Assembly: GCA_029858425.1 (NCBI GenBank)
Contig: JAOUFE010000003.1
Span: 1 to 44,320 of the forward strand
Length of the DNA: 44,320 nt
Reading direction: 5' to 3'
Source: Spirochaetia bacterium
GTDB taxonomy: Bacteria > Spirochaetota > Leptospiria > Turneriellales > JAOUFE01
In this document: piece after piece, positions 1 to 44,320 of the stretch
How the letters are laid out: the number at the start of each line of letters is the position of its first letter
How positions within the stretch are numbered: position 1 is the first letter of the stretch
The notes under the pieces: generated by a model
Databases searched by the model: none
What the model saw: the letters and a program-made list of their open reading frames with translations, nothing else
What the model was told of the DNA's origin: nothing
Made by a program: the position numbers and the translations under genes

Positions 1-591
1 GATGAAGTGGATTTTTTACACCTTGATGTCATGGACGGTCATTTTGTTCCGCAGTTATCTTACGGAGAAGCCATTTGTGAAGCCATTTCAAAGGAAACCA
101 GCATCCCCCTTGATGTGCACTTGATGGTTTCTGCGCCTGAAAAAGAAGTTCCAAAATATTTTGCCATGAAGCCTGGTTATATTACATTTCACTACGAAAC
201 CACAAGTTTTCCCATACGACTTTCACAAAGCATTCGAAGTCAGGGAATAAAGGCCGGTCTTGCTGTTAATCCAGTAACTCCGGTTGAAGCCATTTTTGAT
301 TTAATCCCGTATTTTGATATGTTTTTAATTATGAGCATTGAGCCGGGTTTTTACGGGCAGAGTTTCCTGGAAATATCGTACGACAGGATCGAACGCTTTT
401 CAAGAATGCGCCGCAAGTATTGCGAAAAAACCGGAAATGAAGTATTCATTGAGATCGACGGAGGGGTAAATGATCAAAACATTTGTTCCCTGAAGGATGC
501 CGGAACAGATATCTGCGTAGCTGGCTCTTTTGTATTTAAAGGCGGCAACCCTCAAGAAAAAATAAATCTCCTCAAGACAAAATGTCTGTAA
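1..591 (+). CDS. rpe: Ribulose-phosphate 3-epimerase, 5' end cut off by window edge
   Basis: Interconverts ribulose 5-phosphate and xylulose 5-phosphate in the cytosolic pentose phosphate pathway. The reading frame is open from base 1, so the N-terminal 20-25 residues lie outside the window. The visible part opens with the family signature HLDVMDGHFVP, which holds the metal-binding His and Asp. It continues with the HLMV strand, the MSIEPGF(Y)GQ loop (the usual form is MSVNPGFGGQ) and the C-terminal EIDGGV and AGSFVFKG phosphate-binding motifs of this TIM-barrel family. About 197 codons are present against roughly 220 for a whole enzyme, so nothing else is missing. The stop codon overlaps the start of the mqnD frame by 10 bases, which suggests translational coupling. 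The 7..591 GTG is an internal codon, not a start. Confidence 0.9.
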   Translation, partial: DEVDFLHLDVMDGHFVPQLSYGEAICEAISKETSIPLDVHLMVSAPEKEVPKYFAMKPGYITFHYETTSFPIRLSQSIRSQGIKAGLAVNPVTPVEAIFDLIPYFDMFLIMSIEPGFYGQSFLEISYDRIERFSRMRRKYCEKTGNEVFIEIDGGVNDQNICSLKDAGTDICVAGSFVFKGGNPQEKINLLKTKCL

Positions 592-1451
592 TGCAAACAC
601 CAGAACCTCCCCTGACAACAGCCATAAGCCCTTGCCCTAACGATACTTTTGTATTTTATCACTTTTTAAATGATCCGCAAAACAAAGAAAAATATCAGCC
701 GGTATTTCTGGATATTGAAGAACTCAATCTCGGCATGATAAATAAAAAATGGGATATTGTAAAAGCTTCTTTTCCCATGGGGGCGGTTCTGGAAGAGTCT
801 TATGAATTGCTGCCTTCAGGTTCCGCTCTCGGTTATGGCGTTGGTCCAGTTGCGGTATACCGGGATGAAGATATTTTTCAAAAAGATAGATGGATTATCG
901 GCCTCCCGGGAGAGCACACTACCGCTCATTTTTTATGGAATTATTATTTTAAAACAATGAAGGACAAAATTCCCCAAAATATAGAAAAAAAGTATTTGTA
1001 TTTTGGCGCTATTATGGAAAAAACGGCTTCGGGAGATCTTGATATGGGAATAATTATTCATGAAGGACGTTTTGTTTTTAAAAATTTAAAACTGAAGATG
1101 TATCGGGATCTCGGAGAGTTCTGGGAAAAACAAACAGGACTTCCGGCGCCTCTTGGGGGAATTTTTATAAGAAAGGATCTACCTGAAAGTAAAAAGAAAA
1201 TGGCGGCCTCGGATCTTAAAAAGAGCGTTTCTGATGCCATGCAGCAAAAATCTGAAAATAGTGAAATCTACCAACAAAGAATACTGCCGTATATCAAAAA
1301 ATATTCACAGGAACTCCCGGATGATGTTGTTGAAAAGCATATTGAGTACTATGTCAATGCGGATACGGTCGAACTATCGCCGCGCGCCCGTGAAGCAATA
1401 AATCTCATGTTCTCGATTCATAAAGGAATGGAAAAAAATGGACTTAAATAA
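582..1451 (+). CDS. mqnD: 1,4-dihydroxy-6-naphthoate synthase (futalosine menaquinone pathway)
   Basis: Converts cyclic dehypoxanthine futalosine to 1,4-dihydroxy-6-naphthoate, a late ring-forming step of the alternative menaquinone route. The protein has 289 residues, usual for MqnD. Family motifs are ISPCPNDTF near residues 15-23, LPGEHTTAHFL in the first third, GIIIHEGRF in the middle and LGGIFIRKDL after it. The fold is that of periplasmic-binding-protein-like enzymes, but no signal peptide is present, so it is cytosolic. MqnA is a relative, but the SPCPNDTF and IIHEGRF motifs favour MqnD. The gene overlaps rpe by 10 bases and pyrE by 14 bases, so the three are probably one transcript. 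Its presence implies menaquinone-based respiration; the other mqn genes are not in this window. Confidence 0.85.
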   Translation: MSVMQTPEPPLTTAISPCPNDTFVFYHFLNDPQNKEKYQPVFLDIEELNLGMINKKWDIVKASFPMGAVLEESYELLPSGSALGYGVGPVAVYRDEDIFQKDRWIIGLPGEHTTAHFLWNYYFKTMKDKIPQNIEKKYLYFGAIMEKTASGDLDMGIIIHEGRFVFKNLKLKMYRDLGEFWEKQTGLPAPLGGIFIRKDLPESKKKMAASDLKKSVSDAMQQKSENSEIYQQRILPYIKKYSQELPDDVVEKHIEYYVNADTVELSPRAREAINLMFSIHKGMEKNGLK

Positions 1452-2037
1452 TATAGATAAAAAAATAATTCAAATTCGCAAAAACCTGAAAAATATTATT
1501 GTTTCAAGGTCGTATCGGGAAAATCACCGTGAGATGTACACGCTGGCTTCGGGAAAAAAAAGCCCTTACTATTTTGATCTAAAGCAAACATTGCTGCATC
1601 CCCAATTTCTCACAGAAGCGGCAGAGGCATTGTTTTATTTAATGTTGAAAAATCTGCGGCAAATGCCCGCAGCTATTGGCGGCTTAACCATGGGAGCCGA
1701 TCCTCTGATTTATGCCATTTCCATCTTATCGCTGGAGTCTGGAACTTTAATATATCCTTTTGTAATCCGGAAAGAGGCCAAAGATCATGGCAGCAAAAAA
1801 CGCATTGAGGGACTGGTCTCCGAGGTAAATACCGCCGCCAGCATTGTTTTAATTGATGACGTGATAACTACCGGCAGGTCTACTATAAAAGCCCTTTTAG
1901 CTTTGAAAGAAACCGGATATCAGCCAACGGATGCGTTTTGTGTGGTCGACCGCCTCGAGGGCGGAAGGGAAAATCTTGCGCAAGCAGGAATTAGACTACA
2001 CAGCCTGTTTGATTTAAATGATTTTATTTCAAAATAA
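1438..2037 (+). CDS. pyrE: Orotate phosphoribosyltransferase
   Basis: Transfers phosphoribose from PRPP to orotate to give OMP in de novo pyrimidine synthesis. The 199-residue protein has the type I phosphoribosyltransferase fold. The orotate-loop region reads TLASGKKSPYYFDLK (about residues 35-49), close to the usual F.LkSGr.SpyYfd. The PRPP-binding signature VLIDDVITTGRST lies at about residues 137-149. The catalytic-loop RKEAKDHGSKKRIEG carries the expected Arg/Lys/His pattern. The start codon lies 14 bases inside mqnD, so translation is probably coupled. It ends convergently with korB, with about 60 bases between and no clear terminator hairpin there. Confidence 0.88.
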   Translation: MDLNNIDKKIIQIRKNLKNIIVSRSYRENHREMYTLASGKKSPYYFDLKQTLLHPQFLTEAAEALFYLMLKNLRQMPAAIGGLTMGADPLIYAISILSLESGTLIYPFVIRKEAKDHGSKKRIEGLVSEVNTAASIVLIDDVITTGRSTIKALLALKETGYQPTDAFCVVDRLEGGRENLAQAGIRLHSLFDLNDFISK

Positions 2038-2096
2038 GAGCCCAAACGCTTCAACCGTCTGACCCACATTCCTGTGTCGATTGTTCCAGGTATCGT

Positions 2097-2981
2097 TTAT
2101 TTCAGTCTTGGGCGAAACATTTCCAGTATTTTATCTTTTGCTACTGCCTTTGGCTTCAATTCGTTTTGAAGTTCCTTAAGTAAATCCGTATAGCTTGGAC
2201 CCGGGTTTGGATCTTTGTAAAAGATTCCTGTATGCAGTTTATCTCCATATTGATGAGCAATTTCAATAGCCTTAAACTTGTCAGACGGATCATGGTTTAA
2301 TTCTTCCAGATTTACCATAACTTCTTTTTGTCCTTTAATCATATCCCTCTCTTCGCCGTAGGTCACACAGGGCGATTGAATGTTTACAAAGGAAAAGCCC
2401 GGGAATCGTATGGCCTCTTCAAGGATTTTAGTCAATCCTTTCATATCGCCGGGAGTTCCCTGCGCTACAAATTTTGCTCCGTAACTTAAAGTGTATAGGA
2501 GAGGATTTACCGCTTCTTCCATGCTACCATATGTCGTTGAAACTGTTTTTAATCCTTTCCGGGAAGTAGGAGATACCTGGCCTTTGGTTAATCCATAGAT
2601 AAAATTATCCATAACAAGAAATGTAATATCCGGATTTTTGCGGATAATGTGAGGAATGTGACCTCCACCGATTGAAAAACCATCTCCGTCGCCGCTGGCG
2701 ACAATTACAGTTAGATCAGGATTGGCCGTTTTTACTCCCAGGGAAATAGGAAGCGCCCGGCCATGAACCGCGTTAAATCCGTAAGATGTGGCATAACCCG
2801 GAATCCGGCTGGAACATCCAATACCGCTGACAAATGCAAGTTCATGCGGCGGCTTGCCAATTTCAGCAAGCGCTCGATATAGCGCCGTTAATACTCCGAA
2901 GTCGCCGCAACCTGGACACCAGATGGGCTTTAAATCGCTTTTAAAATCTTTTGGAACGAATTGTGCAGTTGCTGTACTCAT
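2097..2981 (-). CDS. korB: 2-oxoacid:ferredoxin oxidoreductase, beta subunit
   Basis: Thiamine-diphosphate subunit of a 2-oxoacid (probably 2-oxoglutarate) : ferredoxin oxidoreductase, which decarboxylates the oxoacid to an acyl-CoA and passes electrons to ferredoxin. In 294 residues it shows the WCPGCGDFG motif near residues 21-29, with two cysteines that help hold a 4Fe-4S cluster. The TPP/Mg motif follows as SGDGDGF at about 97-103 with the partner Asn in MDNFIYGLTKGQ. The start is supported by a CAGGAG ribosome site about 8 bases upstream. It lies 17 bases downstream of korA. The substrate (2-oxoglutarate rather than pyruvate) is inferred from the two-subunit KorAB-type layout, not proved. 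No separate ferredoxin-like delta subunit gene is adjacent. Confidence 0.87.
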   Translation of the reverse strand: MSTATAQFVPKDFKSDLKPIWCPGCGDFGVLTALYRALAEIGKPPHELAFVSGIGCSSRIPGYATSYGFNAVHGRALPISLGVKTANPDLTVIVASGDGDGFSIGGGHIPHIIRKNPDITFLVMDNFIYGLTKGQVSPTSRKGLKTVSTTYGSMEEAVNPLLYTLSYGAKFVAQGTPGDMKGLTKILEEAIRFPGFSFVNIQSPCVTYGEERDMIKGQKEVMVNLEELNHDPSDKFKAIEIAHQYGDKLHTGIFYKDPNPGPSYTDLLKELQNELKPKAVAKDKILEMFRPRLK

Positions 2982-2998
2982 AATATTTCTCCTGTTAA

Positions 2999-4741
2999 TT
3001 ATAGTTCTTTAATTTTCTTTAAAATTTCATGTTCCCCAAAAGGATTGGATCCCGCTTTTGCAAAGGACTTTAGTCCATCTGGAACATTTACAAACATTCG
3101 TATTATATGGTATAATTGACCAAGAACATTTTGTTCTATTACCAGTCCTTTTTTTACCGATTTAAAATAATCCATATATACGGATTCGGCCACAGGAAAT
3201 AGCAATTTGGGAACCAGTAGTTTCACTTTAATTCCTTCGGCCTCTGCAAGATCCCGGGCTTCCATGGCTACTCCTGCAACGGTACCCCAGCTTATCATAC
3301 ACAGCTCGGCATCCGATGGGCCAAAGGTTGAAAACAGGTCTGATCGTTTCTTCAAAGGATCCAGTTTTCTGGTTCTTTTCTCAATCATTTTTGCGTGAAG
3401 TTCTCCGCTGGAAGTTGGCGCCCCGGACTCCGAATGTTCGATACCGGCGGCAAGATAATTTCCATGCAGCATTCCTGGATGAGAAACGGGGCTGATATGA
3501 TTTTCAGTAAACTTGAATCTTTCATAATTCTCCATTTCTGCTTCAGTAGGTAGCTGACGATTAATTATTTTAAAAGCGCTAACATCTATTTCATCAATAA
3601 CTTCTTTTCTCTGGGAAAGCTCCTGATCCGATAAAATGATTACCGGTGTTTGGTAATATTCTGCAATGTTAAACGCTTCTACGGTCGTTGAAAACATATC
3701 GTGAACATCTACTGGAGCAAGTATTGGTCTGACTACATCGCCATGCGCAGAAAATGCCGCTTGAAACAAATCGGCCTGTTCACTTTTTGTGGGGATTCCT
3801 GTTGAGGGGCCGCCCCTTTGAACATTTACAATGACCATGGGAAGTTCGGCCATGGTAGCCAGGCCGAAAATTTCGGATTTTAAAGACATTCCAGGACCGG
3901 ATGTTGCGGTAAGCGCTTTTTTACCAGCAAACGAAGCTCCAATAACCGAGGCAACTCCGGCAATTTCGTCTTCCATTTGAATCATGGAACCGCCGTATTT
4001 CCAGATTTCCCGATTAAGCAGTTGCATAATTTCAGATGATGGGGTAATGGGATAACCGCCAAAAAATTCGCAGCCTGAGAAAATAGCGGCTGCCGCGCAG
4101 ATGTCATTGCCATCGGTCAGCAGCTTTCCCTTTGCTCCGGCTGGAGGCTTGCTTATCGTAATGTCTTTATCAGAAATCGGGTTTTCCTTTGCATATTTAA
4201 CGCCTTCGTAAAAAGCATCCTCATTTCCCTTTAAGACTTCCGGGCCTTTTTTGGTAAATTTATTTCGAATACCGGTAATAATTCCGTCTTCGGCAATTCC
4301 AAACCAGCCTGATATTAATCCCAGAACAACTGTATTTTTTGCGCGATTTGTTTTTGCAGTATTTACGGCCATTTCTTCTATGGGTATGGAAAGTACTTTG
4401 AAGGGCTTTCCTTTAACAGGTATATTTTCCGGCGCAATGCCCGTATTTGAATCGTAAATTACAATGGTTTTTTCTGTTATAGGTAATTCGGCGCCAAACT
4501 TCAGGAAATCTTCCCAGTTTAGAGCAATGGCAACATCCAGATACTCGCCAATACTTCGAACGGGACTTGTTGATACCCGAATTTTCATGGAAGATTCTCC
4601 TCCCCGAATTTGCGGCCCAAAGCTTTTCGTTAATAATGCATGATACCCGTCAATAGCAAGTGCGGTAATAAGCGAATCACCTGCCGAAACAACCCCGTCT
4701 CCGCCGGCTCCAGCCATACCAATGATTAGATTTTTATTCAT
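2999..4741 (-). CDS. korA: 2-oxoacid:ferredoxin oxidoreductase, fused gamma-alpha subunit
   Basis: Partner of the beta subunit and first gene of the pair. The 580 residues contain two fused parts. Residues 1 to about 190 are the gamma domain, starting with GMAGAGGDGVVSAGD and containing SFGPQIRGGESS. Residues from about 205 are the alpha domain, with FFGGYPITPSSEI, the conserved ATSGPG and QRGGPSTGIPTKSEQ motifs, and a C-terminal transketolase-like domain ending in LGQLYHIIR. This gamma-alpha fusion is typical of KorA-type enzymes in aerobes and facultative anaerobes that use a reversed or ferredoxin-linked TCA step. An AGGGGT ribosome site precedes the ATG. The promoter should lie in the 394-base gap shared with galU. 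Confidence 0.87.
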   Translation of the reverse strand: MNKNLIIGMAGAGGDGVVSAGDSLITALAIDGYHALLTKSFGPQIRGGESSMKIRVSTSPVRSIGEYLDVAIALNWEDFLKFGAELPITEKTIVIYDSNTGIAPENIPVKGKPFKVLSIPIEEMAVNTAKTNRAKNTVVLGLISGWFGIAEDGIITGIRNKFTKKGPEVLKGNEDAFYEGVKYAKENPISDKDITISKPPAGAKGKLLTDGNDICAAAAIFSGCEFFGGYPITPSSEIMQLLNREIWKYGGSMIQMEDEIAGVASVIGASFAGKKALTATSGPGMSLKSEIFGLATMAELPMVIVNVQRGGPSTGIPTKSEQADLFQAAFSAHGDVVRPILAPVDVHDMFSTTVEAFNIAEYYQTPVIILSDQELSQRKEVIDEIDVSAFKIINRQLPTEAEMENYERFKFTENHISPVSHPGMLHGNYLAAGIEHSESGAPTSSGELHAKMIEKRTRKLDPLKKRSDLFSTFGPSDAELCMISWGTVAGVAMEARDLAEAEGIKVKLLVPKLLFPVAESVYMDYFKSVKKGLVIEQNVLGQLYHIIRMFVNVPDGLKSFAKAGSNPFGEHEILKKIKEL

Positions 4742-5135
4742 GATGAACCCCTAAAATAATTTTAATGAAGTTTGCATTTTTACACTTCATCTGAAAGTAA
4801 AGCAAATTTTAGTACATATCCTGTCAAGCGGAGCGATTAATGAACATAACGAAACTGTAAAAAATATTTTTATACATTAGGGCATGAATTGCGAAAATTG
4901 TTTCATTCTGGAAGAATTGTGCCCTTTTTTTGTTACAAAATGCGCAAAACCCCGTTTTCCTGCTCAAATATATATACTGGATCAGGAATTCATCTCTGCA
5001 ATTTCCGCTACTCCATTGCGGTTGCTTTTATGCCAAATTTGAGCAATTTTGGATAAATTTTGGATAATTATAAATTGTCGAATCCAATCTGGATTTTTAT
5101 TTTGACAGTCGATCTGCTCAAATCCATGTGGTATC
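4742..5135. other. Intergenic region between divergent korA and galU
   Basis: AT-rich spacer of 394 bases that must hold the promoters of both korA (leftward) and galU (rightward). I see a perfect TTGACA on the minus strand at 4822-4827 and another on the plus strand at 5102-5107, but neither has a good -10 box at 16-18 bases. A small imperfect palindrome (ATGAAGT...ACTTCAT, near 4764-4792) lies in the korA leader and could be an operator. There is a short direct repeat ATTTTGGATAA near 5046-5070. No coding signal on either strand is convincing. Confidence 0.4.
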
Positions 5136-5957
5136 ATGTTATCTACATGTCTATTTCCGGCTGCCGGATATGGTACGCGATTTCTGCCGGCAACCAAGGC
5201 AATACCAAAGGAAATGCTTCCGGTATTAACCAAACCTTTGCTGCAATATGGCGTAGAAGAAGCTCTTGCTGCCGGTTTCCAGAATATGGCCATCGTTACC
5301 GGGAGAGGAAAACGCGCCATTGAAGATCACTTTGACGTAAGTTACGAACTCGAGCATCAAATCAAGAATACAGACAAGGAATACCATCTTACCGAAATTC
5401 GGGAAATTATGGACAAATGCAACTTCATATATACGCGGCAAAATGAAATGAAGGGGCTGGGACATGCTATTTTAACCGGCAGACCTCTCGTGAATCAAAA
5501 GGCTTTTGCTGTTTTGCTTGCTGATGATTTATGTGCCGCAGATGAAGGCGTTTTATCGCAGATGGTAAAAATATATGAAAAATACAATTGCTCGGTAGTG
5601 GCGATTCAGGAAGTGGAAAAAAGTCAGGTAAACAGATATGGAATTATCGCAGGAGAAAAGCTTGACGATCAATGCTATCGGGTAAACAATATGATTGAAA
5701 AACCTTCTCCCGAAGAAGCGCCTTCAAATCTTGCCATAATAGGCCGGTACATTTTAACTTCTGATATTTTCGATTTGCTGGCAGATCAAAAACCGGGTAA
5801 AAATGGGGAAATACAAATCACCGACTCGCTGATGAAGCAGGCGCAGCAGGGTAAAGTCATCGCGTATAAATTTCATGGTCGCCGGTTTGACTGCGGAAAT
5901 CTGGATGGCTTTATGGATGCGTCAAACTTTTTTTATACCCAATTCAAGGAGCGGTAA
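5136..5957 (+). CDS. galU: UTP-glucose-1-phosphate uridylyltransferase
   Basis: Makes UDP-glucose from UTP and glucose 1-phosphate, the precursor for surface polysaccharides and LPS sugars. The 273-residue protein begins almost at once with the nucleotidyltransferase signature PAAGYGTRFLPATKAIPKE (residues 8-26). It continues with LLADDLC (metal-binding Asp) and the NMIEKP substrate loop, and ends with RFDCGNLDGF, the GalU C-terminal motif. The start has only a short leader before the fold and no strong ribosome site, but no better in-frame start exists. It is followed one base later by the aminotransferase gene, so the two are co-transcribed. Confidence 0.9.
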   Translation: MLSTCLFPAAGYGTRFLPATKAIPKEMLPVLTKPLLQYGVEEALAAGFQNMAIVTGRGKRAIEDHFDVSYELEHQIKNTDKEYHLTEIREIMDKCNFIYTRQNEMKGLGHAILTGRPLVNQKAFAVLLADDLCAADEGVLSQMVKIYEKYNCSVVAIQEVEKSQVNRYGIIAGEKLDDQCYRVNNMIEKPSPEEAPSNLAIIGRYILTSDIFDLLADQKPGKNGEIQITDSLMKQAQQGKVIAYKFHGRRFDCGNLDGFMDASNFFYTQFKER

Positions 5958-5958
5958 A

Positions 5959-7056
5959 ATGGTACCATTTATTGACTTAAAATCACAGTATAAGATAATT
6001 CAAAAAAATATCGGGGACGCAATAAAGAAAGTTCTGGACCATGGCCAGTATATCAATGGACCTGAAATTATTCAGCTTGAGGAAATGCTTGCCCGGTATG
6101 TTGGAGCAAAACATTGTATTGTATGTTCCAGCGGTACGGATGCGCTGTTGATGGCGCTCATGGCCATAGAAATAAAACCTGGCGACGAGATTATTACAAC
6201 TCCATTTACTTTTATAGCGACCGCAGAAGTTGTTGCGCTTATTGGCGCGACCCCGGTTTTTGTGGACATTGATTCCAAAACCTACAATATAGATCCTGCT
6301 CTCATTGAAAAAAAAATTACCAAAAGAACCAAAGCCATAATGCCGGTTTCGCTTTACGGGCAATGCGCTGATTTTGATTCTATTAATAAAATTGCGGCGT
6401 CGCATAATATTCCCGTTATTGAAGACGCCGCTCAAAGTTTTGGGGCAGAGTATAATGGCCGAAAATCATGCGCATTGAGTACTATCGGCTGCACCAGTTT
6501 TTTCCCGTCAAAGCCGCTTGGCGCATATGGGGATGGAGGCGCAATATTTACGGATAACGACGACCTCGCAAAACTTTTTAAACAAATCAGGGAACATGGT
6601 CAGGATCGCCGATATAACCATCCGGTGTTGGGGTTAAACGCCAGAATGGATTCCATTCAGGCCGCTGTATTAATTGCCAAAATGAGTATATTCCCCGGTG
6701 AGATTGCCGCCCGAATAAAAATTGGAGAAAACTATTCCAGAAACCTGGGAAATGTGGCTACCACTCCTTTTATCGCAAGAGGAAATTCTTCTGTCTACGC
6801 ACAATACACGATTCTAATTGAAAACCGGGATACGTTTGCCGAAAATCTGAAAGAAAATGGAATTCCAACAGCGGTTCACTACCCCATACCATTGCACCTG
6901 CAACCTGTATTTGCCTACCTGAAAGAAGCCAAAGGGTCTTATCCGGTATCCGAGCGGACAGCAGAACAGGTAATTAGTTTGCCCATGCATCCATATCTTT
7001 CCGGCGAAGATCAAATAAAAATCATAGATTCCGTAAAGCGTGCGTTAAAAAAATAA
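5959..7056 (+). CDS. DegT/DnrJ/EryC1/StrS-family sugar aminotransferase
   Basis: PLP-dependent enzyme that aminates a keto-sugar nucleotide, probably for LPS or another surface glycan. The 365 residues begin MVPFIDLKSQY, the typical family start. CSSGTDAL binds the cofactor phosphate, the Asp of IEDAAQSFGA contacts the pyridine ring, and the Schiff-base Lys lies in FFPSKPLGAYGDGGA. Later motifs (NARMDSIQAAVL, HYPIPLHLQP) match sugar aminotransferases of the WbpE/WecE type. I chose the ATG just after the galU stop because AAGGAGCGG precedes it at good spacing. A longer in-frame reading that starts inside galU is not needed. The exact sugar substrate cannot be told from sequence alone. Confidence 0.87.
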   Translation: MVPFIDLKSQYKIIQKNIGDAIKKVLDHGQYINGPEIIQLEEMLARYVGAKHCIVCSSGTDALLMALMAIEIKPGDEIITTPFTFIATAEVVALIGATPVFVDIDSKTYNIDPALIEKKITKRTKAIMPVSLYGQCADFDSINKIAASHNIPVIEDAAQSFGAEYNGRKSCALSTIGCTSFFPSKPLGAYGDGGAIFTDNDDLAKLFKQIREHGQDRRYNHPVLGLNARMDSIQAAVLIAKMSIFPGEIAARIKIGENYSRNLGNVATTPFIARGNSSVYAQYTILIENRDTFAENLKENGIPTAVHYPIPLHLQPVFAYLKEAKGSYPVSERTAEQVISLPMHPYLSGEDQIKIIDSVKRALKK

Positions 7057-7077
7057 TAATTTCTTGAGGAGATGAAT

Positions 7078-8445
7078 ATGACCAATATTGTTCTATGCGG
7101 CGGAAGCGGTACGCGCTTATGGCCGCTCAGTCGAAAACTCCTTCCCAAGCAATTTGTAAAAATATTTGACAACAAATCTCTATTCCAGATGACTCTGGAA
7201 AGAAACCAAAATCATGCAAAAAAATTTTTAATCGTTACCAATGCTGAACAATACTTTCTTGCGCAGGACCAGGCGCTTGCACAGGGATGTACTGCTATTG
7301 ATATCATTCTGGAGCCAGTTGGAAGAAATACGGCGCCAGCTATTGCGTTGGCATGTCTGGATATTAATCCGGAAGAAATTGTATTGGTTACTCCCTCCGA
7401 TCACTTGATAAAGAACGCAAAGGATTACGAGGCCTCGGTGGCATCAGCCGTAGAATTTGCAAAGGAAAATTATCTGGTTACATTTGGCATTCTTCCTGTT
7501 TTACCAGAGACTGGATATGGTTATATTCATTTTAACAATAATGATGTTATTGCCTTTAAGGAAAAACCCGACAGGAAAACTGCGGAGGAATACATTGACC
7601 GGGGCGATTATTACTGGAACAGCGGAATGTTTTGCTTTAAAGCCGGAGTATATCTGGATGAGTTAAAAAAACATGCGCCGGAAATTTACGAGGCATCTTT
7701 GTATGCATTCAGACAAAGTCAAAAAGATGGAGAAAGGCGAATTCGGTTGCAAGATATGGAAAAAATACCCTCCAATAGTATCGATTATGCGGTAATGGAA
7801 AAAAGCAGCAAAGTTAAGGTGGTGCCCTGCAATGCCGGCTGGAGCGATGTTGGGAGCTTTGACAGTTTGCATGAAGATATGGAGAAAAATGAAAACCATA
7901 ACGCAGGCGAAAAAGAACTCATAAATATTAACTCTTCCGGAAATCTGGTTATGGCTCAGGGGAAAATGGTGGCTCTTGTAGATATTGAAAACCTGCACAT
8001 TATAGATACTCCGGATGCTCTTCTGGTATGCAAAATGGGAAGCGGTCAGAAAGTAAAAAACGTGGTGGAAGTATTAAACCAGAAGAAACTCCAGATATCG
8101 GACACACATGTAACTATCTACAGACCCTGGGGTTCATTTACGGTTCTTGAAGAAGGTCCTGCTTACAAAATCAAAAGCATTATTGTAAACCCCGGAAAAA
8201 GGCTCAGCCTGCAAAAACACGAACATCGCAACGAGCACTGGGTTGTTGTAAATGGAACAGCAACCGTAACCATCGATTCTGAAATAAAAACCCTGCAGCC
8301 CAATGAATCCACATATATTCCAAAGAACGTGCTGCATCGTCTTGAAAACAAGGGAGAATCCAGTCTTGTTATTATTGAAGTTCAGGCAGGAGATTATCTT
8401 GGCGAAGACGATATCATCAGGGTGCAGGACGATTTCAAACGGTAA
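7078..8445 (+). CDS. manC: Mannose-1-phosphate guanylyltransferase / mannose-6-phosphate isomerase
   Basis: Bifunctional enzyme of GDP-mannose synthesis for surface polysaccharide. The N-terminal two thirds are a nucleotidyltransferase with LCGGSGTRLWPLSR directly after the start, TPSDHLI in the middle and the FKEKPD loop. The last 110 residues are a type II phosphomannose isomerase cupin with RPWGSF, LSLQKHEHRNEHWVVVNG (metal-binding His residues) and STYIPKNVLHRLEN. The total of about 455 residues is normal for ManC/AlgA/CpsB proteins. There are ATGs at 7072 and 7078. The AGGAG at 7067-7071 abuts the first but stands 6 bases before the second, so I use the second. It closes the galU-aminotransferase-manC run. 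Confidence 0.9.
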   Translation: MTNIVLCGGSGTRLWPLSRKLLPKQFVKIFDNKSLFQMTLERNQNHAKKFLIVTNAEQYFLAQDQALAQGCTAIDIILEPVGRNTAPAIALACLDINPEEIVLVTPSDHLIKNAKDYEASVASAVEFAKENYLVTFGILPVLPETGYGYIHFNNNDVIAFKEKPDRKTAEEYIDRGDYYWNSGMFCFKAGVYLDELKKHAPEIYEASLYAFRQSQKDGERRIRLQDMEKIPSNSIDYAVMEKSSKVKVVPCNAGWSDVGSFDSLHEDMEKNENHNAGEKELININSSGNLVMAQGKMVALVDIENLHIIDTPDALLVCKMGSGQKVKNVVEVLNQKKLQISDTHVTIYRPWGSFTVLEEGPAYKIKSIIVNPGKRLSLQKHEHRNEHWVVVNGTATVTIDSEIKTLQPNESTYIPKNVLHRLENKGESSLVIIEVQAGDYLGEDDIIRVQDDFKR

Positions 8446-8747
8446 ACCCCGGAGCAGGCTTCCCCATTTTTTTCTTGACATTTCACTTTTTTTCCGCTTT
8501 TGCGCAGGATTTTTGAGCGCGTTGACCGTCCGTATCCCGAATAAGATGTTGGGGTTATCTAAAAAGTCGGCAATGAACCACAGAGGCAGTAGAACACGGA
8601 GATTTTGACGAACTAACGCCTCAAAAAGCATTTTTTTCGCATTTTCTCCGTGCGCCCGTGTCCTCCGTGGTGATATTTTTTTCTTTTTAGACATCCCCGC
8701 GCATTCCCCGATTGCCAAACCCGGGGAAAAATCACTCTGCCTGTAAT
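8446..8747. other. Intergenic region between convergent manC and radC
   Basis: Holds no convincing gene. About half of it is a palindromic repeat element listed separately (8551-8698). The first 100 bases after manC are T-rich and may end its transcript, but I cannot draw a good stem for a terminator. Confidence 0.5.
8551..8698. repeat. Interspersed palindromic repeat element, 148 bp
   Basis: The outer ends are inverted copies of each other (GGGGTTATCTAAAAAG at 8551-8566 and CTTTTTAGACATCCCC at 8683-8698, 14 of 16 paired). Inside them a second imperfect inverted repeat joins 8577-8601 and 8646-8671, built on ACCACaGAGG...CACGGAG. The right end (8667-8698) recurs inverted at 25024-25054 with a single length difference in the A run. 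It resembles a non-autonomous mobile or REP-like element; no coding capacity. Confidence 0.65.
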
Positions 8748-9428
8748 TTAAAGCATACCCTTCTCCAAAAAACTGGTATAACCGGAATGCGAAAAAACCA
8801 GGTGATCCAGAATGTTTACTCCCAGAATTTCTCCGGATCTTTGCAGTTTTTTGGTGATAAAAATATCTTCGGGACTCGGATCAGTATTGCCCGACGGATG
8901 ATTGTGGGCAAGGATAATCGATGCGGCGCGGTCTGCAATGGCATCGGCAAACACCTCCCGCGGATGGATCTGGGAACTGTTCAACAGCCCAACGGTTATA
9001 ACCCTGCGCACCATGATCTCATTTCCTCCATTGATTGTAAAAACAATGAAATGTTCCTGTTTTTTATCGCAATACGGGCGCAGCCACGCATAAACATCGG
9101 ATGCGCAATGAATTTTGTTTACGGCCGGAAATTTCTTTCTGCGCACAAACTCCATGGCGGCGCAAATGGAAAAGGCGCGGGCTTCGCCAATGCCGGGAAT
9201 TTTCATTAATCTTGAGAAAAGAGTTTTTGGATCGCTTTCGTCGACCGCATTGCTGACCAGTTCGGCAAGTTTCAGTACGCTTGTTTTGGCGGTTCCCGCG
9301 CCGAGAAATACGGCGATTAACTCCACATCCGTAAGCGCGGCAACGCCTTTGTCCCGCAACTTTTCTCTTGGCCGGTCAAAAACGGGAATTTGGGATATGT
9401 GCAGAATTTTTCCATGACTGTTGTACAT
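8748..9428 (-). CDS. radC: RadC-family JAB/MPN-domain protein
   Basis: The 226 residues match the RadC family. RPREKL and LTDVELIAVFLGAG lie near the N-terminus, followed by a helix-hairpin-helix stretch (IPGIGEARA). The C-terminal JAB1/MPN metalloprotease-like domain contains the complete JAMM-type metal site in AHNHPSGNTDPSPED. The SSQIHPREVFADAI block precedes it. The name 'DNA repair protein' is historical. The family's biochemical role is unsettled, and the metal site suggests a hydrolase or nuclease. It stands alone: a 50-base gap separates it from the upstream lipoprotein gene on the same strand, so co-transcription is possible. Confidence 0.87.
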   Translation of the reverse strand: MYNSHGKILHISQIPVFDRPREKLRDKGVAALTDVELIAVFLGAGTAKTSVLKLAELVSNAVDESDPKTLFSRLMKIPGIGEARAFSICAAMEFVRRKKFPAVNKIHCASDVYAWLRPYCDKKQEHFIVFTINGGNEIMVRRVITVGLLNSSQIHPREVFADAIADRAASIILAHNHPSGNTDPSPEDIFITKKLQRSGEILGVNILDHLVFSHSGYTSFLEKGML

Positions 9429-9478
9429 ACCATTGGTATAGGGGAAAACCGGATTTTTTTTCAGGATATCAAAAAAAA

Positions 9479-9994
9479 TTATTCTCGCGACAAATCGCGC
9501 AGATCATCGCCGTCGGAATCCAGAACCACATTGATCGGCAAATCATAGTCAATAAAGTCGTCCCTCTGACCGCGCTCGTTGATAATTTCAAATTCAATGG
9601 AGTTTAATATCTCATTTCTCAGGGCAACGGTTAAAAGATATTTTCCAGCCTGCAAATTCGGGTAGTTGTCAATCAGGTAGGCAATTTTTTTGGGAATCTC
9701 CAGATTTTTCAGGTCAATCTCTATCCAGCCAAGACTTTTTCGGGATAAGGAAATGGCGTATTTTTCATGGCTGATTTTCCCGGGCTGAAATGCAAACCAT
9801 AAGGTTTGATTTTCGCCAAACTGAATGGGAGATGTATATTTATTAAAATTTCCCGGGATGTAATTCTTCTTTTGAAATTCCGTAAAGCGCCGCTCGTCAA
9901 CGGAATGAAAGGCAAAACTCCCGTGATTTTTGGCGCACGAAATTAAAAAAACATTGCATACCGTCAAAACCAGCGGGAAAAATAACCTTCGCAT
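9479..9994 (-). CDS. Putative lipoprotein, function unknown
   Basis: A 171-residue protein with a clear lipoprotein signal: MRR, a hydrophobic run, then LISC with the acylated Cys at residue 20. The mature part has no cysteine clusters and no domain I recognise. It contains beta-strand-like stretches such as TLWFAFQPGKIS and GKYLLTVALRNEI, and an acidic C-terminal tail (DSDGDDLRDLSRE). The composition suggests a small beta-sandwich on the periplasmic face of a membrane. It lies upstream of radC on the same strand, without obvious functional link. Confidence 0.65.
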   Translation of the reverse strand: MRRLFFPLVLTVCNVFLISCAKNHGSFAFHSVDERRFTEFQKKNYIPGNFNKYTSPIQFGENQTLWFAFQPGKISHEKYAISLSRKSLGWIEIDLKNLEIPKKIAYLIDNYPNLQAGKYLLTVALRNEILNSIEFEIINERGQRDDFIDYDLPINVVLDSDGDDLRDLSRE

Positions 9995-10484
9995 ACTATG
10001 ATATCGGCTGATGCGATTATTCTTTTAAAGATAATTTTTCCTGGTGCGGGGCTCGAGAATAAAAAACATGGGCGCGTATGGTTGCCAATGCCCCCCGCTC
10101 CATAACTCGCCGAACATCGTCGAAAATCTTTTCCAAAACGGCGAATTATTACGCTTCCCCCAAATGGTAAAAGCGGGGCGTCATCGCGGTGCAGGTTTCA
10201 GGAGTAGTAGCGCCGGTTATAGTAGCGCCCCCACAAATTGCCGTAAAAAAGCACTATCATAATTATATAAATCCTGATTTACTGTAAATTGATCGAGAGT
10301 TACATAGTAAACTGTATTTACGGCAGGCGCTGTCAGTTTATAAAAACAGTTCGAGTCTGCACATGACCTGCGAAATCCAGTCAGAATGATTGGACTGACA
10401 CAGTTTTTGAGCATAAGCATCGACTCAAAAACCAACCACATCAATGCGAAAACAAGCAATATTTTCGCCAAAGCTGTGATGAAT
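9995..10484. other. Intergenic region upstream of the lipoprotein gene
   Basis: About 490 bases between the lipoprotein gene and kdsA, both leftward. The left half is GC-rich and has no gene I trust. It contains a 15-base-period direct repeat (TAGTAGCGCC at 10205-10214 and 10220-10229). The right half holds only a small doubtful reading frame listed separately. The promoter for the leftward lipoprotein-radC pair should be here. Confidence 0.4.
10217..10471 (-). CDS. Possible small exported protein, doubtful
   Basis: An 84-codon frame starting with TTG 13 bases after the kdsA stop on the same strand. The first 25 residues are hydrophobic (ILLVFALMWLVFESMLML) and could be a signal or membrane segment. 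The rest is polar with two cysteines (CADSNC). I do not recognise it. In favour: position at the end of a tight operon and a hydrophobic start. Against: weak start codon, no clear ribosome site, and an end in repeat-like GC-rich sequence. Confidence 0.25.
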   Translation of the reverse strand: MAKILLVFALMWLVFESMLMLKNCVSPIILTGFRRSCADSNCFYKLTAPAVNTVYYVTLDQFTVNQDLYNYDSAFLRQFVGALL

Positions 10485-11315
10485 CTATTCCTTCACCAAT
10501 CTGTCGATTTTATAGAGATCATGAATCAATATTTCCGCCTCATCATAGGGTAACTGCGTTGTCGCATCGGATTTTGCTTTTTGTGGTTCGGGATGTATTT
10601 CCATAAAAATTCCTTCGACGCCCACGGCAACGGCAGCTCGTCCGACAGGAAAACTCATTTCGCGCTGACCTCCGGTTTGATCGCCTCCGCCGGGAAGCTG
10701 GGTCGAATGGGTAATGTCGATAACAACTTTTACACCTGCCTTGCGAAGGAGTTCAATAGATCGCATGTCAACCACAAGGTTGTTGTAACCAAACGTATAC
10801 CCTCTTTCACAAATCATAATTTTTTCGGAGCCCGATTTTTGAAATTTCTCAACAATTTGCAACGCATCCAGCGGCGCGACAAACTGGCCTTTTTTAACAT
10901 TGACCCATTTTTTTGTTCTGGAAGCGGCTGTAATTAAATCGGTTTGCCTGCACAAAAATGCCGGGATTTGCAGCATGTCGCACACTTCTCCGGAAACTTC
11001 AGCTTCTTCCGGATGATGAACATCGGTGATGATCGGAAAATGATATTTATCCCGAATTTCTTTTAACAACTGGAGACCTTCTTTTAATCCGGGTCCCCGA
11101 AAAGAAGATACGTTGCTTCGATTTGCCTTGTCAAAGGAAGACTTGAAAACAATTCCAATATTCAGATTTTTTTTTATCCGGGTCAAAAATTCCGCTGTTT
11201 TTTCCAGCAATTGAGGCGATTCAATAACGCATGGTCCGGCAATTAAAAAAAAAGGATTCTTACCGCCAAAGCTTAAATCGGGGAAAAGGATTTCTTCTTT
11301 TGTTAATGGTATCAT
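10485..11315 (-). CDS. kdsA: 2-dehydro-3-deoxyphosphooctonate aldolase (Kdo-8-phosphate synthase)
   Basis: Condenses arabinose 5-phosphate with phosphoenolpyruvate to Kdo 8-phosphate, the committed step to the Kdo of LPS inner core. The 276 residues show FLIAGPCVIES near residue 24, the phosphate loop FKSSFDKANRSN, RGPGL, ITDVHHPEEA, the lysine-containing VKKGQF, and the C-terminal VDITHSTQLPGG and MEIHPEP. The 276-residue length is usual. It overlaps the upstream small secreted-protein gene by 4 bases (ATGA), so it is translated from the hemH operon. Its presence is direct evidence that the organism makes Kdo-containing LPS. Confidence 0.92.
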   Translation of the reverse strand: MIPLTKEEILFPDLSFGGKNPFFLIAGPCVIESPQLLEKTAEFLTRIKKNLNIGIVFKSSFDKANRSNVSSFRGPGLKEGLQLLKEIRDKYHFPIITDVHHPEEAEVSGEVCDMLQIPAFLCRQTDLITAASRTKKWVNVKKGQFVAPLDALQIVEKFQKSGSEKIMICERGYTFGYNNLVVDMRSIELLRKAGVKVVIDITHSTQLPGGGDQTGGQREMSFPVGRAAVAVGVEGIFMEIHPEPQKAKSDATTQLPYDEAEILIHDLYKIDRLVKE

Positions 11316-11680
11316 TTAATTTTATTTTTCAAGTTCGGGTAAGAAATATGTACTACCAGCCGACATTCACTTTTTTCGAGGAACAGGGTTTTGTAAATAT
11401 TTTTATGATAGTGTACTTCTTTAAGTGTCGGGTATAAACTTAACAAGCGTGCGTCAATCAACTCTTTTGCCTTTGTGCATGCTTTCTCTCCCCGCAACGA
11501 ATATGGGATATTCTCTTCATTACTATAACCAACCTGAATCTGCAATGTATCATCGTTCAACCAGTAATTATCGTACAACAACTCGATGGCGTCTCCGTAC
11601 GGAATTTGTGCAGAAGCGCAGTAAAAACTGAACGTGACAAAAAATATTTTCAAAGACAAATAAATCAATTTATTGCGCAT
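11312..11680 (-). CDS. Small secreted or lipid-anchored protein, unknown
   Basis: A 122-residue protein with an N-terminal signal (IYLSLKIFFVTFSFYCASAQ). Cleavage after ASA is likely, although the single Cys at FYC could also be lipid-modified. The rest has two more cysteines (KACTK and SECRL) that may form a disulfide. I recognise no domain. It overlaps hemH by 11 bases and kdsA by 4, so it is a real coding member of a tightly packed hemH-unknown-kdsA operon. Confidence 0.6.
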   Translation of the reverse strand: MRNKLIYLSLKIFFVTFSFYCASAQIPYGDAIELLYDNYWLNDDTLQIQVGYSNEENIPYSLRGEKACTKAKELIDARLLSLYPTLKEVHYHKNIYKTLFLEKSECRLVVHISYPNLKNKIK

Positions 11681-12677
11681 TTATAATCCAGCCCGACAAC
11701 GTATTTACCCAGCTTTCATGCGCGTTTAATGAAGGTATCAAAGTAAATTCCCGAACTCCGGTTTGCAGCGCAGAAGCTTTTGCCCGGATACCAATTTCTT
11801 CCAGCGTTTCCAGATTATCCGTGACAAATCCGGGGCAAATGACAAGAATATTGTTTTTCCCGTTGCTGGCAATGGCGTGCAAAACACTTTCCGTATCGGG
11901 TTTTAACCATGTTTTTAAATTCATCGCCGATTGATACGTATGGCTGCAAATTTCGGGAGCAATGCCCGCCTTGCTTATAAAAAGGCGGGTAGTTTCCATC
12001 GTTTGCGCTTTATAACACATATTGCGTGCCGGATGTTCTGTTTCGCAGCAGTTGTTTTCTACAAGGCAATGGACTCCGCTCTTGTCCATTTTCCGGATAT
12101 GTCTTTCAGGAAGACTGTGATAACTCAAGACAATGTGATCAAATTTTTGTTTTAGATATGGCTGGGCATTCTCATATAACGAGTTGATATATTGGGGATT
12201 TTTATAATATGGATCAACAACTTTCAGCGATGAAAATGCAAAACCGGAATATTCCATTTTTACTTTTTCTACGACCGATTCGTATGTAGACATGGCATAG
12301 TGCGGAAACATGGGAATAAGAATAATTTTTTTTATTTTGTCTGCCTGCATTTGTTCAAGAGTCTGAAGAATACCCGGTTTGCCATATCGCATGGCTGTAT
12401 AAACAGGAATTCCGGTTTTTTGGCTCACTTTTTTTGCCAGTTCCCGCGTGAAAACAATCAGGGGAGATCCTGCTGTTGTCCAGATATGTTGATACAGACT
12501 CGCTGATTTTTTACTGCGAAAAGGAGCGATAATCCCGTAAACAAGCAATTGTCTTTTCCATCGGGGAATATCAATGACTCGTTCATCCATTAAGAATTCC
12601 CGCAGATAGTTTTTTACACTATCGGGACTCGCGCTATCGGGAGATCCCGTGTTTACAAGTAGAACTCCGGACTTCAT
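11670..12677 (-). CDS. hemH: Ferrochelatase
   Basis: Inserts ferrous iron into a porphyrin at the end of haem synthesis. The 335-residue protein shows LLVNTGSPDSASPDSVKNYL at its start (the usual N-terminal motif), LREFLMDERVID, and the active-site His in SYHSLPERHIR. The conserved C-terminal GFVTDNLETLEEIG carries the catalytic acidic pair. A cysteine-rich segment, CLVENNCCETEHPARNMC, lies in the middle third, with CYKAQ following as in other bacterial enzymes. A GAAGAGATT ribosome site precedes the ATG. It is 27 bases downstream of pdxH on the same strand. Confidence 0.92.
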   Translation of the reverse strand: MKSGVLLVNTGSPDSASPDSVKNYLREFLMDERVIDIPRWKRQLLVYGIIAPFRSKKSASLYQHIWTTAGSPLIVFTRELAKKVSQKTGIPVYTAMRYGKPGILQTLEQMQADKIKKIILIPMFPHYAMSTYESVVEKVKMEYSGFAFSSLKVVDPYYKNPQYINSLYENAQPYLKQKFDHIVLSYHSLPERHIRKMDKSGVHCLVENNCCETEHPARNMCYKAQTMETTRLFISKAGIAPEICSHTYQSAMNLKTWLKPDTESVLHAIASNGKNNILVICPGFVTDNLETLEEIGIRAKASALQTGVREFTLIPSLNAHESWVNTLSGWIINAQ

Positions 12678-12704
12678 AATCTCTTCATGGTTTTTCAGAT
12701 TGCT

Positions 12705-13352
12705 TCAGGGAAATAATCTTTTTTTATCCCATGTTTCCCTGTTTCTCTCATAAACGATGCGATCGTGAAGCCGGTTCGGCCGCCCCTGCCAGAACTCAAA
12801 GTGATCCGGAACTAAAATATAGCCTCCCCAAAAAGGGGGTATGGGCACTTCCAGTCCCTCATATTTTTTTTTGATTTTCTCAAAAAGCAACTCAAGCTCC
12901 TCCCGGCGGGAAAGAAGCTCGCTCTGGGAGGATGCCCAGGCGCCGATCTGACTGTCTCTGGGGCGGGTAGCAAAATAGTCTGCTGATTCTTGCCGACTGA
13001 CTTTTTGAATGATACCATTTATCCGTATTTGTCTTTCAAATTCAGCCCAATAAAACAAAAGACAGCCCTCAGGACTGGATTCAATTTCTTTTGATTTCTG
13101 GCTACCGTAGTTTGTGTAAAAAACAAAACCGGATTCATCAAAAGATTTTAAGAGAACAACGCGGGCTGAAGGGCGCTTTCCCGATACCGTACAAAGCGTC
13201 ATTGAGTTGCCATCGACAAGTCTGGATTCAATGGCTTCATTAAACCAGACGCGAAATTGATCTACGGGATTTCCAGCCGTGTTTTTTTCAAGCAAGTCTC
13301 CTTTAATATAATCACGTCGAATATTTTGAATAAATTTCTTGTCTCCATGCAT
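12705..13352 (-). CDS. pdxH: Pyridoxamine/pyridoxine 5'-phosphate oxidase
   Basis: FMN enzyme that makes pyridoxal 5'-phosphate. In 215 residues it has NAMTLCTV-like NSMTLCTVSGKRPSARVVLLK, the FMN-contacting FYTNYGSQKSKEI, the ATRPRDSQIGAWAS segment, and the C-terminal FWQGRPNRLHDRIVY, all hallmarks of PdxH. It is probably the first gene of the leftward pdxH-hemH-unknown-kdsA run. The palindromic repeat element begins about 70 bases upstream of the start and may therefore sit in or next to its promoter. Confidence 0.92.
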   Translation of the reverse strand: MHGDKKFIQNIRRDYIKGDLLEKNTAGNPVDQFRVWFNEAIESRLVDGNSMTLCTVSGKRPSARVVLLKSFDESGFVFYTNYGSQKSKEIESSPEGCLLFYWAEFERQIRINGIIQKVSRQESADYFATRPRDSQIGAWASSQSELLSRREELELLFEKIKKKYEGLEVPIPPFWGGYILVPDHFEFWQGRPNRLHDRIVYERNRETWDKKRLFP

Positions 13353-13424
13353 ATATCAAAATTTTGCGCATACCCTTGCTGTAAACCAAATAAAATATAC
13401 GGAGACTGGCAAGGCCGTGGGCCT

Positions 13425-13554
13425 GGAGCTTGGGCATGAACTCGAAATTCAGTCAGAATAATCTAAATAAGCGCAGTTTTGGGGCGCTTCACGCCCCAAA
13501 ACTGCGCATTATAATACATTTTGATCTGATTATTGAGGTTCATGCCCAAGCTCC
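13425..13554. repeat. Nested palindromic repeat, copy A (complete)
   Basis: Outer arms of 17 bp are perfect inverted repeats (GGAGCTTGGGCATGAAC at 13425-13441; its complement at 13538-13554). Inside is a second perfect inverted repeat of 16 bp (GCGCAGTTTTGGGGCG at 13471-13486 with 13492-13507) around the 5-base loop CTTCA. Shorter pairing between them (GAATAATC with GATTATT) would extend a cruciform. The flanks just outside the outer arms also pair imperfectly. It lies between divergent pdxH and dksA-like. The first 30 bases after 13425 (13426-13455) are identical to 32296-32325. Confidence 0.85.
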
Positions 13555-13627
13555 CCTGCCCAGGCTGCCAATGAGGGGTGGAAGAAAAAAAGATTGACTA
13601 AGTAAATCTCTTCAATATTAACGCAGG

Positions 13628-14023
13628 ATGGTAAAAAGCCCTTATACAAAAAAAGAACTCCAGGAGTTTGAGCAATTGTTGCTTCAAAAAAAGGCAACCC
13701 TTCTGAGAGAAATTACCGAACAATCGGAAGAGGTTGCAAACGAGAAATTCGATGAACCGGGTGATCTTGTTGATATGGCGACTGAATTGCTGGAGCAGGA
13801 AATGAATTTAAGTCTGACGACAGCAGAAAAGCAGACTATTAAAGAAATAGATGAAGCGCTTGCAAGAATAAAAAATGGTCAATATGGCATATGCATTGAT
13901 ACCGGCGAACCGATAAACAAAACCCGATTAAAGGCCGTTCCAGAAGCCAAAAGAACTTTGGAAGCGCAAGAAAAGTTTGACAAGAAAAACAAAGAAAACA
14001 AAAAAAGATCATCTTTAACCTGA
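13628..14023 (+). CDS. DksA/TraR-family protein with degenerate zinc finger
   Basis: A 131-residue DksA-like protein. The N-terminal half is a coiled-coil hairpin with the acidic tip DEPGDLVDMATELLEQE. Then come the family's AEKQTIKEIDEALARI helix and the zinc-finger-like C-terminus (NGQYGICIDTGEPI...RL.AVPEAKRTLEAQ). In standard DksA the last part carries four cysteines. Here only C89 remains; the others are T92, T110 and A113. DksA acts on RNA polymerase through its secondary channel with ppGpp. The intact acidic tip suggests that role is kept while zinc is not bound. Two bases separate it from the next gene, so the pair is coupled. Confidence 0.8.
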   Translation: MVKSPYTKKELQEFEQLLLQKKATLLREITEQSEEVANEKFDEPGDLVDMATELLEQEMNLSLTTAEKQTIKEIDEALARIKNGQYGICIDTGEPINKTRLKAVPEAKRTLEAQEKFDKKNKENKKRSSLT

Positions 14024-14025
14024 TA

Positions 14026-14757
14026 ATGCACGTTGAGTATTATCCTGAAATACTTGATATTGTTAAAGATCTGCAATTTACCCTTAGAAGCGTTGAATCG
14101 CACAAACTTTTATTCAATCGATCAACTGAAAAGTGGCCCCTGGATATTGATCTGTCCTTTACTCCGGGTATAAGCGAAAAAACTGTTGAAAAGTTTATCA
14201 AACAGGATGTCTGTACCCTCTGTAGCAGAAGAATCAGTTATAAATCCGGCCAATTCTCCAGAAAAAAAATAAAAATTCCCTACATGGTGTTAATCCACAA
14301 TTCCTTTATTTTGTCTGAAAAAAATTATTACGAGCTGCCCGAAGAAGACAATATTTTTCGCAGCATGATTCGCGGCGGTTTAAAATGCCGCGAAGAGGAT
14401 ATTTTAACAAGAGAAATTTTGCGTTGCTATTTTGGCGCTTCCGATGAAAAAAATCCTGAATTTTTACAGAATTGTTTAAAACATTTACGGGAAGATATAG
14501 ACAAATATAAAATTCAGGGAATTCTTGCATTGGGTCAGGCCGCCAGCTTATTGCTCAACAATGATGCGGAAAAAATAAGGCAAACAACAGGAGAAATAAT
14601 TAAAATTGAAGGTATTCCGGCCATGATTTGCCCCGGGCCAAACCGCATTCGCTTTATGAACGAAAAAAAAATGGATCCCGAAATAATAAAAAAAGAAAAA
14701 ATGGTAATTCTGGAATATTTAAATAAATTTAGAACCCAAGTAATGGGAATAGCCTGA
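14026..14757 (+). CDS. Degenerate family-4 uracil-DNA-glycosylase-like protein
   Basis: A 243-residue protein that I assign to the UDG superfamily on pattern. It has C63-X2-C66 (CTLC), then C134-X15-C150, the spacing of the 4Fe-4S cysteines of family-4 enzymes, followed by LREDIDKYKIQGILALGQAAS, which matches the usual 'C..hL..ei..l.P..il.LG..A'. The catalytic GEAPG-type motif that should follow the first cysteine pair is replaced by PYMVLIHNSF. The terminal HPS loop reads CPGPNRIRF. So the cluster appears kept and glycosylase activity probably lost or altered. Translation is likely coupled to the DksA-like gene. Confidence in the family is moderate. Confidence 0.6.
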   Translation: MHVEYYPEILDIVKDLQFTLRSVESHKLLFNRSTEKWPLDIDLSFTPGISEKTVEKFIKQDVCTLCSRRISYKSGQFSRKKIKIPYMVLIHNSFILSEKNYYELPEEDNIFRSMIRGGLKCREEDILTREILRCYFGASDEKNPEFLQNCLKHLREDIDKYKIQGILALGQAASLLLNNDAEKIRQTTGEIIKIEGIPAMICPGPNRIRFMNEKKMDPEIIKKEKMVILEYLNKFRTQVMGIA

Positions 14758-14764
14758 AAAATTC

Positions 14765-14878
14765 ACCGCAGAGTTCACAGAGAAAAATTTCAACATTATG
14801 ACCAGCCGCCAAAAGCCTGTCGCGGCTTTTTTGCGGTTGCTACATATATTTGTCTTTTTTCTTCGTGACCTTTGCGGC
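14765..14878. repeat. Imperfect inverted repeat between convergent genes
   Basis: ACCGCAGAGTTCACAGAG at 14765-14782 pairs 13 of 18 with 14861-14878, giving a large imperfect palindrome around the terminator hairpin. The 'accgcagag...' wording is like the inner arms of the 8551-8698 element, so it may be a diverged relative. Confidence 0.4.
14806..14836. terminator. Probable bidirectional rho-independent terminator
   Basis: CCGCCAAAAGCC, loop TGTCGC, GGCTTTTTTGCGG: a stem with A and T runs inside its arms, placed between the UDG-like gene (rightward) and ahcY (leftward), where both transcripts need to end. Confidence 0.6.
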
Positions 14879-14905
14879 AAGATTTTACTTTAAACCTGAA
14901 CCGTT

Positions 14906-16345
<1,440 letters not shown>

Positions 16346-16393
16346 TCATTTTACCTGTTTGGCGAGCTTACTCAAGTTGTCAATTTGAAAAGA

Positions 16394-16546
16394 CAATGCT
16401 CCCAAACTCGCGCAGGTAAATGGAAAAAATATTTTCCTTTCTCCGGAATTTTTATCCGGAAAGGGCGAAATATTATAGTTTTATCGTCGTTTACAGTTAA
16501 ATCAAATTGGCGCGAGCTTTTTACCTGCGTGAGTTTGGGAGCATTG
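16394..16546. mobile_element. MITE-like element with 27-bp inverted ends and flanking direct repeats
   Basis: Ends: CAATGCTCCCAAACTCGCGC at 16394-16413, continuing to 16420, is inverted at 16520-16546 with a single mismatch in 27. The sequence GAAAAGA flanks it directly on both sides (16387-16393 and 16547-16553), as a target-site duplication of 7-8 bp would. The middle contains another small palindrome (CTTTCTCCGGA...TCCGGAAAGG). No gene fits inside. It lies between divergent ahcY and the ctpA-like gene. Confidence 0.7.
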
Positions 16547-16609
16547 GAAAAGACTTTTCTTCTTAAAATATATCCTTGACCATAGAATCTTCATCTTCAG
16601 GCTGACAAT

Positions 16610-17980
16610 ATGGAAATGAATGAAAAGCAAAGAAGCCGATTGGCCGGAATCGTACTCTCAATAATATTAATCATTGTTGGAACCTGGGGACAAATACAAG
16701 GAAAATCCACCAAAAATGACATTACTGAACCGGAATATATCTCATTATACAATACAATACTACAACACATAAAAGCAGACTATGTTGAACCGGTAGACAG
16801 CAAAGAGTTATGGCTTGGCGCAATCAAGGGAATGCTGGCGGCGACAAATGATGAACATACAATGTATCTTGACAAGGATGAGTTTTCGGATCTGGAAACA
16901 GCCACAAAAGGTGATTTTGGCGGCCTCGGAATTGAGATCGCCATGCGTGATTCAATTCTTACGGTAGTAACCCCTATGATTGATACTCCCGCCATGAGGG
17001 CAGGGTTAAAGCCTGGCGATAAAATTGTAGAGATAGAAGGCAAAAGTACGAAAGACCTTTCTTTGCGTGACGCAGTAAACATGCTGCGCGGAGTTCCCGG
17101 AACGGCCGTTAATATATCTATTGCCCGTGAAGGAGAAGAAGACTTGATAAAACTGGATATTGTACGAGAAATAATTAAAATCACAATCGTAGAAAGCGGA
17201 ATCATTGAAAAACATAATATCGGCTATATAAAACTAAAGCAGTTTGCAGGGCCGGCGCCGATGGATATGGCCAATGCAATCCGCGATCTGGAAGAAAAAA
17301 AAGTAAAAGGTTTGATTCTCGATCTTCGATGGAATCCAGGTGGACTGCTGACGGCCGCTGTTGACATTGCCAACTTTTTTATCAAAGACGGCATTATTGT
17401 ATCGGCAAGAGGTCGTCACAAAGAGCTGGATAAAATCGAATATGCTGATCCGCGCAAGGCAATTGCCGGCGACCTGCCTCTGGTGATCCTGGTCAATGAA
17501 GGATCGGCTTCGGCAAGTGAAATTGTTACCGGCGCCATTAAAGATCACAAGCGGGGTATTATTGTAGGCACAAAAACATTTGGAAAGGGTTCTGTACAAA
17601 GCGTAATCCGGCTGGATTACAATACTGGATTAAAAATGACCATTCAAAAGTATTATACGCCATCCGGAGAATCCATTCATAAAAAAGGGATCATGCCCAA
17701 TGTTGTTGTAAAGCCATATGAGTTTACAAAAGAAGAGAGGAGACACTTTAGAGATCTTTCAGACGCTAAAGTATTGGGAACATTTGTAAAAGAAAATAAA
17801 GAATACAATGAAGAGTCTGTTAAAAAATTTAAAAAACTTCTCAACGACAAAGGATTGGCGCTAAGCGATTATGCATCAAGGTATGTGCTGAAACAGGAAA
17901 TTCATAATATCGGCAAGCGGCCTTTATATGATCTGGAACTGGACACACAGTTGATAAAAGCCATTGAACAGGTTAAGTAA
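16610..17980 (+). CDS. ctpA: C-terminal-processing peptidase (S41 family)
   Basis: Periplasmic, membrane-anchored serine protease that trims or degrades envelope proteins. Of 456 residues, about 9-30 are a hydrophobic anchor or signal. A PDZ domain spans about 95-190 (GDFGGLGIEI...AGLKPGDKIVEIEGKST). The S41 catalytic domain follows with LRWNPGGLL, NEGSASASEIVTGAI and GTKTFGKGSVQ. By family alignment the nucleophile is S301 and the general base K326, 25 residues on. The C-terminal 90 residues after YYTPSG are a charged helical tail. Its 3' end overlaps that of plsX by 8 bases on the opposite strand. The MITE-like element lies 63 bases upstream. Confidence 0.88.
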   Translation: MEMNEKQRSRLAGIVLSIILIIVGTWGQIQGKSTKNDITEPEYISLYNTILQHIKADYVEPVDSKELWLGAIKGMLAATNDEHTMYLDKDEFSDLETATKGDFGGLGIEIAMRDSILTVVTPMIDTPAMRAGLKPGDKIVEIEGKSTKDLSLRDAVNMLRGVPGTAVNISIAREGEEDLIKLDIVREIIKITIVESGIIEKHNIGYIKLKQFAGPAPMDMANAIRDLEEKKVKGLILDLRWNPGGLLTAAVDIANFFIKDGIIVSARGRHKELDKIEYADPRKAIAGDLPLVILVNEGSASASEIVTGAIKDHKRGIIVGTKTFGKGSVQSVIRLDYNTGLKMTIQKYYTPSGESIHKKGIMPNVVVKPYEFTKEERRHFRDLSDAKVLGTFVKENKEYNEESVKKFKKLLNDKGLALSDYASRYVLKQEIHNIGKRPLYDLELDTQLIKAIEQVK

Positions 17981-18980
17981 ACTGTTTAATGTTCTCAATT
18001 ATATGGCGGTTAATTTCATGCCGCGCGAAGTCAAGTGTTGTTTTTATTGCATTGCGAACTGCCCATGCGTTGCTTGAGCCATGACCAATGAGTACAATCC
18101 CGTTTACTCCCAACAGCGGCGCTCCACCGTAATTTGAATGATCCATTTGTCCTTTTACTGCCTGAAGAGTCGGCTTTAGAAAAAGCGCCCCTGTCTTTGC
18201 CAGAGGAGAAGCTTCGATGTTTCTTTTTAACGTATTGAAAATTGCTTTGGCGGTTCCTTCTATGGTTTTTATAGCGATATTTCCGATAAATCCATCGCAA
18301 ACCACAACATCTACCGGTTTGCCAAATCCAAAAAGGTCACGACCCTCTACATTGCCTACAAAGTACACAGGCAATTTTTTTAAAGCCTTGAAAACATTCT
18401 GGGTTAATTCATTCCCTTTGTTGTCTTCTTCCCCGTTAGACAACAAACCAATTGCTGGATGAAGAATTCCCAGTATTTCTCTGGAATATATTTCGCCCAT
18501 TATTGCAAACTGTACCAGATATTCGGCCTTGCAGTCTACATTGGCTCCCGCATCAAGCAAAACAGTCGCGCCGGATCCATTTCTGGGCAGGGGCGTTATC
18601 ACCGCCGGCCGCTTGACCCCTGGCAGGCGACCAAGCACAAGCAGCGAAGCCGCCATTGTCGCCCCTGTATTTCCGGGTGAAAACAGTCCTATGGCTTCGT
18701 TATTTTTCACAAGTTTACTGCAGACCATAATGGAGGAATGCGGTTTTGCGCGTACCGCCTTGGCCGGCTGATCTGACATCTGTACTACCGAATCGGAGTT
18801 TTCAATGCGAATATTTGATGGAGAAGCAATATTTTTATGCCCGGAAATTAATTTTGATAGAAGTTGCCTGTCTCCCACAAGAATAACTCTGGCATCAAAT
18901 TCCTTTACCGCCATAAGCGCGCCGTTTACAATGGGTTCCGGACCGAGGTCGCCGCTAACTGTATCAATTGCAATCCACAT
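17973..18980 (-). CDS. plsX: Phosphate acyltransferase (fatty-acid/phospholipid synthesis)
   Basis: Transfers acyl chains from acyl-ACP to phosphate for PlsY in phospholipid synthesis. The 335-residue protein begins MWIAIDTVSGDLGPEPIVNG (the family start, with Thr-Val in place of the usual Met-Gly of 'DaMGGD'). It contains VLVGD, GLFSPGNTGATMAASLLVLGR, RPAVITPLP, LLDAGANVDCK, LLSNGEEDNKG, GNVEGRD and VCDGFIGNI. A GGAGGA ribosome site lies about 11 bases before the ATG. In many bacteria rpmF precedes plsX; here it does not. Genes plsY and fabD/H are not in the window. Confidence 0.92.
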   Translation of the reverse strand: MWIAIDTVSGDLGPEPIVNGALMAVKEFDARVILVGDRQLLSKLISGHKNIASPSNIRIENSDSVVQMSDQPAKAVRAKPHSSIMVCSKLVKNNEAIGLFSPGNTGATMAASLLVLGRLPGVKRPAVITPLPRNGSGATVLLDAGANVDCKAEYLVQFAIMGEIYSREILGILHPAIGLLSNGEEDNKGNELTQNVFKALKKLPVYFVGNVEGRDLFGFGKPVDVVVCDGFIGNIAIKTIEGTAKAIFNTLKRNIEASPLAKTGALFLKPTLQAVKGQMDHSNYGGAPLLGVNGIVLIGHGSSNAWAVRNAIKTTLDFARHEINRHIIENIKQFT

Positions 18981-19529
18981 AACTGTATGAAATTCCTCCC
19001 GAATGGATTTTTAGAGTTTCCATTATTCAAGTTATCTTTGCTTTTGCAAGAACTATACGTTACGGGTAGACGCGAGGTGGGGGTTCGGCCAAACCCTATG
19101 CTCAATAATATCCGCTGGTCGCGCTGATTTACCCACAATTGTGTAACTTTTACCAGATTATTTTCATTTTTTTCCTGCCCGACTGAAAAAAAATCCCAAT
19201 ATTTGCAATACTCTTTATTATGAAGATACGATTATATAAAGCAGTTTTTCTTGTCCTTTTGAACAGGTTCGGCAATAACCAATTGAAGTGGGAACGGCAC
19301 CTTAGCCAGTGGACAGGCGTGCGTATTAACCTCCCAAAATATTTCTGGGAGGTTCATTTATACATCATAAACGACAAAACTCCCAAATTTTTAACTATTG
19401 ATTCGGCCCCGGAAAAAGGCTGGCATTCGGTTTTCTACAGCTACAACCTGAAAGGCGACATGCAAAAATACATTGAGCTTTGCATTATCCGAAAATGCAA
19501 GCAGTACAGAAATAATAATATTTCTATAA
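18981..19529. other. Region between divergent plsX and convergent lytic transglycosylase gene
   Basis: About 550 bases. The first 240 after the plsX start should hold its promoter; I see no conserved gene there. The right part contains a doubtful small reading frame and a perfect 9-bp hairpin (19328-19354), each listed separately. No repeat copies from the other families were found here. Confidence 0.4.
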
Positions 19530-19546
19530 TTAAAAAGGCTGGTTAG
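19220..19546 (+). CDS. Possible small protein, doubtful
   Basis: A 108-codon frame that overlaps the end of the lytic transglycosylase gene by 17 bases tail to tail. The translation starts with a short basic-hydrophobic stretch (KIRLYKAVFLVLL) and has many aromatic and charged residues, which is protein-like. But no ribosome site is visible, it matches nothing I know, and a strong hairpin lies inside it. It could equally be chance open sequence in an AT-rich gap. Confidence 0.25.
   Translation: MKIRLYKAVFLVLLNRFGNNQLKWERHLSQWTGVRINLPKYFWEVHLYIINDKTPKFLTIDSAPEKGWHSVFYSYNLKGDMQKYIELCIIRKCKQYRNNNISIIKKAG
19328..19354. other. Perfect short hairpin
   Basis: AACCTCCCA pairs with TGGGAGGTT around a 9-base loop. 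There is no T-run on either side, so it is not a classical terminator. It could stabilise an mRNA end or be a protein-binding site. Confidence 0.45.
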
Positions 19547-21845
19547 GGAAGTCATAACCCAGCAATATTTTATACCTGTCGTAATACTTGCGGGTGATTT
19601 GTACATATGCGTAAGTTTCATCGGTGGGGATTTTTTCGAAAAAATACTCGGGATCTCCGCCTTCATACCGGTTTTCCCATTGATGGAGCCTGCCCGGTCC
19701 AGCATTATAGGCGATCGCCATTTTCTCAAAACTTCCATCTGAAACCTTGTTCAGCCATGAATAAAAAAATGATCCCAATATTATGGATTGCCCGGGATCA
19801 TACAAATTCATATTTTTCAATTTTAATCCCTTGTTGAGCCATTTGGCCGTTGCCGGCATTATTTGCATAAGCCCCCTGGCGCCGGACGGGCTTGTGGCTC
19901 CAGGATGAAAAGCAGATTCCTGCTTCATCAGGGCATATACGCTTGCCTCCTCAATGCCATACTTTTTGCTTGCGGCAGAAACCTCATCCCGAAATGGAGT
20001 CGGGAAAAGACAATGAGCCGCAAAAGATGAAAGCGTCATTATATCGACCTGTTTTCCGTAGAAACTCATCAGTAGCTTCATGTATGTAAATTTTAAATAC
20101 GCATCATTGGCAATAACGCCGGAATTTAAAAGGATCATATATTTTCTTTCGCTGTTGGTATCAAAGTTTAAATAATCTTCCGCCAGGTTATCATAGCCCA
20201 TGGCCGAGAACAGGGATGCTTTTTTTTCAACCGGCGTCATGGAGTTTACTGTCTCGTGGAGTTTTTTCTCAAATGTAATCCAGAATTTATCTACCCCAAA
20301 ATCATGTCTCTTGTTTTTTTCCTGAAAATACTCCTCCATGACAGATTTTTTATTGAAATTTTCAGCTATCCAGTCCCGCATGAGAGGTTGATTTTCAATG
20401 CCCTTGTTAAAAGCTCCCACCCCGCCTTCCGGCATTAAAGATGACGGAGTGGATAACACATTTATTTTTCGCAGAGCCGAAAAAGCATAAAAGTGTTCCG
20501 GAGAATTAACATAGACCTCTTTGTACATCTCGCGGGATTTTTCCAGTTGACCGTTTTTTTCGTACAGTCTTGCAAGAAAATAGCGGGATCTCCCCCCGAC
20601 GGAGACATTTACTGTCGCATCGCGCAACTCTAAAAGACATTTTATTGCAGAATCCGTATTTGATTTTTCCAGGAACTCAAAGCAAGCCCCAAAAAATACG
20701 CCTTCGGCATATTGAGAATCCCTGTCAAATTTGTTCAGGTATTGTTTGGCCGTCTCCATTCTATCGGGACTTTTAATTTTATCGAGGGCTCGTAATCGAA
20801 TCAGGGAAGGGTATCTCAATTCTGTTTGAGGAATCATCTGCGTTAGCAAAAAAAACTGCCCGTTGGAATAATACCGGTCTCCAAGATCGGTATATAATGC
20901 GTCCCTCTGCGATACGTCCAGCTTGCCTGCATGCTGATTCACCAGTTGAGTGCAGTGCGAAAACTGTCGTATATTGATATCCAGACGACAGTAGTTTTGA
21001 AGAAAGGTGAATATTCCTTTTCCGCTCAAACGCTGCGGATCAATGGATTTCCACATGGCAAGCGATTGGGGAAATTTTTTCTCCAGCCGCAGACCTTCAG
21101 CCCATTGTGTTTTTTTAAAATCGTCAACCTTTGTCAAGAGGGATGGGGAATTTTTACTTAAATATTCTATTTGATGTACACTTTTTATATACGCCCAGGT
21201 GTTGTCCGGAAAATTTAATACATAAAAATAATCATCAAAAGCTTCTTCTGTTTTTCCTGTTGCAAGTTCAAGCCCCCCAAGCTTCAGGTATAATACCGGG
21301 GATTGATAATCGACCAGGATTCTCCGGTACACTTCAATAGCCATAGGGGCATTTAAGCGTCCGATAATTTCAACACGCAGTTCCAGAGATCTTTTCTTCA
21401 AAATGTCATCAATATCTCCAGGAAGCATTTGCAAAACTGTGGAAGCCGACTCTGCGCTCTGGGTAATAAAAAATATCTGCGCTAAAGAAAAAACACAGTC
21501 ATAATATAAAGGCGATCTTCTTATGCCGGATTCCATATATTCAACAATAGTGGAAAGCGAACCACCCGGAGGAAAATCTTTATATTTAAAAGCAGCGCGC
21601 GCGTACCACAATATCGAATCTTTATATTGTTTTTCGTTTTGTAAAATCATGGCCATTAAATAAGATTCCGCATACGCAGGTTCTTTTACAGCCATGATCT
21701 TCTTTTTTAGTTCCACATTGTTCCTGCTGCGAACCAGAAAGTTATAATCTTTCATTAACGCTAAATCTGCTTCGTCAATGTCGTCGGCCAGGATATTGGA
21801 AGAAAGAAAAATACAAACAATTAGAAAGTACAAAAATTTGGTCAT
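19530..21845 (-). CDS. Soluble lytic transglycosylase-like protein
   Basis: Periplasmic enzyme that cleaves peptidoglycan glycan strands. In 771 residues: a signal peptide (FLYFLIVCIFLSSNILA, about 4-20), a long helical repeat region with TPR-like character (about 40-560), and a C-terminal SLT (lysozyme-like) domain. The SLT domain has the catalytic Glu at about residue 643 in MKQESAFHPGATSPSGARGLMQ, then MPATAKWL, the AIAYNAGPGRLHQW block and ETYAYVQ. This is the architecture of Slt70. It is longer than E. coli Slt (about 645 residues) because of the helical part. The gene starts 6 bases after the thioesterase stop, so the two form an operon. Confidence 0.85.
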   Translation of the reverse strand: MTKFLYFLIVCIFLSSNILADDIDEADLALMKDYNFLVRSRNNVELKKKIMAVKEPAYAESYLMAMILQNEKQYKDSILWYARAAFKYKDFPPGGSLSTIVEYMESGIRRSPLYYDCVFSLAQIFFITQSAESASTVLQMLPGDIDDILKKRSLELRVEIIGRLNAPMAIEVYRRILVDYQSPVLYLKLGGLELATGKTEEAFDDYFYVLNFPDNTWAYIKSVHQIEYLSKNSPSLLTKVDDFKKTQWAEGLRLEKKFPQSLAMWKSIDPQRLSGKGIFTFLQNYCRLDINIRQFSHCTQLVNQHAGKLDVSQRDALYTDLGDRYYSNGQFFLLTQMIPQTELRYPSLIRLRALDKIKSPDRMETAKQYLNKFDRDSQYAEGVFFGACFEFLEKSNTDSAIKCLLELRDATVNVSVGGRSRYFLARLYEKNGQLEKSREMYKEVYVNSPEHFYAFSALRKINVLSTPSSLMPEGGVGAFNKGIENQPLMRDWIAENFNKKSVMEEYFQEKNKRHDFGVDKFWITFEKKLHETVNSMTPVEKKASLFSAMGYDNLAEDYLNFDTNSERKYMILLNSGVIANDAYLKFTYMKLLMSFYGKQVDIMTLSSFAAHCLFPTPFRDEVSAASKKYGIEEASVYALMKQESAFHPGATSPSGARGLMQIMPATAKWLNKGLKLKNMNLYDPGQSIILGSFFYSWLNKVSDGSFEKMAIAYNAGPGRLHQWENRYEGGDPEYFFEKIPTDETYAYVQITRKYYDRYKILLGYDFPNQPF

Positions 21846-21851
21846 AACTTT

Positions 21852-22250
21852 TTAAACAAGCTTCAAAAACTCCCAAGGCAAACGTACAGGGCGTCCTTTT
21901 TTCAGGCAAATTGCAGTCATCCTGGCGTTTAAAATCAGGGTGTTCCGGGGTAAACCGAATATATCCTGGATAAAAATCATACGGACTTTGTTCTCCAGCA
22001 AAATCCGGCTGCCTATAATAAATTTTTCCGGGCTGCGCAATGAATATATATAATCAATTTCAGAGCGAATCAAAACCGGATCAATTCCGCTTTTGTGCAG
22101 ATCAACAAAATCAATATTCATGGTACGCAAAAAATCATGCCGCGCATGCTCCAGATAGTTTTGGTAAACGGCATTGTTTACAATTCCCTGCATATCACAT
22201 TCGTAATCTCGAACCTGGAGTTCTATAATATGCTGGTATTTATTTTTCAC
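21852..22250 (-). CDS. Acyl-CoA thioesterase, hot-dog (4HBT/YbgC-like) fold
   Basis: Hydrolyses acyl-CoA thioesters. The usual family pattern 'Y.DTD..G.v....Yl.y.E.aR' reads here YECDMQGIVNNAVYQNYLEHARHDFL, with the catalytic Asp in CDMQG. The protein then follows the normal hot-dog strand order to ICLKKGRPVRLP. An in-frame ATG lies further upstream at 22343, but its first 30 codons run through a palindromic repeat and match nothing. I therefore choose the GTG at 22250 (132 residues), the normal size. The ribosome site is weak. A repeat copy and an IS lie directly upstream, so the original start may have been disturbed. Confidence 0.75.
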   Translation of the reverse strand: MKNKYQHIIELQVRDYECDMQGIVNNAVYQNYLEHARHDFLRTMNIDFVDLHKSGIDPVLIRSEIDYIYSLRSPEKFIIGSRILLENKVRMIFIQDIFGLPRNTLILNARMTAICLKKGRPVRLPWEFLKLV

Positions 22251-22310
22251 ATCTAAAGAAATTCTGCGCGCAACAACCCGTCTACTCTTTTTAAGAGATA
22301 TTTGGATTTG

Positions 22311-22348
22311 AGAGCTTGGGCATGAACGCCAGTTCATGCCCAAGCTCT
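22311..22348. repeat. Nested palindromic repeat, copy C (outer arms only)
   Basis: AGAGCTTGGGCATGAAC, spacer GCCA, then its exact complement: a perfect 17-bp inverted repeat. These are the outer arms of the copy A element with the whole interior missing. It ends 16 bases before the left inverted end of the IS1182-type element. Confidence 0.8.
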
Positions 22349-22363
22349 TGACGCCCCATTGGG

Positions 22364-24063
22364 GGCCAGGCCGGAACTCGCCAGATTTTTTGAATAATAC
22401 CTGTCATTTTGAAAATTATATAGGAAACCTGAGGTGTATTTGGAGTTTGGCATATGAAAAGAGTTAAGCCATCGATGAAATCACAGGGTATGATGTTTGC
22501 CGAATATTTTATAGATGATCGCCTGCCAGATGACCATGAGGTCTATGTTTTTGATGCATTGGTAGATGAGCATGATTTAAGAGAGATTATAGATTCATAT
22601 AGTAGTGAAGGCGGTAAAGTGTACAATCCGCGCGATATGGCAGCAATTCTTCTCTATGCTTATTCAAAAGGTATCACAAGCAGTTATCGCATCGCTGGGG
22701 AGGTTTGTACAAATCTTGCCTTTATTTATCTGGCGGGCGGCAATCAGATAAGTCGTCGAACGCTGTGCCAATTTCGTCGGAGAAATGCGAGTTTGCTTAA
22801 AAAATTATTTTCCTCAACGGTTCAAAATGCGATTGAGGTTGGCCTGATCGATCCGGATGGTTTATTTGCCATTGATGGGAGCAAATTTGCCGCAGATGCA
22901 AGTAAATCTAAAACAAAGACCAAAAAGGAATGGGTGGATCGGAAGGCAAAAATTGAATCCAGCATTGATCAATTTTTAGACGAGATTGAAGTAAATGACC
23001 TGGCCGAAGAAGGGCTTGAAGAGGAACGATCCCGCAAGTTTAAAGAAGCGATGCAGAAAATAAAAGACCGCAGAGAGAAAAAATTAAGTAAACCGGAGAC
23101 AAGAGAACTCAATCGCGTAGAAAAGCAGGTTTTTGAGCATGAGAAAATTGGAAGACTGCTTAAGCTTCATCCGGATTTGAAAGATGATGAGAATATCAAT
23201 TTAACCGATCCTGAAAGTCGTTTGCAAAAAAATGGTACCGGCGAATTTTTGCAGGGCTATAACGGCCAGATAATTACATCAAATCAGATCATCGTTTCAG
23301 CCGATCTAATACAGGATGAAAATGATCAGTACGCTTTGCAGCCGATGGTACAAAAACTGGAAAAAGAACTGCCAGAGAATGCGCAATTTAAATTTTTAGG
23401 CGACGCAGGTTATAATAGAGGCGAGAATTTAAAATGGTTAGACGGAAAGAAAAATATTGATCCGTATATTTCCATGGCAGATCGTCGCGAGGACAATAAA
23501 ACTGATCTGGAAAAAGCAACCGGCAATGATGCCTTTCAATACGATGAAAATGAAGATCGTTATATTTGTCCGACCGGAGAGCCTTTGGAATTTTTTAGAA
23601 ATCGGGAATCGAAGGGCAAATTATACAAAGATTATCGGGCAGCTATTTCGACGTGCCAGCAATGTCCCGGCCGACACAAATGTTTAAATACCGCCGCCGA
23701 TTTGAAAGCGGGCGCAAAAATAATCGCAGACGATGGAACGCTGGTTTTTCGCAAAGCAATGCGTGAAAAGATGGCCTTGCCTGAATCAAAAATCATTTAC
23801 GCTGAGCGAGCTGTCGAACCAGAACCTGTTTTTGGCCACATAAAATTCAATTTGGGGATCCGGCGATTCAGAATGCGGGGGTTTTCGGCTGTTAAAGGCG
23901 AATTTCTACTAATAAGCGCGGCAGTAAATCTCTCAAAGTTAGTCAGATTCAAGCAAAGGCTAACAATCCATACGATTTGATCAGAAAACCAATTCCACTC
24001 AACCATCCCCGGATGAAAATCTGTACCATGACACCTCGTGCGACCTGAAGTTCCGGCCTGGCC
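22364..24063 (+). mobile_element. IS1182-type insertion sequence
   Basis: One transposase gene framed by a 15-bp perfect inverted repeat, GGCCAGGCCGGAACT at 22364-22378 and its complement at 24049-24063. Outside these the match fades. I could not identify a clear target-site duplication, so the exact boundary may be a few bases off. About 1.7 kb, normal for the family. Confidence 0.7.
22454..23980 (+). CDS. IS1182-family transposase
   Basis: Intact 508-residue DDE transposase. The N-terminal DUF772-like region (about 50-140) includes RRTLCQFRRRNASLL. The catalytic acidic residues appear to be D141 (FAIDGSKFAADAS), D317 (FLGDAGYNRG) and E457 (VEPEPVFGHIK), followed by the conserved LGIRRFRMRGF. 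A Cys-rich insertion with CPTG and CQQCPGRHKC, typical of the family, lies at about 372-410. TGGAG stands 8 bases ahead of the ATG. No frameshift is visible, so the element may still be active. Confidence 0.88.
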   Translation: MKRVKPSMKSQGMMFAEYFIDDRLPDDHEVYVFDALVDEHDLREIIDSYSSEGGKVYNPRDMAAILLYAYSKGITSSYRIAGEVCTNLAFIYLAGGNQISRRTLCQFRRRNASLLKKLFSSTVQNAIEVGLIDPDGLFAIDGSKFAADASKSKTKTKKEWVDRKAKIESSIDQFLDEIEVNDLAEEGLEEERSRKFKEAMQKIKDRREKKLSKPETRELNRVEKQVFEHEKIGRLLKLHPDLKDDENINLTDPESRLQKNGTGEFLQGYNGQIITSNQIIVSADLIQDENDQYALQPMVQKLEKELPENAQFKFLGDAGYNRGENLKWLDGKKNIDPYISMADRREDNKTDLEKATGNDAFQYDENEDRYICPTGEPLEFFRNRESKGKLYKDYRAAISTCQQCPGRHKCLNTAADLKAGAKIIADDGTLVFRKAMREKMALPESKIIYAERAVEPEPVFGHIKFNLGIRRFRMRGFSAVKGEFLLISAAVNLSKLVRFKQRLTIHTI

Positions 24064-24143
24064 TCATTGGAGACTTTATGAAGAAAAAATTGTTCTTGAT
24101 CTGGAGGGAAGAAAAAAAATTATGTGTCAGAGAAGAGGATGCA

Positions 24144-24902
24144 ATGCCACGAAGACCGATACTTGCCGCAAACTGGAAAATGAACCTGACCTCCAATCAG
24201 TCCAAATTACTGGTGGACAGTATTTTGAACAATCTGGGCGCCCCGGTCAACTGTGAAATCATTCTTTTTCCATCTTTTTTACACATACCCATGATTGCTG
24301 AAAAAATTGCTGGCAAAAATATTGGCATTGGCGGTCAAAACCTTTACTTTGAAGAAAAGGGAGCCTATACCGGGGAAATAGCCGCTTTTCAACTGGTAGA
24401 CAGCGGCTGCACTCATGTTCTAATTGGGCATTCGGAAAGACGACACTACTTTCATGAAAACTATGAAACCGTAAATAAAAAAGTTCTGCGGGCGTTGTCT
24501 GCAGGTTTAAAGGTCATGCTTTGTGTGGGAGAATCTCTTGAAGAACGCGAAAACAATGTGACTGAAATGGTCGTTGTCGATCAAATTGAAAGCGCCATGC
24601 AAAATATCTCGCATAAAGATATGAACGATATTTCCATTGCATATGAACCTATCTGGGCCATTGGAACGGGCAGAATTGCCACTCCCGATGATGCGGCGCA
24701 TGTTCACCAGATAATTAGAAAAGCTCTGGGAAGAATATTCGACAAAGAAATTGCATCAAAAATTTGTATTCTATATGGCGGCTCGGTAAAACCAGACAAT
24801 ATTAAGGAAGTAATGGCTGAGGAAGATATTGACGGCGTGCTTGTTGGGGGAGCCAGCTTAAAAACCGATTCTCTTCTGGAACTAATGAGATTTTTAAATT
24901 AA
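24144..24902 (+). CDS. tpiA: Triosephosphate isomerase
   Basis: Interconverts dihydroxyacetone phosphate and glyceraldehyde 3-phosphate in glycolysis and gluconeogenesis. The 252 residues, counted from the ATG before PRRPILAANWKMN, contain N10 and K12, the electrophile H96 in IGHSERR, and the catalytic E168 in AYEPIWAIGTGR. GGSVK and GVLVGGASL bind the phosphate. A longer in-frame start 66 bases upstream gives a basic leader that matches no TIM and starts close to the IS end, so I reject it. GAGGAT precedes the chosen ATG. The gene stands alone just 80 bases after the IS right end, so its promoter may be supplied or altered by the IS. Confidence 0.93.
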   Translation: MPRRPILAANWKMNLTSNQSKLLVDSILNNLGAPVNCEIILFPSFLHIPMIAEKIAGKNIGIGGQNLYFEEKGAYTGEIAAFQLVDSGCTHVLIGHSERRHYFHENYETVNKKVLRALSAGLKVMLCVGESLEERENNVTEMVVVDQIESAMQNISHKDMNDISIAYEPIWAIGTGRIATPDDAAHVHQIIRKALGRIFDKEIASKICILYGGSVKPDNIKEVMAEEDIDGVLVGGASLKTDSLLELMRFLN

Positions 24903-25023
24903 TCGGTATAATTTGTTCTTTTAAAATTTAGCTCAAATGTGATTCCTTTGATTTCATATTCAACATGATCCCGGACTGGAACTCAAAAATCAGCCTTATC
25001 ATTGGTATAAATAACCGTTTTTT

Positions 25024-25054
25024 GGGGATGTCTAAAAAGAAAAAATATCACCAC
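25024..25054. repeat. Second copy of the 8551-8698 repeat end
   Basis: GGGGATGTCTAAAAAG and the following 15 bases are the reverse complement of 8667-8698, apart from one base fewer in the A run. The opposite end of the element is not found here, so this is a partial or diverged copy (a CTCCGTG fragment recurs near 25119). It lies between tpiA and the next lipoprotein gene. Confidence 0.7.
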
Positions 25055-25153
25055 GTAAAACATATGAGACAGGGAAACACGTAGATTAAAATATAGATAA
25101 TCTATTCTTTATATTCTCCGTGCCCTGGTAAAATTAAATTTAAGGAGTTCGCA

Positions 25154-25648
25154 ATGAAAAAAACAATTTTGATATTTACTGCTCTGGTTATCTTACAGAC
25201 AGGATGCAAGGGAAAATCACCAGGTTATGACGAGCGCATGGGCGATATGGCAGGCGACGCAAAACTTGCAGAAAACAATGTTACAAAGCTAATCAGAGTA
25301 GACGACCTTCATGTGGCGTTTGACTTTATGGCGATGCCCTACCACATGCAGATGATGAAACTCATGCACGCCGACATGAAATACGAAGAGGGAGCCACCC
25401 ACGGCCTTATGGTAACGGTAATGGATTACCAGACCAAGAAAATTCTCAAAGATGCGCAGGTCTCGCTGACCATTACGGCTCCCGACGGCAAGGTAACGCA
25501 GCATGAAACGGAAATCATGCACGGCGCGGGAATGCACCATTATGCCGTTCATCTCAAGGCAGCAGAGCGCGGAAATTATTTAATCAGCGCGCAGATCAAG
25601 CACAATGGGAAAACGTATAACGCCAAAACGGAGTTTACCACCAGGTAA
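25154..25648 (+). CDS. Met/His-rich lipoprotein, YtkA/FixH-like or copper-handling
   Basis: A 164-residue lipoprotein: lysines, a hydrophobic run, then LQTGC at the cleavage site. The mature part is rich in Met and His, notably AMPYHMQMMKLMHADM and later EIMHGAGMHHYAVHL. Between them lies a beta-sandwich-like domain (THGLMVTVMDYQ...VSLTITAPDGK...RGNYLISAQIKHNGK). The sandwich resembles YtkA/FixH-type or CopC-like domains, and Met-His clusters of this kind commonly bind Cu(I). A role in periplasmic copper handling is an inference. AAGGAGTTCGC precedes the start. It stands alone. Confidence 0.65.
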   Translation: MKKTILIFTALVILQTGCKGKSPGYDERMGDMAGDAKLAENNVTKLIRVDDLHVAFDFMAMPYHMQMMKLMHADMKYEEGATHGLMVTVMDYQTKKILKDAQVSLTITAPDGKVTQHETEIMHGAGMHHYAVHLKAAERGNYLISAQIKHNGKTYNAKTEFTTR

Positions 25649-26060
25649 CCTTGAAGGTGTTTCAAGTCTTGCTTTTTAAAAGTTTTTTGGAAATATGGCT
25701 ACGCGGAGTTTATTAAACGACTCTCAAGATTTTTTGCCTTTTCCTCAATAATCCTCTACAATGGGTGCATGAAACGTACAAATCTTGTGCTTGAGGATAA
25801 ATTGTTGCCAGAAGCTTTGAAGGTATCGGGCAGCCGACCTATTCGGCGGCAGTTCATGAAGCTCTTGAAGAATATTGTCGGTTGCCTCGTGTTCAGGAAA
25901 TTTACAAATTAAAAGATCTGGCATACGGAAAGAGGATCTGGCCGAAATACGCGCATTTCACAGCATCCTGACGTGAACATCGAAGTTCTTGCCCAGGCAT
26001 CTGACAACAGTATGAAAACAGTTGATTGACATAATATTCTAATATTTATATGTGGAATCC
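25649..26060. other. Gap holding a broken antitoxin gene
   Basis: About 410 bases with no intact gene. The middle carries the VapB-type pseudogene listed separately. Its usual toxin partner was not found downstream. The last 80 bases should contain the methyltransferase promoter. Confidence 0.5.
25769..25976 (+). pseudogene. Frameshifted VapB-type antitoxin gene
   Basis: Three successive reading frames read as one VapB-like antitoxin. Frame one from the ATG gives MKRTNLVLEDKLLPEALKVS. After what looks like a one-base loss near 25836, the next frame gives TYSAAVHEALEEYC and VQEIYKLKD. A second shift near 25920 gives KEDLAEIRAF and then stops. The ribbon-helix-helix start (RTNLVLEDKLL) and the terminal EDLAEIRA are typical of VapB partners of PIN toxins. 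With two frameshifts and no adjacent toxin, it is a relic. Confidence 0.65.
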
Positions 26061-26690
26061 ATGAATTATAAAGAGCACTGGGAAAAAGTCTATACAGAAA
26101 AAAAACCAGATGAAGTCAGTTGGTTTCAGGAGCATCCCAAAACCTCCCTTGAACTAATATATTCCCTAAATGTAGATAAAAAAGCAAAAATTATAGACGT
26201 GGGCGGCGGCGATTCGCTGCTTGCAGATCATTTGCTGGATAATGGTTTTGAAAATATTACCGTTCTGGATATTTCAGGACATGCGATTGAACGAGCCAAA
26301 AAACGTCTTGGAGGCAACGCATTTAAAGTTACCTGGATTGAAAGCAATGTTCTGGATTTTAAACCGGAGCAAAAATTTGATCTATGGCATGATCGCGCTG
26401 CTTTTCATTTTTTGACAAAGCAGGAAGAAATTGACAAATATATTGAAGAGTGCCACAGATTTTTAAGTCCGCAGGGATTATTAATTCTCGGAACATTTTC
26501 TGACAGCGGCCCGGAAAAATGCAGCGGACTGGAAGTCCATCGCTATTCCGAAGAAAAACTCTCTGGTAGATTTAAAAATTATTTTGATAAAATCCGGTGT
26601 CTACATGAAAATCATGAAACCCCTTCGCACAAAATACAAAATTTTTTATTTTGCAGTTTTCGTCACATTTCCGTTGCAGGGGCAGTCTAA
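26061..26690 (+). CDS. Class I SAM-dependent methyltransferase
   Basis: A 209-residue cytosolic methyltransferase. The start MNYKEHWEKVY and EVSWFQ are typical of a subgroup of small UbiE/COQ5-like enzymes with a 'W...Y....VSWyq' opening. The SAM-binding motif I reads IIDVGGGDSLLADHLL, with the acidic ribose contact in VLDISGHAIERAK. WHDRAAFHFL corresponds to motif IV. The substrate cannot be predicted. I use the ATG rather than a GTG 9 bases earlier. Its stop overlaps the end of recJ on the other strand by 4 bases. Confidence 0.8.
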   Translation: MNYKEHWEKVYTEKKPDEVSWFQEHPKTSLELIYSLNVDKKAKIIDVGGGDSLLADHLLDNGFENITVLDISGHAIERAKKRLGGNAFKVTWIESNVLDFKPEQKFDLWHDRAAFHFLTKQEEIDKYIEECHRFLSPQGLLILGTFSDSGPEKCSGLEVHRYSEEKLSGRFKNYFDKIRCLHENHETPSHKIQNFLFCSFRHISVAGAV

Positions 26691-28726
26691 GCGGTTTCAG
26701 AGCCTTTTATTTCTACAATTCTCAATTGATATTTCTCAATACCCCTGAAATAATTTATTTGCGGTTCGGCAATAATTTTCAGCAATTCAAATTCCTGCAA
26801 ATTGTGTATTTCTTTGCCGAAGTTAAACCATACGGCTTCGATCAGTGTATTTTTTATTCCCGAAAAAGCAATTCGAGCATGATTCTTGTCTTTACCCATC
26901 GTTTTGTACGACATGGCTGCGGTAGGCTCAATTAAAAGACGCGGTCTTGGATTGCCGTTTCCGTAAGGCGCAAATATCTGTAACTCTTTCCACAATGAAG
27001 GGTAAAGGTCACAATCCCTGATTTCGATTACGGGAAAATCCTGAATATTACCTGAACGTTTGCTTTTGTTTTGGAGCAGCTCCCCCGATTTATCGATAAA
27101 TTTCTTAATAAAATCATCTTTTTTTTCATGTTCCAATGAAAAACCGGCCGCCTGAATATGGCCTCCAAATTGAACAAACCACGACGATAGCTCGGTTATA
27201 ATTTGCAGCACATTTTCATTTTGATACGATCTGACGGAACCTCTCAAATATTGGCCATCATTGACCAGCACCAGAGCCGGTTTTTCGTATTTTTCGGCCA
27301 ACTTGCTTGCGACAATCCCGGAAATCCCCCGGTGAATATCGGCGTGGTAACCAACTACTACGCTTTGATGAGGCTGGGATTTTATGGCATCTTCGAGAAG
27401 CAACAAGCTGCTTCTCGATAAGGCTTTTCGCTTTTCGTTTTCCTCTTTGAGTAAAAATGCATGCCTTGCACACTCCAAAGGATCTTTGTGAATCAAGGTA
27501 TTTAGCGCCAGTTTTGCCTGCCCCATTCGACCGGCAGCATTTATCGCCGGACCAAGGCTAAAGGCCAAATCTACTTCATTGATGGCAGTCCCGGAGAGAT
27601 CCATGACCTTTAGCAATTCCTTGATGCCATAAGTTAATCCTGATTTATCGTCGTTTAATACGGATAATCCTTCTGAAACAAGAATGCGGTTATCATCGGT
27701 CAGCAACATGGAGTCGGCAATGGTTCCTATGGCAGCCATGGGTAAATATGGCTTGATTTTATAATGGATTTTTTTCATTTTTATATTTTGGTATATAAAA
27801 AATTTTTCAATCATGGTGAGAGCCGACGGATATTTCTGTAGAAACAAGTCGACCTTTAAAAGACGTAAATTTTGGGCGCATTCTTCATTCCATAGTTTCA
27901 AAAAGCTATGTCCCTCCCCTTCAGAATATCCTGAATCGAATATTTTATCATATTGATCTCCGGAAACAGAGACTCCATTTTTAATAAAATAATCCGAATC
28001 GGCGCGAATTAAAACAGTTTTGTTATATTCCTCCGTAAAGGAATACGTTATGGCATATGCAAAAAGATAGGCAAGGCCTGATGTGCACATATTCCTTCGA
28101 GAATCATTGTGGGGCAGCATACAGGGATTTATAAAAGAATTTACCGCCGGATAATTTTCTTTATCTTCCGGAATGGAATGATGGTCAATGATGATAATTT
28201 TTAGATTTGGATGAACCGATTTTATGTAATCAAAGGAATCCTTGTTTGATGATCCATTATCAAGGGTGATTAGTACATCCGGAGTTTCTGCCAAAATTCT
28301 GTTGGCAACTTCCCGCGTAATACCATATTTGTCCTCAACGTCGGGAACCATAACCTTGATATGATCCTCCAAAACGCCCATTTTATCCCGCAGAAATAAA
28401 AATAAAATCGAAGATGAGCAAATGCCATCGGCATCCCGATCGCCATAAATCAACAGTTTCCTGTTCTGTCTGTTATGGAAAAAATCCTGTATAATTTCAA
28501 TAGCTTCATACATCCCCGAAAGATCAAAGGGGGACTTAATCAGGAAAAGATAAGGGAAAATATATTTCAGGTTTTTTTGAGTTACCTGAGTGTCCGTACG
28601 TTCCGAATGAATATTTGATTCAACCTGTAATTCGTTCCATTTCTGATAAATATATCGCTGAAATTCTGAAGGGGTATCCGTTAACAATTCAAGGTCTGAA
28701 AGAAAATCGGAAAAAGCAGAATCCAT
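26687..28726 (-). CDS. recJ: Single-stranded-DNA exonuclease RecJ
   Basis: 5'-3' ssDNA exonuclease of recombination and mismatch repair. The 679 residues have the DHH-family catalytic core. The first Mn-binding motif reads YGDRDADG (about 95-101; most RecJ have DyDaDG). Motif II is LDNGS, motif III is IDHH (D181-H183), and further on are NAAGRMG and the DHHA1 domain. The latter contains YHADIHRGISGIVASKLAEKY (usual form 'GWHpGVIGIVASRL') and the FGGHIQAAGF loop. The C-terminal OB-like domain is present (RPRLLIEP). It follows bactofilin by one base, in the PpiC-bactofilin-RecJ operon. Confidence 0.88.
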   Translation of the reverse strand: MDSAFSDFLSDLELLTDTPSEFQRYIYQKWNELQVESNIHSERTDTQVTQKNLKYIFPYLFLIKSPFDLSGMYEAIEIIQDFFHNRQNRKLLIYGDRDADGICSSSILFLFLRDKMGVLEDHIKVMVPDVEDKYGITREVANRILAETPDVLITLDNGSSNKDSFDYIKSVHPNLKIIIIDHHSIPEDKENYPAVNSFINPCMLPHNDSRRNMCTSGLAYLFAYAITYSFTEEYNKTVLIRADSDYFIKNGVSVSGDQYDKIFDSGYSEGEGHSFLKLWNEECAQNLRLLKVDLFLQKYPSALTMIEKFFIYQNIKMKKIHYKIKPYLPMAAIGTIADSMLLTDDNRILVSEGLSVLNDDKSGLTYGIKELLKVMDLSGTAINEVDLAFSLGPAINAAGRMGQAKLALNTLIHKDPLECARHAFLLKEENEKRKALSRSSLLLLEDAIKSQPHQSVVVGYHADIHRGISGIVASKLAEKYEKPALVLVNDGQYLRGSVRSYQNENVLQIITELSSWFVQFGGHIQAAGFSLEHEKKDDFIKKFIDKSGELLQNKSKRSGNIQDFPVIEIRDCDLYPSLWKELQIFAPYGNGNPRPRLLIEPTAAMSYKTMGKDKNHARIAFSGIKNTLIEAVWFNFGKEIHNLQEFELLKIIAEPQINYFRGIEKYQLRIVEIKGSETA

Positions 28727-28727
28727 T

Positions 28728-29036
28728 TTAGCTCATTATTGTAGTGCCGTTATGAACTCCGCCCCGGTCAACCTGAAGTTGCTTGCAATGAATATCGCCA
28801 AATATTTTTCCACTATTTTGTATGGTAACCAGTTCACAGTTGAGATTTCCGTATATTTCGCCCTTTAATGAAACCTGCCTGACCTGGATATCTCCTTTCA
28901 GATAGCCTCCGACATTAACCGACAAGGCTCCGTCGCTGACTATTTTTCCTTCTACCTTGCCGCTTATATCAACGCGACCTTCATAATAAATTTCACCCCG
29001 GAAGGCGATATCTTCGGTAATTTCTGATGTATCCAT
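28728..29036 (-). CDS. Bactofilin
   Basis: Small cytoskeletal polymer protein (102 residues) built of a short right-handed beta-helix. The repeats read FRGEIYYEGRVDISGKVEGKI, then VSVNVGGYLKGDI-like, LKGEIYGNL, SGKIFGDI and VDRGGVHNGT, typical of DUF583/bactofilin. The protein is nearly all core with very short tails, so it could form simple filaments on the inner membrane. Bactofilins position wall enzymes and shape cell poles. Placed between the PpiC-like gene (10 bases) and recJ (1 base). Confidence 0.85.
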   Translation of the reverse strand: MDTSEITEDIAFRGEIYYEGRVDISGKVEGKIVSDGALSVNVGGYLKGDIQVRQVSLKGEIYGNLNCELVTIQNSGKIFGDIHCKQLQVDRGGVHNGTTIMS

Positions 29037-29046
29037 ATTTTTTCTT

Positions 29047-30642
29047 TTATTTCAAGGCTTTGTCGTTAACCGTAAACTTTACAGACTGCAATAACTCTTG
29101 TGTTTTTTGCTGGGTTATGGCATTGATCTTCTGCCCTCTTACCTGTCGAATGATATCGTCTTTCATCTCGGCGAAGGTTCCCATTTTTTTTACATGCGGC
29201 GGCATGCCTTTTTTCATTTTATTGTATTCGTCCATTAATTCTTTTTCAGTCCAGCTAACCTGTCCATACCACATTTTCTTTTTATAGAGCTCTGCTAAAA
29301 ACTGTTTCCTTTCAAAATCAGCCCTGTTTTTGTAAGATTTGGATTCGAATACTTTTTCTCTCTGCCCTTCAAGACTGTACAGTTGAAGCTCTGTAAATAT
29401 CCGGAAATATCTTTGAAGCTGGTCCTTGTCAGAGTAAACCGATTCAGGTTGCAACCCCTGGTCTTTTGAAACCCATTCGATAAAATTTTTGAAATCGTTT
29501 GCGGATATTTTTAATTTTTCGTTATCAATCAGGCTTGCTTTTGTTTTCCAGTCAGGCGTCAATTCCGGGAATTTCACCGGATCAAGGCCATAATCTCGAT
29601 ATAGTTGCTGCTGCCACTCTGAAAGTTTGGCTCCCTTGATTCTTGACCAGTACATTTTGGCGCGGGATAACGCAATATTGTCAGCATCTTTTTGATCCTT
29701 CAATTCGCTTTTTTTTATCAACTTGCCGTAGTCCTCGACAGTAACATTTTTCTTGTCCAGAAGTTCTATGATATGCCATCCATACAGCGTTTTTACAGGA
29801 GCAGAAATCTTTTTTTCATCATCGATTGGTTTCAGTTGATTTGAAGGAATGTAAACGGTATAATTGTCTTTGGAGATTTTACTCCATCCGGGCGGGTTAT
29901 TGTCTATAACCATTACAACGGCATCTTGTTCGAGATTGACATTTTCCACAGGAGCGCCGTCAGGTTTCGACAGAAGTTTTACCTTGTCTACTGCAATTCT
30001 CATGGGCGTACCCTGAACATCTCCGGCCATGCGATTTAATGCATCCTGAAATTCTCCCAGCATAATTCCCTTGGTAAAAAATCCAAGATCGCCTTTTTTT
30101 ACTTTTGAGGCATCATCCTCGCTGTATTTTTGCGCAGCGTCTTCAAACGTAATTTTCTTGTTTAAAATATCGCCTCTAATTCCGGCAATGGTTTCATATT
30201 CTTTTTGCCCATCGGAAGTTGCTTCGGCTTTCGCTCCTTTTGTATTTTTGTGGGAATCGACCGGGATTTTTATCAATATATGGCGGGCATGGAAAACAGG
30301 CTCTTTTTCCTTGTTTAATTCTTCTTGTTTTTGTTGATATAAAATATTTCGAATAATATTTCCTTCAAATAATTTTTTTAAATAAATGGCCTCGCCTTCC
30401 TTCTCAAGGTTTTGTTTCCCGGCAAGTCCGCTTAATATTTCTATGACGCCATAATCCTGAACAATGCGGCGCTTGAAGTCTGGATTGTCGAGCCGGCTTT
30501 TTATGTTATATAACCCGGCAAGAGCATTAATTTCTTTTGATGTTACCGTTCCACCTTCGTATGTGGCCAGCGTTTTATTGCAATTTGTTGTTACAAAAAC
30601 AAGCAACAATACGGCTGCAAAGGACAGTTTCAATTTTTTCAT
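29047..30642 (-). CDS. Periplasmic parvulin-type peptidyl-prolyl isomerase with inserted domain
   Basis: Envelope folding factor of the SurA/PrsA type, 531 residues. The signal ends VFVTTNC, so it may be a lipoprotein, though TTNC is not an ideal lipobox. The parvulin domain starts FHARHILIKIPVD at about 117 and continues through KKGDLGFFTKGIMLGEFQDAL (about 182-202), but its last strand (APVKTLYGWHIIEL) appears only at about 281. The 70 residues in between look like a bacterial SH3-type domain and are absent from ordinary parvulins. The C-terminal 200 residues are helical with no known domain. First gene of the leftward operon with bactofilin and recJ. Confidence 0.75.
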   Translation of the reverse strand: MKKLKLSFAAVLLLVFVTTNCNKTLATYEGGTVTSKEINALAGLYNIKSRLDNPDFKRRIVQDYGVIEILSGLAGKQNLEKEGEAIYLKKLFEGNIIRNILYQQKQEELNKEKEPVFHARHILIKIPVDSHKNTKGAKAEATSDGQKEYETIAGIRGDILNKKITFEDAAQKYSEDDASKVKKGDLGFFTKGIMLGEFQDALNRMAGDVQGTPMRIAVDKVKLLSKPDGAPVENVNLEQDAVVMVIDNNPPGWSKISKDNYTVYIPSNQLKPIDDEKKISAPVKTLYGWHIIELLDKKNVTVEDYGKLIKKSELKDQKDADNIALSRAKMYWSRIKGAKLSEWQQQLYRDYGLDPVKFPELTPDWKTKASLIDNEKLKISANDFKNFIEWVSKDQGLQPESVYSDKDQLQRYFRIFTELQLYSLEGQREKVFESKSYKNRADFERKQFLAELYKKKMWYGQVSWTEKELMDEYNKMKKGMPPHVKKMGTFAEMKDDIIRQVRGQKINAITQQKTQELLQSVKFTVNDKALK

Positions 30643-30862
30643 ATTTTTTCCTTAAAATTATATATGGACAATCCTAAAAACCAGTCTTTGGTACATGAAC
30701 AGACAACGTCTTCCTGTGAGGTTATTAAATTTCTCCAAGAGCAAACATAGATCATGTCTTTCTCAAGGCGTCAATATTAAATATGGATATAAATACAAAA
30801 AAAATGAGCGCTGGCTCGATCCGTAGAAAATGTTTTTTGCCCGGTTAGACAATAACTTCGAT

Positions 30863-30890
30863 ATTCATGTTATAATATTCATGTTATAAT
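30863..30890 (+). promoter_or_regulatory. Tandem 14-bp repeat with two -10-like boxes
   Basis: ATTCATGTTATAAT occurs twice in direct succession (30863-30876, 30877-30890). Each copy ends in a perfect TATAAT, 52 and 38 bases upstream of the MFS start codon. The -35 regions are poor. It may be a duplicated promoter core for the MFS gene, or an operator overlapping it. Confidence 0.45.
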
Positions 30891-30927
30891 TAACTTTTCA
30901 GCAGAGTCCGCATTTTTTTAATGCTCC

Positions 30928-32142
30928 ATGAAAAAATCAAAGTCGCTAAAGTTTACAAAAAATGAAAAACTTCTTGTAAGCGCTCTGGCATTTTTTCAGT
31001 TTACTCATATTGTAGATTTTATGTTATTGATGCCGCTTGGGCCGGTATTAATAGACCAGTTTGCCATCAATAACGAAGAGTTTTCCTACCTGGTTTCAGC
31101 GTATACATTTTCAGCGGGGCTTACGGCTCTTTTTGCATCCACTTTTATAGACCGGTACAGCCGCAAAAAAGTACTTATTTTTGTGTTTACAGGGTTTTTA
31201 TTTGGAACGCTGCTTTGCGGGCTTTCGCCCACATACCAGCTCTTGCTGTTTTCGCGGATTATCACGGGCGCATTTGGCGGGCTGATAAATTCCATGGTAT
31301 ATTCTATTATCGGAGATTCTTTTGCGTACGAAAGGCGCGGTTCGGCAACGGGCATTGTCATGGCGTCTTTTTCAGCGGCGTCGGTTCTGGGGATTCCGAT
31401 TTCCTTATTTATCGCAAACCGCTTTGGCTGGAACTGGCCGTTTATAGTTTTGTTCCTGGTGGGTTTTGTGTTTATTGCCTACGCATTTTTTGCCATTCCT
31501 ATTTCTGACCGTGTGCCGCAAAAACATGCGTATGCAGATATTTTCAGGGAAAAAAATCATTATCCCGCTTTTTTTTTGATACTGGCCATGATGCTGGCCG
31601 GATTTTCCATGATCCCGTATATCAGCAATTTTTTGGTTTTTGATACGGTGATGACGCAGGAAAAATTACCCATGATGTATTTGCTCGGAGGCGCGGCAAC
31701 GTACATCACATCAAGATTGTTTGGATATCTTTCTGATCGTTATGGCAAAAAAATCATGTTTTATATTCTGGCCACTTCTTCCATGGTACCCATGTACATG
31801 ATCAGCAGGATCAACTACGCATATTCGGTTTATGGAATTTTAGCCATTACAACCATGTTTTTTATTTTCACATCCGGTCGGATGGTTCCGGGAATGGCGC
31901 TGATAACATCGGTAGTGAGTCCCAAAATGCGGGGTTCCTTTATGACCTTTAACACGGCCATACAGCAAATGAGCGCCGGTCTTGCGACTTTTTTGGGCGG
32001 AAAAATCATTGCGGCAGAAAGCGGGCATCGAATGACGGGATACCAGTATGTAAGCTATCTGGCCATTGCGGCCACTTTCCTGAGCATAGGGTTTGTGTAT
32101 ATAATGCGCCTTCACGATGAAAAAAACAGGGTGTTGGAATAG
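30928..32142 (+). CDS. Major facilitator superfamily transporter
   Basis: A 404-residue inner-membrane protein with about 12 hydrophobic segments. The loop after TM2 carries the MFS signature FIDRYSRKKVLIF (usual form 'G.laDr.GRrk.l'), repeated in the second half as YLSDRYGKKIMFY. TM4 region includes SRIITGAFGGLINSMVYSIIGDSF and the antiporter-like motif C neighbourhood ASFSAASVLGIPI. The last loop is RVPQKHAYADIF-rich. Substrate unknown; the DHA1-type drug or sugar efflux group is a guess. Upstream repeats suggest regulation. Transcription may end at the hairpin just downstream. Confidence 0.82.
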   Translation: MKKSKSLKFTKNEKLLVSALAFFQFTHIVDFMLLMPLGPVLIDQFAINNEEFSYLVSAYTFSAGLTALFASTFIDRYSRKKVLIFVFTGFLFGTLLCGLSPTYQLLLFSRIITGAFGGLINSMVYSIIGDSFAYERRGSATGIVMASFSAASVLGIPISLFIANRFGWNWPFIVLFLVGFVFIAYAFFAIPISDRVPQKHAYADIFREKNHYPAFFLILAMMLAGFSMIPYISNFLVFDTVMTQEKLPMMYLLGGAATYITSRLFGYLSDRYGKKIMFYILATSSMVPMYMISRINYAYSVYGILAITTMFFIFTSGRMVPGMALITSVVSPKMRGSFMTFNTAIQQMSAGLATFLGGKIIAAESGHRMTGYQYVSYLAIAATFLSIGFVYIMRLHDEKNRVLE

Positions 32143-32146
32143 CAGA

Positions 32147-32194
32147 AGGGGGGAGGATTATAATATGTCAGCAGAGCATATTTTTGTCCCCCCT
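32147..32194 (+). terminator. Possible terminator hairpin after the MFS gene
   Basis: Outer arms AGGGGGGA/TCCCCCCT (8 bp perfect) enclose inner arms AATATG/CATATT, with a 9-base apical loop. It begins 4 bases after the MFS stop. No T-run follows the stem, so it may rather protect the mRNA end. Confidence 0.4.
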
Positions 32195-32295
32195 GCCTGC
32201 GACCCCCTTTGGCGTTCTCCGGCACCCCCCGTGTAGATGTCGACGAAAGTGGGTTTTACTCATTCTGGGTGAATATTGAAACTCCTGCACCCTCC

Positions 32296-32377
32296 GAGCT
32301 TGGGCATGAACTCGAAATTCAGTCAATTTGATTTAACTTGGCGCGTTTATGGGGCGCTTCGCGCCCCATAAACGCGC
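32296..32377. repeat. Nested palindromic repeat, copy B (left half plus inner hairpin)
   Basis: The first 30 bases are identical to copy A (13426-13455). The inner hairpin is a perfect 16-bp inverted repeat (GCGCGTTTATGGGGCG at 32341-32356 with 32362-32377, loop CTTCG). Its stem differs from copy A's at three positions, and each change is matched on the other arm. The right outer arm is absent. It lies about 90 bases upstream of the acylphosphatase start. Confidence 0.85.
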
Positions 32378-32465
32378 AATTTAATACATTATGATGCAAT
32401 ATAATTTTTAGTAAAAAATGATTGATAAGGTGTCTAAAGTAGCTATTTTGTCTAAAATCCAATAT

Positions 32466-32741
32466 ATGGAAATAAGACATTACATTATTCTCGGAAAAGT
32501 TCAGGGTGTGGGTTATCGTTATTACACCGAAGACATTGCCAAATCTTCCAGAATCAGAGGTTGGGTAAAGAATCAACCCGATGGAAGCGTGGAATGTCTG
32601 GCCGCCGGCCAACCAGCAGATCTGGAGATGTTTGAAAAAAAAATCCGAAAAGGTCCGCCATTGTCGCGGGTTGTAAATATGGAAAGAAAAATTCTCGTCG
32701 AGGGAGAAATCGATATTCCGGAAAATTTTTCAGTCTTGTAG
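32466..32741 (+). CDS. acyP: Acylphosphatase
   Basis: Hydrolyses acyl phosphates such as acetyl-phosphate in the cytosol. The 91-residue protein is normal size when read from the ATG before EIRHYIILG. It contains the two signature motifs: GKVQGVGYRYYTEDIA with the catalytic Arg in VGYR, and GWVKNQPDGSVECLAAG with the catalytic Asn. An upstream in-frame ATG (32418) adds 16 residues that match nothing. Its stop leaves 15 bases to the opposing patatin gene. Confidence 0.9.
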   Translation: MEIRHYIILGKVQGVGYRYYTEDIAKSSRIRGWVKNQPDGSVECLAAGQPADLEMFEKKIRKGPPLSRVVNMERKILVEGEIDIPENFSVL

Positions 32742-32756
32742 GAAAGTTTTTATTTT

Positions 32757-33683
32757 TTATCCTTTGGTAAAAAATCTTATAATAGATTTTTGAGATCTCA
32801 CGAGGGCTTTAATTTCAACCATTTTTTCCATCGTGCTATTGTATCCGGACTCAATAATGCTTTCGTAGTTGTGGTAGTCCGCCCAGTGAATCGGGGCATG
32901 CACAGGTTTTATTACAATAGCCGCTTGTTTTAACTGATAGTTTTTTCTGTAAATGGACGAAATTTCCTCGCTGCGCAACATGATGTCCAGGGCTGTTTTA
33001 ATCTTTTTACGCTCAAAAAAATCATTAGATACATCTACCGCAATAATTTTTTGAACGCCAAGAATAAATGCCGAATCTACTCCAACCCTGTCTACAATAC
33101 CGCCGTCGGTATACAATCCTTCTTCAATTTGAACCGGCGGAAAAACAAGGGGCATGCTCAAAGACGCTAATACCGGTTTACGCAACGGACCTTGATCAAA
33201 GATTTTTGGCTTTCCACTTTCGAGGTCTACCGCCACGCACGCAAAGGGCATTTTTAAATCGGAAAAACGCACGTTTGGAATCAAGGGATATACCACATCC
33301 TGAATATCATCGTCGTCCAGAATTCCCGGAGCCAACAATAATCGGCCGTAAAGTTCGGTTTGTTTGTACAAACGGTTAAATTTTAATAAAAACTTTTTGC
33401 TGCGACTAACCATCTCCCTGTGATCGTCGGAGCGCCAGGTTCCCAGCAGGGAATGTTTAAACACGTCCTTGTTTATGTGATTGATAATATGGTTTTCCAC
33501 TTCATCAATATCGAGAGTATAAGCGTAATGAGCAGCGATCAGGGCGCCCATGGAAACTCCGATCAGGATATCAAATTTGACCTTGTTTTCCTGTAATGCG
33601 CGCAGCACGCCAAGATGCGCCAAACCTCTGGCTCCCCCGCCTCCAAGGTTCAGCGATACTCTAAAAGACTTTCTCGAATTCAT
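32757..33683 (-). CDS. Patatin-like phospholipase, RssA-type
   Basis: A 308-residue lipid acyl hydrolase. The oxyanion-hole loop NLGGGGARGLAHLG is at about 12-25, the nucleophile S44 in IGVSMGAL, and the Asp of the catalytic dyad at D193 in YTDGGIVDRV, all intact. No signal peptide or membrane segment is visible, so it acts in the cytosol or is exported by an unknown route. It overlaps purB by 4 bases, so its translation is coupled to that gene, although the functional link is unclear. Confidence 0.86.
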   Translation of the reverse strand: MNSRKSFRVSLNLGGGGARGLAHLGVLRALQENKVKFDILIGVSMGALIAAHYAYTLDIDEVENHIINHINKDVFKHSLLGTWRSDDHREMVSRSKKFLLKFNRLYKQTELYGRLLLAPGILDDDDIQDVVYPLIPNVRFSDLKMPFACVAVDLESGKPKIFDQGPLRKPVLASLSMPLVFPPVQIEEGLYTDGGIVDRVGVDSAFILGVQKIIAVDVSNDFFERKKIKTALDIMLRSEEISSIYRKNYQLKQAAIVIKPVHAPIHWADYHNYESIIESGYNSTMEKMVEIKALVRSQKSIIRFFTKG

Positions 33684-34996
33684 ATAAAAACTGTTAAACC
33701 GGATTTACATCTGTCAAATATTTTATTAATATTTTTCAAAAATGATTTCGGGTCGAAAACAAAATCCCAGTCTTTTGGAGTAAGGCTTTTTAATTCGGGA
33801 TTTTTTTCAAAGCGCTGTCTTAAATTCGGGCCATCTGGATCAGACCAGAGATCCATGGCTTCTTTTTGAACTATTTCATAGGCTCTTTCGCGTGAAATTT
33901 CAAGCTTTTCGGTAATGGTCAACAATGCCCTTGATGAATAAATCAATCCCCCGGTAATGTCCATGACCCTTTGGCAGTTTTTCTCGTGAACTTCCAGATT
34001 ATCCATTACAAAAGTCATTTTAACAAGCATGTATTCAAACAAACTTGTGGCATCCGGTAAAATAATGCGCTCGCTTGAAGAATGAGAAATGTCGCGCTCA
34101 TGCCAGAGCATGATATTTTGCTGCGCCGTCATGCTGTATCCCATAAGGGTTCGCGCAAGACCTGCCATTCTTTCGCATAAAATCGGGTTTCGCTTGTGCG
34201 GCATGGCGCTGGAACCTTTTTGTCCTTTTTGAAACGGCTCTTCAATCTCGCGGCTTTCCGTCTTTTGCATCAAACGTATTTCCTGGGCAAAGCGAGCCAC
34301 TCCCTGCGCGGCTACCGATAAGGCATTGAGGAATACTGCGTGACGATCGCGCGGTACGACCTGGGTACTGACAGGTTCCGCATTTAAATTTAATTTGTCC
34401 AAAACATATTTTTCGAGTTCGGGCGGCAATTGTGAGTATGTGCCCACGGCTCCGGATATTTTACCGTAGCGCATTTCTTCGATAGCAGCTTCCAGCCGCA
34501 CGAAATTTCTGTGGGCTTCTTCCAAAAATCCCAGAAGTTTCAGACCGAGCGTTGTTGGTTCTGCATGCACTCCATGAGTTCTGCCAACCACAACGAGATC
34601 TTTGTATTTTAAGGCCTGTCCGTATAAAGATTGCAAATACTTTTTATAGCGCTCGCGGATAAGCTTGCCGGCATCCTGCACAATTACAGACAACGAAGTA
34701 TCGACAACATCGGAAGATGTCAAACCGTAATGCACATGTCTTGACGGGGCGCCAATTTTTTCGGCCATATTGGTTAAAAAGGCAATAACATCGTGATGAA
34801 CCGAATCTTCAATTTCGAGAACGCGCTGAGTATCAAATCCAGCTTTTTCCCGAATTTCTTCCATTTCTTCGTTTGTTATATGACCTTGCTGATGCCGGTA
34901 TTCGCACGCATATATTTCCAGTTTTTTCCAGACTTCAAACTTGTGATCCAGCGACCAGAGGTCGCGCATTTCGGAAGTGGAATATCTGTCGATCAT
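33680..34996 (-). CDS. purB: Adenylosuccinate lyase
   Basis: Two steps in purine synthesis: SAICAR to AICAR and adenylosuccinate to AMP. The 438-residue protein shows the fumarase/aspartase-superfamily signature GSSAMPHKRNP (active-site loop) and, earlier, RHVHYGLTSSDVVDT and VVGRTHGVHAEPTTLG with its catalytic His. The start MIDRYSTSEMRDLWS is typical of the short bacterial PurB class. Upstream is a 164-base gap to the restriction operon; no purine-gene neighbour is present. Confidence 0.92.
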   Translation of the reverse strand: MIDRYSTSEMRDLWSLDHKFEVWKKLEIYACEYRHQQGHITNEEMEEIREKAGFDTQRVLEIEDSVHHDVIAFLTNMAEKIGAPSRHVHYGLTSSDVVDTSLSVIVQDAGKLIRERYKKYLQSLYGQALKYKDLVVVGRTHGVHAEPTTLGLKLLGFLEEAHRNFVRLEAAIEEMRYGKISGAVGTYSQLPPELEKYVLDKLNLNAEPVSTQVVPRDRHAVFLNALSVAAQGVARFAQEIRLMQKTESREIEEPFQKGQKGSSAMPHKRNPILCERMAGLARTLMGYSMTAQQNIMLWHERDISHSSSERIILPDATSLFEYMLVKMTFVMDNLEVHEKNCQRVMDITGGLIYSSRALLTITEKLEISRERAYEIVQKEAMDLWSDPDGPNLRQRFEKNPELKSLTPKDWDFVFDPKSFLKNINKIFDRCKSGLTVFI

Positions 34997-35160
34997 TGCG
35001 CTAAAGCCTATTCCCGAAACAGGACATCAAGTATTTATTGATGCCGGGAACAGTACATTCTTTAAAGAGTTCGAAAAGCAATGTTTGCGGGTCAAAGATT
35101 GATGGATAAAATTAATAACCCCGCCCACGCCGAAGCACACGAGGTGCGTAGGCGAGTAAA
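34997..35160. other. Gap between res and purB
   Basis: Boundary of the restriction island. Just after the res stop lies an imperfect GC-rich inverted repeat (about 35121-35154: CGCCCACGCC...GGTGCGTAGGCG) that may end res transcription. The purB promoter should be here. Confidence 0.35.
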
Positions 35161-37662
35161 TTAAAATAATGACCTGATATCCGATTCCTCATTACCTTCT
35201 TCAATAAAATAGAATTCTACAGAGTCACTTACATTACCAAAAGGTAAAGCAGGTTGATCGTATGTTTTGGTCTTCTTTTGCTTCTTCTGATTTGTCATCA
35301 AATCAAAGACTTGCTTTTTATAAATTGAATCAGCATTTCCTTGAAGATGTTCACCCTTACTTTCCAATACATACACAAGTTCAACTTTACCATTCTCTTT
35401 TTTTGCAGCAACAAAATCAGGACGAATTTTATTTTCTCGCCAACCCTGAATTGAATACCACTCTTTGCCGGTTTTATTTCGAAACCACCAGAGTATTTTT
35501 GACTGTTTGTCGAGAATATCGCCCACTTTCTTTTCAAGGCTATTCATTCCAGAAATTTCTACATCCTGAAACAAATAAAATTTATAAGGGTTTGGCAGGT
35601 TATCTATGTTTATATCATCGAATTCTGGAACTCGCCAACCTGAATCAGTATCCGTAGCAACTGCAAGAACAAGTTTACCCGTATCTATTAATGAAGAAAA
35701 CGCTTTTTCCTCCTGGATACGTTGTTCTTTTTCAAGTTCCTGAAAAAGCATAGAGGTAATAAAACCAAAATGGTCTTTTAATACATCCGGTCCTAATGCT
35801 TTTTTAAGATTTTCTATATGTGACGTTGCAATCGCCCGGGCAAGAAATGGATTTTCAGAAATCTCCGTGTACCGACGAGTCATATATTCAATATTAATAG
35901 AATCTTTACCGTTTGAAAGTTTCCCTTCAATATAAAAATCCATTTTTTTATCTTCTGAAATCGTGACAGCATAAACGGTACGATCTTTGGTTTCGTTGCT
36001 TAATGATTTTTTAATTATTTCGACAAACCCCGCATCGAGTTTAAATTGGCCGGGATTTAGCAATGGTTTAATATCGTTGGAAAATGAAAATCGACGTTTG
36101 GAGTTATTCTCATCGACCATGACCCATGCGGGCAGATAAAAAGAGTTTTCAAATTGATGAAAATCTTTGCGAATATTTACCCTTTTGGTTTTGGTTTCTG
36201 GCGCATCACCGCCTATGACAATTTTACCTATGAGATCTTCCAAACCTTCATTTTGAAAACCCGAGGCGACCTTTTCAAGCATGGGGCGTGTGTCGCCTTT
36301 TGAAAAATATACATAACTTTCATCCAGTTCTTTTATGCCGGTTTTTTTTGCGTCGGGCTGTCTGAGAATTCGCCCAATGAGCTGGGTAATTCCCGTGTCG
36401 GAATTTACATTGGGTATGATACCGAGAATATAAGCATAAGAACAATCCCAACCTTCGCGCAATGCTTCTTTTGTAATCAAATACCGAATCGGGCAATCCG
36501 AAGAAAATAAATTCACATCTTCAATGTCATTTTGAGAGCTGGTTTTGATGGCAACTTCATCGGGATTACATTTTAGCTCAACAAGAAAATCTTTAACATC
36601 CAGACTATGTACCCTTCCTTTACCTCGTTGATCTTTACCTGTGGCTTCAACCTGTATCAACGCCATTGGGCGAATATAAATTCCTTTATCGCTTTGAAGT
36701 TTTCGGGCATGTTTTTCGAGCTTATCGCGGTGTTTCTTTATTTCACGAATCATGCTTTGCCAATCAGATTGTTCGGCCTGCCGGGGCGGTATAATGTGCA
36801 TATCGAGTTTTACCATTTCTTCTTGCTTTAATTCAAGGCCAGTTATGGTAACAAGAATGTTCATGTTGTCTTTTGGCGTTGCGGATAAACCAAGAACAAA
36901 CTCCGGGTTAAGACTATCGATAGCAGAACGAGCTTGATCGGTAAATACTTTATGAATTTCATCAATGATGATAAACGGACGAGAAACCCGAATTGCATTG
37001 GCAAGGCTTGTGCGTATTATGGAGCCAAACTCGGTGAGTAAATCCAGATTAGGAAATTGCTCGATTAATTTTGCATGTAGATCGCCTCGGTGATCGGCTG
37101 GAAAAAAATTTTCATAACCGCCTGAGTCTTGAAATACTTTTAATGCTTCTTTTCCATTTTTTCGACTCACAGACTGAATCATCACAAACAAAATAACCAG
37201 ATTATTTTCGATATCGTGGGCAGAGAGACGTTGACCTTTTTCGAGAATAACCGTTTTGCCAGCGGAAGATTGGTCAATGAGTTGGCGAAGAGGGTTGGCT
37301 TTATCGCGAATTTTGGCAACCGTTTGAGAGTAGATAATCTCTGATGGAACAACCCAGACCACAAGGCCGGTGCGTTTTTGGGCAAAGCGTTCCTGGTATT
37401 CACGTATGGCTTCGACAGCAAGCAGCGTTTTACCGCCGCCGGTTGGTACTTTAAAAATAACCCTTGGATAATACCAACCCAGACCATTTACGGGATTATC
37501 TTTAATCGCAAGTTTTTTCTGGCGATAAAGCTCTTGAATCCAGTTATGATTGATATTTAAAGTTTCTTTGGCCTGTAGAGCCTTGGCATGTTCTTTTTTA
37601 CCTTCGGTAAGAAATTCTTTAAGAGTATTGACTACCTTTAACTGATATTCCTTGAGATACAT
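35161..37662 (-). CDS. res: Type III restriction enzyme, Res (helicase-nuclease) subunit
   Basis: ATP-dependent translocase and endonuclease of a type III system, 833 residues. Walker A is PTGGGKT (73-79), the Walker B/DEAD-type box is DEIH (about 234-237), and motif VI is QLIGRILRQ. Near the C-terminus is a PD-(D/E)XK nuclease: PD in IRPDFVAA and ESK in VYVLESKGEHL (about 748 and 767-769). The start codon ATG shares one base with the toxin stop (TGATG), so translation is coupled. An earlier TTG would start inside the toxin and is rejected. Confidence 0.88.
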   Translation of the reverse strand: MYLKEYQLKVVNTLKEFLTEGKKEHAKALQAKETLNINHNWIQELYRQKKLAIKDNPVNGLGWYYPRVIFKVPTGGGKTLLAVEAIREYQERFAQKRTGLVVWVVPSEIIYSQTVAKIRDKANPLRQLIDQSSAGKTVILEKGQRLSAHDIENNLVILFVMIQSVSRKNGKEALKVFQDSGGYENFFPADHRGDLHAKLIEQFPNLDLLTEFGSIIRTSLANAIRVSRPFIIIDEIHKVFTDQARSAIDSLNPEFVLGLSATPKDNMNILVTITGLELKQEEMVKLDMHIIPPRQAEQSDWQSMIREIKKHRDKLEKHARKLQSDKGIYIRPMALIQVEATGKDQRGKGRVHSLDVKDFLVELKCNPDEVAIKTSSQNDIEDVNLFSSDCPIRYLITKEALREGWDCSYAYILGIIPNVNSDTGITQLIGRILRQPDAKKTGIKELDESYVYFSKGDTRPMLEKVASGFQNEGLEDLIGKIVIGGDAPETKTKRVNIRKDFHQFENSFYLPAWVMVDENNSKRRFSFSNDIKPLLNPGQFKLDAGFVEIIKKSLSNETKDRTVYAVTISEDKKMDFYIEGKLSNGKDSINIEYMTRRYTEISENPFLARAIATSHIENLKKALGPDVLKDHFGFITSMLFQELEKEQRIQEEKAFSSLIDTGKLVLAVATDTDSGWRVPEFDDINIDNLPNPYKFYLFQDVEISGMNSLEKKVGDILDKQSKILWWFRNKTGKEWYSIQGWRENKIRPDFVAAKKENGKVELVYVLESKGEHLQGNADSIYKKQVFDLMTNQKKQKKTKTYDQPALPFGNVSDSVEFYFIEEGNEESDIRSLF

Positions 37663-38039
37663 CAAAGCTCCCTGTATTTATCAAAAACCGAATCAGTATA
37701 AAGAAACTCTAAATTCTCGACAATACTTTGTGCAAAGATCAATCTGTCAAAAGGGTCGCGATGGTAAAATGGCAGATTTGACTGTTTAAGTATGTGGCTT
37801 TCATCAATCGATAAAATCAGAAAATTATATTTCCACCGAATTTCGTCAAGAAAGACTTCGAGCGGGCAAGGAATTTTAAGTTTGCCCAGAGATTGTTTGA
37901 TGGCAATCTCCCACAGTGTTGCCATACTTACATATATAATTGATTTTTCATCTAAAAGCAGTTCCCTTATACGAATAGGGATTTGTTCGTTTCCTTCGGC
38001 AAACCATAAAAGCAAGTTTGTATCGATTAGATACTTCAT
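37662..38039 (-). CDS. PIN-domain toxin (VapC-like) of a type II toxin-antitoxin pair
   Basis: A 125-residue PIN-domain ribonuclease. The acidic residues are at the usual places: D6 in YLIDTNLLLWFA, the Glu of ATLWEIAIKQSLGKL, and the Asp pair of FYHRDPFDRLIFAQS. Its substrate in this case is unknown (VapC toxins cut tRNA or rRNA). ATGA overlaps the antitoxin stop by 4 bases. It sits inside the restriction operon, directly ahead of res. Confidence 0.85.
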   Translation of the reverse strand: MKYLIDTNLLLWFAEGNEQIPIRIRELLLDEKSIIYVSMATLWEIAIKQSLGKLKIPCPLEVFLDEIRWKYNFLILSIDESHILKQSNLPFYHRDPFDRLIFAQSIVENLEFLYTDSVFDKYREL

Positions 38040-38263
38040 TCCATATACTCCCGGAAATCTTCAAGAGGTTCATTAAAATCGGGAGATATCCAAATTTTGC
38101 CTGCGTATTTTCCATAATATTCTTTCCGGCTGGCTTTATTCTCATTTCCTTTTTCGAACGGAATTATGATGACTTCTAGCTTTTCCTCATCTGAAAATTC
38201 CTCCGGAAGTTCTATGGTTATGTGGTGGTTTTCTGGTTTTACTATTTTTCTAAGGGCCTTCAT
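38036..38263 (-). CDS. Antitoxin of the PIN toxin pair, DUF2281-like
   Basis: A 75-residue protein, small and with an acidic C-terminal end (SPDFNEPLEDFREYM) that resembles DUF2281/Phd-like antitoxins, whose tails neutralise PIN toxins. The N-terminal half (IELPEEFSDEEKLEVIIIPFEKG) is strand-like and could dimerise and bind DNA. The ribosome site AGGAAAG lies within the end of mod, and the start is 3 bases after the mod stop. Confidence 0.75.
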   Translation of the reverse strand: MKALRKIVKPENHHITIELPEEFSDEEKLEVIIIPFEKGNENKASRKEYYGKYAGKIWISPDFNEPLEDFREYME

Positions 38264-38266
38264 AAA

Positions 38267-39883
38267 TTACTTTCCTGTTTTTGCAAACATTCCATACGGA
38301 ATATTTACATATTCTATTTGATTGGCTTCGAGATAATCTTCATCGAGAAAACATGCCGGGGCATAAACAATGAGCCGCTCGTTTGGATTTGCAGCGCGTA
38401 TCTTTTCAGCCAGGGTTAAATTTAAGGCAAGTCTTGTCATTTCTGTAAAATCGGGTTTGTACACCAGGTAAATGGCAGACCTGCCATATCTACCTGCAAA
38501 ATAATGATCTGCATTGATTTCTTTTTCATTTGTATGGTGTTCGCCTGTGCAAAGATAATAAACGTATTTCGCAAATTCTTCATAAAACGGTAAGTCGCCG
38601 GATAAAATATTTTCCGGATCAATAGCCCTGCCGACTCGAAGATACCGAAAACCAGAATCATAACCATTTTTTTCAATAGCGCGCTTTACCCTTTCACGAG
38701 TGATGTCGCGACAAATATTTTTCTCCGGTTCAGCGGCAGAAGCTTCGGTCATTTGAACCATGATACACTTGCGATTACCACCGTCTTCTTTGTTGAGTTC
38801 CATTACCGCGTGCATCGTTGTACCGGAACCAGCGAAAGAGTCGAGAATGATTGAATCGGGGGAAGTCGAGATTTGGAGAATACGTTTGATTAGACTTGTT
38901 GGTTTTGGAGATTCAAATGGGTTAGCTTCCAATAATTCTTTTACTGTACGCTTAGCATCGTCATTACTACCCACTTCATCATAGAGCCAAATAGACTTGG
39001 GGACTAACTCCTGTTTTACTTCGGATAAAAATGTTTTTCTTGAAGGTGTCGCATTACCATCTTTGCCAAACCAGATTTCATTGTTGGCATCCATTTTTTT
39101 TAAAGTTTCTTCACTAAATCTTGGGTAAGTACCTTTGGGTGGAGACCAGGCCACGCCATTAATAAATTTAAAATGGAAGTCAATTTTGTTGCCGCTTTTT
39201 GCATGTAAAGGCGTAGCTTTCCATGGTCCGCGCAAATCACTATCTGGATTTTTATATGCATCGTTTTGTTTATCGCCGCGAGGAAGTCCGTTTAATTCAA
39301 ATATTTCTTTTTGCTTTGCAAATAGTAAAATAAAATCATGATTTCCACTAAAAAATTCAGCATCGTTGCTTTGTGTATATTTTTTTTGCCAGACAATATT
39401 TGTAATAAAATTATTTTCGCCAAATACCTCATCCATGATTTGTCGCAATGTATGTTGCTCATTATCGTCAATGCTAATGAATATTGCTCCATCATCAGCC
39501 AACAATTCCCTCAACAACTTCAACCTCGGAACCATCATACACAGCCATTTGTCATGACGGGTTAAATCTTCTTTGCCAACTTCTTTATATAGCCACTCCT
39601 TAATCAAGGGACTGTTTACATTATCATTGTAAACCCAACCTTTTCCGTTGCCATTATCATTGCCCGTGTTATACGGCGGATCAATATAAATACATTTAAT
39701 TTTCCCGGCATATTGTGGGAGTAAAGCTTTCAACGCTAAAAGATTGTCGCCTTCTATAATGAGATTATCTGCGCCTTTTTCTGCTTGAAAATGAAGTTTT
39801 TTATCTTCTTCGAGTGTATGATAAGGAATGGATAAATGATGATTCCAGATTACGGTTTTACCTTTAAATTGAAGTGTGGGCAT
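38267..39883 (-). CDS. mod: Type III restriction-modification DNA methyltransferase, Mod subunit
   Basis: Adenine-N6 methyltransferase and specificity subunit, 538 residues. Motif IV DPPY (68-71) comes before the SAM-binding motif FAGSGTT (350-356), the beta-class order of type III Mod proteins. The stretch between them, about 280 residues, should hold the target-recognition domain. I use the ATG at 39883 because AAGGA lies 6-8 bases before it. The 7-codon longer start has no such site. It is the first gene of a four-gene leftward operon (mod, antitoxin, toxin, res). The IS66-like element ends only 77 bases upstream, so transcription may start in or near that element. Confidence 0.87.
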   Translation of the reverse strand: MPTLQFKGKTVIWNHHLSIPYHTLEEDKKLHFQAEKGADNLIIEGDNLLALKALLPQYAGKIKCIYIDPPYNTGNDNGNGKGWVYNDNVNSPLIKEWLYKEVGKEDLTRHDKWLCMMVPRLKLLRELLADDGAIFISIDDNEQHTLRQIMDEVFGENNFITNIVWQKKYTQSNDAEFFSGNHDFILLFAKQKEIFELNGLPRGDKQNDAYKNPDSDLRGPWKATPLHAKSGNKIDFHFKFINGVAWSPPKGTYPRFSEETLKKMDANNEIWFGKDGNATPSRKTFLSEVKQELVPKSIWLYDEVGSNDDAKRTVKELLEANPFESPKPTSLIKRILQISTSPDSIILDSFAGSGTTMHAVMELNKEDGGNRKCIMVQMTEASAAEPEKNICRDITRERVKRAIEKNGYDSGFRYLRVGRAIDPENILSGDLPFYEEFAKYVYYLCTGEHHTNEKEINADHYFAGRYGRSAIYLVYKPDFTEMTRLALNLTLAEKIRAANPNERLIVYAPACFLDEDYLEANQIEYVNIPYGMFAKTGK

Positions 39884-39960
39884 GGTTTTCCTTTGTGGAT
39901 ACAAATTATACCCTGCAAACGGTCTGACCAGTATTTTTATGTCACACTGGAATTTATTAT

Positions 39961-41544
39961 GTAACTTCTCAATAATCAGGATATATATACAAAACGACGC
40001 AGGAAATATTAATGTCCTATTTAAGACATGGAATTCAAATTATCAGATATTCCGGAGAACGAAAAAACTCCCCTGGTTTGTTTCTTATTGGAGATGATCC
40101 AGCAACTGACAGAAGAAGTTCGGCAGCTCAAAGACGAAGTCGCCCGATTAAAGGGGCATCCCGCCAGACCCAGCTTAAAACCAAGTACCACGATTGACAT
40201 TGATAAACTGGAAAGACAAAAAACCAGCGGCGGTTCGAAAAAAAAACTTCAAGAAGAAAACGAAGAAAAATCTTGTAATACATAATATAGAAAACGTTGA
40301 GCTGACCGTTATTCCCGAGGGTTCTGTGGCGATTTGCAGCGAATCCATCAAGGTTCAGGATATCCTGATTCGCCCCAATAATACGCGGTATACTCGCAAG
40401 GTCTGGAAAACTCCGGATGGAAAATTAATCAGAGCCAAGTGGCCTGTACATATTAACGGTCAATTTGGGTTTCATTTGAAGAGCTACATTATTTCGTTGT
40501 ACTTTGATTCCCACATGACGCAGCCTGCCATTTTACGCCACTTAACCGAAATTGGAATTGATATTTCATCGGGAGAAATTCACAATATTCTAATCGAAAA
40601 TAAGGATTTATTTCATAAGGAAAAAGAAGATATTTTAAAAGTCGGCTTGCAGATTTCAAAATCCATCACAACCGATGATACCGGCTTGCGTCATCGCGGC
40701 GCAAATGGATATTGTACGCACATCGGAAATGAATTCTTCGCCTACTTTAAAAGTTCCAACAGCAAAAGCCGGATAAATTTTCTGGAAATACCCTTAGAGT
40801 TTTGTCTGCTTCCAGGGGCAGAGATTTCAAAAATAAATCGGAATGGGAAAAGTATCTAAAAATTCTGGGCATACGCGACGAGTACTCTGCCAAAAAAGCT
40901 ACGGAAGGCGCTTTATTGGGCGTGATCATGAAAAAAATACAACCGGCTCTGGCGATTGTAAGCGATGATGCCGGTCAGTTTGATATTTTAAGACATGCTC
41001 TGTGTTGGGTTCATTCAGAACGCTGCATTACATCGATTCACGCCGTTAGCTACGATCAGGATCAAATAATAAAAGATATCCTTGAAAAATACTGGGAATT
41101 AGTTCGAAAACTTCATGAATACAAAAGAACTCCAATAGACAGAATACGCAAAGAGATTGTGGTGGATTTTGATCATCTTTTTAGCATAAAAACAGAAATG
41201 CCTTCGCTAAACAAAGCGCTGGCGTCTCTTTTCAAAAAGAAACAAGAATTATTGTTGGTACTTGAAGAGCCTGAAATTCCACTGACGAACAATATTAGCG
41301 AAAGGGATATTCGGGACCAGGCAAAAAAGAGAAAAATTTCAGCGGGAACCAGAAGCGAATCGGGCAGAAATGCCCGCGATACATTCATGACCCTGCAAAA
41401 GACCTGTAAAAAACTGGGGATTTCCTTCCACGATTATTTGCTCGACAGACTTTCCGGCGCTCATCTGATAGCTGACCTGACAAAATTAATGAAAACCAAA
41501 GCTGGAACAATTTACAAAGCCTTACCTGATTATTGAGAAGTTAC
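39961..41544 (+). mobile_element. IS66-like insertion sequence, decayed
   Basis: Perfect 20-bp inverted repeats bound the element (GTAACTTCTCAATAATCAGG at 39961-39980 and its complement at 41525-41544). Starting with GTAA is typical of IS66-family ends. Inside is a single broken transposase gene of the ISBst12-like (TnpC-only) sort. No 8-bp target duplication is visible. Size 1584 bp. Confidence 0.75.
40028..41536 (+). pseudogene. IS66-like transposase with two frameshifts
   Basis: Three successive frames read as one transposase. The first (40028 to about 40240) has the coiled-coil and KPS linker of IS66-type N-termini (LTEEVRQLKDEVARLKG). At a run of nine A (40238-40246) the reading moves to the second frame, which has KKTKKNLVIHNIENVEL and the catalytic region DDTGLRHRGANGYCTHIGNEFF with SNSKSRINFLEI. 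Near 40830 it moves back to the first frame: IVSDDAGQFDILRHALCWVHSER with the second Asp, and NNISERDIRDQAKKRKISAG with the Glu. The net frame is restored, so a nearly full-length protein would need two slips. Confidence 0.7.
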
Positions 41545-41568
41545 AAAAATGTTCATAAAAATGTTCAT
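41545..41568. repeat. 12-bp tandem repeat abutting the IS end
   Basis: AAAAATGTTCAT twice in direct succession, starting on the first base after the right inverted repeat of the IS66-like element. Confidence 0.7.
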
Positions 41569-41575
41569 TTTTTCA

Positions 41576-41606
41576 TTGACTTTTTCTCTATGGATTAAAG
41601 TATAAA
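41576..41606 (+). promoter_or_regulatory. Possible sigma-70-type promoter
   Basis: TTGACT at 41576-41581 and TATAAA at 41601-41606, spacer 19 (slightly long), about 70 bases upstream of the next start codon. It lies just outside the IS right end, so the element may have inserted beside or brought part of it. Confidence 0.35.
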
Positions 41607-41674
41607 CAAAGAAGCTTGTAATTTAAAGAATATAACCAGTTTTTAAAGTTATTTAACTTCTTAAGGAGATTAAA

Positions 41675-43147
41675 ATGAAAAAAATACATAAAACTGTAGT
41701 GATCATATTTACCCTGCTGGTGATTTCCATGCAAAACTTTTCTGCCTCGTCGGTTGACTCGATACCTTATCAAAACCAGACGCCGCCAACGGAAAATCAA
41801 CAAAATACGGATGATCAAACGCCTGCCGAACCCGAAATCCGGAGCGAAACCAATAAAAACGATCAAAATAAAGCGGAAATAATGGAAAAAAGAATGCCTG
41901 ACCTGGCGCGCATTGCCATCATTCCCATGCAAGATAGAACTGGTACTGAAAATTTTCAGTATTTGTCGGAAAGCTTAAGCGAGGCCATCCATTCTTCCAT
42001 GCAGAAAAATTTTCTCTACGCTCAAATTGACTCTTTAGAGGTAAAAAAGGCCATTTTTGATCTTGAACAGGAAGCCCTTGCCGTGGAAAAAGAATCCAAT
42101 GCGCGAAAAAATTTTTTTCTGGATATTTTTAGACCCCGACGAAAGCCCAAATCTGTCGAGAGAATTCAATTGGAAAAAACTCAAAAATTAGCCAAAAAAC
42201 TAAATGCCGATATTGTTATTTATGGAAATTACATTTTTGATGAAAAGAGTAATGAAATGGTTATTTCGACCAGTTTATACTTCGGACTTATAAATGCTAT
42301 CAGGCCAATCAGCGATATGCGGAATCCTGTGGACAATACCATCTTTACGACAACGGACAAAGCGGCAAAGGCAATTATTGTTGAAATTGACCTTATGGTG
42401 GTTTCCTTTGAAAAGAATCATCCGGAAATTGTCGAAAAAATAGAGACAAAAATGGACGAAAAAGCCGCTTCTGCGGAAGTTTTAACTGAAAAGACTTCAA
42501 CAGCATTCGCCGTTGAATCATCTGTTGAAGATGAAAAAGCGGTTTCTGAAATCAACGTTGAATCTGCAGAAAACGATTCCATAATCGAAGAGCCGCCCAA
42601 AAAAACCCTGACAAAAGAAATGGCCAGGGAAACAACGGGTAAACCCATTGAAGAAGAACCAATAGAAATGACAGAGATCGCCCCAGGCTGGGAAACAAAG
42701 AAAATGTCGCTCAGCCTGTTGCCGGGATTCTATATCAACAAAACATCTGCATCCGGTTTTTGCGGTACCTGCGATATGCAGTTAGGGCTGGCTGGCCGTT
42801 ACTGGATTTTTTCCCGTTTATACATGGGTTCAAAAATTGACCTTGCTGAAATCTGGAGTGAAAAAGTAGCTCCTGGCAGCCTTGCCCTGCTCGACGGTTT
42901 TGCCACCGTTGGTTACAGTATTTCCCATAAGCGATTTCTATTCAGCGCAGATCTGGGTATGGGTTACTACTTCGCTCCAGGAAAGACAAGAATCGATAAC
43001 CCAACCTTTGGCGTAAGCGCCTCTGCCGAGTATCTGCTCTCGAGGTCTTTTTCGATTGGTTTATCGGCCAACGCTCAAATGTACTACGATCAGCCAAACC
43101 CGCTTAACTTTGTCGGCCTGGGACTAATGTTAAATTATAATTTGTAG
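41675..43147 (+). CDS. Exported CsgG/FlgO-like domain fused to outer-membrane barrel
   Basis: A 490-residue envelope protein. It has a signal peptide (VVIIFTLLVISMQNFSA), then a polar stretch. The next domain, about 75-250, begins ARIAIIPMQDRTGTENFQYLSESLSEAIHSSM. That is the pattern of the CsgG/FlgO/TolB-N-type fold, which also includes ADIVIYGNYIFDE. An acidic, Glu/Ala/Thr-rich linker (about 255-340) follows. The last 140 residues alternate hydrophobic and polar residues as an outer-membrane beta-barrel (LLPGFYINK ... LGLMLNYNL). The C-terminal residue is Leu rather than Phe. TAAGGAG precedes the ATG. Function unknown; it may sense or anchor something at the outer membrane. Confidence 0.6.
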   Translation: MKKIHKTVVIIFTLLVISMQNFSASSVDSIPYQNQTPPTENQQNTDDQTPAEPEIRSETNKNDQNKAEIMEKRMPDLARIAIIPMQDRTGTENFQYLSESLSEAIHSSMQKNFLYAQIDSLEVKKAIFDLEQEALAVEKESNARKNFFLDIFRPRRKPKSVERIQLEKTQKLAKKLNADIVIYGNYIFDEKSNEMVISTSLYFGLINAIRPISDMRNPVDNTIFTTTDKAAKAIIVEIDLMVVSFEKNHPEIVEKIETKMDEKAASAEVLTEKTSTAFAVESSVEDEKAVSEINVESAENDSIIEEPPKKTLTKEMARETTGKPIEEEPIEMTEIAPGWETKKMSLSLLPGFYINKTSASGFCGTCDMQLGLAGRYWIFSRLYMGSKIDLAEIWSEKVAPGSLALLDGFATVGYSISHKRFLFSADLGMGYYFAPGKTRIDNPTFGVSASAEYLLSRSFSIGLSANAQMYYDQPNPLNFVGLGLMLNYNL

Positions 43148-43171
43148 AAATAGAAATATATGAGGTGTAAT

Positions 43172-44320
43172 ATGAAATATTTTAAAGAATTGCTGATAAT
43201 CTCTGTGCTTTTAATTTTTTCTTCATGCAAGGCATCCTATTTATATGATTTGGTGAATGGAAAAAATACAATCACAAATACAGGCGCCATTGCAAGTACA
43301 AGTACAACAAGTACAAGTACAACAAGTACACAATCACCCATCTCTGCATTTGCATATGTGGCGAACAATGGCAATAACAACGTTTCGATGTATGCGATCG
43401 ACGCTGCCACGGGCGTACTTACCGCAAACGGAACCATTGCGGCCGGGACAGGTCCAATTTCTGTAACGGTAGACCCCACCGGACGATTTGCATTTGTGGC
43501 GAACTCTGGCGGCAACAACGTGTCCATGTACACCATCAACCCTGCCACGGGCGTACTTACCGCAAACGGAGCCATTGCGGCCGGAACAGGGCCAATGTCT
43601 GTAACGGTAGACCCAACCGGGCGATTTGCATTTACGGCAAACTCCACCACTAACGATGTGTCCATGTACACAGTAAACCCTGTCACGGGCGTACTTGCCG
43701 CAAACGGGATGGCCATCCCGGCAGGGACACAGCCAATGTCTGTAACGGTAGACCCAACCGGAAGATTTGCATTTGTGGCGAACTATGTCAGTAACAACGT
43801 GTCCATGTACACCATCAACCCGGCCACGGGCGTACTTGCCGCAAGCGGGACAGTCGCGGCCGGGACAGCTCCAATTTCTGTAACGGTAGACCCAACCGGA
43901 CGATTTGCGTTTGTGGCAAACGGCGCCAGCTCCAACGTGTCGATGTATACGATAAACTCAGCCACGGGAGCGCTTACCGCAAACGGAACCATCGCAGCAG
44001 GGACAACTTCACGTTCTGTGACAATCGACCCAACCGGACGATTTGCATTTGTGGCAAACACCGCCAGTAACGACGTGTCGATGTACACGATCAACACATC
44101 GACGGGCGCGCTTACCGCAAACGGTACCATCGCAACAGGAGCAAGTCCATTATCTGTGACGGTAGACTCAACCGGACGATTTGCATTTGTGGCAAACGCT
44201 GGCAGCGCCAACGTTTCGATGTACACGATCAACTCGACCACGGGCGTACTTACCGCAAACGGCAGCAGCGCGGCCGGGACAAACCCGGCTTTTGTAACGG
44301 TAGTGCGCAGCAAACCGCGC
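43172..44320 (+). CDS. Seven-bladed beta-propeller surface lipoprotein, 3' end beyond window
   Basis: The frame is open to the window edge (383 codons). It starts MKYFKELLIISVLL and has a lipobox FSSC about residue 19. A Ser/Thr-rich linker (STSTTSTSTTST) follows. Then come seven near-identical units of about 46 residues, each with FAFVANSGGNNVSMYTI and a GVLTANGTIAAGTGP-type turn followed by VTVDPTGR. These are YVTN/lactonase-type propeller blades, beginning at codons near 43352, 43490, 43628, 43769, 43907, 44045 and 44183. In the last 20 bases the unit diverges (VVRSKPR in place of VDPTGRF). Probably exposed at the cell surface; no catalytic residues recognised. Preceded closely by the barrel protein, so likely one operon. 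Confidence 0.75.
   Translation, partial: MKYFKELLIISVLLIFSSCKASYLYDLVNGKNTITNTGAIASTSTTSTSTTSTQSPISAFAYVANNGNNNVSMYAIDAATGVLTANGTIAAGTGPISVTVDPTGRFAFVANSGGNNVSMYTINPATGVLTANGAIAAGTGPMSVTVDPTGRFAFTANSTTNDVSMYTVNPVTGVLAANGMAIPAGTQPMSVTVDPTGRFAFVANYVSNNVSMYTINPATGVLAASGTVAAGTAPISVTVDPTGRFAFVANGASSNVSMYTINSATGALTANGTIAAGTTSRSVTIDPTGRFAFVANTASNDVSMYTINTSTGALTANGTIATGASPLSVTVDSTGRFAFVANAGSANVSMYTINSTTGVLTANGSSAAGTNPAFVTVVRSKPR
43293..43330 (+). repeat. 15-bp microsatellite coding a Ser/Thr linker
   Basis: AAGTACAAGTACAAC repeated about two and a half times. The period is a multiple of three, so copy-number change would lengthen or shorten the linker without shifting frame. Confidence 0.6.
43352..44320 (+). 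repeat. Seven tandem 138-bp propeller-blade repeats
   Basis: Period 138 bp, except one step of 141. Long stretches such as GTAACGGTAGACCCAACCGG are identical across units at DNA level, which suggests recent duplication or gene conversion. The seventh unit ends at the window edge. Confidence 0.85.

Follow-up and report, generated by a model that had tools for sequence, protein, structure and literature searches.

A nearly palindromic MITE family, probably of IS1182 type, with paired changes in its central hairpin in a Spirochaetia genome

The window, by which we mean the whole 44,320-nt stretch of DNA analysed, carries at two places the nested palindrome that had been singled out in an earlier note on this sequence (Table 1). 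For the full-length copy A, the 17-bp outer arms and 16-bp inner stem described there were confirmed in both coordinates and sequence, and the same is true of copy B, noted at 32296-32377, which has its first 30 bases in common with copy A and an inner stem (GCGCGTTTATGGGGCG, within a hairpin at 32341-32377) that differs from copy A at three positions, every one of them matched on the opposite arm. In copy A, the covarying bases form the triplet CAG/CTG of the inner hairpin (13474-13476 / 13502-13504). The right end of copy B is not recognisable, the match stopping at position 101 of the 128-position model. Rather than just two nested hairpins, the unit is a single long imperfect palindrome, with a predicted minimum free energy of -78 kcal/mol for the 125-nt consensus. 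What chance would produce is far exceeded, both by window shuffles and by a reversed-motif control across the genome: a 19-mer arm motif has five matches in the window at up to 3 mismatches vs 0 in 100 shuffles, while the 16-base arm has 146 matches genome-wide at up to 2 mismatches vs 1 for its reversed control. Two further repeats of the window are separate observations. An inverted-repeat element at 16389-16545, with 27-nt arms separated by 99 nt, matches two sister-species contig ends at 98% identity, as compared with about 65-77% for matches of sister-species genes; it is probably a further element that moved or was transferred recently. A tandem array at 43296-44303 (period 138-141 bp, about seven copies) overlaps open frames.

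Table 1. Coordinates of the palindromic elements, the IS1182-family insertion sequence and the second repeat. Positions are those of the window unless another locus is named.
Feature	Position	Strand	Basis or details
Copy A, full-length 128-bp MITE	13426..13553	+	nhmmer 138.7 bits, model 1-128
Copy A, left terminal arm, 17 bp	13425..13441	+	sequence; GGAGCTTGGGCATGAAC
Copy A, right terminal arm, 17 bp	13538..13554	-	sequence; GTTCATGCCCAAGCTCC on +
Copy A, inner hairpin	13471..13507	.	16-bp stem 13471-13486 / 13492-13507, loop CTTCA
Copy B, MITE, 3'-truncated or decayed	32296..32396	+	nhmmer 87.7 bits, model 1-101
Solo terminal hairpin	22312..22347	.	GAGCTTGGGCATGAAC-GCCA-GTTCATGCCCAAGCTC; 4-bp duplication TTGA on both sides, 22308-22311 and 22348-22351
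IS1182-family insertion sequence, candidate transposase source	22362..24065	+	IRL GGGGCCAGGCCGGAACTC, IRR (reverse complement) GAGGCCAGGCCGGAACTT
IS1182-family transposase, 508 aa	22454..23980	+	NCBIfam NF033551 346.5 bits (cut-off 270), Pfam PF13751 (DDE_Tnp_1_6) 77.4 bits
Left-half remnant, IS1182-end type arm	24970..25027	+	second palindromic repeat TGTCTAAAAAGAAAAAATATCACCACG begins in tip
Right-half MITE remnant	25941..25998	+	nhmmer 25.8 bits, model 69-126
Second palindromic repeat sites	L082:3728-4020, L112:13311-13546, L070:19311-19529, L089:14200-14365, L128:117-266, window 25024 onward		

The palindrome is a member of a gene-less family with well over 150 copies in the genome (2.65 Mb in 220 contigs), so that the case in which only these copies exist, named in the earlier note as one that would weaken its reading, is excluded by the genome-wide arm matches and by a profile search. 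Used as a BLAST query, copy A scored 40 places, and the profile search of 1.36 Mb, a sample of about half of the genome that is biased towards contigs with matches as these were taken first, found 162 loci that do not overlap and score above 25 bits, of which 151 are intergenic. By crude ORF calls, the gaps holding copies were 63 divergent, 58 tandem and 6 convergent, against 147, 307 and 95 for background gaps; the preference for divergent gaps perhaps reflects a link with negative supercoiling or avoidance of 3' regions. At one locus (L063:9605-9644), a purT-like gene seems to take its C-terminal codons from the left half of an element. Among the 393 genomes of the phylum that were compared, only this one has more than one occurrence of the arm motif, and an exact-pattern scan of other GTDB genomes returned no matches.

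Elements of this family are bounded by GAGC...GCTC and have terminal inverted repeats of 16-17 bp. For the 52 copies with both arms recognisable, identical 4-mers exactly abutted both ends in 17, vs 0.5 expected when flank pairing was shuffled; the other 35 have no 4-bp duplication, with decay, recombination or replacement-type insertion as candidate causes, and we count this absence against the explanation preferred below. One copy (L069:18081-18208) is flanked not by 4 bp but by a 15-17-bp direct repeat, TCCATTTTTTAATATTC, its near-identical sibling at L066 having 4 bp. Reverse-transcription-like insertion with variable duplications and 5' truncation, a candidate raised by L049 and L059, was dropped when the survey gave a duplication of fixed length. 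In the sister genome G001, where two copies of the family occur in the 116 kb examined, genes matching one flank of copy A and one flank of copy B occur without an adjoining element; gene order differs from that of the present genome, hence no clean empty site was seen for either copy. With its short, non-coding and dispersed copies, terminal inverted repeats, fixed-length duplications and insertion polymorphism between relatives, the palindrome is a MITE of 128 bp, almost fully palindromic.

The earlier note could name no repeat family for it; our answer is an IS1182-type MITE, and we consider it likely that the element is moved in trans by an enzyme of that family and that its compensated changes arose in the mobile lineage, not in resident copies. 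An IS1182-type DDE transposase is present in the genome, and the window's own insertion sequence is flanked by the 4-bp duplication ATTG (22358-22361 and 24066-24069). The ends of this insertion sequence match those of the main MITE family at only 12 of 19 positions, and no intact IS1182 with exactly GAGCTTGGGCATGAAC ends was found in this genome. Agreement between element and partner ends comes from a sibling MITE subfamily and from the sister genome. The former (L098:6855-6962) ends in GAGGTTAGGCCGGAACTCG, which matches the consensus of the window IS ends at 17 of 19 positions, and it has the inner-hairpin layout of the main family with a different stem sequence, again paired. The latter holds a broken IS1182 gene (NF033551, 32.5 bits, below the cut-off) in a fragment ending in GAGCTTGGGCATGAACTCAATAATC; this terminus and the right end of the MITE are identical over 16 bp and, over 25 bp, differ by a single C. 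A 130-bp derivative in the present genome (G000:C11:4462-4591) has a G001-type IS1182 end on one side, the double hairpin on the other and a CAAC duplication. Because the IS1182 remnants of G001 have the MITE's 25-bp terminus, we infer that the MITE probably arose from IS1182 ends; it is probably mobilised by the enzyme of the window IS1182 or by that of a lost sister IS1182. No close relatives of the window transposase were confirmed in other GTDB genomes. An autonomous element carrying half a MITE at each end was sought and rejected, as pairs of halves 0.9-4 kb apart held ordinary genes (for example a purT-like gene) and no transposase.

ERIC, NEMIS (Correia) and RUP are likewise intergenic imperfect palindromes of about 100-130 bp, present in many copies and presumed to be MITEs. 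They resemble the present family in size, palindromy and intergenic copies, and differ in transposase family; we know of no sequence relation between them, the comparison having been made through Rfam only (no match). In Methanosarcina acetivorans, IS1182-derived MITEs with ISMac2 as partner are non-coding, 160-169 bp long, with inverted repeats of 25-26 bp and, in one of two families, a 4-bp direct repeat (PMC3852290). The present family is similarly non-coding, with a 4-bp duplication and an IS1182 partner, but it is 128 bp long, palindromic almost throughout and about ten times as numerous, and has a covarying central hairpin and a flipping loop. IS1272, itself of the IS1182 family, is described as transposing by stem-loop replacement, in which a stem-loop is replaced and no target duplication is made (PMC5678879). 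Our family has the same transposase family and an interplay with inverted repeats, whereas 17 of its 52 surveyed copies have 4-bp duplications and the inverted complementarity of its flanks is not clearly in excess, a result that also led us to reject insertion into palindromes as a candidate. By analogy, the IS1272 model makes hairpin dependence of the MITE plausible, although its hallmarks are missing from many insertions.

In a 38-copy alignment, the inner stem is the only one that RNAalifold retains, and three of its pairs have changed on both arms. These adjacent pairs occur as C-G 27 / T-A 8, A-T 19 / G-C 15 and G-C 24 / T-A 9, with permutation p values of 0, 0 and 5e-5 (20,000 permutations). 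The 13 other variable pairs, including an outer-arm position with T, C and A as common bases, showed no compensation (permutation p 0.17-1). The three-pair compensation, for which covariation over many copies had been proposed as a check, therefore extends across the family and is restricted to those pairs. Paired triplets were CAG, CGT, TGG, TGT, CGG, TAG and CAT, most of them one base pair from another, and a frequent mismatched class in several copies, with CAG facing ACG, may represent an intermediate with a bulge. Compensation depends strongly on how widely a variant is shared: 57% of cells were compensated for inner-stem variants in six or more copies, vs 9% for those in one or two copies and 4% for those in three to five. 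As rare variants are mostly uncompensated, fixed copies decay without maintenance; resident copies lose pairing like unconstrained DNA, and the paired changes belong to lineages that went on multiplying. How many of the compensatory events were independent is uncertain, since the copy backbone is too short and its tree star-like and poorly resolved, and a tree-based count was given up for this reason. We find it somewhat doubtful that a few old tip variants were recombined among backbones, such that few events are counted repeatedly: the scatter of triplets on the star-like tree, where the left one changes 14 times, agrees with this, but there are at least seven paired triplets, most one base pair apart, each needing its own paired change.

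The same figures bear on an RNA element, in which transcribed copies would fold as a stable hairpin, like the RNase III substrates ERIC or NEMIS, and the host would select the fold. The very stable predicted fold and the paired inner-stem changes are what such an element would show, yet only 4-9% of rare stem variants are compensated, with the subfamily-fixed pair 48/87 excluded, G-T mismatches are about as frequent as A-C ones (no RNA-type strand signature), orientation relative to tandem genes is unbiased (28:30), Rfam has no match in the window, and outer-arm variants pair no more than independence predicts (at pair 5/129, pairing was observed 10 times vs 9.2 expected). Neither maintained covariation in resident copies nor strand-specific G-U tolerance was found, and we regard this explanation as very improbable. 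The earlier note had left two readings of the compensation, a fold under selection or one copied by a palindrome-linked process; the compensation rates, mismatch balance and orientation counts above do not support selection for the fold in resident copies, and the flipped loops favour palindrome-linked copying.

On the same backbone orientation, the hairpin loop reads TTC or GAA, TCC or GGA, and TTT or AAA, and three of the four same-stem copy pairs with at least 95% identity outside the tip differ by exact loop inversion (copy A/L076, L131/L113 and L068/L111). This suggests an event centred on the palindrome, for example template switching or the resolution of a cruciform, with a slight risk of mis-assembly at palindromes; as seen in one assembled genome, the loop could flip in place rather than at transposition. 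Palindrome loops occur in both orientations in the hairpin-loop inversions of plastid genomes and the flip-flop ends of parvoviruses, in contrast to which the loop here flips inside dispersed bacterial transposon copies. As a separate observation on the tip, a second palindromic repeat (ends TTGTC..., core AAGAAAGAAAAAATATCACCACGG) has about 22 occurrences, about half of which replace the MITE's GGGG-loop-CCCC tip, without target duplication, by apparent insertion into, or replacement of, the hairpin.

Compensation without any selection is a real possibility if quasi-palindrome correction, through template switching or cruciform resolution, makes one arm a copy of the other while inverting the loop. 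The loop inversions between near-identical backbones suit such copying, as do the confinement of compensation to the short hairpin, with none in arms about 100 nt apart, and a run of right-arm bases in the left arm of L122. Continual action in place should also compensate rare inner-stem variants, however, which is not seen, and L122 is the single clear case of arm conversion, two others being explained by an IS1182-type arm. It is just as conceivable that an intact central hairpin is required for amplification, for example as a cruciform that joins the ends, so that double mutants replace single ones. Compensation would then be limited to variants common to many copies, as observed, and the sibling subfamily retains the hairpin with a different sequence; the stem-loop activity reported for IS1272 (PMC5678879) is also in keeping with this requirement. 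By itself, it does not explain the loop inversions, and the frequent CAG/ACG class, with a bulge in several copies, counts against it.

Our best reading, an IS1182-type MITE whose inner hairpin is kept perfect, or templates itself, in the mobile lineage, allows for either. An IS1182 transposase acting in trans would recognise the ends GAG..T/C.GGC..GAACTC of this element without a gene, which inserts mostly between genes and duplicates 4 bp. The central 37-bp hairpin may form as DNA, as a cruciform or a lagging-strand hairpin, while the element is copied, and this is the likeliest reason for the compensation: either perfect hairpins alone would amplify, or one arm would serve as template for the other, flipping the loop as well. 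After insertion, resident copies would decay freely. Changes on both arms of the central hairpin occur only in lineages still jumping and are therefore a trait of mobile DNA, not evidence of a folded RNA selected by the host. A stronger form, that every round of transposition takes the central palindrome through an intermediate, hairpin or cruciform, for which one arm serves as template and which is resolved either way up, giving new copies self-matched stems and a randomly flipped loop, strikes us as unlikely. If true, it would be a bacterial DDE-MITE analogue of parvoviral flip-flop, and hairpin formation would be part of IS1182 transposition. Covariation is often taken as proof of functional RNA, and here the paired changes of a MITE family belong to mobile DNA while resident copies decay. 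In addition, the family is a large natural data set for asking whether IS1182-family transposition needs DNA hairpins, a proposal that comes mainly from IS1272.
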